Assembly (NCBI GenBank): GCA_026416535.1
Contig: JAOAFA010000098.1
Location: forward strand, 1-64,000
DNA from: Deltaproteobacteria bacterium
GTDB taxonomy: Bacteria > Myxococcota > SpSt-1050
Length of the DNA stretch: 64,000 nucleotides
Direction: 5' to 3'
Under the pieces are notes generated by a model that saw only the letters and a list, made by a program, of their open reading frames with translations, ran no database searches and was not told the origin of the DNA. A program made the position numbers and the translations under genes. Below, piece after piece: positions 1 to 64,000 of the stretch; the stretch's first letter is position 1, and each line of letters starts with the position of its first letter.

Positions 1-19
1 AGATGTGTATAAGAGACAG
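1..19 (+). other. Tn5/Nextera transposase mosaic-end adapter remnant (AGATGTGTATAAGAGACAG)
   Basis: Bases 1-19 are exactly AGATGTGTATAAGAGACAG, the 19-bp mosaic end used in Nextera libraries, at the very edge of the window. Confidence 0.96.
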
Positions 20-157
20 GAAAAGGACTTCTTAGGATTTAGAACTACAGAAGTTTTAGAGAAAAAGGAGAGAAAGAAGAGATACAAACCAGCATTAAAT
101 CACCCATGGAGAAAAGGTTTGAGGGATGTGTCATTTTATATTAGTAAAAAGATGTGA
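20..157 (+). pseudogene. C-terminal fragment of a probable IS transposase (truncated by contig edge)
   Basis: Open frame from base 20 reads EKDFLGFRTTEVLEKKERKKRYKPALNHPWRKGLRDVSFYISKKM*; the basic Y-x-P-x-x-x-HPWR tail resembles C-termini of IS481/ISNCY-like DDE transposases. Confidence 0.42.
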
Positions 158-251
158 CTTGACTTTAGGAATAACAGAAAAATGTGTAATTAGTTCAGAA
201 CCCTTGCTTTGTTTATGGACATGTTGAACTTTTGAAAAATTTTGAGTTTGA

Positions 252-3200
252 TCAAAAAATTGTAATTACATCACCCTTTGAGTATGCATTAAACTCAGGG
301 GCGTACATAGACTGTATTGTGGCTGGAGCAACCCTAAATTTACCAGCCATATTTGCCCTGATCCTGTATTTGAATGTGTATTCTCCTTGTGGTAGGTATT
401 CAAAAAAGAAATTTTGAGCAGAATCCCTTACCTCTTCATACCAGTAAATACCAGAGTCCCATTTATGCTTTGAGATAGAACTCTCAGGTTCACAACCTGC
501 AGGTCTCGGGTCCCTCAGGTGAACATATTCAGATGGATGTTTCGATTTAATAGATATCTGGACCTCAATTTGATCGCCTACGTAGATTCTTGTATTATCA
601 TCGATCGGTTTAAGTACATATCCTTTTACTGTGGGTTCCCTTTTGAAATACATCCTTGATACAGCAAATAAATCACCATGCCCTTCCAGTGGAGTTTGCT
701 CTGTTGAAAAATGCCATGTAACTGATCCAAACATGATACCCTTTGTCGTTTTTTCAAAGGTAATCTTTGACATTATATCAGGGTCTATTTTTTCTCCAGG
801 TATTACAATTTGATTCTTTCTACCAACATATTTATTTGGCTCAAATACAAATTTATATTCATCCTTGCCTACTAGAATTCTCGCCTCTTCTTTGATTCCA
901 AGTGTCTTATTCATCTCCATATACTTAATAAGAGAATAAATAACCTCTGCCGTGGCCCTTGTTGACTTCCAATGATTTAACTTTTTATTCATTAATATCC
1001 ACTGAACAAGTCCATCTAATTTTTTCTCCTGAGGCATTATTTCAAGCAACGTCCTAATAGCAAAAGCATGTGTTTCTATTGAATCGTTATACCAAAGCCA
1101 TCCTCTATCCTCAGGTACCCAGTGAGTGCCCTCTTCATCAGAATATTTTGCCGAATCCATAACGCTCTCGAATACCAAAATTGCATCCTTATGTCTGTTC
1201 ATTCTACTGAGTGTAAGGGCCAGATAACCTTTGAGATAAGGAGAGTGTCTCTTCCAGTGTTTAAAGCTAAATTCTAACATCTCTTCCCTCTTTTCCTGTG
1301 TAAATATATTCCCATAATAAGAACTATCTGGATAGTTTGAGAGGGTATAATTTAAGAATGTTATCATCTCCCAACAACAATTATTATCCTTTGCATATTG
1401 TAAAGCCTTATTAATAAAATGATTATGGAGATATTGCCATCCTTTTAAGATCATGTCCTTTGGTACATCAACTTTGTATTCAATAGCTTTTGAAAGCCCA
1501 TAAAGGATATAAAGAGTGATATATGGCGACGGAGGACCACCCGGAAACCACGGAAACCCGCCTGTGTATGTCTGTGCATTCCTAAGCCTATTAAGTGAGA
1601 TATCTCTTACCGATTTAGCTATTTCGGGATTTAAAATATTTACTAGATCTTCTTTGGCATCATATCCGCCCTTTGCCATATTAAACCAGGGAGTCTCCTC
1701 TAATAACATCTTTCTATTTGGATCTGGTTTATCCCACTTCTCTAATCTTGTGTCTCGCTCTTTTGAAAATATTCTGGCCATTTCTGCTATAGCAGGATGT
1801 GAGTTATAGACTGAACTTATTATTCCTGTTGAGACAAATTTGTTTAGTATCTGTTCCGTACATTCATAAGGATAGTTTACTAAGTATGGAAGCGATTGAA
1901 GAACAGTTAGGAACAGCTGCGCATCCAATGTAATAGTTAACTGATCATTAACAAGGGTTGGATCATCCTTTTTTACGAGATCGTTAAATTGTAATGTTTT
2001 ACTCACTCTATCTCTTAAAACTACAAACTTGCTTTGAGCAAGATGCATTCTGCCAGGCAATAGCGGTACAGTCCTGAGTTCACCATCAGAAAATTCCCCA
2101 GTTTTGGCAATAACCTTGAAATTTATCAAACTGATCTTCTTTGGTACCCTAACAGTAAATAAAAGGTTTGTCGAACCCTTAGCTCTAATTGAAAATTTTT
2201 TGACAGAATCTTTATCCTTAAGACCAAATTCCAATCTCAGATCTTTCTCTGAAATAGGCTCAATGATCTCAAGTATTAATTCACCGGATACATCCTTATC
2301 TGAGGCATTATTTACAACAACCTTTATGTTTGCCTCATCACCTTCCCTTAAAAACCTCGGTAGGTAGGGTCTGACCATTAAATTCTTGATTGTCTTTATC
2401 TCCTTCTTGATCGAACCTCCCATGAGATCTTTAGTAATTGCGTGAACAAATAGATTGTATGTGGTGAGTGAATCTGGGACACTAAATTCAATAGAAACAG
2501 TATTATCAGGTTCCAATATAAGATGGGGTAAAAAGAAAGCCGTTTCTGAAAACTCCGATCGAATCTCGGTTGATTTATCCGTTTCAACCATGGATAAAGT
2601 ATTCATCTTCTCTTTTTCTTTACTCAAATCTTCACTCCTATGCTCCGTAGATATCTTCTCTCTTACACCGTTATGTTCAGATTCTAAAGATGCATAATCT
2701 TTCGAAGAGCTCTTTTCAACTCCTTTCATTGGAGGAGCTGCTGCTTTTCTTACCACATGTAATGTCCTCGTATCGTAATCTTTATACAAATCACCTTGCA
2801 ATGATACTCTACCCTTCCGTCTATATCCTAATCCACCTATTCCATAACCAGATATGTATTTTAAACTATCAGGTAACAACTGTGGTCCATATGGAATTGG
2901 ATTAAAGCCATTACTATCAACCCAATATGGATATGTTGGATAAATATTACTTCTAATAGATCCCATGTTCGTCTTACGAGGATACAAACTCTGGATTTGA
3001 ATATATCTGTGGGGAACGAAATAATCTAATGACTTATCATACATATAAGATATGAGTTCGGTAATTTTATTCAAACTCTTTACATTGTCCGGGCCTGACA
3101 CCTTAATTTTGAAAACCTCTTTTGAACCCGGCCTCATAGTATCTCTGAATGTGACGAACTCTATTTTTAACTCTTTATTATCCCACGGCACCATTATATT

Positions 3201-6200
3201 TTCGGACATTTTTATTATTTGGTAATCATTAACCATAGATGCATGCATTATAAAACCACCCCGTAATTCCTCTTGAACATCAAATTCATAGATTATAGAA
3301 CCCCCTGAGGGAATAATTACCTCTTCTTTTTCCGTTTTACCCGATTGATAAAGATATAAAAATATGTTCTGTCCACTTAATCCCGAGTTTATAAAAAATC
3401 TTGCCTTTTCACCAACTTTATATACCTCTTTTTGAGAGTAAAAAACTAAAGGGAGATTAAACTTTTTTACAGAATCTACCACAATAAAGGGTTTGGAGGT
3501 TTCATATTTATTGCCAAATTCATCTATAGTTTCGTAATATATCTTATAGAGACCTGCCCCAAGCTGTGAAATATCAATCGTATATTCACCATCTTCCTTA
3601 TGATGAATTGCATTACCACGTGTTACTACGAGGTCATCTTTTAACTCAAACAACATCCTCTCTACACTGTAGTTTGAATCCCATCTTGGCGTAAGGTAAT
3701 CATCCTTATGTTTATACTCTTCAAATCTCTCTATTTTGAAAAAATTTGGTAACCTACTGGGTATTTCTGAAGGCATGAGTGTCTTCTCCGGTTCTTTGAG
3801 CTGGACTATTTTGTAACTACCATTACCAGCTCTAGGTTCACCATTTAAACCGGTCCTAATTATTCTTATTTTGTTATTCTTATCTTTAGCAATAAAAAAT
3901 TTCAAATCTGATACTATCTTTGCCTCAACAGAGGAGAACCCAATCATATAAAGCTGACTTGCTGATCTTGTCTCACCACCTTCATCTGTCACATCAACTT
4001 CTACCTTGTACCAATAATAAATCTCTTTGCTAATATCTGACAATCTCTCATCTGCATTAGGGACAAACCTCACCTTAAACTTACCATCCTTATCCAAGAA
4101 AACATTCCCAGTATCTACAACATCTGGCTGTTGGTTAAATCCGTAAAATCTGAAATAGTGCGAATAATGCTCCCACCAGTAGGGAAGGCGAGGTTGCCTA
4201 AAAACAACATACCTTACTTTGCCTGATGAGACAGGAAGACCAAAATAATATTTGGCCTCTCCTATAACTTCCGCCTCTTTATTGAGTCTTAGTGGGATCT
4301 CAGGTCTTTTCAAAGTGACCTCAAATGTAGGTCTCTTATATTCCTCTACTCTAATATTCTGCGTACCCCACACGGTTCCAATGGTCCAATTACCGAGAAG
4401 TCTACCTAATGGTATTGTAAATTCTCCAGAGGCTGTACCAAATTCATTTGTAATCACCTCTTTTTTGTCGACTACCTGACGGTTGTAATCATACAGAAAG
4501 ACCTCTAATTTTCTATTTGGAACGACTTCATATTTCCCTTTCATACCATCACCATAAAAGTGAACTATTTTCCACTTTATCTTTTGGAGAGGTCTATATA
4601 TTGATCGATCTGTAAAAATTATAGTCCTATCGTATGCATGAGTATGGAGTCTATTATAAAAGTACACATACTGCATATCCGTTGTAAAATCCTTTCCCTT
4701 TCTCGCGACTAGAAAATACGTGCTACTATCGTATGAAGATGAAAATTTAACATTCCCAAAGGTATTTGACTTATCACATTGATCCTTTTTATGCCCAGCC
4801 TTCCAATCATATCTGTAAAGACATACCTCTACATCTTGAATAGGAGCTCCATTATTTCCATCAATAACTCTAACCTTAAGCGAGCTATCGTAGTCATTTC
4901 GTAATTCAATAACCATGTCAGAAATTATCATATATATGCCTTTGATCACATTGTCATTTTTTGGAAAATTCTTTCTTGCTGATAGTGCAATCAAATAGAG
5001 CCCCTTCTCCTTGAAAGGTGGGATTATATACTTCTTGTGGACTTGAAAGTCCTTTGTCTCTTCAAGTTCTTCACTCCATTCAAAATCTGGTTTACTTCCA
5101 AACACAATGTTATCTAATTGTCTAGATTGTGGTAATAGATAATAGTCATATGACTTATTTAAGAGTGAAAAAAAGTCTAATTTATATGCTCGTAGATATA
5201 TTCTCCTCAAATTCTTATACGAAACCAAAACGGATCTCTGATTAACTTTATCAACAGACATACCAGCAACCTCATAAGATGGAGACTCTATTATCTTTTG
5301 CTTGGTATAACACATCTTTGAACCAATAGAGGATAAAAATCTTTTTTGGCATTCGGCTGCGATCCTGTGAGCTTTTATCAAAGAATCAGGCTTGTCCTCC
5401 TTCATATAAAAGTCGACCAATGTAGCCATTCCTACTGTCCACCACTCAAGGTGTTCCATTCTTTTCAAAACATTCTCAAGGAATTCTTTAATTACCTCTC
5501 TGTCTTTTGGGTATGTAAATCTGCTATACAGAATCTCCAGTTTAGTTAATAGCGCCTCAAAGGCAGCCTCATCTTCCTTTCTAAAACTATGCCACTCGTA
5601 AAGGTCATCTAAAATATAAACTATTTTTAGCAATGGATGTGTATCTTTATCAGACAAATTTACGACTATTTTTTTTGAAGGCACCATATTGTTAATTGGC
5701 AATGTATATACCATATTCAATTCATCGGGCTCCCAAAGGTTAGTATTATTTAAAAGTTCAACATATAGATAAGTAATGGCATCCCTTAATGTCCCTCTGA
5801 TCCTCTCTGGATAAGAATTAGGTTGGATGTAATTTGAGAATGATTTTACCTTTATATCGGATAGTGCCTCTCTGTTGGCAAAGACCCTTAAATACGCTCT
5901 TTGTGCCTCATAATAAATATCTTCTTTTGTAAACTTCTTTATATCTATCTCCCCACCATGATCAACCTTCTCTCTCTGGTTTATCTCCCAACTATAGTTG
6001 TTATAGTAGCTTACAAGCGAATATGCATAGTACAAATTTAACACCATTTGAGAATATAGACCCTCAGGCCATGACTCACTCTTTAAAAACTTTACTGCAG
6101 TTTCGTATCCATGCAAGGCTATCCTTAACTGTGTCATCTTCATTATTACATGGGTTATCTTTTCAAATTCATTTGCATCCCTAAATTTTTTCAAAAGTTT

Positions 6201-6488
6201 CTCAAGTTCTGAATAGGCAGCCTCATATTTTTGCTCATTAATAAGCTTCTTAATTTTGCTCCATTCTGCAACATTAGGTTCTGATATATTTTCCCATTTT
6301 TCTTTCTTGAACAATTTTTCTGGTATATATTCCTCACTTTTTTGTGCCTCTCCATCTCCCCTTGAAGGCGAATAGTCAATATCCTTCTTGTTGTCTTCAA
6401 TTCTCAGGTCAGTACTGGCATCCGTGTTATTAGAACAGTTATATAAAAAAATAAAACACAAGGAGAAAAATAGCAAAACTCTTCTCAT
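252..6488 (-). CDS. Bacterial alpha-2-macroglobulin family lipoprotein with thioester motif
   Basis: About 2078 aa; signal/lipobox-like MRRVLLFFSLCFIFLYNC; MG2/A2M-like architecture; thioester motif YPYECTEQ. ATG at 6488 with GGGAGG upstream preferred over the ORF-track start at 6518. Confidence 0.9.
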   Translation of the reverse strand: MRRVLLFFSLCFIFLYNCSNNTDASTDLRIEDNKKDIDYSPSRGDGEAQKSEEYIPEKLFKKEKWENISEPNVAEWSKIKKLINEQKYEAAYSELEKLLKKFRDANEFEKITHVIMKMTQLRIALHGYETAVKFLKSESWPEGLYSQMVLNLYYAYSLVSYYNNYSWEINQREKVDHGGEIDIKKFTKEDIYYEAQRAYLRVFANREALSDIKVKSFSNYIQPNSYPERIRGTLRDAITYLYVELLNNTNLWEPDELNMVYTLPINNMVPSKKIVVNLSDKDTHPLLKIVYILDDLYEWHSFRKEDEAAFEALLTKLEILYSRFTYPKDREVIKEFLENVLKRMEHLEWWTVGMATLVDFYMKEDKPDSLIKAHRIAAECQKRFLSSIGSKMCYTKQKIIESPSYEVAGMSVDKVNQRSVLVSYKNLRRIYLRAYKLDFFSLLNKSYDYYLLPQSRQLDNIVFGSKPDFEWSEELEETKDFQVHKKYIIPPFKEKGLYLIALSARKNFPKNDNVIKGIYMIISDMVIELRNDYDSSLKVRVIDGNNGAPIQDVEVCLYRYDWKAGHKKDQCDKSNTFGNVKFSSSYDSSTYFLVARKGKDFTTDMQYVYFYNRLHTHAYDRTIIFTDRSIYRPLQKIKWKIVHFYGDGMKGKYEVVPNRKLEVFLYDYNRQVVDKKEVITNEFGTASGEFTIPLGRLLGNWTIGTVWGTQNIRVEEYKRPTFEVTLKRPEIPLRLNKEAEVIGEAKYYFGLPVSSGKVRYVVFRQPRLPYWWEHYSHYFRFYGFNQQPDVVDTGNVFLDKDGKFKVRFVPNADERLSDISKEIYYWYKVEVDVTDEGGETRSASQLYMIGFSSVEAKIVSDLKFFIAKDKNNKIRIIRTGLNGEPRAGNGSYKIVQLKEPEKTLMPSEIPSRLPNFFKIERFEEYKHKDDYLTPRWDSNYSVERMLFELKDDLVVTRGNAIHHKEDGEYTIDISQLGAGLYKIYYETIDEFGNKYETSKPFIVVDSVKKFNLPLVFYSQKEVYKVGEKARFFINSGLSGQNIFLYLYQSGKTEKEEVIIPSGGSIIYEFDVQEELRGGFIMHASMVNDYQIIKMSENIMVPWDNKELKIEFVTFRDTMRPGSKEVFKIKVSGPDNVKSLNKITELISYMYDKSLDYFVPHRYIQIQSLYPRKTNMGSIRSNIYPTYPYWVDSNGFNPIPYGPQLLPDSLKYISGYGIGGLGYRRKGRVSLQGDLYKDYDTRTLHVVRKAAAPPMKGVEKSSSKDYASLESEHNGVREKISTEHRSEDLSKEKEKMNTLSMVETDKSTEIRSEFSETAFFLPHLILEPDNTVSIEFSVPDSLTTYNLFVHAITKDLMGGSIKKEIKTIKNLMVRPYLPRFLREGDEANIKVVVNNASDKDVSGELILEIIEPISEKDLRLEFGLKDKDSVKKFSIRAKGSTNLLFTVRVPKKISLINFKVIAKTGEFSDGELRTVPLLPGRMHLAQSKFVVLRDRVSKTLQFNDLVKKDDPTLVNDQLTITLDAQLFLTVLQSLPYLVNYPYECTEQILNKFVSTGIISSVYNSHPAIAEMARIFSKERDTRLEKWDKPDPNRKMLLEETPWFNMAKGGYDAKEDLVNILNPEIAKSVRDISLNRLRNAQTYTGGFPWFPGGPPSPYITLYILYGLSKAIEYKVDVPKDMILKGWQYLHNHFINKALQYAKDNNCCWEMITFLNYTLSNYPDSSYYGNIFTQEKREEMLEFSFKHWKRHSPYLKGYLALTLSRMNRHKDAILVFESVMDSAKYSDEEGTHWVPEDRGWLWYNDSIETHAFAIRTLLEIMPQEKKLDGLVQWILMNKKLNHWKSTRATAEVIYSLIKYMEMNKTLGIKEEARILVGKDEYKFVFEPNKYVGRKNQIVIPGEKIDPDIMSKITFEKTTKGIMFGSVTWHFSTEQTPLEGHGDLFAVSRMYFKREPTVKGYVLKPIDDNTRIYVGDQIEVQISIKSKHPSEYVHLRDPRPAGCEPESSISKHKWDSGIYWYEEVRDSAQNFFFEYLPQGEYTFKYRIRANMAGKFRVAPATIQSMYAPEFNAYSKGDVITIF

Positions 6489-6591
6489 CACACCTCCCAA
6501 ATTTCTTTCCTTATACAATTCAGGATACTAGATTACAAGCAAATAATTAAAAATATTTACAAAATATTGTCATAAAGTAGATAAGGTATTT

Positions 6592-6619
6592 TTGACACAA
6601 AATAACTTGAATATATTCT
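6592..6619 (+). promoter_or_regulatory. Candidate sigma70-type promoter upstream of the MFS gene
   Basis: TTGACA (6592-6597), 16-nt spacer, TATTCT (6614-6619). Confidence 0.35.
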
Positions 6620-6667
6620 ATATATGGATATTATGATCATTCAATATTTTATGAAGTTCTTTTTACC

Positions 6668-7882
6668 GTGGACAAGAGAGGCTTAATAAGTTGGATTCTC
6701 TACGATTTCGGAATGGCCCAATTCTCAATGGTCATTCTAACAGCCTATTTTATTCTATATTTTAAACAGATAGTCGTTGGTGACATAAGGGGTGATGGAG
6801 ATTTTCTATGGGGATTAGCTACTTCCTCTTCAATGGCATTGACCGTCCTGCTATCTCCTATACTGGGGACATATTCAGATATATCAGGTAACAGGAAGAC
6901 CCTTTATATATTGTTCTCACTCATCTCCATAATTTCCACTTTTCTTCTCTATTTTTCAGATAGAGGAACCATCTTTTATTCAACCCTCTTCTTTGTTGTG
7001 GCTTATGCCTGTTATGCAATCAACATGACATTTTATAATTCGTTTTTACCTGATATAGTAAAAAGAGATGAGATAGAAAAATATTCTGGTATAGGATGGG
7101 GAGCGGGATACTTTGGAGGACTGCTATCACTCATAATAATGGCTCTTATTGTTAAGGAAGTAGAAAGCTCAAAAATAATTATCATAATAACAGCCCTATC
7201 CTATCTTCTCTTTGCCCTCCCGTCATTTTTATACCTACCAAAACAAACTGGAATTGACAATAAAAGTACTAACATTTTACATGGCTTTATCGAGATTAAA
7301 AATACCTTCAACAACATTAGATGTTATCGCAACATATTTATATTCCTTTTTTCTTATTTTTTCATTAGTGACGGTATTTCCACAGTTATCGTCTTTTTTT
7401 CTTCATATACAGTTCACACCCTTAAATTTTCTTTGAGTGAAAACTTCGGACTGCTAATGATTATCCAAATATCTGCTGCAATGGGCGCCATGGTTTCAGG
7501 TTTTATTGCCAAAAGGATAGGCTTAATCAAGACTATAATATTTACAATAATTATATGGATAATAAGCATAGGAGTTATATATATTGTTAGCAGCAAAATC
7601 ATATTCTTTATAGTATCATCAATTTGTGGTTCTGTCCTAGGCGCAACTCAGTCACTAGCAAGAAGTTATATAGCTACAACTTCTCCAAAAGAGAAAAGTG
7701 GGGAGTTTTTTGGGTTTATGACATTTTCCAGCAAGATTGCTGCTATATTTGGTCCCCTCTTATTCGGAATAGTATCTAAAACCACTAATAGTCAACGATT
7801 ATCTATCCTCTCTCTTGAACTCCTATTTATAATCGGTCTGATTATTTTGTTTAATGTAAAAGATCAATCAGCAAAGCATTGA
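6668..7882 (+). CDS. MFS transporter, UMF1/Atg22-like
   Basis: 404 aa; about 12 hydrophobic segments; N-terminus ISWILYDFGMAQFSMVILTAYFILYFK typical of UMF1-type MFS; GTG start. Confidence 0.8.
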   Translation: MDKRGLISWILYDFGMAQFSMVILTAYFILYFKQIVVGDIRGDGDFLWGLATSSSMALTVLLSPILGTYSDISGNRKTLYILFSLISIISTFLLYFSDRGTIFYSTLFFVVAYACYAINMTFYNSFLPDIVKRDEIEKYSGIGWGAGYFGGLLSLIIMALIVKEVESSKIIIIITALSYLLFALPSFLYLPKQTGIDNKSTNILHGFIEIKNTFNNIRCYRNIFIFLFSYFFISDGISTVIVFFSSYTVHTLKFSLSENFGLLMIIQISAAMGAMVSGFIAKRIGLIKTIIFTIIIWIISIGVIYIVSSKIIFFIVSSICGSVLGATQSLARSYIATTSPKEKSGEFFGFMTFSSKIAAIFGPLLFGIVSKTTNSQRLSILSLELLFIIGLIILFNVKDQSAKH

Positions 7883-9882
7883 ACATCCGTATATGCCCCC
7901 ACTTCTACATGATTGAGAACAACATCACTAACAGAGATATCTGAGTCTTTTATTTCAAATAAGCCATTCTTAATAACCGGTTCAATGTCCTTAGCTACCA
8001 TATTAGCAAAATCATTAATAAAAGAAATTTTACATTCACCACCTGTTGTTCCATCATTCATAAGTTTTAAAAGCCAGACCTCAGGGGTTTCATTATGCAT
8101 TGATGCCGTCCCACCAAGGATGCAAATACTATCCATACAAAGTTCTAATCTTGTAAACCAATCATCCCTTATCCCTCTATAATATTTCTTCACAAGCAGA
8201 TTACCTTGTTTATCTGTTCTAAGAAATACACCATCATCATCACCACCGATAGGTGGAACCATGCTCCCGACAACAACTATTGAGTCATCTATCGTCGCTA
8301 TATCTCCGACAGAATCTCTTTTATTTTCATTCGAATAGACTTTAGCGAAACTCTTATCCATCTTATCTAACTCTAGAGCCACTATATAAATATCACCCTC
8401 TTTGTCACCGAAGCTTTTTGTCTGGCCAGCTAAGAGGAGTTTACTTTCATCCATTATGTCTAATGCCATAAAATTATCATAATCATTACCACCAATTAAT
8501 TTCTGATTAACAATATTTAGCTCTGAATCCAAAATTAGGACAAATCCATCATAATTAACATCTGAAATAGGATTTGTATAGCCAACCAGATATATCTTGT
8601 CCCCAAAGACTTTTATCCTTGTGACATAATCATCTGCCACTGTATGGATATATTTTTTCTTAATGAAATTGCCATCCTTATCAAATAGTATCAAAAATGA
8701 GTCATATTTTTGATTGTCAACCTCCGTATACCCAGTATAAACAATCGTTCCATCTGGTAGAGTAGCTATCTGTGCATGAAGGTCGTTCTTATCCGAATGG
8801 ATCCTTTTAGTGAATAAAATTTCCCCATTTGGAGAGAACTTAATGAAGAGAAGATCTTTATCTCCTAACTGAGAAAACGATTGGGTGGAACCTGCTACAT
8901 AGAAAGTGCCATCAACACTCGATACAATACTATTACACGAGTCACCCCTAAGACCACCGAAAGCCTTAACCCACATTACATTGCCAAATGTATCAAGCCT
9001 ACTAATAAAAATATCTGAATCCAGCATATCACCTACTCTACCACCACCACATAGTAAGAATCCATCATTTATCACAACAAACGAAGAGGCTCCTCTATAT
9101 GTTGCATCTCCATAAGTCTTTACAAAACGATTATCTGCAGAAGGTCTCGCAGACCTTTCTTCTTTATTCAATTCCATATTTCCATCCTCATCTACAGCAC
9201 GAACCACAAAATAGTATGTCTTCCCAGTTACCAAATTATCAATGCTGTAAGAATTTGCCCCAGGCCTGGATTTATACACCTCCTTAAACTCTGTAGCACA
9301 CTTTCCTTGTTGCTCTGACATACAGATTAAATACGTAATATTCTCCTGACTTGTGTTATTATCTGATGCACTGTTCCAAAGCAAATTTACAGACTTTGGT
9401 CCACTTGGATTTGCAAATAAAAGTCCCATAAAAGAAGGAGGAGTTTTGTCCTTTGGCTTTGCAAATTCTATTGACTTTTCGATAGTATTAGCATCAACAT
9501 TACCCGCCTCATCTTTTGCACGGACCACGAAGAAATATCTCTTACCCTCAATAAGGGATGTTACCTGGTAAGACAGTGTTCCTACAACAGAGTATCTTTC
9601 ACTGAAATTATCAACACACTCCTTTTCCTTTTCGCTTACGCAAATAATATAGGTAATCTTGTTCTCGGGGGTCACATTATCTTTGGCAGCCGACCAACTA
9701 AGCTTAACAGAATCTGGAAAGTTCGATATAACAGAATTTAGCCCTCCAAACTGAGGCGGAATATTATCACCTGTCTGAACATCCTGTCCTACATCACCCT
9801 TATCATTCTCGCCATTCCCATTACATACAATAAGATTAAAAATAGCTGAAAATAGGACTAAAAATTCACAAAATCTTTTCAT
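7864..9882 (-). CDS. Secreted lipoprotein with two fibronectin type III domains and a beta-propeller-like repeat region
   Basis: MKRFCEFLVLFSAIFNLIVC lipobox; two FN3-like repeats (VKLSWSAAKDN..., VNLLWNSASDN...); repeated GDxD/GG-rich blades. ATG at 9882 preceded by GGAGG. Confidence 0.75.
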   Translation of the reverse strand: MKRFCEFLVLFSAIFNLIVCNGNGENDKGDVGQDVQTGDNIPPQFGGLNSVISNFPDSVKLSWSAAKDNVTPENKITYIICVSEKEKECVDNFSERYSVVGTLSYQVTSLIEGKRYFFVVRAKDEAGNVDANTIEKSIEFAKPKDKTPPSFMGLLFANPSGPKSVNLLWNSASDNNTSQENITYLICMSEQQGKCATEFKEVYKSRPGANSYSIDNLVTGKTYYFVVRAVDEDGNMELNKEERSARPSADNRFVKTYGDATYRGASSFVVINDGFLLCGGGRVGDMLDSDIFISRLDTFGNVMWVKAFGGLRGDSCNSIVSSVDGTFYVAGSTQSFSQLGDKDLLFIKFSPNGEILFTKRIHSDKNDLHAQIATLPDGTIVYTGYTEVDNQKYDSFLILFDKDGNFIKKKYIHTVADDYVTRIKVFGDKIYLVGYTNPISDVNYDGFVLILDSELNIVNQKLIGGNDYDNFMALDIMDESKLLLAGQTKSFGDKEGDIYIVALELDKMDKSFAKVYSNENKRDSVGDIATIDDSIVVVGSMVPPIGGDDDGVFLRTDKQGNLLVKKYYRGIRDDWFTRLELCMDSICILGGTASMHNETPEVWLLKLMNDGTTGGECKISFINDFANMVAKDIEPVIKNGLFEIKDSDISVSDVVLNHVEVGAYTDVQCFAD

Positions 9883-10041
9883 AGAAGCCTCCAATTAACA
9901 AACTTCCAAAGAGAGATAACACAGATATTGACTTATTACAATGTATTTTTCTATTAAATGCTTTTTTATATCTCAAAGAATGTAAAAGCATAAAAGTGAG
10001 AGTTTTGGAAAAACACAAAAGGCTCAATAACAAATCCTATT

Positions 10042-10070
10042 TTGACATATTTAATATCAAATGTTATTAG
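10042..10070 (+). promoter_or_regulatory. Candidate sigma70-type promoter directly abutting the rsmB start
   Basis: TTGACA (10042-10047), 17-nt spacer, TATTAG (10065-10070), 6 nt before the ATG at 10077; no Shine-Dalgarno seen. Confidence 0.4.
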
Positions 10071-10076
10071 ACTTTT

Positions 10077-11348
10077 ATGATTATCTCTCCAAACGTAAGA
10101 TATATCGCGATCCAGATAATAGAAAAAATCATCTATGGAAACCAATCAAGAGACACATTGGTAAATGAATATTTTCAAGGGTTAAATAATAGAGAAAAAA
10201 ACTTAGCATTTAACATTATTTTAAATACACTCAGATTCAAAGAAGTTTTTGATGAGATAATAAAGCTAGAATTAAAAATACCTATTTTTAAATTTGATAG
10301 ATTGGTCTTAATTGCTATAGAGGTATATCTGGCACAATTCATCACCATGGATAAAATACCAATATACGCTGCTGTATCTGAGACCATTGAGGCATATAAG
10401 CTGGCTACCAATAACTCGAGAGGGACTGGCTTCTTAAATTATTCTCTAAAAAGACTAACTGACTCAAAAAGTCTTAAAGAGAAATTTGAGATTTTCAAAG
10501 GTGATAACAACTTGTTAAAAAGCTTAATAAAAGAGCTAAATAAAGAAATACCAGAGGAAGAATTCCAAGCGATATATAAAAGCTCTTTTGAAAAACCCAA
10601 TACAACAATTAGAATTAGAACTGATATTAAGCAGATTAAGCAGAGACTTTTGGAAAATAGCATTGAGTTTGAGGAATCAAAGATTGTTCCTCAAGCACTT
10701 ATCATAAAGGACTCCAGTATAATAAAGAAAATTAGTGAGATCTTACCACAAAATTCTTTTGTTATACAGTCAGAGTTAAGTCAGCTTGCCGCATATCTAC
10801 TGGATATCCAGGATAATGATACTGTTCTTGATGTGTGTTCGGGTAATCAGATAAAATCAACGCAGATCTTTGAAATAAAAAAAGGTAAAGTAAACATAAC
10901 CTCCATTGATATAAAAAATATCAACGAGCCAAAGTTTCAATTTATTAATGCAGATGCCGCAAAAGTTAAATTAAATGCTCAGTTTGATAAGATAATTATA
11001 GATGCACCTTGTTCCGGTATAGGGACACTCTCTCAAAATCCTGAGATCAAGTTCAGACTAAACCGAAGGGCTATTAAAAGATTTGCTTCCATCCAGTATA
11101 AAATATTAAAAAATATTGCCAATTATCTCAAAAGAGAGGGTAACTTACTATACTCTGTATGCACACTAACTAAGTCAGAAACAGTGAATTTGATAAAAAA
11201 TTTTATTGAAGAAAATCCACAATTTGAGATAATTAAACCATCTATGAATAACCCCAAATTACGTAGATTTATTGATAAAGATGGACTTATTAAAATTTTT
11301 AATTATAACAACAATAGTTTTTTCTATGCATTATTGAAAAGGAAATAA
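10077..11348 (+). CDS. rsmB: 16S rRNA m5C967 methyltransferase RsmB/Sun family (NusB-like N-terminus plus methyltransferase)
   Basis: NusB-like N-terminal helices; motif IV/VI IIDAPCSGIGTL and LLYSVCTLTKSE; motif I divergent (LDVCSGNQIKST). Confidence 0.85.
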   Translation: MIISPNVRYIAIQIIEKIIYGNQSRDTLVNEYFQGLNNREKNLAFNIILNTLRFKEVFDEIIKLELKIPIFKFDRLVLIAIEVYLAQFITMDKIPIYAAVSETIEAYKLATNNSRGTGFLNYSLKRLTDSKSLKEKFEIFKGDNNLLKSLIKELNKEIPEEEFQAIYKSSFEKPNTTIRIRTDIKQIKQRLLENSIEFEESKIVPQALIIKDSSIIKKISEILPQNSFVIQSELSQLAAYLLDIQDNDTVLDVCSGNQIKSTQIFEIKKGKVNITSIDIKNINEPKFQFINADAAKVKLNAQFDKIIIDAPCSGIGTLSQNPEIKFRLNRRAIKRFASIQYKILKNIANYLKREGNLLYSVCTLTKSETVNLIKNFIEENPQFEIIKPSMNNPKLRRFIDKDGLIKIFNYNNNSFFYALLKRK

Positions 11349-11352
11349 AAGC

Positions 11353-12048
11353 ATGCTAGATAAAAGCAGAGTCTATATTGCCCCATCTATATTATCAGCC
11401 GACTTTTCATGTTTAGGGGAAGAAATCAGAGATGTTGAAAGGTGTGGTGCTGATCTAATCCACATAGATGTCATGGACGGGCATTTCGTCCCAAATATTA
11501 CAATAGGTCCATCAGTAATTAAATCGATACGAAAAATAAGCCGTTTGCCATTCGATGTTCATTTGATGATAAAAGAACCTGAGAAATACATAGATGAGTT
11601 TGTAGACGCTGGTTCTGACATAATAACAGTTCATGAGGAGTCAACGATACACTTACACAGGGCATTACAAAAAATTAGAGAGGCATCAAAAATTTTTCCC
11701 CAAGAGAGGACACATAGAGTATTTAATAATGTGCTGTGTGGTATCTCTTTAAATCCCCATAGGCCATTATGCTCAATAAAGGAAATAATAAATGATATTG
11801 ATTTATTACTTATCATGACGGTTAATCCTGGCTTTGGAGGTCAGGAATTCATTGAGAGGATGTTTAGGAAGGTTCAAGAGGCAGGCATTCAACTAAAAAG
11901 GAAAAATACATTATTAGAAGTCGATGGGGGTGTAAATGACAAGAATGCAAAAAAATTAATAAAAAGCGGTGTAAATATACTGGTTGCTGGAAGTTTTATT
12001 TTTTCATCCAAAAATAGAAGAAATGCCATTAATTCACTTAGAGGGTAA
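11353..12048 (+). CDS. rpe: Ribulose-phosphate 3-epimerase
   Basis: IAPSILSADF, HIDVMDGHFVPNITIGP, HLMI, MTVNPGFGGQEFI, EVDGGV motifs. Confidence 0.97.
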   Translation: MLDKSRVYIAPSILSADFSCLGEEIRDVERCGADLIHIDVMDGHFVPNITIGPSVIKSIRKISRLPFDVHLMIKEPEKYIDEFVDAGSDIITVHEESTIHLHRALQKIREASKIFPQERTHRVFNNVLCGISLNPHRPLCSIKEIINDIDLLLIMTVNPGFGGQEFIERMFRKVQEAGIQLKRKNTLLEVDGGVNDKNAKKLIKSGVNILVAGSFIFSSKNRRNAINSLRG

Positions 12049-12052
12049 GTGT

Positions 12053-13060
12053 ATGAAAAACACCTATTTTATAGGAGTTGATGGCGGCGGGACGAAGACT
12101 ATCACAGTTATATCTGATGAAGAAGGTAGTATTGCGTCTTTAATAAAAACAGGACCTTCAAACTTCCAAACTTTTGGTATTCAAAAAGCCTACAAGGAAC
12201 TAAAATTAGGTATTGAGTTAGCACTCAAAAAGGCACATATAAAAAAGGCTGAAATCGCTTATGGCGGATTCGGCATTTCTGGAGCTGACAGGGATAAGGA
12301 CTTTGATATTATTATGAGTATTTTAAGCGATATTCTCCCTGACACCCCAAAAATACTTGTGAATGATACTACAATCGCCTTGAGAGCAGCCACAAGTGAT
12401 GGCATTGGGCTTGCCCTCATCTCTGGGACAGGGACAAACTGTATAGGCTTTAATAAAAAAGGCGAGATGGTAAGAATCGGTGGATTAGGTCCTCTTACAG
12501 GAGATTATGGTTCAGGCTCAGATATCGCCATGGCGGCGTATCACGCTGCCTTTAAATATAACGACAAAAGAGGAAAATATACAGTGTTATACGACATGAT
12601 AAAAAGGCATTTTAATACCCATGATATTGAAGAACTCATTGAACTAACCTACTTTGATTCCTATGACTATCATAAGTTGAATACAATTACCCCCCTTGTA
12701 TTTAAAGCAGCTCAAATGGGAGATTCTATAGCCAATAAAATATTGATCAATTGTGCCAATGCCCTATCCCATTCAGCTATAACTGCATTAAAGAGGTTAT
12801 TTAAAAAGGAAGAAAAGATAACAATAGCATTAGGCGGTTCAGTCTTTATCAAACAACCTAAGAGTTTAATGGTTGAGATAATTAGAAAAAAGATAATACA
12901 TTTGTACCCAAAAGTAAAATTTACTGTCCTCGATACAGAACCTGTAATTGGTGCCTTACTTTTGGCTTATGACAAATTTTATGGCGATGGAAGGGCAAAT
13001 AGGCTCAAAAGGAATATCAAAGTTGGTATAAAAAAGGCGCTTAAAGGTTATCCAAAATAA
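12053..13060 (+). CDS. BadF/BadG/BcrA/BcrD-type ATPase family, N-acetylglucosamine kinase-like
   Basis: GVDGGGTKTITVISD phosphate motif, GISGADRDKDF, LISGTGTNCIG; start moved to ATG 12053 just after the rpe stop. Confidence 0.85.
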   Translation: MKNTYFIGVDGGGTKTITVISDEEGSIASLIKTGPSNFQTFGIQKAYKELKLGIELALKKAHIKKAEIAYGGFGISGADRDKDFDIIMSILSDILPDTPKILVNDTTIALRAATSDGIGLALISGTGTNCIGFNKKGEMVRIGGLGPLTGDYGSGSDIAMAAYHAAFKYNDKRGKYTVLYDMIKRHFNTHDIEELIELTYFDSYDYHKLNTITPLVFKAAQMGDSIANKILINCANALSHSAITALKRLFKKEEKITIALGGSVFIKQPKSLMVEIIRKKIIHLYPKVKFTVLDTEPVIGALLLAYDKFYGDGRANRLKRNIKVGIKKALKGYPK

Positions 13061-13560
13061 AGTCTTATTAGTACGTCAGGTTGTAACACCCAGATTAACT
13101 CTGCTTTTACAATAGTAGATCCTTTCTTCTCCACATCCACAATAGCCACACCCGCCTTTTTCAAACTAACGATAGGGATATTTTTGTTTGTAACTAATCT
13201 TCCTATTAAGTTACCCATTGATGGGTTATGACCAACCATAAAAAGGACACAATCATCTGGTAGTCTCTTAATAAAAGATATCATTTCCCCGGGGTCAGCC
13301 TCTGGAGAGAGAAAATCAACAGTCTCTACTTCCCTCTTATAAATTTTTCCAAGAACCTCTGCTGTTTGCAATGCCCTTAAATAAGGGCTTGAGTAAATCT
13401 TGTCAACCTCATTAACTATAATTTTCTTTAGGATTTTTCCAACCCTATTGATATCTTTTAATCCCTTTGCAGTAAGAGGTCGTTCCGAATCTTTTTTCTT
13501 GGTTTGTGCAAACTTCTTTTTATCCATTGCCAAAGCATGTCTAACAAATAAAACCTTCAT
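13048..13560 (-). CDS. sixA: SixA-type phosphohistidine phosphatase
   Basis: MKVLFVRHALA (RHG-like catalytic motif), SSPYLRALQTAEVL, MVGHNPSMGNL. Confidence 0.9.
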   Translation of the reverse strand: MKVLFVRHALAMDKKKFAQTKKKDSERPLTAKGLKDINRVGKILKKIIVNEVDKIYSSPYLRALQTAEVLGKIYKREVETVDFLSPEADPGEMISFIKRLPDDCVLFMVGHNPSMGNLIGRLVTNKNIPIVSLKKAGVAIVDVEKKGSTIVKAELIWVLQPDVLIRLYFG

Positions 13561-13589
13561 ATCAAACCATCCTCTCTAAAAAGGTTCAT

Positions 13590-15659
13590 TTAAAAATCTA
13601 TTCTCTTTTCTAATATCGTTCCCCTATAAGAACTCTCTGCAAGCGAGACAAATTGGAACTGAGATCTTATCAATTTCTCACCCTGAGCCGGCCTTATCCT
13701 CACATAGCTACCATCTGGTTGTAAAATTCTTGCCTTCACATTGTCAGATAAAGCTGTTTCAAGAATGACATCTTTTACATATCTCTTTAAGAGTTCATCA
13801 TAAATTGGAAATGCTATTTCATATCTTTTATAAAAATTTCTAGGCATCCAATCAGCACTAGATAGATATATCTTTTCCTCGCCATTAGAGTGAAAATAGA
13901 ATATCCTTGAATGTTCAAGAAATCTGTCTATGATACTTGATACTCTTATGTTTTCACTAATACCCTTAATATTAGGTTTTAAGCAACACATCCCCCTTAC
14001 AATCAAAAATATTTTTACACCACTCATGGAGGCATTGTATAGTGCATTAATAGTATCAGGATCAACAAGAGAATTCATCTTTGCTATTATAAGCCCATTG
14101 CCATATTTTATTTGATTAATTATCTCGTTTCTTATAAGTCGCAATATGGCTGTTCTCAAGTTAGCAGGGGCAACTAATAAGTGTTTAAAATATGGTAGTT
14201 GTTTACCTTGTGCCAATCTGTTAAAATAAACATGAACCTCTTGTCCAATATCCTGATTGGATGTTAATAATCCTAAGTCTGTATAAAGCCTCGTCGTAGT
14301 CGGATGATAATTGCCTGTCCCCAAATGTGTCAAATATATCGTTTTTTGTCCTCTATGCATCACAATTTGAGTTACTTTGCTATGCACCTTGTAGTCCTTT
14401 AAGGGCGGAATAACTTTAACCTTTGCACTCTTTAGTTCTTTCATCCATTTGAGGTTTGTTTTTTCATCAAACCTAGCTTTTATTTCAACATATACATATA
14501 CATTCTTCCCAGAGTTAGCTGCCTGCTTAAGAAACTCTAGTAGCATTGACTTTTCACCGGCCCTATATATGACATGAAAAATATCAGTAACATTAGGATC
14601 GGTACTCGCTTCCTTGATAAAATTCACAACAATATCAAAAGAATCATAGGGATGGTGCAGTAATACATCATGTTTTTGAATTAGATCAAGGATCTTTCCG
14701 GGTTTATTAAAAGGTGTTGGAATAACTGGGGTAATTTTTGGATACTTCAAATCATCAAATCCTTCATAATCGAGGACGATACTAAAGGATTTGAGATTTA
14801 AGGGCATGCTAAATCTATAAATAGAGATAGAGTCTATTCTGAGTGCTGAGGCTATGAAAATAGCACCCTCAGGATATACGGGAGAATCGACTTCAAGCCT
14901 TACTACTCGAGGTATCCTCTTACTCTTAATTCCTTTTTCAACAAAATTATCAAGCGACTCTTCATCAAACTCATAAGATATGTTATGTTCTCTAATAATT
15001 TTAAATGGAAATGCCTCGATAATATCCCTCTGAGGAAAAAATTGCCTTATGTGAGAGATGATCCACCTCTCAATCAAAACCAAAGATAACCTATACTTTT
15101 CATCTTCTACTTTTATTAATCTGTTGTCAGTTGTATCGAATTCTACAATTGCGTATTCCTCAACAAACCTGACGTATATATATATGGCTTCACTTTTTAA
15201 CTCTGGTATCGGTTCGTTTAGCTTCCTTATCACTATATTTAGTTTAGGCAACTTTGCCATAACCTGTTTATCAATATCATCACTGATAATATCAGGTTCG
15301 TAATAAATCATAATACCTTCACTTTTGAGTTTTGACATTATTACATTAAACAACTCTGCCTGCCGATTTTTTTGCCTCACAACCTCTTCTCTTGCCTGAA
15401 ATATGACTCTATTTACAGGATATCCATCAGGTAGCCTCTTCGTTGGATATTTCCTAAATATCTTTGATAACTCTGCAAACCTGACTTTAAAAAACTCATC
15501 AAGGTTAGAACTCACAATTGTCAAGAATCTAAGCCTTTCCAGTAATGGAACAGTGTCATCAGCCGCCTCTTCTAGTACTCTATTGTTAAAGGAGAGCCAG
15601 CTCAAATCTCTGTTAAATAGCAGTTTTATATACTCACCACTCATATGACTACGCTCCAT
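13590..15659 (-). CDS. ppk1: Polyphosphate kinase 1
   Basis: LFNRDLSWLSFNNRVLEEA, DYKVHSKV, THLGTGNYHPTTTRLYTDLGLLT, DRFLEHSRIFYF, SSADWMPRN. Confidence 0.97.
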   Translation of the reverse strand: MERSHMSGEYIKLLFNRDLSWLSFNNRVLEEAADDTVPLLERLRFLTIVSSNLDEFFKVRFAELSKIFRKYPTKRLPDGYPVNRVIFQAREEVVRQKNRQAELFNVIMSKLKSEGIMIYYEPDIISDDIDKQVMAKLPKLNIVIRKLNEPIPELKSEAIYIYVRFVEEYAIVEFDTTDNRLIKVEDEKYRLSLVLIERWIISHIRQFFPQRDIIEAFPFKIIREHNISYEFDEESLDNFVEKGIKSKRIPRVVRLEVDSPVYPEGAIFIASALRIDSISIYRFSMPLNLKSFSIVLDYEGFDDLKYPKITPVIPTPFNKPGKILDLIQKHDVLLHHPYDSFDIVVNFIKEASTDPNVTDIFHVIYRAGEKSMLLEFLKQAANSGKNVYVYVEIKARFDEKTNLKWMKELKSAKVKVIPPLKDYKVHSKVTQIVMHRGQKTIYLTHLGTGNYHPTTTRLYTDLGLLTSNQDIGQEVHVYFNRLAQGKQLPYFKHLLVAPANLRTAILRLIRNEIINQIKYGNGLIIAKMNSLVDPDTINALYNASMSGVKIFLIVRGMCCLKPNIKGISENIRVSSIIDRFLEHSRIFYFHSNGEEKIYLSSADWMPRNFYKRYEIAFPIYDELLKRYVKDVILETALSDNVKARILQPDGSYVRIRPAQGEKLIRSQFQFVSLAESSYRGTILEKRIDF

Positions 15660-15707
15660 ATATACATCAATTTTGTTAAAATAGTGTTATATTTCTGTTA
15701 AAACAAG

Positions 15708-16523
15708 CTATTTATTCGGTTTTACAAAATAGCTCATTATTCTATGGTATTTGTCAGATAGTTCATAGATAAGCTTGAATCTTTTATTCAAATCATCTTC
15801 AAATTCAAGTAAGGATTCTATACTCTTTATTTTTAATAACAGTTCATTTTTTCGTGATTTTATTTCATTTTCGTACTCATAAAAACTTGACATAGGATGA
15901 AAGGAATCTTTGCTTATATGGAAAGCACTTAAAAAATCAAGAGATGGTTCAAGATAAATATCATCGCTTATGTCATATTCATATTTTAATTTTTTATAAA
16001 AACATATGACAGGGCCTATCTTAATATTCTTAATCGTATCTGCCCCAAGGTGTTTATACATAGATCTTCTCATATCCCCATCTACTGCATTCTCTATTAT
16101 CCACATAAAACTTTTTTCAGTAAAATGAATTAGTTCCCTATGACCCTCTTCTTTTACCAATGAGGTAATCTTCTTAGACGAAAACTCAGACCTAAATAAT
16201 ATATTCTTCAATACAAATCCGGGACCTTTATATTGTAGATACACATTTTTACCTCCACCTTTGTATCTAAGTCTTAAGCTAGCACCCGAACGAAAGACTC
16301 GAAAATCCTCGGTATCCAAGAATTGATCTATAAAACTATTAATCTTTATAAGTCTTAGCTTTTTGCGTTTTTCAAAGAACTTAATTATATCATTATACTC
16401 ACTTTCGTATAACCTTTTTTTTAATTCTATCTCAACTTTTTTAGAATCCTCAATTCTGAGCTTCTCCAGAATATAAGTGTTTGTTAAACCCAATAAAAAA
16501 TCTCCAAATCCACTTGATTTCAT
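15708..16523 (-). CDS. CYTH domain protein (triphosphate tunnel metalloenzyme-like)
   Basis: VEIELKKR (ExExK), QFLDTEDFRVFRSGASLRLRYKGG, Y-E-Y-E-N-E-I-K acidic strand; next to ppk1. Confidence 0.72.
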   Translation of the reverse strand: MKSSGFGDFLLGLTNTYILEKLRIEDSKKVEIELKKRLYESEYNDIIKFFEKRKKLRLIKINSFIDQFLDTEDFRVFRSGASLRLRYKGGGKNVYLQYKGPGFVLKNILFRSEFSSKKITSLVKEEGHRELIHFTEKSFMWIIENAVDGDMRRSMYKHLGADTIKNIKIGPVICFYKKLKYEYDISDDIYLEPSLDFLSAFHISKDSFHPMSSFYEYENEIKSRKNELLLKIKSIESLLEFEDDLNKRFKLIYELSDKYHRIMSYFVKPNK

Positions 16524-16566
16524 AATTTAATTACGGAATATAAATTGACTTTTTTAGGCTTTTTTG

Positions 16567-17148
16567 TCAAAAGACATATTTTATTGATGGATAAATCATG
16601 ACCGCTTTAGTATTTATGTTAAGGATATAAGAAAAAGCAAATTCAACACCAAGCCTTAATCCTTTCCTATAAGAATCATAACCAATACCTGTAGCTAAAC
16701 CAAAATCTGGCAAAAAAGAACCTTTATTATTTGGTACTGGTGATAACAAAACCCCACCTCCAAATAACTTTATGGGGATAAAGATATCTGTTCCTGCTGA
16801 AATCTTATATTGATAAGCCAGGTTTGTAAAGATAAGGGTAAAATTATCATAATTTACCTTATCTTTTTCTAAATCGCCGGTCTTCTTTTCAACTGCATTA
16901 TTGGAAACCATAGAGGTAGCGAAAGATAGCCCTGCCATACTCGATTTGTTAAACGAGTATCCTAAAATGAAATTAAAGTAAGGTTCGGAGTTAGAGTAGC
17001 TTCTATTCCCACCTATTGTAAAAAACAATCCAGGATTAACTTCACTCATCAACCCTGTATATGGCTCTGCGGAATATATATTAAAAGTAAATAAAAAACT
17101 TGCGATAAATGTTATAACACCTCCTAATTCCTTTTTTATCTTTACCAT
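16567..17148 (-). CDS. Secreted outer-membrane beta-barrel-like protein
   Basis: Signal peptide MVKIKKELGGVITFIASFLFTFNIYSAE; alternating amphipathic strands; C-terminal aromatic residue (YPSIKYVF). Confidence 0.55.
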   Translation of the reverse strand: MVKIKKELGGVITFIASFLFTFNIYSAEPYTGLMSEVNPGLFFTIGGNRSYSNSEPYFNFILGYSFNKSSMAGLSFATSMVSNNAVEKKTGDLEKDKVNYDNFTLIFTNLAYQYKISAGTDIFIPIKLFGGGVLLSPVPNNKGSFLPDFGLATGIGYDSYRKGLRLGVEFAFSYILNINTKAVMIYPSIKYVF

Positions 17149-17172
17149 ATATTTCTCCCTCTTAATAAAAGG

Positions 17173-18912
17173 TTACTGACCAGCACTTTTAAATATGAAC
17201 GGATATCTTACTACTACTATACCACCACCTTTAGGAGCAGGAAACATCCACCTTTTTATGTTTCTAATAATGCAGTCTTCTACGGCAGCATTGTTCATCT
17301 CCGTTTGTTCAATCTCAGCCTCAGATACAGAACCATTTGAAGATATTGTGAATTTAACAGCTATTTTACCATACAAATTAGGATTTTTACTAAGCTCCTT
17401 CTCATAGCAATACTTGATCTGTGCCCAATAGCGTTTAATCACTTTAGCAACTACATCTTTATCAAGGCCACCCACCATCACGAGTTTTCCTGTGGATACA
17501 GCCTCTTCGGACTTGCCTCCTGCACCGAGATTAAAATCTCCGTGAGCTCTCCTACTTTTACCTCCCCCAATGCCGATTCCACCGAGTGCCGCTACACCAC
17601 CTCCCCCACCTCCACCCCTTGAACCCAAACCACCAAGACCCCCAGAATCACCCATCATCGTTCCGTGTAGGCCACCCAATGCATTATTGATACCAGCCCC
17701 TAATCCCGCACCAAATATAGAATTCATAGCGGGATTACCCCCCGCCCCTCTCAAAATCCCCAATATTCCGGATTTTAGGGCTATCTTCCTGTTTTCTACT
17801 CTTCTATTTGGATCAGCAATATTTGGACCCTTTACTGGAGGCCTTTTTTCATCAATTACCTTGCCAATCTTCTTTTCAGTTATTGCCTTCATCTCAAGTT
17901 CCTTCTTTTCAACCTTCTTTGGAGCCTCTTTTACGACAACTTTTGCAAATCTATTTAAACTCTTTTGCAAATCCTCAGGTGGTGTTGTTAGAGTATCCTT
18001 GAAAAATACTACCATGATAAACAAAGTTATTGCCAAGAAGAGGATCGAGGATATCAGCCATTGAGCAAACCTATAGTCCATGTTTTTAAGCAAATCTTGC
18101 TTGGGCGCGCTCTTGGGATGGACATATCTAATTATAATGTCAATCGGACCATTTTTAAGAACTATTACCTCGTTTAGCCTCAATTGAATATTTTTCTTGG
18201 TATCAGTCTCCACTCTTTTACCGTCAACGAATTGAATAACATCCCAGTTTTCCGGAACATTGACAACATGAGAAGAACCCTCAGTAGTTATTAGTTGGAA
18301 TCTGTCAAATTTTATATATTCCTCTGGTATAACAAAATCATTATCTTCAGATGTCCCTATGTTAATCTCGGACTTTTTGCCAATGATGGCCACTTCGCCT
18401 ATTATTCCACCTAACCATCTCACTATTACATCAGGCACTTTATTAATCTCATCAGCCTTATCTTCCTCCAGCCTTTTTACAGAGACATACATCTCTAGCG
18501 AGTCAGCGGATTTCCTTCTTATCTTCTTCGCCTTCTTTTCTTTATCTTTTATTACTACGTTTTTGGTCCTATCACTTTTGGCTACTTGCTCAACTCTTTC
18601 ATCAATAGATGACTTATCCTCAAGAACAAGTCTTATTTCGTACTCACCAATTTTGATTATATCATCGTTGCTCAAAGTTTTTTCTCTTACTTTTTCACCA
18701 TTCACGAAGACACCGCTCTTAGAACCCATATCCATCAAACTGAGATTTCCTTCTTTATTCACCCTTATCATACAATGGAGACCACTCACATTCTCGGACT
18801 CTAACCTAATATTAGCAGCCGTAGATGAACCAACAATTATACTCTCTTTTTCAAATTCAAATATGTCCTCTTTACCATCAGGACTCTTTACCAAAAATCT
18901 GTATCTCATCAT
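17173..18912 (-). CDS. FHA domain protein with Gly-rich linker and AgmX/PglI (TonB-like) C-terminal domain
   Basis: N-terminal FHA (IIVGSSTAANIRLESENVSGLHCMI...GVFVNGEKV); one TM segment; Gly-rich linker; C-terminus YWAQIKYCYEKELSKNPNLYGKIAVKFTISSNGSVSEAEI. Confidence 0.85.
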   Translation of the reverse strand: MMRYRFLVKSPDGKEDIFEFEKESIIVGSSTAANIRLESENVSGLHCMIRVNKEGNLSLMDMGSKSGVFVNGEKVREKTLSNDDIIKIGEYEIRLVLEDKSSIDERVEQVAKSDRTKNVVIKDKEKKAKKIRRKSADSLEMYVSVKRLEEDKADEINKVPDVIVRWLGGIIGEVAIIGKKSEINIGTSEDNDFVIPEEYIKFDRFQLITTEGSSHVVNVPENWDVIQFVDGKRVETDTKKNIQLRLNEVIVLKNGPIDIIIRYVHPKSAPKQDLLKNMDYRFAQWLISSILFLAITLFIMVVFFKDTLTTPPEDLQKSLNRFAKVVVKEAPKKVEKKELEMKAITEKKIGKVIDEKRPPVKGPNIADPNRRVENRKIALKSGILGILRGAGGNPAMNSIFGAGLGAGINNALGGLHGTMMGDSGGLGGLGSRGGGGGGGVAALGGIGIGGGKSRRAHGDFNLGAGGKSEEAVSTGKLVMVGGLDKDVVAKVIKRYWAQIKYCYEKELSKNPNLYGKIAVKFTISSNGSVSEAEIEQTEMNNAAVEDCIIRNIKRWMFPAPKGGGIVVVRYPFIFKSAGQ

Positions 18913-18933
18913 AACCTCACTCTTTTATGCGTT

Positions 18934-19191
18934 TTATAGTTTATCTACTGACTTAAAAAGCTCTGGTTCAAAATTCTCTCTAACCTTTATTAATCTACCA
19001 AACTGAGCCTCTTTTCGTGATGAGATATAAGAACCATCTGGTTTCTTTAATTCACCCTGTATCGTAACATCAGAAAAGTCAATGATTGTTTTCTGTTTAT
19101 ATACAATCTTATCTCCCGGACCAGGCTCTTGAGCATATACATATGAGGTAAACATTAAGAGAAGTACAAATAAAGATATAGTTTTCCTCAT
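18934..19191 (-). CDS. Small secreted conserved protein of the AgmX cluster
   Basis: Signal peptide MRKTISLFVLLLMFTSYVYAQ; motif IDFSDVTIQGELKKPDGSYISSRKEAQF. Confidence 0.7.
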   Translation of the reverse strand: MRKTISLFVLLLMFTSYVYAQEPGPGDKIVYKQKTIIDFSDVTIQGELKKPDGSYISSRKEAQFGRLIKVRENFEPELFKSVDKL

Positions 19192-19257
19192 AACTACCTC
19201 CTATACTAAGCTACATTATACCAAACATTCTAAGAAAATTCCACAAATTCATGACAT

Positions 19258-20883
19258 TCATTGTTGACCCTCTTGCTTTTCTTTGCTCTCCTCATTTTTT
19301 GAATCTTGCTGCTTGTCTTTTTCTGGCTCTTTTGATTTTTCACTTCCTGAGCTCGCCTTCTCTTCTTCCTTCTTTTTTGCCTCCTCTAGTAAAGTAGATT
19401 TTTTATCCTCTACACTTTTTTTCGTGGTCTCTTCCTCTTCCTTAATCCCTTTTTCCTGCTCAGCTTTTTTCTTTTCTTCCTCAGCCCGTTTTTTAGTCTC
19501 TTCCTCTGCCTTTTTCCTTGCTAATTCCTCTTCCCTAATTTTATCCTCGATAACTTTGAGCCTAGACTTTACTTCTTTATCATCAGGTTTAATTTTTAAA
19601 CATTCTAATAGATTATCTCTTGCCTCTTGCAGCTTACCTTCAGAGATTAAAGCTTCTACTTTCCCAATTAATTCTTTAAACTTTTCTTCCATTTGTCTCT
19701 TCTTTTCTTCTTCAGCCTTCTTCTTCGCCTCTTCCTCTTTCATTTTTCTTTCCTGCTCATCTAACATTCTTTTCTGTATTTCAGCCTGCTTTTTCTGCTC
19801 TTCCAGTTTTGCAATCATCGCTATTGCTTTTTGTTTCAAGTCATTATCCTTGGTCGCCGAAGATACAAACTTTTTGTAAAGCTCAATAGCCTCATCTATC
19901 TTTTTTAGATATGTATGATTTACAAATGCCTGATAATAAAATACCTCGTATCTTTTTGGATTCAACTTTATTACCTCTTCGAGTTTATTCATTGCCTCCT
20001 GAGGTTTCTGCAATCCTATTAAAGAGAGAGCAAGCTGGAAATGGGCATTCTCATTATGTGGCTCCAATGCCGCAACAACTTTAAAGTGATTAAAAGCTGC
20101 ATTGTAATCCTTAAAGTGAAGTGCTACGGTTCCGAGATTTTGATGTGCTTCAATATTATTGGGATCAAGCTCAATTGCCATTCTAAAATATCCCATTGCT
20201 GAGACATAATCCTCCATCTTTATAGCTATCATTCCAAGATTGTTTCTAATAGAGGCGTCTTTGGGATCAAGCTTGCCTGCATTTCCCAATGTCAGTTTTG
20301 CAAGTTTATAATTACCCTGGTCATAATAAATTAAAGATAGATTTTTATAAGCCTCAACATTGTCTGGATCCCTAGATAATAGTTCTCTAATCACTGCCTC
20401 TGCCTTTTGATACTCTTTGCTCAAACGATAAAATACTGCTATATTATTTAAAATCTTACTATTGTTGGGAAACTTTTTTAGCATTTCATTCAAAAATTTT
20501 ATTCCTTCACTAAATTTACCTGCCTCTTTGTAAATCAACGCTTTAGCTAGGACAGGCTCTATATTCGTTGGATCTACATTAATAGCCTTATCACAATAAG
20601 ACAGTGCCTCCATGATATTGTCCATCTTAACCTGTATAGCAGCAAGATTTAAATATGCCTTATAATTCTTTGGATCCTTCCTAACCACATCAGAAAAGGC
20701 TTTCATTGCCTCCGAGTAGTTACCTTGATTATAGAGTTGAACACCTCTTAGAAAATCATCTTCTGGCGAAGATTCTACAACTTTAATTTGTTTTTCCGTT
20801 GGGGCCTCCACTTTCGGTGGCGGGCAGCCATAAATAAAAACTATCAACCCAATTAACAAACAATAAAGACTTTTTACTCTCAT
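19258..20883 (-). CDS. TPR repeat lipoprotein with long charged coiled-coil C-terminus
   Basis: MRVKSLYCLLIGLIVFIYGC lipobox; about 8 TPRs; C-terminal E/K-rich region. ATG at 20883 with AGAGGT upstream. Confidence 0.85.
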   Translation of the reverse strand: MRVKSLYCLLIGLIVFIYGCPPPKVEAPTEKQIKVVESSPEDDFLRGVQLYNQGNYSEAMKAFSDVVRKDPKNYKAYLNLAAIQVKMDNIMEALSYCDKAINVDPTNIEPVLAKALIYKEAGKFSEGIKFLNEMLKKFPNNSKILNNIAVFYRLSKEYQKAEAVIRELLSRDPDNVEAYKNLSLIYYDQGNYKLAKLTLGNAGKLDPKDASIRNNLGMIAIKMEDYVSAMGYFRMAIELDPNNIEAHQNLGTVALHFKDYNAAFNHFKVVAALEPHNENAHFQLALSLIGLQKPQEAMNKLEEVIKLNPKRYEVFYYQAFVNHTYLKKIDEAIELYKKFVSSATKDNDLKQKAIAMIAKLEEQKKQAEIQKRMLDEQERKMKEEEAKKKAEEEKKRQMEEKFKELIGKVEALISEGKLQEARDNLLECLKIKPDDKEVKSRLKVIEDKIREEELARKKAEEETKKRAEEEKKKAEQEKGIKEEEETTKKSVEDKKSTLLEEAKKKEEEKASSGSEKSKEPEKDKQQDSKNEESKEKQEGQQ

Positions 20884-20905
20884 TATTGAATTACCTCTCA
20901 TAATT

Positions 20906-23900
20906 TTATTCCTCGGGTGATTTTTCTTTATCCTGCGGTTCGGATACTTCTTCGTCTGACTCTTTCTCAGTCTCTCCCTCACCTTCTTCCTTACCCTCCT
21001 CCTTTGATTTCTTACCCTCTTCCTTTTTCACTTCTTCCTTGGTTTTCTCCTCTTTTTTGGGGGGTTCTTCTACTTTTGTCGTTAATGATGGATAGAACAA
21101 CTGCCCATAGAAATATTCTTTGGCTACATATCTTGTTTCTGGAAGATCGGGATAAGAGCCAGGTTTGTATCCGTCTAACCTTTCTTGTGCTATCCTGGAA
21201 TACTCGTTATAAATACTCAGCTCATACGATTTAGCAAGGCTTTTTTCATATGCCTCTATAGCCTTCTCTTCAACTGGAAAGGCCATATTTTGAAGCTCGG
21301 CAATATATATCTCTTTTTGTTCTTCATTTAAGTTTTTAGGAATAGGCGCCTCCAGCAATGTCTTTGTAAAATCCTGGTACATCATACCTATACGACATAG
21401 AGCAGCAATACCAACATCCCCTTGTCCCATTTGCAGAATAGCTGTATATTCTTTAACCAACTTATCAAGCTTTTCTGCCTTCTCTTTTAATTGTTTTTTC
21501 ATTACACTCTCAGGGAGCTGAAGTTTTAATGACATATAGTTCTTAAAGGCAGAATCAGTAAGTAAAAATCTGGCGTTTGCTATGTAGTAAAAAGTCTTCT
21601 CACTTGCATCACCTTTTTTCAACTTTTCAGCAATTTTCAAAAGTGCCTGTAGTTCCTTTTCATAGGCAGGTATTTGCCCCAGCTTTTTGTAAATCATCGC
21701 CATTTCATATTGGGCTTCAATTATATCAGCTATGTTGGCCTCCTTAGGTTTTCCCACAATACCTTTGTATATAGCCTTTGCCTTTTCATAGTCTTTCATT
21801 TCATTGTATATTGAAGCAATTTTCATCTGCACCTGAATAACATCTTTATTTGTGGGAAATGCCTTAATATAAGTCTGATAATTTGCAATTGCCCCCTTTA
21901 GGTCACCAGTCGCCTCTCTAAACAAAGCAGCGTTATAAATAGCATCTCCTGCCTCCTTGGTCTTTTTCTTTAGTTTTTCAAAATAAATCTCATAATATTT
22001 GCTAGCATTCACAAAATCAGCAATCTTCTCATAATAATAGCCAAGCTTATAAAAAGTCGGCTCATAAAACTCTGACTTCGGAAACTTCTCAACCAAAAGT
22101 AGAGCAGCTTCGATGGCTTTATCTATATACTTAGCGTCTGCAAATAGGATATGTGCGTTATTTAATGCTCTATCCGTATGCTTGGCTTGAGGATATTTAT
22201 TAACATAATCTCTAAACGCAACTGCGGCATCAAGAGTCTTCCCCTTCTTTTGCATGTCGATTATCATATTAAAAGCAGACCCCTCAATCACTTCCTGTAA
22301 ATGAGCTTGATAAAGCTTGTTCTTTTCAGCTGGATCCTTTTGAGATGCAAGCGGTTTAATCTTTATAAATTTACTTGCCCAAAAAAACAGAGATGCCCAA
22401 TCCTCTTTTATCTCATAGGAGTTTAAAATCATATCTGCAGCGCCAAGGGCAAATTTATTGTCTGGGAATTTCTCAATAAATTCCCCAAACCTCTTTGATG
22501 CCTCATCAAAATGATTGTACTTATAATAAATAGTAGCAGCCTTAAATTTAACTGCAAAAAATTCTTTGTGATTGGGGGCGAGCTGCGTAAATTCATCACA
22601 AGCCTTAGCCAGCTCCAATTCTATCTTTGGAATCTCTTTCTTCTCATATGTCTTACCTTTCTCAAGTTTAATAAATTTCTCGACTCTCTTTACTGCTCCC
22701 TTGCTCTTCTTCTCATCAACCTTCCCCTCTTTTAGAGTTTCGGCTTTCTGACCCTTCTCCATAATTTCTACCATTTTTTCATAGGCAAGAACCCTATTAT
22801 AGGCAGCTGTCACTGAATATTTTCCCTTTGGATCCTGTTTCACCACAAGCGCATAATTAATAGCCGCGTTTTCATAGTCTTGAAGTGCCCAAAGTATTTC
22901 GGCGTAGAAGAACCTCATAGAATAAGAATGTTCTGCCTTTGGAAAGTTATCAAGATACTCCTTATAAATATCTCTTGCAAGGGCATAGGTCTTAACATCT
23001 TTTGTCTTCTGAGCCTCTCTGTGATATTCCTGCACAATGTCTCTTAATGCCTCTTCTGTCAACTCATAAGCCTTTTCAAGGGCAAATTTGTTTTCGGCAT
23101 TTTGATTCGCCCATGGTGAATTTGGTTTATAAAGGTCTACTAATCTTCTAATCTCCTTTTTCACCATTTCAGTATTGTTTAGTTTTTTATAATTTTGAAC
23201 TATATTACTTTGAAATTCAGGACACTCCGGTGCGTTTGGAAATTCATTTATAACAAGCCTATATGTCTTTATTGCCTGGTCATACTTCCCTTGGTCATCA
23301 TAGACTCTCGCAAGCGTTTTTAACAAATCTTTTAGCTTTTGCCGACCCGCTACCTTCTCCCAATAATCCTTCGCCTCATCTACTGCATCTACCTGAGAAA
23401 AGAACAATGCCAAATCATTTAATGCCTCTCTTTCAAGTCTTATCTTGGTCTTATCTCCCTCTTTTTGAGCAAATGCAACAACCTGTTTTAACTTTTCTAT
23501 CCCTTTTTCATATTCCCCAAGATTATAATCACACCAAGCAAGTTTATAAAGAGCAACCACGGTTATTTTAGGATCGTTAAATGTCAAGGCCTTCTCATAG
23601 GCCTGAACGGCCTTAAATACCTCGTTATTGTTGAAAAAATGTTCTCCCAAAGAGAGATAAGCATCGGGTGCATATTTACTCTTCGGATACTTCTTAATCA
23701 ACTCCCAGTAATACTTAACACCTTCATTTTTCTTCCCCATTTCATAAAGGTTGTACCCCAATACAAATAGAACCTCGTCTTTTCTTGGGTAATCAGGATA
23801 CTCTTTAATTATTTTTTCATAAATATCTAAAGCCTGTTTCCTATATAACTCTGACTGCCTAGTATTTATCTTTATCTTTTCGCATGCTTTCAGGTCTTTC

Positions 23901-24307
23901 GTTTTTTTATTACACTCATCTAATCTCTTTTCATATTCATACATCTCCTGAAAATAGACATATTTTGATTTCTCCCAGTAGAGCTCAGCAAGTTGAAACA
24001 TAACATCAGCCTTTTTCGGACCCTTTTCAAATCTTGTAATTATGTCTTTCAGCATCTTAATCGCCTCATCCCTCTTCTTATCCGCGAGCTCATCTCTCGA
24101 GACCTCTTTCTCCTCAGGTTTCGGCATATCAATCTTAGCCGGCCCAGCAGGGGTCTTCTTCTTCTCTTCTTTCTCTTTCTCGGCCTTCCCTTTCTTCTCT
24201 TTCTTCTCCCCCTTAGATTCCTGGGCAAAAGAAAGTGGTGAAATAAAAATGGAACAAGTAAAGAAAATCGAAATAATTAATGAAATTAAAATAGCTACTC
24301 TTTTCAT
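20906..24307 (-). CDS. Large secreted TPR repeat protein
   Basis: About 1133 aa; signal peptide MKRVAILISLIISIFFTCSIFISPLSFAQ; many TPRs; E/K-rich tail. Confidence 0.85.
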   Translation of the reverse strand: MKRVAILISLIISIFFTCSIFISPLSFAQESKGEKKEKKGKAEKEKEEKKKTPAGPAKIDMPKPEEKEVSRDELADKKRDEAIKMLKDIITRFEKGPKKADVMFQLAELYWEKSKYVYFQEMYEYEKRLDECNKKTKDLKACEKIKINTRQSELYRKQALDIYEKIIKEYPDYPRKDEVLFVLGYNLYEMGKKNEGVKYYWELIKKYPKSKYAPDAYLSLGEHFFNNNEVFKAVQAYEKALTFNDPKITVVALYKLAWCDYNLGEYEKGIEKLKQVVAFAQKEGDKTKIRLEREALNDLALFFSQVDAVDEAKDYWEKVAGRQKLKDLLKTLARVYDDQGKYDQAIKTYRLVINEFPNAPECPEFQSNIVQNYKKLNNTEMVKKEIRRLVDLYKPNSPWANQNAENKFALEKAYELTEEALRDIVQEYHREAQKTKDVKTYALARDIYKEYLDNFPKAEHSYSMRFFYAEILWALQDYENAAINYALVVKQDPKGKYSVTAAYNRVLAYEKMVEIMEKGQKAETLKEGKVDEKKSKGAVKRVEKFIKLEKGKTYEKKEIPKIELELAKACDEFTQLAPNHKEFFAVKFKAATIYYKYNHFDEASKRFGEFIEKFPDNKFALGAADMILNSYEIKEDWASLFFWASKFIKIKPLASQKDPAEKNKLYQAHLQEVIEGSAFNMIIDMQKKGKTLDAAVAFRDYVNKYPQAKHTDRALNNAHILFADAKYIDKAIEAALLLVEKFPKSEFYEPTFYKLGYYYEKIADFVNASKYYEIYFEKLKKKTKEAGDAIYNAALFREATGDLKGAIANYQTYIKAFPTNKDVIQVQMKIASIYNEMKDYEKAKAIYKGIVGKPKEANIADIIEAQYEMAMIYKKLGQIPAYEKELQALLKIAEKLKKGDASEKTFYYIANARFLLTDSAFKNYMSLKLQLPESVMKKQLKEKAEKLDKLVKEYTAILQMGQGDVGIAALCRIGMMYQDFTKTLLEAPIPKNLNEEQKEIYIAELQNMAFPVEEKAIEAYEKSLAKSYELSIYNEYSRIAQERLDGYKPGSYPDLPETRYVAKEYFYGQLFYPSLTTKVEEPPKKEEKTKEEVKKEEGKKSKEEGKEEGEGETEKESDEEVSEPQDKEKSPEE

Positions 24308-24317
24308 AGTTACACTC

Positions 24318-25895
24318 TCACTTTTTACATTCATCTCTTAGTAAATAATAATAATATCCAAACTCATCTTTCCAATATTCCCCGTTAAAGTCATAAAAAT
24401 CGACTTTGTCAGAATCAACCTTTGGTCTTTTTAATTTTGGCTTTTTACTTACCTGAGTTACCCCTTGTTTTACATCTTGTACCTCCCCCGAGGACTGAAG
24501 AAGTTTCCTCTGGGCATTAACAGTTTCAAAATCAATAAGCTGTGCCTGATTAAGAAAATCTATGAGAGAATCATGTAAATCCACAAGCCTAATCTGAATC
24601 CACTTACCGACTATCTTTACAAGGAGTTCTCTTTGTTGCCTGATATTACCTCTGATAAAATTACCTATCCGAGAATCCTTAAACGAGGCTATCTTATTAG
24701 TCATATCACTTTCTTTGTCAAGCTCTAGTATAAAATAGATAAATTTTTGCAATCTCGGATTTTTCAACAAAAATCTTCTAACTTCCTGTGGTATCTCAGT
24801 CTTTTCAGAAATAGCTGTACTTATCATCATATCAAAAAAGTACTCTGGTGGTTTTGTGGGGTCTGAGACAATAGGTTTTAATTTATCGGGCATTTCTTTA
24901 TATCTCCTATAAAACTCCTCTAATGTCTCCTTTGCCTCATCATAAAGGCAATTCTCGAAATAAACTGTTGCTCTTAATATATAAGTTTCAGGGAAGAACT
25001 GTTCTTTCAAACCAGGAGCCAACAATGTATGAGTTGCACCTATAGCCCTACCGTAGTCCTTTAACTGATAGTATGTCCATCCACCTTCAAAAACAGAGTC
25101 AATCCATTCAGAGTCAAATCTTTCGATCATCTCATAATATTTTGCAGCTTCTTGGTACATACCTAGAGAATAATAATTTCTTGCAAGACCCATAATAGCC
25201 AAATTTCTAACTAATATAAGGTCTCTATCAGCTACAAGGTTAGTATTTTTTACAAGTTTCCCTTCCTTAAATGGAAGCGCATTGTATATTTCCAGAAATA
25301 TTTCATTAGCCTCCTCTACCTTTTGTGCCCTCACTCTTAATATAGCCTTTATGTACAAACCTTTGTAAAAATATTTACTATCTCTACCTATTACATCAAA
25401 AAACCTTTCAGCCTCCCCTACTCTACCTTTCCTAAAAGACAGTTCCCCTACTAAATAATTAATATGATTTAAAGTTTCTGGTGGTAGCTTTTGAAATTCA
25501 GGCGAGTAGTACCTTAGAAGCAATTCAGGTATTACAAGATCATCCTTTAACTTACGAGCTGCTTCAGAAAGACCTTCTATAGCTTTGAGGTAAAATGGAT
25601 GATTTGCCCCAGTCTTTAAAATACTTGCAAAAAAGTATACAGAGGGCCCATATAATCCTATCTTGGATAATGAAGATCCCACGAAATACTCCGCAGCTAA
25701 TTGATTTGCTTGATTTGTATCATTTTCATACACATCAAAGAACTTATAAGCTGCTGAGACATAATTACCAACGTTATACTCATCTATTATTTTTTTAACC
25801 GAAGCTGATAATTTTAGTTCTTCCTCCTTTTTTTGTGCGTTCAAAACCGAGAGAGATATAAAAAAGATTGCAACAAAGATTGTAAATTTTCTCAT
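24318..25895 (-). CDS. Secreted TPR-like repeat protein
   Basis: Signal peptide MRKFTIFVAIFFISLSVLNAQ; helical TPR-like repeats. Confidence 0.75.
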   Translation of the reverse strand: MRKFTIFVAIFFISLSVLNAQKKEEELKLSASVKKIIDEYNVGNYVSAAYKFFDVYENDTNQANQLAAEYFVGSSLSKIGLYGPSVYFFASILKTGANHPFYLKAIEGLSEAARKLKDDLVIPELLLRYYSPEFQKLPPETLNHINYLVGELSFRKGRVGEAERFFDVIGRDSKYFYKGLYIKAILRVRAQKVEEANEIFLEIYNALPFKEGKLVKNTNLVADRDLILVRNLAIMGLARNYYSLGMYQEAAKYYEMIERFDSEWIDSVFEGGWTYYQLKDYGRAIGATHTLLAPGLKEQFFPETYILRATVYFENCLYDEAKETLEEFYRRYKEMPDKLKPIVSDPTKPPEYFFDMMISTAISEKTEIPQEVRRFLLKNPRLQKFIYFILELDKESDMTNKIASFKDSRIGNFIRGNIRQQRELLVKIVGKWIQIRLVDLHDSLIDFLNQAQLIDFETVNAQRKLLQSSGEVQDVKQGVTQVSKKPKLKRPKVDSDKVDFYDFNGEYWKDEFGYYYYLLRDECKK

Positions 25896-25913
25896 TATAC
25901 TCCCTCCTCCACC

Positions 25914-26636
25914 TTAAAAGAGGAACGATAGATATGCCATAGATAACACAAGTCTATGTTGCGCAGAATTTGATGGAGGTTCAGGTTTGTTCTTTTCCCC
26001 CTCAAACCAACTTTCATCGGCTTTTACGGTATAACCAAAATATCTACATTCAAACTTTAGGTCCACATACTTATTTTTCTTTTCACCAAATTTAAAAAGA
26101 TGCAATTGCATACCACCTGCTAGTGTATAAACAGGTTTTGTCCCATAGGATCTCTCAGTGTCATTTTGGTAATTTGTTGCTACTATGTTGCCAACTCCTC
26201 CACCTCCACTAAGGTAAATATGATAATTAAAAGCCGCTTCCGAAAATAGGCTCAGTTTCCCGTAGATCGGGTATACAACCAGTTCTCCACCGGTCAACCA
26301 CTTTGTTCTTGTCCTCTCAGGTTCATGAGCAGCCATACCCATTTTTCTCAATTCCTTTGATAAATTAGTCTCAGAGCTCATAGTATATAAAAAGAACCCC
26401 CCCAACCCTAAAAAATCAAAAGGGTGAAATATCAATTTCCCCGCAGCTGGCACAAGTGATTGAGAATACCTATCGGCAACAGAAATCCCCCCACCAAAGC
26501 CAACCTCCAACTTCATATCAAGTGGGAATGCCTTCTTTTGAAGAACCTTTATACTTTCATTTTCACTTCCATATATATATCCGATACCTCCTACTGTTAT
26601 TAATAAACATAAAAAGGTAAAGCAAAATCTATTCAT
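25914..26636 (-). CDS. Secreted outer-membrane beta-barrel-like protein
   Basis: Signal peptide MNRFCFTFLCLLITVGGIGYIYG; glycine/aromatic alternating strands; terminal YLSFLF. Confidence 0.55.
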   Translation of the reverse strand: MNRFCFTFLCLLITVGGIGYIYGSENESIKVLQKKAFPLDMKLEVGFGGGISVADRYSQSLVPAAGKLIFHPFDFLGLGGFFLYTMSSETNLSKELRKMGMAAHEPERTRTKWLTGGELVVYPIYGKLSLFSEAAFNYHIYLSGGGGVGNIVATNYQNDTERSYGTKPVYTLAGGMQLHLFKFGEKKNKYVDLKFECRYFGYTVKADESWFEGEKNKPEPPSNSAQHRLVLSMAYLSFLF

Positions 26637-26733
26637 CTCTTCCTCCTAACGGAATTGTTATGGATTTGGTAAATACCATATTTGCAAAAATCAAGTCAAT
26701 AAAAATCCTAAGAAAACTAAATTTTATTAGACT

Positions 26734-27393
26734 TTAGTGTTTGTGCTTAACTGTTTTCTTAACAGATTTTCTAATTTCAACTACTCCACCTGCAGGTCCA
26801 GGCACAGCCCCTTCAACATAAAGAAGGTTATTTTTTGGATCTATTTTATAAATCTTCATATGTTGAATCGTCACTTGTTCATTTCCATAATGGCCGGCCA
26901 TTTTTTTACCTTTCATAACCCTTCCAGGCCATTCTCTATTACCAATAGAACCGGGATGCCTCCTATAAAAATGTGTTCCCCTTGTCATTGGGAATCCTGC
27001 GAAGTTCCATCTCTTCATAACGCCTGTAAAACCTCTCCCCTTTGTCCTTCCCGTCACATCTACAAATTCGCCTTTTGTAAATATCGAATCAACTCTTATC
27101 TCCTGACCAATCTGATATGAATCGAGAGACGTCTTATCAATCCTAAATTCCCTCAAATACTTATGAGGAGCAACATTAAGCTTTTTAAAATAGCCTTCGA
27201 GCGGTTTAGTCAGCCTTTTAGGTTTTTCTATTTCATAACCAAGCTGAAGAGCAGTATAGCCATCTTTCTCCATGGTCCTCTTGTTTACAACAGTACAAGG
27301 TCCTGCCACAATCACTGTTACATTGTGGGCATTCCCATACTCATCAAAGAGAGTTGTCATACCCGCCTTCTTACCTAAAATGCCTGTTAACAT
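26734..27393 (-). CDS. rplC: 50S ribosomal protein L3
   Basis: MLTGILGKKAGMTTLFDEYGN; VDVTGRTKGRGFTGVMKRWNF; HPGSIGNREWPGRVMKGKKMAGHYGNE; VEGAVPGPAGG. Confidence 0.98.
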   Translation of the reverse strand: MLTGILGKKAGMTTLFDEYGNAHNVTVIVAGPCTVVNKRTMEKDGYTALQLGYEIEKPKRLTKPLEGYFKKLNVAPHKYLREFRIDKTSLDSYQIGQEIRVDSIFTKGEFVDVTGRTKGRGFTGVMKRWNFAGFPMTRGTHFYRRHPGSIGNREWPGRVMKGKKMAGHYGNEQVTIQHMKIYKIDPKNNLLYVEGAVPGPAGGVVEIRKSVKKTVKHKH

Positions 27394-27408
27394 TGTATCC
27401 TCCTTACA

Positions 27409-28722
27409 TTATCTATGAAGATTCTTAATAAAATCCACACCGGCAAATACACCGTTACCTTTCAACTCTTCTTCAATCCTAATAAGTTGGTTATATTTAG
27501 CCAGACGCTCCGAACGGGATAAAGAACCTGTCTTAATCATGCCACATCCCATAGCTACTGTAAAATCAGAAATAAAGGTGTCTTCAGTCTCACCTGATCT
27601 ATGAGATACAATCGCCGTATATCCTGCTCGCTTCGCAAGATTAATAGTATCTATGGTCTCACTTACAGAACCTATCTGATTTAACTTAATTAAAATAGAA
27701 TTTGTAACCCCTCTTTTAATTCCCTCTTTCAGTCGGTTTATATTGGTGACAAACAGATCATCCCCTACTAATTGTATCTTGGATCCAAGTTTCTCTGTAA
27801 GTATTCTCCACCCTTCCCAATCATCTTCTGCCATCCCATCTTCAATCGACACAATAGGGAATTCCTCAACCAATTTGACATAAAATTCTGCCATACCAAG
27901 CGAGTCCATATCTCTTCCTTCCGTCTTCATTTCATAGACCCTCTTTTCCTCATTGAAAAACTCACTCGCCGCCGCATCAAGTGCTAGAAAAACATCCTTA
28001 CCTACTTTAAGTCCTGCCTTTTCTACTGCGGACATAATAAGCGTCAACGCCTCTCTTGTATTAGAGACTTTTGGAGAAAATCCTCCTTCATCACCAACTG
28101 CTACACCAAGCCCATTAGATTTAAGAATAGACTTGAGAGAATGGAATACCTCAGAACCATATCTGATCGCCTCGGCAAAGCTTTTCGCACCCGCAGGGAC
28201 AATCATAAATTCTTGAAATTCAAGTGGGTTATCCCCATGTTTACCTCCATTTAATATATTCATAAAAGGAGTAGGTAATATAAAGCTGTTGACCCCGCCC
28301 AAATATCTGTAGAGTGGGATCCCAAGGGCACAGGCAGACGCTCTCGCTACTGCCATAGAAATCGATAGAATAGCATTTGCACCAACCTTGCTTTTATTGG
28401 GCGTACCATCATATTCAATCATAATTTTATCTATTTCTCTTTGCTCCGTAGCTGGAATTCTTTTTGGTAATATCACAGCACTCGCCATTATATTTACATT
28501 TTCCACTGCCTTTTTCACACCCTTTCCCAAATATCGCGCTTTATCCTCATCCCTTAGCTCCAATGCCTCATGAACACCCGTGGAGGCACCTGAGGGGACG
28601 GCAGCCCTTCCAATTACTCCACACTCAAGTACTACATCTGTCTCTATAGTAGGGAAGCCCCTAGAATCTAATATCTCCCTTGACCTTATCTCCACGATCC
28701 TTAAATCTCTATCGTTTCTCAT
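27409..28722 (-). CDS. eno: Enolase
   Basis: [62 protein letters not shown]. Confidence 0.99.
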
Positions 28723-28740
28723 AACTTACCTCCACAATTC

Positions 28741-29418
28741 TTATTTCAATTTTATAGAGTGAACAGGTGCGAGTTCAAATCCTGTTATTTGCCACTTGTC
28801 ACCTGCCCTCTTTAAATGAACTAAATACTTGACCTCTCCAGTAACACTAGAGGATGGATACCACTCTCTCCTAGAGAGAATAATATCTGTATTGTCTGCA
28901 TCCTTTGGTAATACATCTAGCACATTAAAACTCTCAACGCTCATTCCAGTTCTTCTATCCTTGACTGAGACAGCATTTAAAAACTTCTCGTCAGCTTTGC
29001 CTGATGCAAAGAATGAATCAATCCCTTCATAATCTTCAATTAACATCTTATCTAAAAGAGGTCTTATACTATCAGTAATCTTTTTCTTAAGTTCTTCCCT
29101 TGTAAAGTATTCTTTAGCAAACTTACCAAGCTTTGAATCTGGGAATTTCTCTGAAAAAGTCTTCATTACTTCTAAATCATCCTTTTCTATACTTGTAAAA
29201 TCTCTCGTATTTGTTTTAATAATATTGTAAATTCTGTCAAATGCCTTTTCGGTAAATTGAGATGAAGGGAAATTCACTACTATATCAACATAATTTCTAA
29301 GCGCACATTTACTATCTCCGAATTTTTCACATCTTTGAGCTTCATTAAATCTATTCTGAGCCTTATCGCAAGCCAAAAGAGTAAAAGCCATTGCCATTAT
29401 CCACATAAACTTAATCAT
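28741..29418 (-). CDS. Lipoprotein of unknown function (BamD/TPR-like N-terminus)
   Basis: MIKFMWIMAMAFTLLAC lipobox; helical repeat RCEKFGDSKCALRNYVDIVVNFPSSQFTEKAFDRIY. Confidence 0.65.
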   Translation of the reverse strand: MIKFMWIMAMAFTLLACDKAQNRFNEAQRCEKFGDSKCALRNYVDIVVNFPSSQFTEKAFDRIYNIIKTNTRDFTSIEKDDLEVMKTFSEKFPDSKLGKFAKEYFTREELKKKITDSIRPLLDKMLIEDYEGIDSFFASGKADEKFLNAVSVKDRRTGMSVESFNVLDVLPKDADNTDIILSRREWYPSSSVTGEVKYLVHLKRAGDKWQITGFELAPVHSIKLK

Positions 29419-29523
29419 CTCTATACCCTCCTATAACTTTAAGACTCCCTTACCTACCCTCCCCAAAAATATGGATTTAATCCCTAACACATAACTAATA
29501 AAATAGCAATAAAAAGAATAAAC

Positions 29524-30261
29524 CTAAAATCTAATTACCTCTATGTCTCCTGATGCTGCAAATTTATCACCCACTACAATCAAAATCCCCATTACAAATG
29601 GATTTTTCATAGCCCTCTCAGCAACCCTCTCTATATCGTCATCCTTCTTTACCATATTACCAAAGGCTGTTGCCGCCGCATCTGAGAGAGCTGCACTCTT
29701 AGTTATAACCACACACGCATCAGTTATGCCAAAGCTCTTAGATGGACCCACAGTAGCCGATGAAGTACAAATCCCCAATGGCTGATTAAGTCGATTTATC
29801 CTTATCCCTATCCTCTGAGATAAAGGAGATTCTCCCGCAAATATCATAACATCCCTTCTCCTTTTGGTATACATAAATATATCACCACCATTTTCTACTA
29901 TAACCTCTTTGCGATCTTCCTCCAGCTGATTTAAAATAAACAGTCCTACCAGTTCAGCTATTGCCCCAGCCACAGCCGCCATAGGACCAACTCCGACTTG
30001 ACTGGAGCTCATTGCCATCAATAAAGCTATTGGAGGCATGTTCTTTTCAATTGATATAGGTGTAAGAGTTTCAAAAAATATGGGGTTCCGGTTAATATAA
30101 TCCTCAAGATCTCTTCTTATCTCACTCAGATATCTCTCAACATCTTCCGAAAAATCCTCGGGAGACAATATAAACAAATCGGATTCCTTAATCTTTACCT
30201 CAAATTTTATCAGGTCCGAGGGATTAGAGACTCGCCTGTAGAATCTATCAATATATTCCAT
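29524..30261 (-). CDS. UPF0280/COG2122 ApbE-like protein
   Basis: ALLMAMSSSQVGVGPMAAVAGAIAELVG; VENGGDIF; GICTSSATVGPSKSFGITDACVVI. Confidence 0.9.
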   Translation of the reverse strand: MEYIDRFYRRVSNPSDLIKFEVKIKESDLFILSPEDFSEDVERYLSEIRRDLEDYINRNPIFFETLTPISIEKNMPPIALLMAMSSSQVGVGPMAAVAGAIAELVGLFILNQLEEDRKEVIVENGGDIFMYTKRRRDVMIFAGESPLSQRIGIRINRLNQPLGICTSSATVGPSKSFGITDACVVITKSAALSDAAATAFGNMVKKDDDIERVAERAMKNPFVMGILIVVGDKFAASGDIEVIRF

Positions 30262-30708
30262 TTAGAAAGTAATACTGATTGCTCTCATAGGACATGCGTG
30301 AATACACATCTCACAGAGAACACACCTATTAGAATCAAATATGAGTTCAAATGTCTCTTTATCAATAGACAAAGCCTGAGAACGGCATACAGATGTGCAG
30401 GCACCACAATCGATGCAATTTTCTTCATCCCTAATTATCTCTTTACTAATCGGTTCGATCTTTACACCGAGTGATTTTAAAAAGCTAAAACCCTTTTGAA
30501 TCTTCTTCTCATCAGTAGAAGAAAATTCCACAACAAGTTTACCAGTTTCATTAGGTAAGACCTTTGCAAACAATATATTTATGGCTATATCATATTCCTT
30601 AATCAATCTATACATAACTGGTTTGCTGACCAATCTTCGAGAAAAAGTAAGCATAACCCTTTTAGTAAAGACATCTTTTTGATTTTTCCCCTTTACATCT
30701 CTCTTCAT
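30262..30708 (-). CDS. NIL domain - 2x[4Fe-4S] ferredoxin
   Basis: N-terminal NIL-like domain; CIDCGACTSVC and CVLCEMCIHAC cluster motifs. Confidence 0.9.
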   Translation of the reverse strand: MKRDVKGKNQKDVFTKRVMLTFSRRLVSKPVMYRLIKEYDIAINILFAKVLPNETGKLVVEFSSTDEKKIQKGFSFLKSLGVKIEPISKEIIRDEENCIDCGACTSVCRSQALSIDKETFELIFDSNRCVLCEMCIHACPMRAISITF

Positions 30709-31889
30709 ACTTCAACCTCGAGGTCATCGATGGTATTAATATCAAGTGACTTAACATTCTGCTCCTTAGGTAGCGGATGCACATAATTTGTCAGAAAAAA
30801 CTTCCCATTAAGTATCCACGTCTTTAACTCTTGGGCAATCTCCCGAGCCATCTTATAACTAGAGATTGGAGCAGTTTTAATCTCTTTACCCCTAATAGTG
30901 ATTGAACCGGATCTAAGTTGTTTGTAATTCACAATCCCAAGAACCGGCCTCTTCCTCCTACCAACAGAATAATCTATTACCGGTACATGGATATCTTCAT
31001 CTCTTACAAGAACATTCTTGAAGATCTTTTCATTTAGTATAGGTATTGGGATTCCCAGTCCAATGTAAATTGAAACCCCATATCTCTCAAATACAGCAGC
31101 TCTAATATATCTTCTACTCATCGTCTTCAAATCACCAATAACTGCTATTGTCCCAGCCCCTCCAATAGGTATGCCCCTTTCATTTCTTGCAACTGAAGGG
31201 GCATGCTGGGTCCCCTCCCACACTATAAATCCCTGAGCACCTCCAAGAAATATTTTAGTTCCGATACCTATGGTATCATAAAATGGATCATTAATGAGGG
31301 GACTAAGCTGTCCAGCAGAACAATATGTAGCATTTGCCATTTTAGGGAATAAAATACCCATATAAGTATAGATAGTCCTATCAGATGTATTTACAGCCAC
31401 AACATAATTTTGATATGCATTCCTTGGATTAAACAAATAAGCCTGATTTAACATCTTTCGATTAATATACGTTTCTATCTCTCTACGAGGATAACAATCC
31501 GTAACATAAGAGATCGCCTTTAATTTCACAGGCTTATCAGAGATAAGGTCCTCTATTACATGGGCTCCACCATACTCAAACCCCTTTGTCTCCGATAATT
31601 CAGTTGCTCCAATATAAACATCCACAGCCGCTATCCCGCCATACGCTGGCACATCATTAAGCCACACCTTCTGCATTTTAATAGGGGGGTCAGAATGCCC
31701 AAAATTGATGAAAGCACCAGAAGAGCACATCGGTCCAAACGTGCCAGTTGTAACTACGTCTACCTTTTTAAAAGTATTGTCATATCCGTCTCTTTCGGCC
31801 ATCTGTATAATTTCCTCAGCCGTAACAACTACTACTTTCCCACTTCTTATTTTTTCATTTATCTCCTCTATGGTTCTTTCAAAACCCAT
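30705..31889 (-). CDS. DUF39/COG1900 homocysteine biosynthesis protein
   Basis: TIEEINEKIRSGKVVVVTAEE, VDVVTTGTFGPMCSSGAFINFGHSDPPIKM, CYPRREIETYINR; ATG 31889 with GGGAG upstream. Confidence 0.92.
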   Translation of the reverse strand: MGFERTIEEINEKIRSGKVVVVTAEEIIQMAERDGYDNTFKKVDVVTTGTFGPMCSSGAFINFGHSDPPIKMQKVWLNDVPAYGGIAAVDVYIGATELSETKGFEYGGAHVIEDLISDKPVKLKAISYVTDCYPRREIETYINRKMLNQAYLFNPRNAYQNYVVAVNTSDRTIYTYMGILFPKMANATYCSAGQLSPLINDPFYDTIGIGTKIFLGGAQGFIVWEGTQHAPSVARNERGIPIGGAGTIAVIGDLKTMSRRYIRAAVFERYGVSIYIGLGIPIPILNEKIFKNVLVRDEDIHVPVIDYSVGRRKRPVLGIVNYKQLRSGSITIRGKEIKTAPISSYKMAREIAQELKTWILNGKFFLTNYVHPLPKEQNVKSLDINTIDDLEVEV

Positions 31890-31998
31890 AAAAAGATCTC
31901 CCATCTTTAGGCATGAAAGATATAAAACAACTATCTACCTAAGTCAAACCAAAAAGATACTTAGTTTCAAAAAGCAATGCCCAAAAAGTTAAATGGGA

Positions 31999-32013
31999 GT
32001 AATGAATCATTAC
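31999..32013. promoter_or_regulatory. Perfect 15-nt palindrome GTAATGAATCATTAC in divergent intergenic region
   Basis: 7-bp arms GTAATGA/TCATTAC around one central A, between the divergent DUF39 and histidine kinase genes. Confidence 0.4.
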
Positions 32014-32077
32014 GCAGATGTTTATTTAGTTAAAGACATAGGAATGCCACGAATGTTTATACAATCTATACAAAAAC

Positions 32078-35059
32078 TTGACTTATAAACAAATTAAAAA
32101 TAAGATTTTTACTATGGGAAAAAAGGAAAAGACAGCACTTGTGGTTCTTCTGGGGTTAGTTACAACATGGATTACCTTTATTTTGATAGGACTTCCAGTA
32201 GGGACAAAGGCCATATTCAGGGAAGTGGGTATTGTAACAGTCCTTATCGCTTTCCTAATCTATTACAACTTCTCATTTCTCAAAAAATGGAGAGAAAGGA
32301 TTAAAAACTCCGATTCTATTGAAACAGCCTTAGCAAAATACAACTATTTTGCATTTTGTACTTCTGAAGAAGAGATCATCATATATTGTAATGAAAAATT
32401 TCTAAATACGTTAGGCTACGGTGACATTATATTTGTAGCAGGAAAACATTTAAGTGAAATATTTAAAAAAGATACCTTCATCGAGATTGAAAAATTTCTA
32501 AATAGTCAAGACAAAGATGTTATAAAATACCTAACTGGGTATATCTTTAGCAAATCAAGAACTTATATTTATACTAATATTATCGTTCAAAAGTTTATAA
32601 TAAGAGGCAGAAGATACGAACATATTGCAGTTATAGACTCAGAATTTTTTAATCTACTAGCGACATATCTTCCTAAAAACCTTATACAGATATTGGATAG
32701 TATAGAAGATGCTATTATCTACTTAGACCAAAATCAAAATATAAGATGGCTAAACAAATCAGGTGAAAGGTTTCTAAACTCGAAACCGTTGGAAACAATC
32801 ATAGGCAAGAGATGTTATGAAGTTTTTTACTCAAAAGACACTTTTTGTGAAAATTGCCCAGTACAAAAGACACTAAATACTGGCGAATCAACGGAAACTG
32901 AGATACAACTCTTAGATGGCAGGCACCTACTTGTGAAAAGCGAACCCGTGAAGGATAAGTCCGGAGAAATAAAAGGTATAACTAAAATAATTAGAGATAT
33001 TACTCAACAGAAGGAAGAAGAAATAAGGAAAATAGAAACGGAGTCAAGGCTTGCCCTTATAACAGAACAATTACCTACTCTAATATGGACTGTTGATGAC
33101 AATCTGAAAGTAACATACCTAAATGGCACAGTCCTAAATTATCTAAAGATTTCTAAGGATGATTTAATAGGGAAGACCTTGTTTGAACTGTTTAATACTA
33201 CAGATCCTGAACATCCTGTTATAAAACATGCTCTGCTCGCTATGACTGGGGAATCCGGTTCTTATCAAATAAAGGTAATGAATAGACACTACATTGTTTA
33301 TTATAGACCTTTTATCAATTATGAAGGAAAGATCAGCGGATGTGCTGGTGTTTCACAAGACATAACAGATCTCATTGATATACAAAAGGAGCTTGAGGAA
33401 AGGAACAAAATACTGGCACTTATAGGTAATATAAACAAAGTTATATCCCGTTCAAAGACAGAAGAACAAATGATAGAAGATCTCATAAAACTCTTTGGTC
33501 AAGAAGGGAATATAAAAAATGTATTTTATGTCGTCAAAGATGATGAAAAAGACCTATTAGTTATAAACAAAGCCCTTAGAGATGACGAATTATCCGCTTT
33601 TTTAAATTCTACCAAAATCACAGAAAATGATAAAACAAATAATCCACTAACACTATGTTATTTAGATTTGGAAATTGAAACCATCAACAACGTAGAATCA
33701 TCAAATATAGAATCCACCCTTAAATCCTTACTAATTAAAAATGGTTATAAATCAATCATATTTATTCCAATCATCGTCGATCAAAGGATTCATTCCATTT
33801 TTTGCATCGCTTCAGATAAAAAAGATTTTTTCAAAAATGCTGAATATTTTAAAAGCATAGCATCTGATGTGAGTGTTGCCACATCTAATTTTGCACTACT
33901 AAGAAGGCAAAGGGAAAATGAAGAGGCTATAAAGAAAAATCAGTTAATGCTCACAAAGGCCCAAAAATATGAATATATCTCGCGATTTGCTACTCAATTA
34001 GCCCATGACTTTAATAATCTCTTGTTTAGTATAAAAAGCTATATCGAAATTATAAGATCAAACATAGATCCAAATAGCAAAATAGAAGAATACCTAAACC
34101 GAATAGATTCTTCTATTACAAAAGGTAGTCAATTAGCATCATATGTTATGTTATACTCACACTTCGAGCCACTAAATAAAAAAGAGCTTCAAATTCTGGA
34201 TCTATATGAAACCGCTTATCAAAAAATTTCTAGTATAATACAAGAAAAGTCTGGAAAATTACTGAGTGCGAATAAATGCCCTGAGGATACAAATATCTTG
34301 TGCGACAAAGACAAACTTTGCGAGGCAATAGAAATCTGTACAAGATATATTATAAACAGAAGTTTATTCGATTCACAGATATATTTCTTTATCTCTAGTA
34401 CAGATAGAGATAAAAATACAAAAAATGACTACGAGAAAGAAATGATAAAAATTGAAATTATGACAGATAGTCCTATCTCAGAAGACATATTAACTAACGA
34501 CATCTTTGAAATAAGATTACCAAATGAAATAGCTGAACAACTAGACATCAAATTACCCATAATAAACAAAATTATAAGGCTTCATGGTGGATATATATAT
34601 ACTGATAAAGTTAAAGACAAAATCGGATTTGTCATAATTTTACCCAAACTTGAAGATACATCGAAGGAGCTTGATAAAAGGCCATATTTGGCTAACAAAG
34701 CGAAAAATATCCTTATTGTAGAAGATGACCCTTATGTAAAACAACCCTTGGAGATATTCTTTAAAGACCTTAAATGTAACATCTTAACGGCATCGAACGG
34801 TCTAGAGGCACTCAGGTTAGCCAGAATGATTAACTATGATATTCATTTACTGATTACAGATATAGAAATGCCTATAATAGACGGCATAGCGCTTTCTGAG
34901 GAGATTTACAAAAATAATAACAACATGAAGATAATCTACATATCGGGTTATGTAAAAGATTTTGCCTCTAAAGAAGGGAGACTTATACCAAATTCTTATT
35001 TTCTCCAAAAGCCATTTCATCTTGAGAGTCTAAAGAAAATAGTATTAAGTTTATTGTAG
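32078..35059 (+). CDS. Membrane hybrid histidine kinase: 2 TM - PAS repeats - GAF - HisKA - degenerate HATPase - receiver
   Basis: TM segments near N-terminus; PAS_4-type CENCPVQKTLNTGE; H-box LAHDFNNLL; receiver IVEDD...LLITDIEMPIIDG...YISG...LQKPF. Start could instead be ATG 32114. Confidence 0.85.
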   Translation: MTYKQIKNKIFTMGKKEKTALVVLLGLVTTWITFILIGLPVGTKAIFREVGIVTVLIAFLIYYNFSFLKKWRERIKNSDSIETALAKYNYFAFCTSEEEIIIYCNEKFLNTLGYGDIIFVAGKHLSEIFKKDTFIEIEKFLNSQDKDVIKYLTGYIFSKSRTYIYTNIIVQKFIIRGRRYEHIAVIDSEFFNLLATYLPKNLIQILDSIEDAIIYLDQNQNIRWLNKSGERFLNSKPLETIIGKRCYEVFYSKDTFCENCPVQKTLNTGESTETEIQLLDGRHLLVKSEPVKDKSGEIKGITKIIRDITQQKEEEIRKIETESRLALITEQLPTLIWTVDDNLKVTYLNGTVLNYLKISKDDLIGKTLFELFNTTDPEHPVIKHALLAMTGESGSYQIKVMNRHYIVYYRPFINYEGKISGCAGVSQDITDLIDIQKELEERNKILALIGNINKVISRSKTEEQMIEDLIKLFGQEGNIKNVFYVVKDDEKDLLVINKALRDDELSAFLNSTKITENDKTNNPLTLCYLDLEIETINNVESSNIESTLKSLLIKNGYKSIIFIPIIVDQRIHSIFCIASDKKDFFKNAEYFKSIASDVSVATSNFALLRRQRENEEAIKKNQLMLTKAQKYEYISRFATQLAHDFNNLLFSIKSYIEIIRSNIDPNSKIEEYLNRIDSSITKGSQLASYVMLYSHFEPLNKKELQILDLYETAYQKISSIIQEKSGKLLSANKCPEDTNILCDKDKLCEAIEICTRYIINRSLFDSQIYFFISSTDRDKNTKNDYEKEMIKIEIMTDSPISEDILTNDIFEIRLPNEIAEQLDIKLPIINKIIRLHGGYIYTDKVKDKIGFVIILPKLEDTSKELDKRPYLANKAKNILIVEDDPYVKQPLEIFFKDLKCNILTASNGLEALRLARMINYDIHLLITDIEMPIIDGIALSEEIYKNNNNMKIIYISGYVKDFASKEGRLIPNSYFLQKPFHLESLKKIVLSLL

Positions 35060-35061
35060 AT

Positions 35062-36111
35062 CTAGCCAACAATATTTAACATTCTACTTAAAGCCTCTCT
35101 GGAGTACTCCTTTATATCATCAGGCAATTCAACACGATTTTTATTAGGAATATTCTCGAGTGTAACTTTGAGTTTTGACAGGGTTATTTTAAACATGTTT
35201 GGACACATAGAGCGTGCAAGCTCAAATATATTTCTATCCTTATAAATATTTGCGAGCCTTCTAACAAGATTCAACTCGGTTCCTATAATAATAGTCGAAT
35301 TGACAGGAGATTCTCTAACGTACCTTACGATATACTCTGTTGAACCACTGGCATCAGCATTGTCTACCACTTCAGGTTTACATTCTGGATGAACAACAAT
35401 TCGGCACCCCTTAAATTTCCTTCTAGCCTCTAACACATGTTCTCTTGTAAAGAATGTGTGAACATGGCAATATCCCTTCCATAACACAAAATCTTTTTTT
35501 CTCAACTCATCAGCTTTATTTCCACCCAATGGAAGAGAGAAATCCCAAAATGCAATATTTTCCAAACCTCTACCAAGTCTTTTATAAGTATTAAACCCTA
35601 GATATTCATCAGGTATAAATATTACCTTCTTGCCCATTGAAAAGACATGCGATATTATTTTATCAGCATTAGAGGACGTGCATATTATCCCACCACGCCT
35701 ACCTGCAATGGATTTTACCTCAGCAGAGCTGTTCATATAGACAACAGGTACAAATGCATCTTTTCCCCAGACATCATCAAGTTCATTAAATGCCCTAATA
35801 ACATCTCCACTCTCAGACATGTCAGCCATAGGACATCCTGAGAAGGGATCTGGGTGAAATACTCTCTGAGAATCTCTTCTCAAAATCTCTGCACTCTCAG
35901 CCATAAATCTCACGCCGCAAAATACTATATATTTAGCTTCTGATTGGAAAGCCTTTTTGCACAGTAAATAAGAATCTCCTACTTCATCACCTAATTCAAC
36001 TATTTCTGGGCGCTGATAATGATGCGTTAGAATAATGAGCTCTCCCCCCAGTTCCTTTTTGATCTTCTTTATATCGTCAATAAGTTTATCTGCTTCCAAA
36101 TCCATATTCAC
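35062..36111 (-). CDS. nadA: Quinolinate synthase A
   Basis: LTHHYQRPEIVELGDEVGDSYLL, VFCGVRFMAESAEIL, VVYMNSSAEVKS, HPEC, MCPNMFKITL. Confidence 0.97.
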   Translation of the reverse strand: MNMDLEADKLIDDIKKIKKELGGELIILTHHYQRPEIVELGDEVGDSYLLCKKAFQSEAKYIVFCGVRFMAESAEILRRDSQRVFHPDPFSGCPMADMSESGDVIRAFNELDDVWGKDAFVPVVYMNSSAEVKSIAGRRGGIICTSSNADKIISHVFSMGKKVIFIPDEYLGFNTYKRLGRGLENIAFWDFSLPLGGNKADELRKKDFVLWKGYCHVHTFFTREHVLEARRKFKGCRIVVHPECKPEVVDNADASGSTEYIVRYVRESPVNSTIIIGTELNLVRRLANIYKDRNIFELARSMCPNMFKITLSKLKVTLENIPNKNRVELPDDIKEYSREALSRMLNIVG

Positions 36112-37616
36112 TTCTGAAAGGAACTAGCAACAATAGAAACCTCAATATTCGATTCATAAGGATCGTTTGATTCAATTACTATTTTCCCCCTATGCTGTCC
36201 AAAAGAAGTCGGTTTATACCTTATAGTCAATTTAGTTGATTCGTTATTATTAAGAGTATAAGGTGTACTCTTTTCTGATTCCATCTCTATCATTCCACCT
36301 CCATTGTCAACAAGCTCTACTCTTGTAACTATAAGTGGGGCATCTCCTATATTTCTGATAACAAAACCATTATAATCAAAACAACAACAATCCATCGTAC
36401 ACCCGGAGGCACATGTAGGCTCAGAGGCATTATAAGGAGTCTTACATCCAAGTTGAATTGTTACAGCACCTGTTACATCAATCTTTGGGAAAGGCGTTCT
36501 ACTCTTTATATTTACATAAGCTATGTAGTGGTTGTCGGCATCTCTGTCTACAAGTTGCGGGTCATTACAATGAACCTGGAGCTTACTATTAATAGTCCCT
36601 TCTCTATTCTTAGGCGCAAATGTTACAGTGTATTTTGTAGAGCTTTGTGGTGCAATCGTCTTTTGCACATTATGATCAGTTACACTTAGGTATTTACTAG
36701 AAAGCTCAGAAAAATCCAGGTAATAGATAATGAGGTCTTTATTACCTTTATTATAAACAACAAAATCCTTTGAACTAGACTGATTTACCTCAACACCTCC
36801 GAAATCAATATCAGAGGGTTCTATCCTTATCAAAGGTGAAACCCCTTCACCCTTAACAGGTATGTCTATCCTAGGTAGATCCTTAGAGTTATTTTCAAAC
36901 CTAAGAACACCCTTATCTTCTCCTATATCCGTAGGAACATATATGAGTGTAAAAGTAACCTCCTGTTCCGGGTTAAGCTCCAGGGGAGTTGTTGGTATTG
37001 AATTCAGATAAATATCTGTTGAATTCCCATTAGGAGTATATCCCGCCGAATTTATAACGAGCTTATCCGTCCCTGTATTTTTTACTATTATGTCTCTTGT
37101 AGCCTTAGAATAAACATCTACCTTGCCAAAATCTATTATATCCACTGGATTAACCTCAATAGAAGCCTTAATCCCCTTTCCTGACAATTTTACCTCTCTT
37201 TGAGGAGCATCTTTCAAGTTCGTACTTATTATAAGAACATCCTCATCAAGTGGAGGAGCAGGTTCAACTGGTCTATAATAAATCTTAAACGTAATGGAAG
37301 AACCAGACAAGAGTGAAATCCTACCATTACTGAAACCATTTATACTTTCTATCGGATCCACCTTGAATGTACTTGCTTGCCCACTTATAGATATAGATGA
37401 AATCACTATCTCTGTTTCTCCCTGATTTTTCAACTCAACATCAGCAGATACCTCCTTTGTTACTGTCACTTCACCAAAATAGAAGGAATCTGATATCTCC
37501 TTACCATTTATGAAAATTGCTAATTTAGAGGAGAGTTCTCCTAAGCTCGAATCATCGCACTGACATCCTATTATGATCAATGTTGCAATAAGAAAAGTTA
37601 AAGTCCTTCTTGTCAT
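36108..37616 (-). CDS. Choice-of-anchor D (ASPM/SPD-2/Hydin-like) domain lipoprotein
   Basis: MTRRTLTFLIATLIIIGC lipobox; repeats IDFGKVDVYSKATRDIIVKNTGTDKLVI and IDFGGVEVNQSSSKDFVVYNKGNKDLII. Confidence 0.8.
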   Translation of the reverse strand: MTRRTLTFLIATLIIIGCQCDDSSLGELSSKLAIFINGKEISDSFYFGEVTVTKEVSADVELKNQGETEIVISSISISGQASTFKVDPIESINGFSNGRISLLSGSSITFKIYYRPVEPAPPLDEDVLIISTNLKDAPQREVKLSGKGIKASIEVNPVDIIDFGKVDVYSKATRDIIVKNTGTDKLVINSAGYTPNGNSTDIYLNSIPTTPLELNPEQEVTFTLIYVPTDIGEDKGVLRFENNSKDLPRIDIPVKGEGVSPLIRIEPSDIDFGGVEVNQSSSKDFVVYNKGNKDLIIYYLDFSELSSKYLSVTDHNVQKTIAPQSSTKYTVTFAPKNREGTINSKLQVHCNDPQLVDRDADNHYIAYVNIKSRTPFPKIDVTGAVTIQLGCKTPYNASEPTCASGCTMDCCCFDYNGFVIRNIGDAPLIVTRVELVDNGGGMIEMESEKSTPYTLNNNESTKLTIRYKPTSFGQHRGKIVIESNDPYESNIEVSIVASSFQK

Positions 37617-37621
37617 CTATC

Positions 37622-37954
37622 CTACCTCTTTTTTATTTGTTCATTGATATAATCAGATATGGCTTTTCTCTGCTGTTCTGTTAGATCTAAGAATTTAACA
37701 CCCATCCCAAGACCCTCACTATCATTCGGAAGATTGACAATTTCACCTCTTACTTGGATAGGCTCTGATTGATTTGGAAGTGTAAATTTTAGATTTACAA
37801 TTGTCCCTTTAGGATGCGGTACAGTCCTCTCAAAAAATAATCCTCCCTCACTTATGTTCGCAGTCCGCTGATAATAAAGTTCACCATCTCTGGATTCCTC
37901 AACCCATATATCAATAGGAACCCTTATTGATGATCTCTTCTCTTCTATGCCCAT
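37622..37954 (-). CDS. PilZ domain protein
   Basis: EKRSSIRVPIDIWVEE (RxxxR), NISEGGLFFE, GVKFLDL; ATG 37954 with TGGAGG upstream; the longer ORF-track N-terminus is tRNA sequence. Confidence 0.88.
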   Translation of the reverse strand: MGIEEKRSSIRVPIDIWVEESRDGELYYQRTANISEGGLFFERTVPHPKGTIVNLKFTLPNQSEPIQVRGEIVNLPNDSEGLGMGVKFLDLTEQQRKAISDYINEQIKKR

Positions 37955-37984
37955 ATCAAACCTCCAAGTAGTACGTATATAAAA

Positions 37985-38058
37985 CGGGCGATACAGGGCT
38001 CGAACCTGCAACCTTCGGCTCCGGAGGCCAATGCTCTATCCAATTGAGCTAATCGCCC
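37985..38058 (-). tRNA. tRNA-Arg (anticodon CCG)
   Basis: Reverse complement GGGCGATTAGCTCAATTGGATAGAGCATTGGCCTCCGGAGCCGAAGGTTGCAGGTTCGAGCCCTGTATCGCCCG folds as a full cloverleaf (7-bp acceptor, GTTCGAGCC T-arm, loop CTCCGGA); CCA not encoded. Confidence 0.95.
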
Positions 38059-38066
38059 GAAAAAAC

Positions 38067-40061
38067 TCAACGAACTCTCAACCGCCATTGAACAACCTCA
38101 GATTTGTTTGATAGAGATGAATCATCAACCGCATAAACCTGGATTGTTATTACCTGATTAGAAACAAGAGAATCGGGGATATTAAAGCTAAATATCACTT
38201 CATCGCTCTTCTTATTTATCAACAACTTTTTAAAATCATTATAAGGACTAATAATATTTGCATTAACCTCGGAAACAAAACTATTTTTATCTTCTACTTT
38301 AACCGTCAATTCTAATGTAGAACCGGGATCCACATATGAATTATAAACAGGGGATATTACGTTCACAATAGGCTTCACATTATCAATTACCTTTACTTGT
38401 ATAGTATCAGATTTACCTTCATTATTAGCAGTATCAACTGCAGTGGCCACAATTGAAAGTGTCCCTTCGGCTATTTCACTAAAAAGTTTGTAACTAAAAT
38501 CTTTAGTAATGGATCTCTGCGGGATAGGCAGTTCGTAGGTTTCTTCTACATCTACCCCTTCTATCCCTTCTATGTGATATGAAATAGACTTAATTGATAG
38601 ATTCGAGGATTGGCTAAAAATAGTCATATTTATAATAGATAAGGGATAAAACACATCCCCATTAGATGGAGAGAGTATTTTGACCACAGGCCTTGGATTT
38701 ACAACATTGACCCTAACAGGACTAGATGTGCCCTTCGTTTCAGACTCTGAATTATCGGTTGCCTCCACGTATATTATTAATTGATCACCAGCCTTAAGGT
38801 TAGACGGGATAATAAAATCGAAATTAAAACTTACTAGTGGTTGGGGTGGAGCAATAGAGATCTTTCTTTCCTCGGAATGAGCACCTGAAATTCTCAAGGT
38901 AATCTCTTTTATTTGATACCTTCCCGAAGTGGCTGTTCCGTAAATGGAGATCTTATCACCTATAGAAAAAGATGCATTATCTTGTGGAGAAATTATTACT
39001 ACTTTTGGCACGTCAGTTACAGAGGCGAAAAGCCTAAGTTCTACAGCATTTTCTATAGAACCATGCTTTGGATTATTTGTATCTTCAGCCCATGCATATA
39101 TAGAAAAACTCTCTCCATTTTTAAGTTTATCAGGGACAATAAAGCTAAATTCTTCTTCAACCACTCTTTTCTTGTTTACAACATCAATTACATTTACCTG
39201 TTCATTGTAAGAAAAATAATAATACACCTTATCAACAAGAGAACAATCATCCTCTGCTTTGAGTTTTACATCAATCTTTTCATTGATCGAGACAAAAGAA
39301 CCATAGGCAGGACTAATAAACGTTAAAACTGGTGCATTCTCATCGAATGGGTGCCCATTTATCTTTAACAAAAGTCTCTTTTCCACAAAATTTACCTGCA
39401 AAGAGCCATCATATACTCTTAAAAGTAGTTGAACAACACCACAATTTCTTTTAGGAGCAACCAATCTGTACCTCCTACTAACGTATTTTTCATCTACCTT
39501 TTCAGAAATCTTTGTAGTAATATAGTTGCTTAAATCCATAAGTTCTATTTTACTTATTCCTGAGTTTAAATCCTGGGCCTCCACGAGGATAGAGAATGTA
39601 GAATCTGAATATATTATATCAGAGGGAGATTGGTCTTTTTCAAATTTAATGATCTGAGGCGGAGACATATCTAAGATCCTAACTATAACGACATTAGAAA
39701 CAACGAACAACCCTTCATTCGTCTCAGCTATAACTTTACAGAAAATACTCTCCTCATTCGAATCTTTATCAACTGTAAAATTTGTTATCTCCACCTGGTA
39801 AGGAGGTGTGCGATTTTGAACACCTGCAATGTCGAAAAACCTCTTACCGGCTATAAACACCATATTTCTCAACGGGGCCAATCCATCAACTTTTAGAGTA
39901 AATTTAATCGTCTCCCCGGGTATTGCGGAAATAATGAGATCCTTTGACTCCGGTATCAGCTTCAACACATATTTATCCTCTTCCTTTCCTTCCTTTAATT
40001 CCGCATTAATACAAGAAAAAACTCCTATCACTACCACACATATAGCAATAAACTTTTTCAT
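38067..40061 (-). CDS. Secreted protein with tandem Ig-like/cadherin-like domains
   Basis: MKKFIAICVVVIGVFSCINA signal; repeated P-x-V-x-I-x-SP-x-x-(G/N) domain starts (VVIISPQDNASFSIGDKI, VKILSPSNGDVFYPLS, VNVISPVYNSYVDPGS). Confidence 0.75.
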   Translation of the reverse strand: MKKFIAICVVVIGVFSCINAELKEGKEEDKYVLKLIPESKDLIISAIPGETIKFTLKVDGLAPLRNMVFIAGKRFFDIAGVQNRTPPYQVEITNFTVDKDSNEESIFCKVIAETNEGLFVVSNVVIVRILDMSPPQIIKFEKDQSPSDIIYSDSTFSILVEAQDLNSGISKIELMDLSNYITTKISEKVDEKYVSRRYRLVAPKRNCGVVQLLLRVYDGSLQVNFVEKRLLLKINGHPFDENAPVLTFISPAYGSFVSINEKIDVKLKAEDDCSLVDKVYYYFSYNEQVNVIDVVNKKRVVEEEFSFIVPDKLKNGESFSIYAWAEDTNNPKHGSIENAVELRLFASVTDVPKVVIISPQDNASFSIGDKISIYGTATSGRYQIKEITLRISGAHSEERKISIAPPQPLVSFNFDFIIPSNLKAGDQLIIYVEATDNSESETKGTSSPVRVNVVNPRPVVKILSPSNGDVFYPLSIINMTIFSQSSNLSIKSISYHIEGIEGVDVEETYELPIPQRSITKDFSYKLFSEIAEGTLSIVATAVDTANNEGKSDTIQVKVIDNVKPIVNVISPVYNSYVDPGSTLELTVKVEDKNSFVSEVNANIISPYNDFKKLLINKKSDEVIFSFNIPDSLVSNQVITIQVYAVDDSSLSNKSEVVQWRLRVR

Positions 40062-40336
40062 CAGACCACCTCTCTGAGCTAATAATAGCAAAATAACTAT
40101 GTAAATCAACAATAAAATTCACAACTGCTAAGGTAATAGTAGGAGAAAGAAAACTCAAGTTAAATTCTCTATTTTATTCTCTTCCTTTTCAAAACTAAGA
40201 CTCCATAAAAGCCTTTTAAGGGTTTTTGGATTCATCATTGAAATTAAATTAGATTAATAAGATCCCAATTCATACCAAAAATAGGAAAAAAGGAGAAACA
40301 CTTGAGGTTACCCCGAAGAAGATAGAGCTAAAATAC

Positions 40337-41743
40337 TCAATCACATTCATCTATGGTAACTGGGAATACTTTGGAGGGGGGTTTCCACTGTGAAACGGGC
40401 AGTTTATTTCCTTTAGAATCTTGCTGTCTCTCTTGAGCATCGGGGATATTATCTCTATCGGCATCAGTGTTCCAATTAACAGTTCCAGTTCCCCCCTTCG
40501 AAGGAAGCAATTGGTTTGCCTTATCCTTATTAGTTGTCTCATCACCAAAAGAATCATACCGTGTTACAAAATGATCACCATTTACATCAATAATTTCTAA
40601 AAGCCTCTGATTACCAGGCCATTCTTCTGTACCCGTCCAGACATCACCAGCCAATCCAAAAGTAAACTTATAACCTATTCTAAGTCCCTTGGGGAGAACA
40701 AATGATATAGTCCAGATATTATCACCCGATATCTCATCGCCATTTGTCCCATCATCATACATCTGGATCACATTCGGCTTCCAGTTCTTAAACACTTCTT
40801 GATTTAATTTCTCATCCTGAATAGGTGAATCCTTGTGAATTCCAAGTGCAATAAACATCTTCGCACCGTCTTTTTTAGTTGCCCATTTATAAGGATTGAT
40901 TGTATTACCATTAGAATCGACAAGTCCCTCATTAATATTTGCCGTAATTACTGTTGCTAACCTACTTTCATCATATTTTGCAATAAATTCAAACTCCGAA
41001 GAACTTTTCATGACTTGCGTCTCAAAAGGCTCTACAGATTTATCATCTCCTTCTGTATAATCTACACTATTATTCCTCAAAAACTTTTCTGAAAGTATAC
41101 TTTTAGAATTATTATCTTTAAGAAATGAGACAACATCAAACATAATATCACTCCCGGTATCACTTCCAGCATTCAATATCTTTGTCACCATTGTCAAAAG
41201 TCTGTTTGACTCAGAATCCTTCTCAAATTTCAAGAAGACTTCACCTTTTGCATTTTTTATAGCACAATATGAGATTGTAGAAAGAGATAACCCCATTCTT
41301 CTTAATTTCGAAATAGCAAGTATTGTATAAGTTGTTGTCCTCTCATCTATCACATTATCAATAACCTTAACCTTAAATGAATCGCTCTTACTCTCTTCGA
41401 TTGTCGATGCCTTGTCTAATTTTGGGTAAATATCAAATAAAACTCTGTTACCGCTTCTTAGCACCACAATCGCATTATTCAAGTCTACTTTAGAACTAAC
41501 TTCTATTGCGAATTTCCCATCTTGTGCTATCATCCCACTTTTTACTGCAACACTATCTCCAGATGAGGAAATAAGATCTGCTGTCCCGGATTTTAAAAAA
41601 TTCGTAACACCTACTATTATCCTATTTTCAACGGAACCAGGGTCTTCTGGCACACTCGATAAATTACTGAATAGCAAACTCTCTATACCACAATTTTGTA
41701 GACAGATAACTATAAATATAACAAACAAATATCTCTTCACCAT
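40337..41743 (-). CDS. Lipoprotein with choice-of-anchor/E-set-like domain and Ca-binding-like tail
   Basis: MVKRYLFVIFIVICLQNC lipobox; YDDGTNGDEISGDNIWTISFVLP; C-terminal DADRDNIPDAQE. Confidence 0.65.
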   Translation of the reverse strand: MVKRYLFVIFIVICLQNCGIESLLFSNLSSVPEDPGSVENRIIVGVTNFLKSGTADLISSSGDSVAVKSGMIAQDGKFAIEVSSKVDLNNAIVVLRSGNRVLFDIYPKLDKASTIEESKSDSFKVKVIDNVIDERTTTYTILAISKLRRMGLSLSTISYCAIKNAKGEVFLKFEKDSESNRLLTMVTKILNAGSDTGSDIMFDVVSFLKDNNSKSILSEKFLRNNSVDYTEGDDKSVEPFETQVMKSSSEFEFIAKYDESRLATVITANINEGLVDSNGNTINPYKWATKKDGAKMFIALGIHKDSPIQDEKLNQEVFKNWKPNVIQMYDDGTNGDEISGDNIWTISFVLPKGLRIGYKFTFGLAGDVWTGTEEWPGNQRLLEIIDVNGDHFVTRYDSFGDETTNKDKANQLLPSKGGTGTVNWNTDADRDNIPDAQERQQDSKGNKLPVSQWKPPSKVFPVTIDECD

Positions 41744-43656
41744 ACAACCTCCATGGTCGCTTTAGATCTAACTACCTTAAAAATATTTTCTGAGGGTGAC
41801 TGCTCTCCTCTATTTTGATCCTTATTAAGGTATTCAAGATAATATCTAATAGAAGCACCCCCAAATACATAAGATAACATTACAAAAGGTTTATGCTTTA
41901 CTGTGAGATAATTGTAATAAATTGACTCGGTGGGATCACTAGATCTATTCTTCTCATCCCATGTATCATACTGATAGCCCAATGTTGCCTTAAACTCATC
42001 GTTAAATTGATACTCAGTAGCAAATCTAAGCGTTAAAATGTTTCCAACATAATCATCTTCTTTTTTCCCTACCTTTCTATAATCTGTATCCATTATAAAC
42101 TTTGCTTTAATAGATAAACCGAGCCCTGAAACAAATGATGGAAAATATTTAGTCGTAAAGACGAATAGATTTGTATGTCGATCCTGATTTCTTTTATAAA
42201 CCGAACGTGGGTCTCTTCCTCTATCAAGGGTATTTGAATAGTCGTAAAAGTCCGTATCAGTATACCCTTCTGAATATGTAAAATTGGGGTATGTATTATC
42301 AATATCCCTATTCTGTCTATTTGTATTATATGTCAAAAATGTATACTCAAGTGAAAAGGAGAAATCACCTGTATTTAAATTGTTCAATAAAGTAACGCCT
42401 CTCCACCCAATACATGATTCATAAAACGGCTCATCAAAATCGATAAACTCATTTGCAAGATTAAGAGTAGGCAGTTGACCACCCTCCATAAATCCATCTG
42501 TAACAAGGACATCTGCCTCTCTTCGAGTTCCAAAAGTTGCTGTCCAATTTTCACCAAAATTGAAAATTTCGAGTTTCAATTGATAATTTATCTCTTCCAA
42601 TGGAACAAATTCAACAAGAAGCTTTTCAATAGCATCACTTACCGGGTCAGACGAATAAATCATGGGGAACATACCCTGGGATTCTCTTACACCGTTTGTA
42701 GCGTACTTAGTATTAATCGCCGAGAGTGAATATCCAACAATAAAATTAATTGAGATTTTATCAGTCACATCGTATTCCATTTCAAAAGTAGCATTAAGAT
42801 TTCTATACCTATAATCAAGGGCTACAGCATTATCTTTCTCACAGTTAGCTATAGGATTTCCAAGCTCATCTTTACAATCTGGGTATTTGGCTCCTTTAGC
42901 ATCAGGATCCAATAGATTTGCTTCAAGATCATTTACAAAGCTTACAATGCTGGTGAGATTTAATCTATCAGAAATATTATATTTTAATTTTGCTGCATAG
43001 GCATAATCATTAGTATAAAATGGATTTGTCAGGATAGGATCACCTATGCCTGTTGACCAACCTGGTCCAACATAGAGTTTCGGTAATGCTATTATCCCAA
43101 GCACATACTCTATATCCCTCCCTTTATTGGCACCTTCAACAAATATGCCCTTGCCGTTATCTCGGTCAATGTACCGAGATTTACCTATAGTATAAGGATT
43201 AAACATTGAAAAATCAGATGAACCAACACTTACTGCTGTTACAAAAGGAATAGGTGGTGCAAGTCTAATATTGTAACCTCTTAGCTTTATATACTCTGCT
43301 CGATTCATTCCTAAGGATTCCCCTGATGTATTTGGTTTATCATACTTTATATCCCCACTCTCCCACCAATCCTGCCAAACAGAACCAAATCTACTTTCAA
43401 GCCTAACTGTGGCAAGCACATATTGTGAGACATGCCCTTTGATATTCAATTCAAACTCAGACCCGACTCCATTATCCCCACTTATACCTTCTTTGGGCCA
43501 AAACGGATTTCCTAGAGTAAGAACTCCTTGAGAATCATTATTGCGATAAAGCCATTTATTATATATCTTCCCATAAAACTCAAAATTTGCGGTATCAGAG
43601 TACACAATAGAATAAAAGCAAAACACAAAGGGTAACAAGAAAGTAACTCTTCTCAT
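41737..43656 (-). CDS. Large outer-membrane beta-barrel (porin-like) protein
   Basis: Signal MRRVTFLLPFVFCFYSIVYSD; many amphipathic strands; aromatic residue at the C-terminus (ATMEVVW). Confidence 0.65.
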   Translation of the reverse strand: MRRVTFLLPFVFCFYSIVYSDTANFEFYGKIYNKWLYRNNDSQGVLTLGNPFWPKEGISGDNGVGSEFELNIKGHVSQYVLATVRLESRFGSVWQDWWESGDIKYDKPNTSGESLGMNRAEYIKLRGYNIRLAPPIPFVTAVSVGSSDFSMFNPYTIGKSRYIDRDNGKGIFVEGANKGRDIEYVLGIIALPKLYVGPGWSTGIGDPILTNPFYTNDYAYAAKLKYNISDRLNLTSIVSFVNDLEANLLDPDAKGAKYPDCKDELGNPIANCEKDNAVALDYRYRNLNATFEMEYDVTDKISINFIVGYSLSAINTKYATNGVRESQGMFPMIYSSDPVSDAIEKLLVEFVPLEEINYQLKLEIFNFGENWTATFGTRREADVLVTDGFMEGGQLPTLNLANEFIDFDEPFYESCIGWRGVTLLNNLNTGDFSFSLEYTFLTYNTNRQNRDIDNTYPNFTYSEGYTDTDFYDYSNTLDRGRDPRSVYKRNQDRHTNLFVFTTKYFPSFVSGLGLSIKAKFIMDTDYRKVGKKEDDYVGNILTLRFATEYQFNDEFKATLGYQYDTWDEKNRSSDPTESIYYNYLTVKHKPFVMLSYVFGGASIRYYLEYLNKDQNRGEQSPSENIFKVVRSKATMEVVW

Positions 43657-43677
43657 AATACATCCTTATAAAAAAGT

Positions 43678-44502
43678 TTACCTATAAACCATGGGTATCC
43701 TTACGATCTCCCATTTTGAGGGATCAGGATCACACTTAAATCCCTTCAATATCTCGTATTGTTTCTCTATTTCCTCTTTACCACCTTTTGCCGGTGCTAC
43801 GATTATATCTATTACATGTGGATCACAATCATAATCTGAACCACCTCCAAATCTATGTGGACCTTCATATTCATTTACCTTCCTTGTCAGAAAGTCCTTT
43901 TTATCTGGATATCCCTCATTGCTTTGCATTATCACCTGGAAACCCCACTTGGTAGAAAACCCTCCCAAATCCTTCTTAGGAACAATTGCTATAATACTCC
44001 TACCCTGAACAAATGTCCTTTTAGGAACTACTATTCTTTCTTTAAATTTTTCTGCCTTGAGTTTTATCTCATCATTTATCCTCGCCCTACTCTGAGGAGA
44101 AAGGACAATACACTTTTCATAAAAAGATTCCTTTTCAAATTTTATGTTCAAACCTGGCAAACCCTCTTCTTCACCTGATCCTTCTTTATGATCCATGTCA
44201 ATAAATACAAATGCCATTTGTATTGAAAAGCCATTACCGGGCTGTGGCCAACTCTTTGAATTCCAGGGGTCTTCGATCTTTGCATTAACAGTTAATTTAA
44301 ACTCTACATCTTCTCCCTTCTCTCTGACCTCCAATCTTGATATATCAAATGAACCCTTCTTATAAACAGAATCCGTAGGATATATGTAACTCCCCGGCCC
44401 CTTATCATCACCAATAGGATCATCAAACAAAACCTCTTCTCCAAACAAGTAATTGGATACAACAAAACTCACAAAGATTAAGATGATAATCCTGTGTTTC
44501 AT
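43678..44502 (-). CDS. Secreted protein with glucodextranase-like DOMON (C-terminal binding-module) domain
   Basis: DDPIGDDKGPGSYIYPTDSVYKKGSFDISRLEV...FVFIDMDHKEGSGEEEGLPGLNIKF is characteristic of the glucodextranase-like DOMON domain. Confidence 0.8.
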   Translation of the reverse strand: MKHRIIILIFVSFVVSNYLFGEEVLFDDPIGDDKGPGSYIYPTDSVYKKGSFDISRLEVREKGEDVEFKLTVNAKIEDPWNSKSWPQPGNGFSIQMAFVFIDMDHKEGSGEEEGLPGLNIKFEKESFYEKCIVLSPQSRARINDEIKLKAEKFKERIVVPKRTFVQGRSIIAIVPKKDLGGFSTKWGFQVIMQSNEGYPDKKDFLTRKVNEYEGPHRFGGGSDYDCDPHVIDIIVAPAKGGKEEIEKQYEILKGFKCDPDPSKWEIVRIPMVYR

Positions 44503-44623
44503 TAGATGACCTCCTTAAAAATGATTTAAGTCAAAAATAGCTTATACCAATTTTTTATTGTCATTGCAATCAAACAAATTTCAAAATCTTTTACTGATTT
44601 TACCATACTTATTCAATCATATG

Positions 44624-44672
44624 CCTTATCCACGTGCAGTTATGTAGTAATTTTCACTACTCCCGGATAAGG
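44624..44672. repeat. Nested inverted repeat / stem-loop upstream of smc
   Basis: CCTTATCC (44624-44631) ... GGATAAGG (44665-44672) enclosing GTAGT (44644-44648) - AATTTTC - ACTAC (44656-44660); T-rich tract follows on + strand. Confidence 0.55.
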
Positions 44673-44969
44673 ATATTTTTAATTTTCCAAAAACTCGCAA
44701 ATTACACTTCAAAGGAAAAAGCTCTTTACTGTATAGGAAAGTGTTAAAAGAGTGCCAGGTTATTAATAATTAGGAAGCCCTGTTATAAATACAAATAACA
44801 AGTCAGGAGGTTATACCCAACATTTTAGTTTCCCAGAGATATTAAATTTTGCCCTCCTAAAAAAACATCTTGCTTTTCCAAAAAGATTGTGATAGAAGAC
44901 TCAGGCTTTAACGTATTGTAACACACATTGCAATATATGTATTTATAATAGTTTATATTATGAGGATGT

Positions 44970-47900
44970 ATGAAACCTTTAAGGCTTGAACTAATTGGCT
45001 TCAAATCATTTTTCAATCATACCGTATTTACGTTTAATGACGGGATAACCTGTGTTGTTGGTCCAAATGGTTGTGGAAAAAGCAATGTTGTAGACGCAAT
45101 AAGATGGGTCTTAGGAGAGCAGGCCCCTAGTAAAATAAGGGGTAAATCCATGGACTCTGTAATATTCAGTGGCACAGATAAATATGCAGCCTCTGGAATG
45201 GCAGAGGTATCCTTTTACTTTGAAAATAACGAAAAAAATCTTCCTCCCCAATATAACTCCTACAATGAGATTTGCATTACAAGACGGATTTTTAAAACCG
45301 GCGAAAGCGAATATATGATTAATAAGGTTCCCTGCAGACTAACAGACATAGTCGAACTCTTTTTAGGAACAGGCTTCGGTACAAAGGCATATTCAATCAT
45401 TGATCAGGGAACTATTACAAACCTTGCTACAGCATCACCAGATGAAAGAAGACTTATGATTGAGGAGGCAGCAGGAATTACAAAATATAGAAATAGAAAA
45501 AAAGTGGCTCTTTCAAGGCTTGAGCAATCAGAAAATAATCTCTTACGAATATCCGATGTCATCAAAGAAATAGATAGACAGATAGTGGTTATCCAAAAGC
45601 AGGCAAGGAAAGCAGAAAAATACAAAAGCTTAAAAGAGGAGTTCAATAAAATCGAATTAAAACGCATTAGATACGAACTTAAATGTATAATAGAAGAGGA
45701 AAAAGGGACCCAAGATGAAATAGAACACCTGAAAAACAAAGAATCAGAGCTTACTACACAGCTTACCAATCTTGAATCAAGGCATCTAGACATCAATTCT
45801 GAAATGGGAGAAAAAGAAAAGATATTAAATGAGCTAAATAATCAACTATTATCTATTGAGAGTCGAGTCAGGTTAGTTGAAAACGAAAAAAACTTCTATC
45901 AAAAGGAAATAGAACACCTTAATTTAAACAATCTCAATGGTGCTGATAGAATCACAAAAATTAAAGAAAGGATAGATGAACTCGAAAAAGAAACTGAGAT
46001 TAAAAACAAGGAAAAGGAAGAGATTGAAAATGAGATCGCAATCCATTCCATGAGAATTTCTGATCAAGAAAAAGAACTCTCAGAAATCACCAATAAGAAA
46101 CAGACGGTCCAATCGAAGTTGTCAGATGTCCAGCGTGAACTCATAGAAACAATGACAAATATTGCAAAATTCTCCAACAGAAGAAGCTATGTTGAATCAA
46201 TTCTACAAGAAAATAGCAAAAAGTTGGAGGCCCTAAAACTTGAGTGCAAACATCTTAGTTCCCAGTTTTCAGAACAAGAAAATTTACTAAAAACCAAACA
46301 AGCTGAAATCGAAATTAAATTAAAAGACGTAGAAAGCTTAGAAGCAAAGTTCTCTACATTTTCTGAAAAATTAATGGATTTAGAAAGCCAGCTACTTAAA
46401 TCTGAAACTACAATAATAAACACAAAAGAGAAACTTGCAGAAATGAAGTCTAGGTATAATTCACTATTAGAACTCGAAAGGAATCTTGAAGGATTTGATG
46501 AAGGCATTAAGAATATTCTCAAGGCGAGAAGTGAAAATCTTGATGAGAGAATTTCTAATGGCATCATGGGTCTAATCACTGAATACATAGAAGTAGAACC
46601 GGCTTATGAAAGGGCTATTGAGTCAGTATTAGGCGAAAAGCTACAGTCTTTAATAATAAGGGAACCCGAGGTAGGTCTCTATGCAATTGATTTTTTAAAG
46701 CAGACGTCCTCTGGGAGAACCACCTTTATACCGATAAAACCAAAACACCCACTATCATCCCATGGTACTCCATCTGGCAATGGGGTTATCGGACCCGCCT
46801 TAAATTTTGTAAAATGTCAACCTGAATTTCAAGAAATATCTAATGCACTCTTTGGAGACGTAGTGATTGTTGACAATTTAAGTAATGCCCTCAGCCTATG
46901 GTCTAATAACGGTTTCCAAAAGACTCTTGTTACAATAGATGGAGAGATAATCGAACATTCTGGGATTATCACTGGAGGCAGAAAGGAAAAGGCAGGTGGT
47001 CAGTTCGCAAGGAAAAGAGAGATAAAAGAACTGAAATCAAGAATCGAAGAATTTGAGACACTCTTCGAGATAGAACAGCAAAAATATGCAGCTATCAAAG
47101 AAGATTTAATAAGACACAGAGGTCTTTTAGAATCCCTAAAAGAAGAAATCCAAAGGAACAAAATACATAAAGTTGAAATTGAAAAGGATATATCATCAAT
47201 AAAAGAACGTCTAAGCCGTATAAATGATAGACTAAATGTAATTTACTTTGAAACAGAGAAATACGAAGACGAGTTAAGAGGCAACAAAGAGGAGCTTATT
47301 AATATAGAAGAACTACTTAAGGGTCTTGAACTCAAGAGGGACGAGCTCAAGACCCTTGAGCAATCTATCCAGAGGGAGCTTTCTGAGCTCACCACAGAGG
47401 AAAAAATACAAAACGATAGATTGACTAACTTTCGCATACAATCAGCTTCTGACAACGAGAAACTCCTATCAATAAAAAATCTACTAAACAGAATATCCAA
47501 TGAACAAAAGGAATTAAATTATGAAGTGGACATACTTACAAAATCCATCTCTTCTAACAATATAAAAATTGGTCAATTAAAAAAGCAGATTGTTGATAAA
47601 GAGAATGAATGTAGTATCCTCATTGAAGAACACAAAAAAATAACAGAGCAAAAAAACCTCTTGATGAATGATTTTAATAAATTTTCAGAAGAGATTCTCA
47701 ATATAGAAGGATTGATTAAAGACATACATAAACATATTTTAAATATCAGAGAACAGGTAGGAGCACTTACAATTAGGCTAAAAGAGATTCAATTTAGAAA
47801 AGAAAACTCTATCAATTTTTGTTTAGATAAGCTAAATATAGATATAACCAAAGAATTAACTAGTGGCTCAATCTCAAATGCTGAGGCCCTAACTGATGAT

Positions 47901-48554
47901 GACCTACGCCAAATAGAGGAATTAAAAAATATAATTGAAAACTTTGGTGAGATAAATCTCACTGCCATAACTGAATATGAAAATCTAAGCAAAAGAAGGG
48001 AATTCCTCCAAAGTAATTATGATGATTTAAGGAGGGCAATGGAAAATCTAAAAAGGGCGATTGCAAGAATTAATAGAATATCAAAAGAAAGATTCATCGA
48101 GACATTCAATAAAATAAATGAGAAGCTTGTTGAGGTCGCCCCCGCACTTATGACAGGTGGCAAAATCTCTCTAAAACTTACAGATGAAAATAATTTACTT
48201 GAAAGTGGTGTCGATATAATCGTAAATCCTAAAGGCAAGAAGTTATTGTCAATTGATATGTTATCTGGGGGTGAAAAGGCACTTGTTGGTTTATCTGTAA
48301 TATTCGCAATCTATAAGATCAAACCATCACCCTTCTGTGTCTTGGATGAGGTAGATGCCCCATTAGACGAAGCAAACACTGGAAGATTTATAACTTTTAT
48401 CAAAGAACTCTCAAAAAATAATCGTTTTATGATAATTACTCATAACAAGAGGACAATGGAGGCGGCGAATCAGCTCTATGGTATTACAATGCAGGAACCA
48501 GGTATATCAAAGGCAATACCACTAACCCTAGATCAAATATTCAATGAACAATAA
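44970..48554 (+). CDS. smc: Chromosome segregation protein SMC
   Basis: Walker A GPNGCGKSNVVDAIRWVLGEQ; long coiled coils; hinge; LSGGEKALVGLSVIFAIYKIKPSPFCVLDEVDAPLD. Confidence 0.98.
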   Translation: MKPLRLELIGFKSFFNHTVFTFNDGITCVVGPNGCGKSNVVDAIRWVLGEQAPSKIRGKSMDSVIFSGTDKYAASGMAEVSFYFENNEKNLPPQYNSYNEICITRRIFKTGESEYMINKVPCRLTDIVELFLGTGFGTKAYSIIDQGTITNLATASPDERRLMIEEAAGITKYRNRKKVALSRLEQSENNLLRISDVIKEIDRQIVVIQKQARKAEKYKSLKEEFNKIELKRIRYELKCIIEEEKGTQDEIEHLKNKESELTTQLTNLESRHLDINSEMGEKEKILNELNNQLLSIESRVRLVENEKNFYQKEIEHLNLNNLNGADRITKIKERIDELEKETEIKNKEKEEIENEIAIHSMRISDQEKELSEITNKKQTVQSKLSDVQRELIETMTNIAKFSNRRSYVESILQENSKKLEALKLECKHLSSQFSEQENLLKTKQAEIEIKLKDVESLEAKFSTFSEKLMDLESQLLKSETTIINTKEKLAEMKSRYNSLLELERNLEGFDEGIKNILKARSENLDERISNGIMGLITEYIEVEPAYERAIESVLGEKLQSLIIREPEVGLYAIDFLKQTSSGRTTFIPIKPKHPLSSHGTPSGNGVIGPALNFVKCQPEFQEISNALFGDVVIVDNLSNALSLWSNNGFQKTLVTIDGEIIEHSGIITGGRKEKAGGQFARKREIKELKSRIEEFETLFEIEQQKYAAIKEDLIRHRGLLESLKEEIQRNKIHKVEIEKDISSIKERLSRINDRLNVIYFETEKYEDELRGNKEELINIEELLKGLELKRDELKTLEQSIQRELSELTTEEKIQNDRLTNFRIQSASDNEKLLSIKNLLNRISNEQKELNYEVDILTKSISSNNIKIGQLKKQIVDKENECSILIEEHKKITEQKNLLMNDFNKFSEEILNIEGLIKDIHKHILNIREQVGALTIRLKEIQFRKENSINFCLDKLNIDITKELTSGSISNAEALTDDDLRQIEELKNIIENFGEINLTAITEYENLSKRREFLQSNYDDLRRAMENLKRAIARINRISKERFIETFNKINEKLVEVAPALMTGGKISLKLTDENNLLESGVDIIVNPKGKKLLSIDMLSGGEKALVGLSVIFAIYKIKPSPFCVLDEVDAPLDEANTGRFITFIKELSKNNRFMIITHNKRTMEAANQLYGITMQEPGISKAIPLTLDQIFNEQ

Positions 48555-49935
48555 GACGTTCTACCCCATTAGGATTAACCTTTAGCAGTTCAAAATCAAG
48601 AGATCTAATTATAATTGACTTCCCTAATACTTCCTTAGATCTCTCAACATCTTCACAATTAACAAGTAACATAATTTCACCAAACGAATTTTTTAAAACT
48701 ATTGTTAAGATACCCTCTATATATTCTGCCTTAAAGTTTCCACTAAGAATTCCCATTTTCTTATAATGTATTAACTTTCTGTAAAATTCCCTAATACCTT
48801 TTATTTTTTCAGTAAATTCCATATCCCTCCGATTATCAATCCCTTTGCCTACTCTCAATCCATTTTCTTCTCCATAATATATAAGAGGAATACCTCCACA
48901 TACGAACTGCAAAATTGCCATTATCCTAAGTAGATTTGTCTCTACATCTTTATCATTTATCTCGAAATGTGTCATAATTCCATCTAAATCATGATTATTT
49001 AAAAACACTATGTAATTTTTTTCAGCCACACTATATCTTTTATTCAAATAAGAGACAAAGACCTCTGCACGCATTGCCTTTCTTAAAAAACCTGATAGAT
49101 AATCTCTAAATTCAAAATCAAATAAGAAATCAACACTGTAATCTGAGAAGATAGAAGTCCACCTTATATCCGCAGATGAGCCCCAATATTCACCAATTAA
49201 TACAATGTCAGGATTGATCTTCCTCAATTCCTCTTTAATATCTCTAACAACAACATTATCCACATGCCGCATGGCATCTATCCTCAAACCATCAAAACGT
49301 ACTCGCTTCATTAATTCTTTATATACCTTTATCAAAAAACTTCTTACATCACTCCTTTCTGTCTTAAAATCCGGCAAACCAAATAGACATTGTTTCAATT
49401 CATCATTATCAATACAGCCTCCGAATCTAATTGACCTTACCCAGAGCGTATTTCTCTCCCATATAGATTTATAACCAGCATGATTAATTACTATGTCCTG
49501 AATATATGAAATCCCTACCCTATGTAGTTCCTCTGATACTTTCGACATTATCTTAAAATCCCCAAAATGTTCCTCAATTCTATCAAAGTTTTCCGGCCAA
49601 TAGCCGTGATACCCATAGTGTTTATAGCCTTGATAATCAACATAGCTTTTAACATTGTCTAAAATTGGTGATATAATAACTGAATTGACTCCCAGCTCCT
49701 TAAGGTAACCTATTTTCTCGTATATACCCTTTAAATCCCCCCCATGATAACCATAAGGGTTGCTTTTATCAACCATATAATTATTCGTTTTATCTCCATC
49801 ATAAAATCTATCAATTAAAATTTGGTAAAAAACTGGGTGCCCACCTCTCAAGGTATGATAAAAGCCCTCCTGTCTATAATAACAGCCAATACTTGATATA
49901 AATAAACAAAAAAGAAAAATGGCTTTATTCACCAT
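48541..49935 (-). CDS. GH13 alpha-amylase family lipoprotein
   Basis: Lipobox FISSIGC; VFYQILIDRFYDGD; DIVINHAG; FDGLRIDAMRHV; LIGEYWG; FLNNHD. Confidence 0.92.
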   Translation of the reverse strand: MVNKAIFLFCLFISSIGCYYRQEGFYHTLRGGHPVFYQILIDRFYDGDKTNNYMVDKSNPYGYHGGDLKGIYEKIGYLKELGVNSVIISPILDNVKSYVDYQGYKHYGYHGYWPENFDRIEEHFGDFKIMSKVSEELHRVGISYIQDIVINHAGYKSIWERNTLWVRSIRFGGCIDNDELKQCLFGLPDFKTERSDVRSFLIKVYKELMKRVRFDGLRIDAMRHVDNVVVRDIKEELRKINPDIVLIGEYWGSSADIRWTSIFSDYSVDFLFDFEFRDYLSGFLRKAMRAEVFVSYLNKRYSVAEKNYIVFLNNHDLDGIMTHFEINDKDVETNLLRIMAILQFVCGGIPLIYYGEENGLRVGKGIDNRRDMEFTEKIKGIREFYRKLIHYKKMGILSGNFKAEYIEGILTIVLKNSFGEIMLLVNCEDVERSKEVLGKSIIIRSLDFELLKVNPNGVERLIVH

Positions 49936-50338
49936 AATCAATTAAAACTGGGTAGGAAAAAAGCAAAAAAGTCCGTTTGTTGTCGATTCTCTTCTTACAC
50001 TCAATAAGCTTTTCAAAGCGAAATTTAGAACCTACTATATTTTCGGGCAGATCACCAAAAGCCTCCCTAACTGATTCAGTCACTATCACAAAATCCTCAT
50101 TATCTAATCCAGATAAATATATCAAGAATCCATGATTTATACAATCTATCCTTCTATCTGAGATGATATCAAGAAATTTCACTTCCCCATTAAGCGGCCC
50201 CACTATCTTACCCATGTATTTATTTCTTCTTTCAAGAATCGAGTCTCCCTTATCCACACGGTATAAATAGGCAAGTAACAAAATACCGCCCAATCCAGCT
50301 ATTAATATAATGATATCTTTGAGAATGTTTTTACTCAT
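49925..50338 (-). CDS. Hypothetical membrane-anchored protein
   Basis: One N-terminal TM (IIILIAGLGGILLLAYLY); overlaps neighbours in operon-like fashion. Confidence 0.55.
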   Translation of the reverse strand: MSKNILKDIIILIAGLGGILLLAYLYRVDKGDSILERRNKYMGKIVGPLNGEVKFLDIISDRRIDCINHGFLIYLSGLDNEDFVIVTESVREAFGDLPENIVGSKFRFEKLIECKKRIDNKRTFLLFSYPVLIDYGE

Positions 50339-51237
50339 CTACAACTTAAGAGACTCTCAGTCTCAACCTGGATAGTTGTATGTTTTATATTGTATTTTTC
50401 TTTTAATAGCAACGATACGTTGCTAATGATTTTATCAGACTCAGCAAGTAAGCTCCTATCTGTTACAATATGAGCTGTAAATATGTATATCCCAGATGAG
50501 ATGCTCCAGATATGGACATCATGAATGTCTTTAATACCTTCAATATTTGTCTTAATATCAAGTATTATCTCATTGATTTTTAAATCAGATGGCACAGACT
50601 CCATAAGAATATCGGTAGCACTCTTAACAAGCTTTATTGCATTAAACAAAATAACACCGCCTATTACTACGCTTAATATAGAATCTATAAACATAATGCC
50701 TGTAAAAATAATCAATATAGCTCCAATCACTACTCCAAAGGAAAAGATCGTATCTCCAACAATGTGAAATAGCGCAGCCCTCACATTTAAATTTGAGATA
50801 TAGTTCCTTAGGAGTAATAAGCCTATAATATTCGCAATCAAACCTACACTAGATATTACAAACATCATCACTCCATCAATCTGTACAGGGTCATTATACC
50901 TCTTGATTGCACTATAAATTATGTAAAGCGATAGTAATATTAAAAAGCCGCTATTTATTAGAGATGCTAAAATCTCTGCTCTAAAATAACCATAAGTCTT
51001 ATTAGAATCCGCTTTTTGTCCTGAGATAAGAAAAGCAAAATAACATATAAATAAGGTAGCAGAATCTGTAAGCATATGCCCAGCATCTGCAATAAGCGCA
51101 TTACTCTTGGCAATTATACCTCCTATAAATTCAATAAAACATATTGAAATTGTCAAAATAATCGTCCAAAATATCCTTTTTTGTCCCCTCTTATTCCCTG
51201 AAATCTCATCTTCAATTATGTAACACCTATACTTCAT
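50335..51237 (-). CDS. Cation diffusion facilitator (CzcD/ZitB-like) transporter
   Basis: NALIADAGHMLTDSATL and ALFHIVGDTIFSFGVV metal-site motifs; six TM segments; C-terminal DVHIWSISSG. Confidence 0.92.
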   Translation of the reverse strand: MKYRCYIIEDEISGNKRGQKRIFWTIILTISICFIEFIGGIIAKSNALIADAGHMLTDSATLFICYFAFLISGQKADSNKTYGYFRAEILASLINSGFLILLSLYIIYSAIKRYNDPVQIDGVMMFVISSVGLIANIIGLLLLRNYISNLNVRAALFHIVGDTIFSFGVVIGAILIIFTGIMFIDSILSVVIGGVILFNAIKLVKSATDILMESVPSDLKINEIILDIKTNIEGIKDIHDVHIWSISSGIYIFTAHIVTDRSLLAESDKIISNVSLLLKEKYNIKHTTIQVETESLLSCR

Positions 51238-51243
51238 TATTTA

Positions 51244-53661
51244 TTAGTTTTTCTTAAGTAATTTCTCTATTACAAAAACAGCCTCTATGGCATCTTTACC
51301 GTAATATGCCCCAATTTCTTTAGCAAATGAATCAGTTATTACTGCTCCTCCCACTACAACTGGTATATCTAATCCTACGTCATTCAAGAGTTCAATTACA
51401 TCTCTCATCTTCCACATTGTAGTCGTCATCAGTGCTGACAAACCTATTATATCTGCACATGCCTCCTTTGCAGACTCGACAATTTTTCTAGCATTGACAT
51501 TTTTACCTAAATCTATTACTTCAAAACCGTAATTTCTTAATACAGCTGACACGAGGTTTTTACCCAGGTCATGCATATCCCCCTCTACGGTAGCAATCAC
51601 TATCCTACCTCGTTTCTCAACATGTTCACCCTTTGCACTCTCCACTATTTTATTGAATGCTGATTGCGCCGCCTCAGCCGATAACATAACTTGTGGAAGA
51701 TATATCTGGTTCAACCTGAACTTGTCTCCGATCTCCTTCATCGTTTTCACTATCTCATCCAGGAGAACTTTAGGATCATTCTTATCTAATAATTTTTCTG
51801 TTACTTTTACAGCATCATCTTTATCACCCAATACTATAGCATTTGAAAGCCTTAAAAGGGGGGGTATTTCAGACTCAAGTGCAGATGCATCACTAGGTGT
51901 GCTTTTAACCTTTAAACTTATATATCTTGCAAAATTCTTATCATATCCCAATAATGAAGATGTTGCATATAAAGTCGCCATCACATTTTTATCAAGTGGA
52001 TCAATAATCGCAGCTCTAAGTCCAGCATATAGAGCAAGTGACAAAAAGGCTGAATTAACATAACTTCTCTTCGGAAGCCCGTAGCTTATATTACTTATTC
52101 CAAGAACTGTAAAACGACCTTTCATTTTAAACTCTCTTATAGCATACAATGTCTCCTCCATTTGTTCCAAAGAAGTAGCGGCAGATAATGTTAGAAAATC
52201 AAAAAGTATATCCTCTGTTTTAAAACCACATAAAGTGGCCCTCTCTAAAATTCTCTCAGCGATCTTTATTCTGTCTTTAGCCGTCTTTGGTATTCCATTT
52301 TCACTAATGGTTAAAACAACTAATGCTGCCCCATGTCTTTTTGCAAGTCTTAATCTAAATTCTAAGGAAGAATCATCTTTTATAGAGTTGACAAGTGCTC
52401 TACCTGAGACATACTTCAACGATTCCTGCAAAGCCAAGTCATCTACCGTATCAACAGATATTGGAACATCTAACTGTTCTAAAATTTTCCTTATTATACT
52501 CGGTAATACTTCACCCTCTTTGGCAACAGTACTCCCCGCGTTTACATCAATTACATCAGCACCTGCAGTTATTTGTTCCCTAGCCTCGTTTATAAATGAG
52601 GTATAATCTCCTCTCTTTAGCCCTTCAATTAAATGTTTCTTGTTTGTTGGATTTATTCTTTCACCAATTATTGCCGGGAAGGAACTTGGAGATATACTTA
52701 CTAAAGAACCCCTCGAAGCAAGCACAAGTTTGGGCTTATATGTTGTGTTACTAAATGGTATGGATTTTATTTTATCAATCTTGTCTTTTATTGCCAAAAT
52801 ATGTTCTGACGAGCTCCCACAGCATGCCCCAATCACTCTAACTCCACTATTAATAAGATTATTGACCTCAGACGCCATATCAGATGGGGTCTCATGATAA
52901 CAAACCATACCATTATTTATAATAGGTTTTCCTGCGTTCGGTAATGCAACTAATGGAACAGATGTAAACTCTCGCATCTCCGATATTACATTTGAAGTCC
53001 ATTTGGAACCTATCGAACAATTTACTCCTATTGCATCCACTTCGAGTTTAGATATGACCGAAGCCATTATCTGTGGTGTAGTGCCAAAAACAGTTCTCAT
53101 ATTCTCATCAAACGTCATCAAGGCCACAATAGGCTTTTTACTAACATCTCTTATAGCTATTATAGCCGTTTTCAACTCATAGAGATCAATAAAAGTCTCA
53201 AGCCAAAATATATCCACACCTTCACTCTCGTATATCTTTGCAATCTCATAATAATAGTTATATATCTCATCAAAAGTAGCACTACCAAAGGGCAACATTA
53301 GTTCTCCAGTTGGACCGATGGAGACTGCCAAATACCTCTTGTTACCTATTACTGTTCTACATATCTCAACACCTACCCTCGCAAGGTCAATTAATCTGCT
53401 CTCTAAGCCAAAATTCCTAAGTTTGGGTCTAATTGTATTGAACGTATTTGTCCTAATAATATCTGACCCCACACTAAAATAGCTTTTTATTACCCTCTTC
53501 ACTGGTTCAGGATTTTCAAGATTTAAGATATCAGGAATTGTATCAATTCTTACCCCAGCTCCAATAATGTTTGTAGCCATCGCTCCATCAGCTAGCAAAA
53601 TCCTTTCCTTTATGTCCCTCCTAAAATCCACTACTAAACCTCTTTTATGGTAAGACTTCAA
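51244..53661 (-). CDS. metH: Cobalamin-dependent methionine synthase (Hcy, pterin and B12 domains; no reactivation domain)
   Basis: LADGAMATNI; IGVNCSIGS, VIGACCGSSSEH (Zn Cys); pterin-binding IGERINPTNKK...DVIDVNAGS; B12 site VEGDMHDLGKNLV; ends at about 805 aa. A GTG start at 53631 preceded by AGAGGT is an alternative. Confidence 0.92.
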   Translation of the reverse strand: MKSYHKRGLVVDFRRDIKERILLADGAMATNIIGAGVRIDTIPDILNLENPEPVKRVIKSYFSVGSDIIRTNTFNTIRPKLRNFGLESRLIDLARVGVEICRTVIGNKRYLAVSIGPTGELMLPFGSATFDEIYNYYYEIAKIYESEGVDIFWLETFIDLYELKTAIIAIRDVSKKPIVALMTFDENMRTVFGTTPQIMASVISKLEVDAIGVNCSIGSKWTSNVISEMREFTSVPLVALPNAGKPIINNGMVCYHETPSDMASEVNNLINSGVRVIGACCGSSSEHILAIKDKIDKIKSIPFSNTTYKPKLVLASRGSLVSISPSSFPAIIGERINPTNKKHLIEGLKRGDYTSFINEAREQITAGADVIDVNAGSTVAKEGEVLPSIIRKILEQLDVPISVDTVDDLALQESLKYVSGRALVNSIKDDSSLEFRLRLAKRHGAALVVLTISENGIPKTAKDRIKIAERILERATLCGFKTEDILFDFLTLSAATSLEQMEETLYAIREFKMKGRFTVLGISNISYGLPKRSYVNSAFLSLALYAGLRAAIIDPLDKNVMATLYATSSLLGYDKNFARYISLKVKSTPSDASALESEIPPLLRLSNAIVLGDKDDAVKVTEKLLDKNDPKVLLDEIVKTMKEIGDKFRLNQIYLPQVMLSAEAAQSAFNKIVESAKGEHVEKRGRIVIATVEGDMHDLGKNLVSAVLRNYGFEVIDLGKNVNARKIVESAKEACADIIGLSALMTTTMWKMRDVIELLNDVGLDIPVVVGGAVITDSFAKEIGAYYGKDAIEAVFVIEKLLKKN

Positions 53662-54775
53662 ATAAAAACTCTATCTCATCTTCTGTTTGATAAAAATGAG
53701 GAGAGATTCTCAGATGATTGTTTCTTATTGAAACAATTATATTTTCAGCGAGTAGTTTTGAGACGAGCTCCTCGCAACTGAAATCTGGATGAGAAACAGC
53801 AATAATTCCCGCTCTCTCAGAATTACTCACGGGTCCAAAGATATGATACTTCCTTCTCTTAAGCTCTTCAAATATTATTTCAACATTTTTTGATAATAAT
53901 CTATAAATAGTATTGTTGCCAATATTTTCACGAAATTTAAGGGCTGCCCCAAGTCCAATAATACCTGCAAAGTTGGCATTATCACCTTCAAACTTTCTTG
54001 CAAAACCTTTAGATTCCATCTTGAAACCTTTTCTAGATTCCTCTTCTATGACAGACCTCCAACTAATCTCTTCATAGTTTACTTCATCTATTATATCTTT
54101 TCTAATATAAAGTATAGCAACACCCTGAGGACCAAAAAGCCATTTACTTGCAGCAGTTGACATAAAATCAACTTTAAATTTCTTTACATCTACCGGAATC
54201 GCACCCACACCTTGAATACCATCAATGTAGAAGAAGATCCCCTTTTTTCTGCACATCTCACCCACTTCCTCAACATAATTTCTAAAACCACTCCCATATT
54301 CTACAAGTGAAAGAGCTATTATCTTCGTCCTTGGATCAATAGATTTTTCAATATCCTTTGGGTCTATCCTACCATCTTTTGCACCTACGAACTTGATCTC
54401 TACACCTTTGGGAGTCATAGCCATCCAAGGGTAGATATTTGCTGGAAATTCTACATCAGCAGTTAAAATCCTTTCACCTCTTTTGAATCTTAGTCCCTTA
54501 CAAATAATAGAAATTGCTTGTGAAGTACTTTTTATAAAAGCTATCTCTTCAGGATCAGCATTTATCAGCCTCGCATACATCTCACGAGTTTTCTCTACTT
54601 GTCGAATCCACTTACGCTCATGCATATTACCATGATTCATGATATCCTCAATAAACTCTCTAATTGCCTCTACAACATCTATGGGCATGGGAGACGTACT
54701 TGCATGATTAAAAAATTTATGATGGGTGGTTATAGGAAAATGTTTTCTAATATCTGTTATATCAATCTTACTCAT
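53645..54775 (-). CDS. Class V aminotransferase / cysteine desulfurase-like PLP enzyme
   Basis: NHASTSPMP; FIKSTSQAISIICKG; YIDGIQGVGAIPVDVKKF; STAASKWLFGPQGVAILYIRKD (PLP Lys). Confidence 0.85.
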   Translation of the reverse strand: MSKIDITDIRKHFPITTHHKFFNHASTSPMPIDVVEAIREFIEDIMNHGNMHERKWIRQVEKTREMYARLINADPEEIAFIKSTSQAISIICKGLRFKRGERILTADVEFPANIYPWMAMTPKGVEIKFVGAKDGRIDPKDIEKSIDPRTKIIALSLVEYGSGFRNYVEEVGEMCRKKGIFFYIDGIQGVGAIPVDVKKFKVDFMSTAASKWLFGPQGVAILYIRKDIIDEVNYEEISWRSVIEEESRKGFKMESKGFARKFEGDNANFAGIIGLGAALKFRENIGNNTIYRLLSKNVEIIFEELKRRKYHIFGPVSNSERAGIIAVSHPDFSCEELVSKLLAENIIVSIRNNHLRISPHFYQTEDEIEFLFEVLP

Positions 54776-54856
54776 ATTATAAAAAATACTCTCTTTCCAC
54801 TATGAGCCATGTGAGATTAATAACAAATATACATTTCTTTTGCAATGGAGATCTAC

Positions 54857-56104
54857 TTAATGCTTAAACAAACGTTGCCCTGTAAAAACCATTGTTACAC
54901 CAGCCTCATTACATGCTTCTATTACCTGATAATCGTTAACAGAACCACCGGGTTGAATTACCGCTGTTATCCCCTCCTTTATCCCTACATCCACTCCGTC
55001 TCTAAAAGGGAAAAATCCATCTGAAACCATTACAGCACCTATAAGCCCCCCTTTTTTCTCCCTTACTTCTTCCTCAATTGCCCTCTTCTTGGACTCATCT
55101 TTTAAATCATAAAGTGAAATACCATACCTTTCAAAACAAATCTTATCAGCAAGTTTTGTATATGCCTTATACCTAGCAATCTCTGCAACCCCTACCCTAT
55201 CCTGTTCACCCGTGCCAATTCCCACAGTGCACTCATCCTTTACATAAATAACGGAATTAGAAGTTACCCCTGACTCCACAAACCACCCAAAAAGCATATC
55301 TCTGTACTCCCTCTCTGTTGGTTCCCTGTTGATACGATACTTCTTGCCACCAAACTCTGCTTCAGCAATCTTAAGATCATCTCTGCCTCTTATAGAAATA
55401 ATTTGAGAACGCTGAATTATAAGACTACCATCCATCAGAGATTTAAAATCAATAAAAGGAGTTACTATATACTTTTTAAGGTTATCCATGTTCCTTATTC
55501 GCATAATTCTAAGATTCTTCCTCTTAGTCAAAATATCTATAGCTCCATCTCCAAATTCTGGTGCGGCTACAACCTCCAAATATTTATCAGAAATTAATTC
55601 TGCCGCTATTTTATCTATCTCCCTATTGACTACCAACACCCCTCCAAAAGCCGCAATTCTATCACTAAAATATGCTCTTAGAAACGCATCATAGATATTA
55701 TCTGCTGACGCAACCCCACTTGGATTATTGTGTTTCATAATTGCAGCAGAAGGTTTATCAGATAGAAACTTCAATATATTAAGAGCATTATCAACATCAG
55801 TTAGGTTAATTTTACCAGGGTGTTTGCCAAATTGAATCAGCTCTGCCTCCGGAAGCAATGATAATTCGGGTCCAACATACTCGATATCTGCTATAACAAG
55901 ATTCCCATTAACAAGCCTATAAAACGCTGCCTCCTGATCTGGGTTCTCTCCATACCTAAGTCCTCTCAATTCACCCTCAACTACCCAATTAACTTTTTCA
56001 TACACCAATGTCTGCACCTTATTTTCAAACTCAAAATCTATCTTAATCCTCCTAGGGAAATTATCTCGCACAATCCTATGATACATCTCTTTAATATTTA
56101 TCAT
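54857..56104 (-). CDS. purH: AICAR formyltransferase (PurH C-terminal domain as separate gene)
   Basis: LRYGENPDQEAAFYRL; AAIMKHNNPSGVA; AFGGVLVVNREID; VVAAPEF; ATG 56104 with AAGGAGG upstream. Confidence 0.9.
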   Translation of the reverse strand: MINIKEMYHRIVRDNFPRRIKIDFEFENKVQTLVYEKVNWVVEGELRGLRYGENPDQEAAFYRLVNGNLVIADIEYVGPELSLLPEAELIQFGKHPGKINLTDVDNALNILKFLSDKPSAAIMKHNNPSGVASADNIYDAFLRAYFSDRIAAFGGVLVVNREIDKIAAELISDKYLEVVAAPEFGDGAIDILTKRKNLRIMRIRNMDNLKKYIVTPFIDFKSLMDGSLIIQRSQIISIRGRDDLKIAEAEFGGKKYRINREPTEREYRDMLFGWFVESGVTSNSVIYVKDECTVGIGTGEQDRVGVAEIARYKAYTKLADKICFERYGISLYDLKDESKKRAIEEEVREKKGGLIGAVMVSDGFFPFRDGVDVGIKEGITAVIQPGGSVNDYQVIEACNEAGVTMVFTGQRLFKH

Positions 56105-56117
56105 ATCACAACCTCCT

Positions 56118-56798
56118 TTATTTCTGATCCACAAAATTATAACACACCAGATCTTTCTCTGATTTCATTGCCAGGTACTCACTTATCCATTTATCATACT
56201 CAGCAGTTCTATAAAATGCTTTTTTCGCAAGCTCAAATCTATCTTTTAATGTTAATGCCCCATTACCCTTAATCAATTTCTGAATAATACTTTCATAATC
56301 ATTTGGATCAACTACAACCGCTACCCTTAAATAGTTCTTCGCAGCGGCTCGTATCATCGTAGGACCTCCTATATCAATATTTGCCCTTGCCTCTTCAATG
56401 GTGGAGCCATCTTTTGAAATCACCTTTTCAAAAGGATATAGATTGACAACCACCATATCAAAACGCACTGATCCGGTTCTTTTCAAATCCTCCTCATGAT
56501 ACGGATTATACCTTTCAGTCAGTATCCCCAAATATACTTTAAAATCTAATGTCTTAACTAATCCTCCTTGAGTTTCGGGCTGTTTTGTATATTCTGAAAT
56601 CTGAATAAGCCTCTTTCGGTCATCTACAATCCCCTTTAAATACTCAAATGTTCCACCTGTAGAATAAATAGTTATATCTGGAATAACATTTAAAAGTCCT
56701 CCAACAAAATCGTCTAAATTATCTTTGTTAGAAACACTTATAATCACATTCTTAATTTTCACCATATTATCAATTTCTCTCACAATATTGATACCCAT
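56118..56798 (-). CDS. purH: IMP cyclohydrolase (PurH N-terminal MGS-like domain as separate gene)
   Basis: VIISVSNKDNLDDFV; YSTGGTFEYLK; VVVNLYPFEKV; NIDIGGPTMIRAAAKNY. Confidence 0.9.
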   Translation of the reverse strand: MGINIVREIDNMVKIKNVIISVSNKDNLDDFVGGLLNVIPDITIYSTGGTFEYLKGIVDDRKRLIQISEYTKQPETQGGLVKTLDFKVYLGILTERYNPYHEEDLKRTGSVRFDMVVVNLYPFEKVISKDGSTIEEARANIDIGGPTMIRAAAKNYLRVAVVVDPNDYESIIQKLIKGNGALTLKDRFELAKKAFYRTAEYDKWISEYLAMKSEKDLVCYNFVDQK

Positions 56799-56875
56799 TA
56801 TTTAACCTCCTAGAGAAACATTAATATAAACACTATTACTCAATAATCATCAGCAATTCGAGGCACCTTAAATAT

Positions 56876-58666
56876 CTATCGCTGATTAATGGTCCGTTCA
56901 AATGTTATTTTCTCACTAAGGGCGCCATTGTATTCATCATCGGTTAGATACCCAAACATATTCATTCTGTAAAGTATATTCTGAACCCTCTCAATCCATT
57001 TATCCGGTATTTCATTTTTAATATAGTATACATAAAACCTATTTGGATTCGGAATTATAGAGGCTAAATAAGCAGCCTCAGAGGCTTTAAGCTCGGAGGG
57101 ATATTTACCAAAATAGTGTCTAGATGCGGCGGCTATCCCGAAAATATCAGGACCCCATTCAATACCATTTAAGTAAATCTCAAGTATTCTTTCTTTTGAA
57201 AGAGTAGCATCTAACTCTATAGCTAATAAAAGCTCTTTTGCCTTTCGAATAAGTGTCTTCTCTTTTGTAAGAAGCAAGTTTTTAACCAACTGCTGAGTTA
57301 TTGTCGAGCCACCTCTTAAATAAGGCCTATCACTGCCTACATTATCAATAATAGCACTTTCTATCTCTTTGAATTCAACTCCTTTATGTCCAAAAAAACC
57401 GGCATCCTCACTTACAACAATAGCTCCATAAACAGATCTAGGTATATCAACAAGACTTACATAATCTGGATTTTTTTGTCCAATTATTATCTTTCTTTTT
57501 TTTCCATTCCTACCAACGAACTCAAAAGAAAAATCTGATCTAAGATAATCAAATCTCTTTGAGATCTGTATAGGTTTTATTACCTCGCCATTTATTGATA
57601 CATTATTAATCTTCTTTACTCGATTAATATTACCAGATATCGATATCTTCACTTTAATTTCACCTTTCATATTAAAGTCTTTAAAATCCTCTCCACCGAA
57701 AAATGCTGCGATATCATTTAATTCAAATTTTTTACTTTCCAGATTTATAAAATAGTCCCCTCTAACAATCCTGCCAGATAAGACTAGATTCATCTCACTT
57801 ACATTAATATTAATTTCATCCAATCTAATCATTTCCAGGGCAACAGAAAATAAAACTTTACCATTTAGTAAAAATCTTTTTATCTCAAACGGTCTTTCAC
57901 CTATAAAAGGATGAGAAATATACATATTGCTCACACTTGCATCATTAAACTCAAATTCAATCTCATCACCTTTTTTTCTTACAGTAACATATCCGGTTAG
58001 TCTTCCGCTAATAAGACCAGAATACTTATTCAAATATCTATCTAATAAAAATGGTATGTCTACATTAATAAAGGCTATTTTTGCTGATCTTGATCCTAAA
58101 TCAATATCCTCAATTCTCATTTTGTATTTATCCTTTAATTCAACTTCAACATATTTATCTTTTAGAGAATATCTACCTACCAACTTAACTTCAAATGGAA
58201 TTTTTCTATAGACTAATTTTAATTCATGAACTTTCATTGTAATATCATAATTTCCATAAGAGTCTTTTTGATGAATTTTTTTCTCCTGCCCTTTTATCTT
58301 CTCTAAAAGCTCTAAATCAACAATGCCTCTCCCGCAATTAATAAAGAAGCTATTCTTCCTAAATATTAACTTTTTTTCAATTCCCCAGAGGTGACAATCT
58401 CTCAACTCAGCTAAACTACTATTTCTATACAACAACCGCATCTCTAAGAATTCAACACCTGAGAATAACCCTATATCTCCAAGCTTATATGAAAACGACA
58501 AATTATCAAACCTAATTCTCCTATCAATTTCACTCGCAATCTTTCTTTTGAAGGAATCCGTATTTAAATAAAGTTTTACAACAACAGAAGGTAATAAAAG
58601 AATGAAAGTTATGAGACAAAGAAGAATTATTAAAATACTAACTCTTCTATTTTTTATAAATTTCAT
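56876..58666 (-). CDS. Monofunctional GT51 peptidoglycan transglycosylase with long AsmA-like N-terminal region
   Basis: C-terminal EDAGFFGHKGVEFKEIE, GGSTITQQLVKNLLLTKEKTLIRKAKELLLAIELDATLSKERILEIYLNGIEWG; about 390-aa beta-rich N-terminal region; no transpeptidase domain. Confidence 0.88.
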   Translation of the reverse strand: MKFIKNRRVSILIILLCLITFILLLPSVVVKLYLNTDSFKRKIASEIDRRIRFDNLSFSYKLGDIGLFSGVEFLEMRLLYRNSSLAELRDCHLWGIEKKLIFRKNSFFINCGRGIVDLELLEKIKGQEKKIHQKDSYGNYDITMKVHELKLVYRKIPFEVKLVGRYSLKDKYVEVELKDKYKMRIEDIDLGSRSAKIAFINVDIPFLLDRYLNKYSGLISGRLTGYVTVRKKGDEIEFEFNDASVSNMYISHPFIGERPFEIKRFLLNGKVLFSVALEMIRLDEININVSEMNLVLSGRIVRGDYFINLESKKFELNDIAAFFGGEDFKDFNMKGEIKVKISISGNINRVKKINNVSINGEVIKPIQISKRFDYLRSDFSFEFVGRNGKKRKIIIGQKNPDYVSLVDIPRSVYGAIVVSEDAGFFGHKGVEFKEIESAIIDNVGSDRPYLRGGSTITQQLVKNLLLTKEKTLIRKAKELLLAIELDATLSKERILEIYLNGIEWGPDIFGIAAASRHYFGKYPSELKASEAAYLASIIPNPNRFYVYYIKNEIPDKWIERVQNILYRMNMFGYLTDDEYNGALSEKITFERTINQR

Positions 58667-59592
58667 ACAAAAACATAATCTTGCAACCTAAAATCAGATA
58701 GCCTCTTTACTCTATCTGGCTTAAATTCATCTATAAAAGACTTTAACCTGTCAAGTTTTATTCTCAGAGGGATGTTAATATCAAATTGAGCCTTACAGAG
58801 TCTATCATCTTTAACATCATCTCTATCTATAAAATCTAAACCATGTAATTCTATGTGAAGAAAATCTTGTAACTTTGCCTTCTTTTTCAGATAGTTGTAT
58901 AAAATATTTTTAGAACCCATAATGAATGTCCCTATGAAAGGGATGCCTAGTCTTCCCGCAACAGATATAGGAATCTCCAATATACTACTATACCTCACCG
59001 CCCTTGAATATAAATCAGGACCCATTGGATATATCCTTCTCTCAGCAAAAGGCATCTTAATGCTACCACAGATACTCTTTGTCTTCCTTCCAATTAACCT
59101 ATAAAATCCTATAACCGCACATTTTAAAAAATAATAAAATGGGCTTGGGAGAATTGAAGAATCGTATCTATATTCCATATTTGTAATTAACCTTATAAAG
59201 TGAGGATGCATGTTATATCCCGGTGCCCTAAATCCAATCGGCCTTACACCTAGCCTGTCACCAATAATTTTGTGGCAACCTTCTATCTCTTCTTCAATAA
59301 TATTTTCAGGCAAGAGTGAGAGATTATACAAATGACTATAAGAATGGTTAGCAATTTCATAACCCATAGATATTGCATCCTTCAGAGACGATACCGTCCT
59401 TTCATCATTCAACTCCCTCCCTACCACAAATAAAGTTGGCTTAATATTAATGCCTACAAAAAAATTATAGATTCTTTCTAAAGCCTTTGTATATACTACA
59501 TTCTGAATCTTGTTTTCTGGTATCTCAATCCCATGTATGTCATAATAGCAAGATAGTGGGTCTAAATCTATAGAAATACAAATCTCTTTCAT
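58663..59592 (-). CDS. Polysaccharide deacetylase (NodB homology domain)
   Basis: SIDLDPLS; TLFVVGREL; GYEIANHSYSHLYNLS; GFRAPGYN. Confidence 0.9.
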   Translation of the reverse strand: MKEICISIDLDPLSCYYDIHGIEIPENKIQNVVYTKALERIYNFFVGINIKPTLFVVGRELNDERTVSSLKDAISMGYEIANHSYSHLYNLSLLPENIIEEEIEGCHKIIGDRLGVRPIGFRAPGYNMHPHFIRLITNMEYRYDSSILPSPFYYFLKCAVIGFYRLIGRKTKSICGSIKMPFAERRIYPMGPDLYSRAVRYSSILEIPISVAGRLGIPFIGTFIMGSKNILYNYLKKKAKLQDFLHIELHGLDFIDRDDVKDDRLCKAQFDINIPLRIKLDRLKSFIDEFKPDRVKRLSDFRLQDYVFV

Positions 59593-60980
59593 CTACCAAT
59601 TTTCTTTTTCTTCCTTTTCAAAACCCATCCTTCAATATTTTTTTGGACTACTCGAGACAAGGCGAGTGAATTTGCAGGAACATCCTCAGTAATAGTACTC
59701 CCCGCACCAATGTATGCATTTCTCCCTATCCTAACAGGAGCCACGAGTTGGGTATCTGACCCAACAAATACTCCATCTTCAAGTACAGTCTTGTATTTTC
59801 TCTCTCCATCATAATTACATGTGATAGTACCGGCTCCCACATTAACACCATCTCCGATTTCAGCGTCTCCCAAATAAGCAAGATGGTTTGCCTTGCTACC
59901 TTTCCCTATATGAGTCTTTTTTAATTCCACAAAATTTCCGATGTGAACTTCCTCTTCAACAATTGTATCAGGTCTGAGTCTGGCAAACGGTCCTATAATC
60001 GAATTCTTAAGCACAATAGCCTTGTCAATATAACAATAGGCCTTTACAGTTACAGAATCACTTAATTTCGAATCAGCAATAATTGTTCCATTCTCAATCA
60101 CTACATTGCTACCTATCTCACTTTTGCCTAATATAAAAACATTGGGATATATTACTGTATCGCGTCCTATCTCTACGTCTCTGCCTATGTAGACGGTATC
60201 AGGACTAATTATTGTAACACCATTTACCATGTGTGCAGTATTAATCCTTTTCTGCAAAATCCTTAATATCTCTGAGAGCTCAACCCTATTATTAGCACCA
60301 AGCAAAAACTCCCTCTTCGATTCTAATATTTTTACATCTATGTGATCCGATATAGCATACTGGAATATATCTGGAAAATAATATTCTCTCTGAGAATTTT
60401 TATTTTTAATCTTGCCTATATACTTTCTAACTAACCTCGTCGAGCAAAGATACAATCCAGCATTTACCTCTTTTATATTCTTCTCTAAATCTGTCGCATC
60501 CCTCTCCTCTACAATTTTCAACAGATTATCCTTCCTATCTCTCACAATCCTTCCATAACCATAAGGGTCTTCAGTCAGAAAGGAGGTAACAACAAATTTT
60601 TCCTCACCAAATGAATGCATCAGTTCCAATATTATAGTCTCATCAATAAGTGGCATATCACCATACACAATAATAAATTTCTCACTACCTACTTTAGGCA
60701 GAGCAACTCTTACAGCATCTCCGGTCCCTTTTTGATCCTTCTGGATGACAAATGAAAAAATTTTTTCACCAAATTCGGATATCAAATACTCCTTTACCTT
60801 TTCTGCACCAAAACCCAAAACAACAACAATATCCTCTATTCCAGCCCGCAAAAGAGCTCTTAATGGATAATAAATCATTGGTTTATCAATGAGCTTATGC
60901 ATTACTTTAGGCAAATCAGATTTAAACCTTACACCCTTTCCAGCAGCAAGTAAAACAGCTGATATTTTATTGGCTCTCAT
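59589..60980 (-). CDS. glmU: Bifunctional UDP-N-acetylglucosamine pyrophosphorylase / GlcN-1-P N-acetyltransferase
   Basis: VLLAAGKGVRFKSDLPKVMHKL; QKGTGDAV; GDMPLI; left-handed beta-helix repeats; LGDAEIGDGVNVGAGTITCNYDG. Confidence 0.97.
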   Translation of the reverse strand: MRANKISAVLLAAGKGVRFKSDLPKVMHKLIDKPMIYYPLRALLRAGIEDIVVVLGFGAEKVKEYLISEFGEKIFSFVIQKDQKGTGDAVRVALPKVGSEKFIIVYGDMPLIDETIILELMHSFGEEKFVVTSFLTEDPYGYGRIVRDRKDNLLKIVEERDATDLEKNIKEVNAGLYLCSTRLVRKYIGKIKNKNSQREYYFPDIFQYAISDHIDVKILESKREFLLGANNRVELSEILRILQKRINTAHMVNGVTIISPDTVYIGRDVEIGRDTVIYPNVFILGKSEIGSNVVIENGTIIADSKLSDSVTVKAYCYIDKAIVLKNSIIGPFARLRPDTIVEEEVHIGNFVELKKTHIGKGSKANHLAYLGDAEIGDGVNVGAGTITCNYDGERKYKTVLEDGVFVGSDTQLVAPVRIGRNAYIGAGSTITEDVPANSLALSRVVQKNIEGWVLKRKKKKIGR

Positions 60981-60994
60981 ATATTTGATTCCAA

Positions 60995-61681
60995 TTACTT
61001 CCTCTTTCTATTTTGAGTCTTTTTTTGTGGCACTTTTTCTGACTTTTTTTCTACTTTCTTCTCTACTTTTTTGGTTTTGACTACTTTTTTATCAACGCCT
61101 TTCATCCTATGAGGAGTGGTTTTCTCAGTTTTAGTACTCTTCCTTTTTATTTCAACTTTCTCTTCTACATCTTTTTCAATCACAACCTCTTTATCTCTCT
61201 TTTCTTCCATTGTCTCCTCTAAAACAGCTACCTCCTCCTTTTCACTCACAACCGTTGCCTCCTTTGACTCACCCACACTTGACACTTTTTGAGTATCAAC
61301 TTTCTCCTCTAACTTATGTACAACTTCCTCAGCTTTTCTTTCAACATGAACTGTTTGAATTGGTTCACCAATGACAGCTGTAATCCCCTCAGGTTCGATC
61401 CCCCTTTTTTGCACTATTACCGAATCAAACACCATTTTTACAACAGCAGTTTGATTCTGCAAGATAACCTTTTTCTTAAACCCCTCATACCCTATACCAC
61501 GAAATACTGTATCAAGAAATTCCTCACAAAAATGCTTATTCACACCCTGAACCCCAGAGAAATCAACAATAACATTTATATCAGGCTCTTTCCTTATCGA
61601 ATCAAGCACACTCACGGCAAGCCTTCTGCCAAGATCAGCTGAACTCAAGAAACCACCAAAATCCTTAAGACTAATTCTCAT
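60995..61681 (-). CDS. STAS-like (DUF4325) domain protein with Lys-rich C-terminal tail
   Basis: VIVDFSGVQGVNKHFCEEFLDTVF resembles STAS-like DUF4325; C-terminal half highly K/E-rich ending KVEKKVEKKSEKVPQKKTQNRKRK. Confidence 0.7.
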   Translation of the reverse strand: MRISLKDFGGFLSSADLGRRLAVSVLDSIRKEPDINVIVDFSGVQGVNKHFCEEFLDTVFRGIGYEGFKKKVILQNQTAVVKMVFDSVIVQKRGIEPEGITAVIGEPIQTVHVERKAEEVVHKLEEKVDTQKVSSVGESKEATVVSEKEEVAVLEETMEEKRDKEVVIEKDVEEKVEIKRKSTKTEKTTPHRMKGVDKKVVKTKKVEKKVEKKSEKVPQKKTQNRKRK

Positions 61682-61693
61682 ACACTCCCTCCT

Positions 61694-62275
61694 CTATTTC
61701 TTACCTAGCAATCTTTTATAATTTTCCATGGAAGAATTATAGACCTCTTCATGAAGACTTCTACCCTTTGAGTCCATTGTAACCACGGCTGGGAATTGTT
61801 CTACCTGCAATACCCACATTGCTTCCGGCACACCAAATTCTTCAAGTTTATATACATCCAATACCTTTTTTATCCTCTGACCAATATAAACTGCGGCTCC
61901 CCCGACAACATGTAAATAGACAGCTCCACAATCTTTCATAGCTTCAAGTGTGTTCTTGCCCATTCCTCCTTTCCCTATGACACCCCTTAAATTATACTTT
62001 CTAATTACTTCAGCCTGGTACGGTTCTTCTCTAATACTCGTAGTCGGTCCTGCAACCTTAAATACATACTGACCATTCTCATAAACCACAACAGGACCAC
62101 AATGATATATGAATGTCCCATTTAGTATTTCTTTTAGCTTCTTGTCATCATTTTCTACAAGGTATTTATGTGCGGCATCTCTACCTGTTACAATAACTCC
62201 ACAAATCTCAACCTCATCACCTACGTTAAGCCCTCTTATTTCTTCGGCAGAGACAGGGGTATTAAGAATCTTCAT
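61694..62275 (-). CDS. Fumarate hydratase class I beta subunit (Fe-S hydrolyase, tartrate/fumarate type, C-terminal domain)
   Basis: GDEVEICGVIVTGRDAAHKYL; FIYHCGPVV; AGPTTSIREEPY; IGKGGMGKNTLEAMKDCGAVYLHVVGGAA. Confidence 0.92.
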   Translation of the reverse strand: MKILNTPVSAEEIRGLNVGDEVEICGVIVTGRDAAHKYLVENDDKKLKEILNGTFIYHCGPVVVYENGQYVFKVAGPTTSIREEPYQAEVIRKYNLRGVIGKGGMGKNTLEAMKDCGAVYLHVVGGAAVYIGQRIKKVLDVYKLEEFGVPEAMWVLQVEQFPAVVTMDSKGRSLHEEVYNSSMENYKRLLGKK

Positions 62276-62400
62276 ACATAAACTCCTTCTGATGGAAAAC
62301 TAACATAATAACGCTAAAATAGCAATAGAGAAGAAATTTCAATTTTTTTATTGAATATTTATTTTTTTAAATTATACACCAAAAATCTGGGAGGTAATTA

Positions 62401-63315
62401 ATGCTAAAATATTTCAGGCTAGATAACCAAAAAATAATAGAATCAGACGAAGGTAATAGCAATATTCTCATCTATATTTCACCTACTAATGAAGAGAAGA
62501 AATTACTATCTGATCTATACCAGTTAGACGAACATACCATCAATTCCGCTCTAGATCCTGATGAATTGTCTCGAATAGAATTCGAGGCAAATCACACAGC
62601 AATTATTTATAAAAGACCCAAAAATATATCAAAAGACAAGAACCTGTTATTTAAGGTCGATTCCATTGGAATATTCACACTCAAAGACAAGATTATTATC
62701 ATCATGAATGAGGATATTTCACTCTTCTCATCAAAACTATTTCAGAAAGTAAATTCACTTAACGAAGTTATGTTAAAGCTCTTATCCATATCTATTAGTC
62801 ACTTTTTAGAACATATTAAAGTCATGAATATGATTACTGATGAACTCGAAAAAAAGATTAGCAGTTCAATGGAAAATAAATATTTACAGAATTTTTTTAA
62901 TATTGAAAAATCACTGGTTTACTATGTAAACTCAATTAACTCAAATAGTGTTCTTATAGAAAGGATGAAAAATAATTCAGCGAAACTAGGCTTTAGTCAA
63001 GAAGAGATCGAACTCCTTGATGACTTAATAATAGACAACAATCAGTGTCTTAGACAAGCTGAGATATATTCTAATATACTCGCCTCCTTGATGGATGCAA
63101 GAGTATCCATAGTTAGTAACAATCTCAACATATTAATGAAGACACTCAATATCATAACAATTATGATCATGGTTCCAACACTAGTCGTCAGCGTCTTTTC
63201 AATGAATGTATCCCTTCCTCTCCAAGATCTCCCATATGCCTTCTGGATTATTTTATGTCTCTGCATCATATCAGTAACTACAGTTTTTCTAATTTGGAAA
63301 TATAAAAAATGGTGA
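62401..63315 (+). CDS. CorA-family divalent cation transporter with SMN instead of GMN motif
   Basis: Long helical cytoplasmic domain; two C-terminal TM; TM1 ends VVSVFSMNVSLPLQDLPYAFW; RBS GGGAGGT upstream. Confidence 0.82.
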   Translation: MLKYFRLDNQKIIESDEGNSNILIYISPTNEEKKLLSDLYQLDEHTINSALDPDELSRIEFEANHTAIIYKRPKNISKDKNLLFKVDSIGIFTLKDKIIIIMNEDISLFSSKLFQKVNSLNEVMLKLLSISISHFLEHIKVMNMITDELEKKISSSMENKYLQNFFNIEKSLVYYVNSINSNSVLIERMKNNSAKLGFSQEEIELLDDLIIDNNQCLRQAEIYSNILASLMDARVSIVSNNLNILMKTLNIITIMIMVPTLVVSVFSMNVSLPLQDLPYAFWIILCLCIISVTTVFLIWKYKKW

Positions 63316-63323
63316 AATTATAT

Positions 63324-64000
63324 CTATCTTACAGGCTGAGAAAAATATCTATTCGTCTCTAAAACAACGATATTGCTAAGTAGTAAAAGTGATATCAAAT
63401 TTGGAATTGCCATTAAACCATTTGCAATGTCTGCAAATGTCCATACCACTGGTAGGGATAAAATAGAACCCAAAAAAACAAATGCTACCCACAAGATGCG
63501 GTAATACATCTTAATTTTGCTTCCAAAGATATATTCAGCTGCTTTCTCACCGTAATATGACCATCCAATAATGGTGGAAAAGACAAATGTCAAGAGCCCC
63601 ACATTTAAGACTAATGGTCCAATAATCTTTATATGAGAAAATGATGAAATAGTTAGTTCAGTTCCACTTTTCCCTAACATCCAATCCCCGCTACTAACTA
63701 CGGTAACCCCCGTGATTAGACAAATTATCACAGTATCCCAAAATGTTCCGGTAGAAGATACAAGTGCCTGTTTAACTGGTTCTTCTGTTTTGGCAGCGGC
63801 TGCAACGATAGGTGCACTGCCCAGTCCAGACTCATTTGAAAACAGACCTCTTGCAATACCGTATCTTATAGTATCCTTTAAAACAGAGCCGGTAAATCCA
63901 CCTACGGCTGCAAGTGGAGAGAAGGCACCTTTTAAAATAATACTTATTGCGCCTGGTAATTTTTCATAGTTTAGAGTAATAATTGTTATGCACCCTAGTA
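63324..64000 (-). CDS. Sodium:alanine/glycine symporter (AGCS family), partial at window edge
   Basis: Minus frame stays open to base 64000: ...LKGAFSPLAAVGGFTGSVLKDTIRYGIARGLFSNESGLGSAPIVAAAAKTEEPVKQALVSSTGTFWDTVIICLITG...; the ORF-track GTG at 63731 is internal. Confidence 0.9.
   Translation of the reverse strand, partial: LGCITIITLNYEKLPGAISIILKGAFSPLAAVGGFTGSVLKDTIRYGIARGLFSNESGLGSAPIVAAAAKTEEPVKQALVSSTGTFWDTVIICLITGVTVVSSGDWMLGKSGTELTISSFSHIKIIGPLVLNVGLLTFVFSTIIGWSYYGEKAAEYIFGSKIKMYYRILWVAFVFLGSILSLPVVWTFADIANGLMAIPNLISLLLLSNIVVLETNRYFSQPVR

Follow-up and report, generated by a model that had tools for sequence, protein, structure and literature searches.

Seven co-directional genes occupy positions 16567-26636 on the minus strand of the window, the 64,000-nucleotide stretch of DNA analysed here (Table 1). 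All of the open reading frames lie where the first-pass annotation had placed an envelope gene array, and its description of every product as carrying a signal, a lipobox or a transmembrane segment holds good: an apparent N-terminal export signal is present in six of the seven products, the exception being the FHA domain protein (NfsG). N-terminal hydrophobic segments were evident from hydropathy in the A/B, C, D and E products, and the signals of the F and H products, as well as the lipobox of E, were read directly from the sequence. Intergenic spacing is approximately 18-66 nucleotides, with one small overlap that disappears if an alternative start is chosen. The likely start of NfsD is the ATG at 24307, and the lipoprotein NfsE most likely starts at 20883 rather than at an upstream GTG. 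A promoter scan showed no excess over shuffled sequences (45 sites against an expectation of 45.0), and the surplus of terminator-like sites was slight (12 versus 8.2 in shuffles); because these scans are near the shuffle level, no operon boundary is claimed for the array. The same gene order recurs across Myxococcota, and the array is therefore far from a chance arrangement.

Table 1. Predicted features of the cluster in order of transcription, followed by the neighbouring synteny marker.
Feature	Position	Strand	Evidence
NfsA/NfsB (GltA/GltB)-type 8-stranded outer membrane barrel, 240 aa, signal peptide	25914..26636	-	TIGR04565 OMP_myx_plus, 57.9 bits (cut-off 60); AlphaFold2
NfsC/GltC orthologue, exported TPR-type protein, 525 aa	24318..25895	-	NF033756 gliding_GltC, 230 bits, residues 33-524; groups with Nfs in the concatenated tree
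NfsD/GltD orthologue, giant exported TPR protein, 1142 aa	20906..24334	-	TPR models; groups with Nfs in trees of D proteins
NfsE/GltE orthologue, TPR lipoprotein, lipobox IYGC, ~541 aa	19258..20883	-	NF033758 gliding_GltE, 128.5 bits; 8 TPR_2 stretches; conserved position
NfsF/GltF orthologue, small secreted protein, 85 aa	18934..19191	-	40% identity to the C70 homologue in this genome
NfsG/GltG orthologue, 579 aa: FHA, degenerate second FHA-like segment, transmembrane segment, Gly-rich linker, TonB-like AgmX/PglI C-terminal domain	17173..18912	-	NF033760 gliding_GltG, 294.8 bits; alignment
FHA domain of NfsG, residues 26-89	18646..18837	-	PF00498, 61.5 bits, above curated cut-off
Single transmembrane segment of NfsG, residues 281-310	17983..18072	-	Hydropathy
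AgmX/PglI (TonB_C-like) periplasmic C-terminal domain of NfsG	17188..17466	-	NF033768, 119.9 bits (window; above curated cut-off), 123.8 bits (genome search)
NfsH/GltH (CglE-family) 8-stranded outer membrane barrel, 193 aa	16567..17148	-	NF033755 gliding_CglE, 63.5 bits (cut-off 70); AlphaFold2
rplC (ribosomal protein L3), outside the system, synteny marker of the Nfs locus	26734..27393	-	Position upstream of the cluster

The products were assigned to families by NCBIfam and Pfam profile searches, in which several scored below the 'equivalog' cut-offs of models derived from Myxococcaceae gliding proteins. The first and last products, proposed earlier as candidate outer membrane barrels, were both predicted to be eight-stranded in alignment-based AlphaFold2 models (pLDDT approximately 80 for each). 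Upon comparison with the PDB, the NfsH model best matched NspA and OmpA (E approximately 1e-5), and the A/B model gave weaker matches to OmpT- and OmpA-type barrels. Of the three products annotated as TPR proteins, NfsD and the lipoprotein NfsE match TPR models, and NfsC, of TPR type, matches the GltC model. NfsG likewise has the architecture first described for it, with an FHA domain joined through one transmembrane segment and a Gly-rich linker to an AgmX/PglI tail. Between the FHA domain and the transmembrane segment, residues 161-270 form a second, degenerate FHA-like segment (W-G...IG...DF), which is common to GltG and NfsG proteins and also present in short motor-linked GltG-like proteins, and so may be an ancestral cytoplasmic domain.

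Of 144 Myxococcota genomes, 138 encode GltC-family proteins, in most cases more than one each, and the order AB-(AB)-C-D-E-F-G-H recurs in most of the loci examined. One or more A/B-type barrel genes always precede C in the loci of relatives, and the small gene between E and G is kept in nearly all of them. The resemblance to the Glt/Agl machinery that had been pointed out is true homology, evident from the GltG, GltC, GltE and CglE models, from gene order and protein sizes, and from phylogenetic trees. The placement of the host genome in Myxococcota is drawn from its named relatives and from matches to GltG over the full length within that phylum. Three records titled Bdellovibrio sp. (Tomsk_43_40) (L059), Klebsiella pneumoniae (L110) and Bifidobacterium breve (L136) contain Myxococcota-type Glt/Nfs clusters; the names of these metagenome-assembled genomes are almost surely wrong.

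The genome to which the window belongs (2.96 Mb in 134 contigs) has a second cluster of the same layout on contig C70, of which the GltD is 33% identical to the NfsD of the window over 1095 aa. In a concatenated tree of G, D and C proteins, the C70 cluster was found with gliding-type loci, grouping with the Glt loci of Myxococcaceae and Anaeromyxobacter-like genomes, whereas the window fell into the other (Nfs) clade. In a tree of 94 D proteins, the Nfs clade comprised 54 sequences (SH support 100), including that of the window and those of Hyalangium, Citreicoccus and Archangium. Four D paralogues were located as tree anchors in genomes that were taken as Myxococcus from the match of protein lengths and positions to published nfs; with these loci added, the window was again placed in the Nfs clade (support 100). 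The Myxococcus-like locus near 3.95 Mb, encoding proteins of 294, 442, 512, ~1220, 499, ~96, ~682 and 200 aa, groups with the window and reproduces the published table of M. xanthus nfsA-H (294-442-512-1202-499-94-682-200 aa, with nfsD at a coordinate of ~3.92 Mb; PMC2875238). The locus at 6.01 Mb groups with Glt, for which the published lengths of M. xanthus gltD-E-F-G-H are 1191-471-89-640-209 aa, and the locus at 2.33 Mb groups with core complexes that are linked to a motor. Because the window groups with the locus that matches the nfs table, its cluster is, on sequence comparison, very probably the orthologue of the characterised Nfs complex of M. xanthus (nfsA-H, MXAN_3371-3378; PMC2875238, PMC3858216), as carried by an uncultured myxobacterial relative, and not a new system. 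The same high confidence extends to the explanation in its entirety, that of an Nfs-type complex paralogous to the envelope-spanning Glt transducer of Myxococcota, including the mechanism inferred from M. xanthus.

The window shares with M. xanthus Nfs its protein sizes, domains, clade and upstream rplC, as well as the exact order C-D-E-F-G-H, but it has one A/B barrel gene instead of the two present in Myxococcus and most relatives, and its NfsG has a shorter N-terminal linker. Its NfsD is ~35-40% identical to that of M. xanthus Nfs, and its host is not known to sporulate. With the Glt gliding transducer (gltA-K, in clusters G1 and G2; PMC3169522) it shares homologous components C to H in the same order, but GltI and GltJ are absent from the window; a GltJ-like protein is encoded on contig C29. 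A third type of homologous complex, in which GltC, GltD, GltE and GltG form one operon with AglRQS (examples are the M. xanthus-type G4 locus and, in the sister genome, L042), has C, D, E and G in common with the window, but the cluster of the window has no motor genes and belongs to a different clade.

The genome encodes four MotA/ExbB proteins, and on contigs C24 and C87 a MotA-like gene is followed by two ExbD genes. These two MotA+ExbD+ExbD operons belong to one clade with the AglRQS-type motors of Myxococcaceae (support 99/99), within which the C24 motor clusters with the second motor of Myxococcaceae, and the C87 motor stands on a branch of its own; the transmembrane Asp is retained in all of their ExbD proteins. 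The AglRQS motor of M. xanthus is unlinked to either cluster and serves Glt as well as Nfs; AglR binds GltG and NfsG alike (PMC3858216). Thus, the earlier remark that no AglRQS/TolQR-like motor is visible is true of the window but uninformative, as motors of the right type are encoded elsewhere in the genome and their absence beside the cluster is normal. The C24 motor genes are part of a third, motor-linked set (L031, 16819-19755) that consists of the MotA-like gene, the two ExbD genes and a gene for a GltG-like protein of 452 aa; the corresponding motor-linked set of the sister genome (L042) adjoins C, D, E and F. No third GltD paralogue that might pair with the motor-linked GltG of C24 was found in the genome, which may reflect an assembly gap, since the MotA gene of C24 is cut off by the end of the contig.

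The FHA domain of NfsG in the window has GS...SGLH in place of the canonical GR...SRxH: in the binding pocket, Arg is replaced by Ser and Asn by Ser, while the Ser and His are kept. It is established for FHA domains that the Arg in question contacts the phosphate. Alignment distinguishes a Glt type, GR...SRxH, from an Nfs type, GS...S(N/S/G/A)xH, and M. xanthus Nfs has the same Ser at the phosphate-binding position. Across the full set of loci, all 11 Glt-clade domains retain the Arg, as against one of 34 Nfs-clade domains (33 have lost it, that of the window included), and in nine further Nfs-clade proteins the FHA domain is absent or not alignable. Canonical reading of phosphothreonine by the FHA domain of the window is therefore unlikely, judging from these residues, and the Ser/Thr phosphorylation control suggested at first pass is unsupported, even though 14 kinase domains are encoded in the genome. 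Tentatively, and with somewhat less than an even chance of being right, it may be proposed that the FHA domain of the entire Nfs branch has lost phosphothreonine reading, which would have uncoupled Nfs from a kinase control that Glt may keep and left the cytoplasmic domain as a motor-docking scaffold. If so, one machine would have split into a regulated version for motility and an unregulated version for coat packing. The clade-wide loss of the Arg is a concrete and testable difference between sporulation and gliding machines; no report of it was found in the literature on uncultured Myxococcota or nfs distribution, which was covered in part.

That the cluster is the gliding Glt complex itself, serving focal-adhesion motility, might be concluded from family models that are named for gliding and from gltD-H being identical to it in part types and order. 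However, a separate cluster, that of C70, sits in the Glt clade and scores higher against GltG (in one and the same genome search, 435 bits versus 232 bits for the window), and the FHA domain of the window carries the signature of the Nfs clade rather than that of the Glt clade; the Glt assignment is accordingly very improbable. The first-pass annotation had instead read the cluster as an undescribed, motor-less, phospho-regulated trans-envelope system, as no motor gene lies within it and an FHA domain is present in a genome with kinases. This reading is scarcely credible given motors in trans and the loss of the FHA Arg, and 'undescribed' is wrong because of the clear orthology to the characterised nfs locus.

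With gene orthology and order, domain architecture, barrel folds and AglRQS-type motor genes in trans all established for the Nfs-type cluster, its likely role, by analogy, is that of a transducer for motor-driven transport of surface or coat polymers. In M. xanthus, AglR interacts with NfsG, the movement of NfsD depends on AglQ and the proton motive force (PMC3858216, PMC5349195), and deletion of nfs blocks sporulation (PMC2875238). Extrapolating from that organism, an inner-membrane, TolQR-like AglRQS motor would bind the transmembrane and cytoplasmic part of NfsG, and proton flow would drive cycling of the TonB-like C-terminal domain of NfsG across the periplasm, where it would reach the TPR scaffold (C, D, lipoprotein E, and F) and the two outer membrane barrels (A/B-type and H). 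The outer membrane complex and the surface polysaccharide attached to it would thereby be moved laterally over the cell. Such transport packs the spore coat in Myxococcus; in the small-genome, uncultured host of the window, the cargo could be a spore coat or another surface polymer. A variant of the Nfs explanation, with the same mechanism but another cargo and timing, assigns the complex a vegetative job in distributing envelope or capsule polymers, not sporulation. Nfs is sporulation-specific in M. xanthus (PMC2875238), but Nfs-clade loci are spread across many metagenome-assembled genomes of uncultured Myxococcota, some of ~3 Mb, and one Wza-type polysaccharide export protein is encoded in the genome of the window; the vegetative variant has a chance that falls just short of even.

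The Nfs branch of the Agl-Glt/Nfs machines is old and widespread in Myxococcota, often beside rplC, and includes small-genome uncultured lineages that are not known to sporulate, so that 'sporulation machine' is a doubtful name for its ancestral function. Among loci with room for the comparison, rplC was found upstream in 29 of 43 of the Nfs clade versus none of nine of the Glt clade, and a third clade has it downstream of the cluster in 8 of its 20 loci. It also lies upstream of nfsA in Myxococcus-like genomes, whose locus was used for this comparison, as no mention of rplC as the upstream neighbour of M. xanthus nfsA was found in the literature. The rplC of the window, situated between the enolase gene and the Nfs cluster, is the only L3 gene found in its genome. 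The whole neighbourhood that links the lipoprotein gene, by way of eno and rplC, with the genes for a CYTH domain protein and PPK1 is kept in the sister genome. In the window, the gene for the CYTH domain protein (15708-16523) is directly upstream of that for PPK1 (13590-15659); the two point the same way as the cluster and are possibly a polyphosphate pair.
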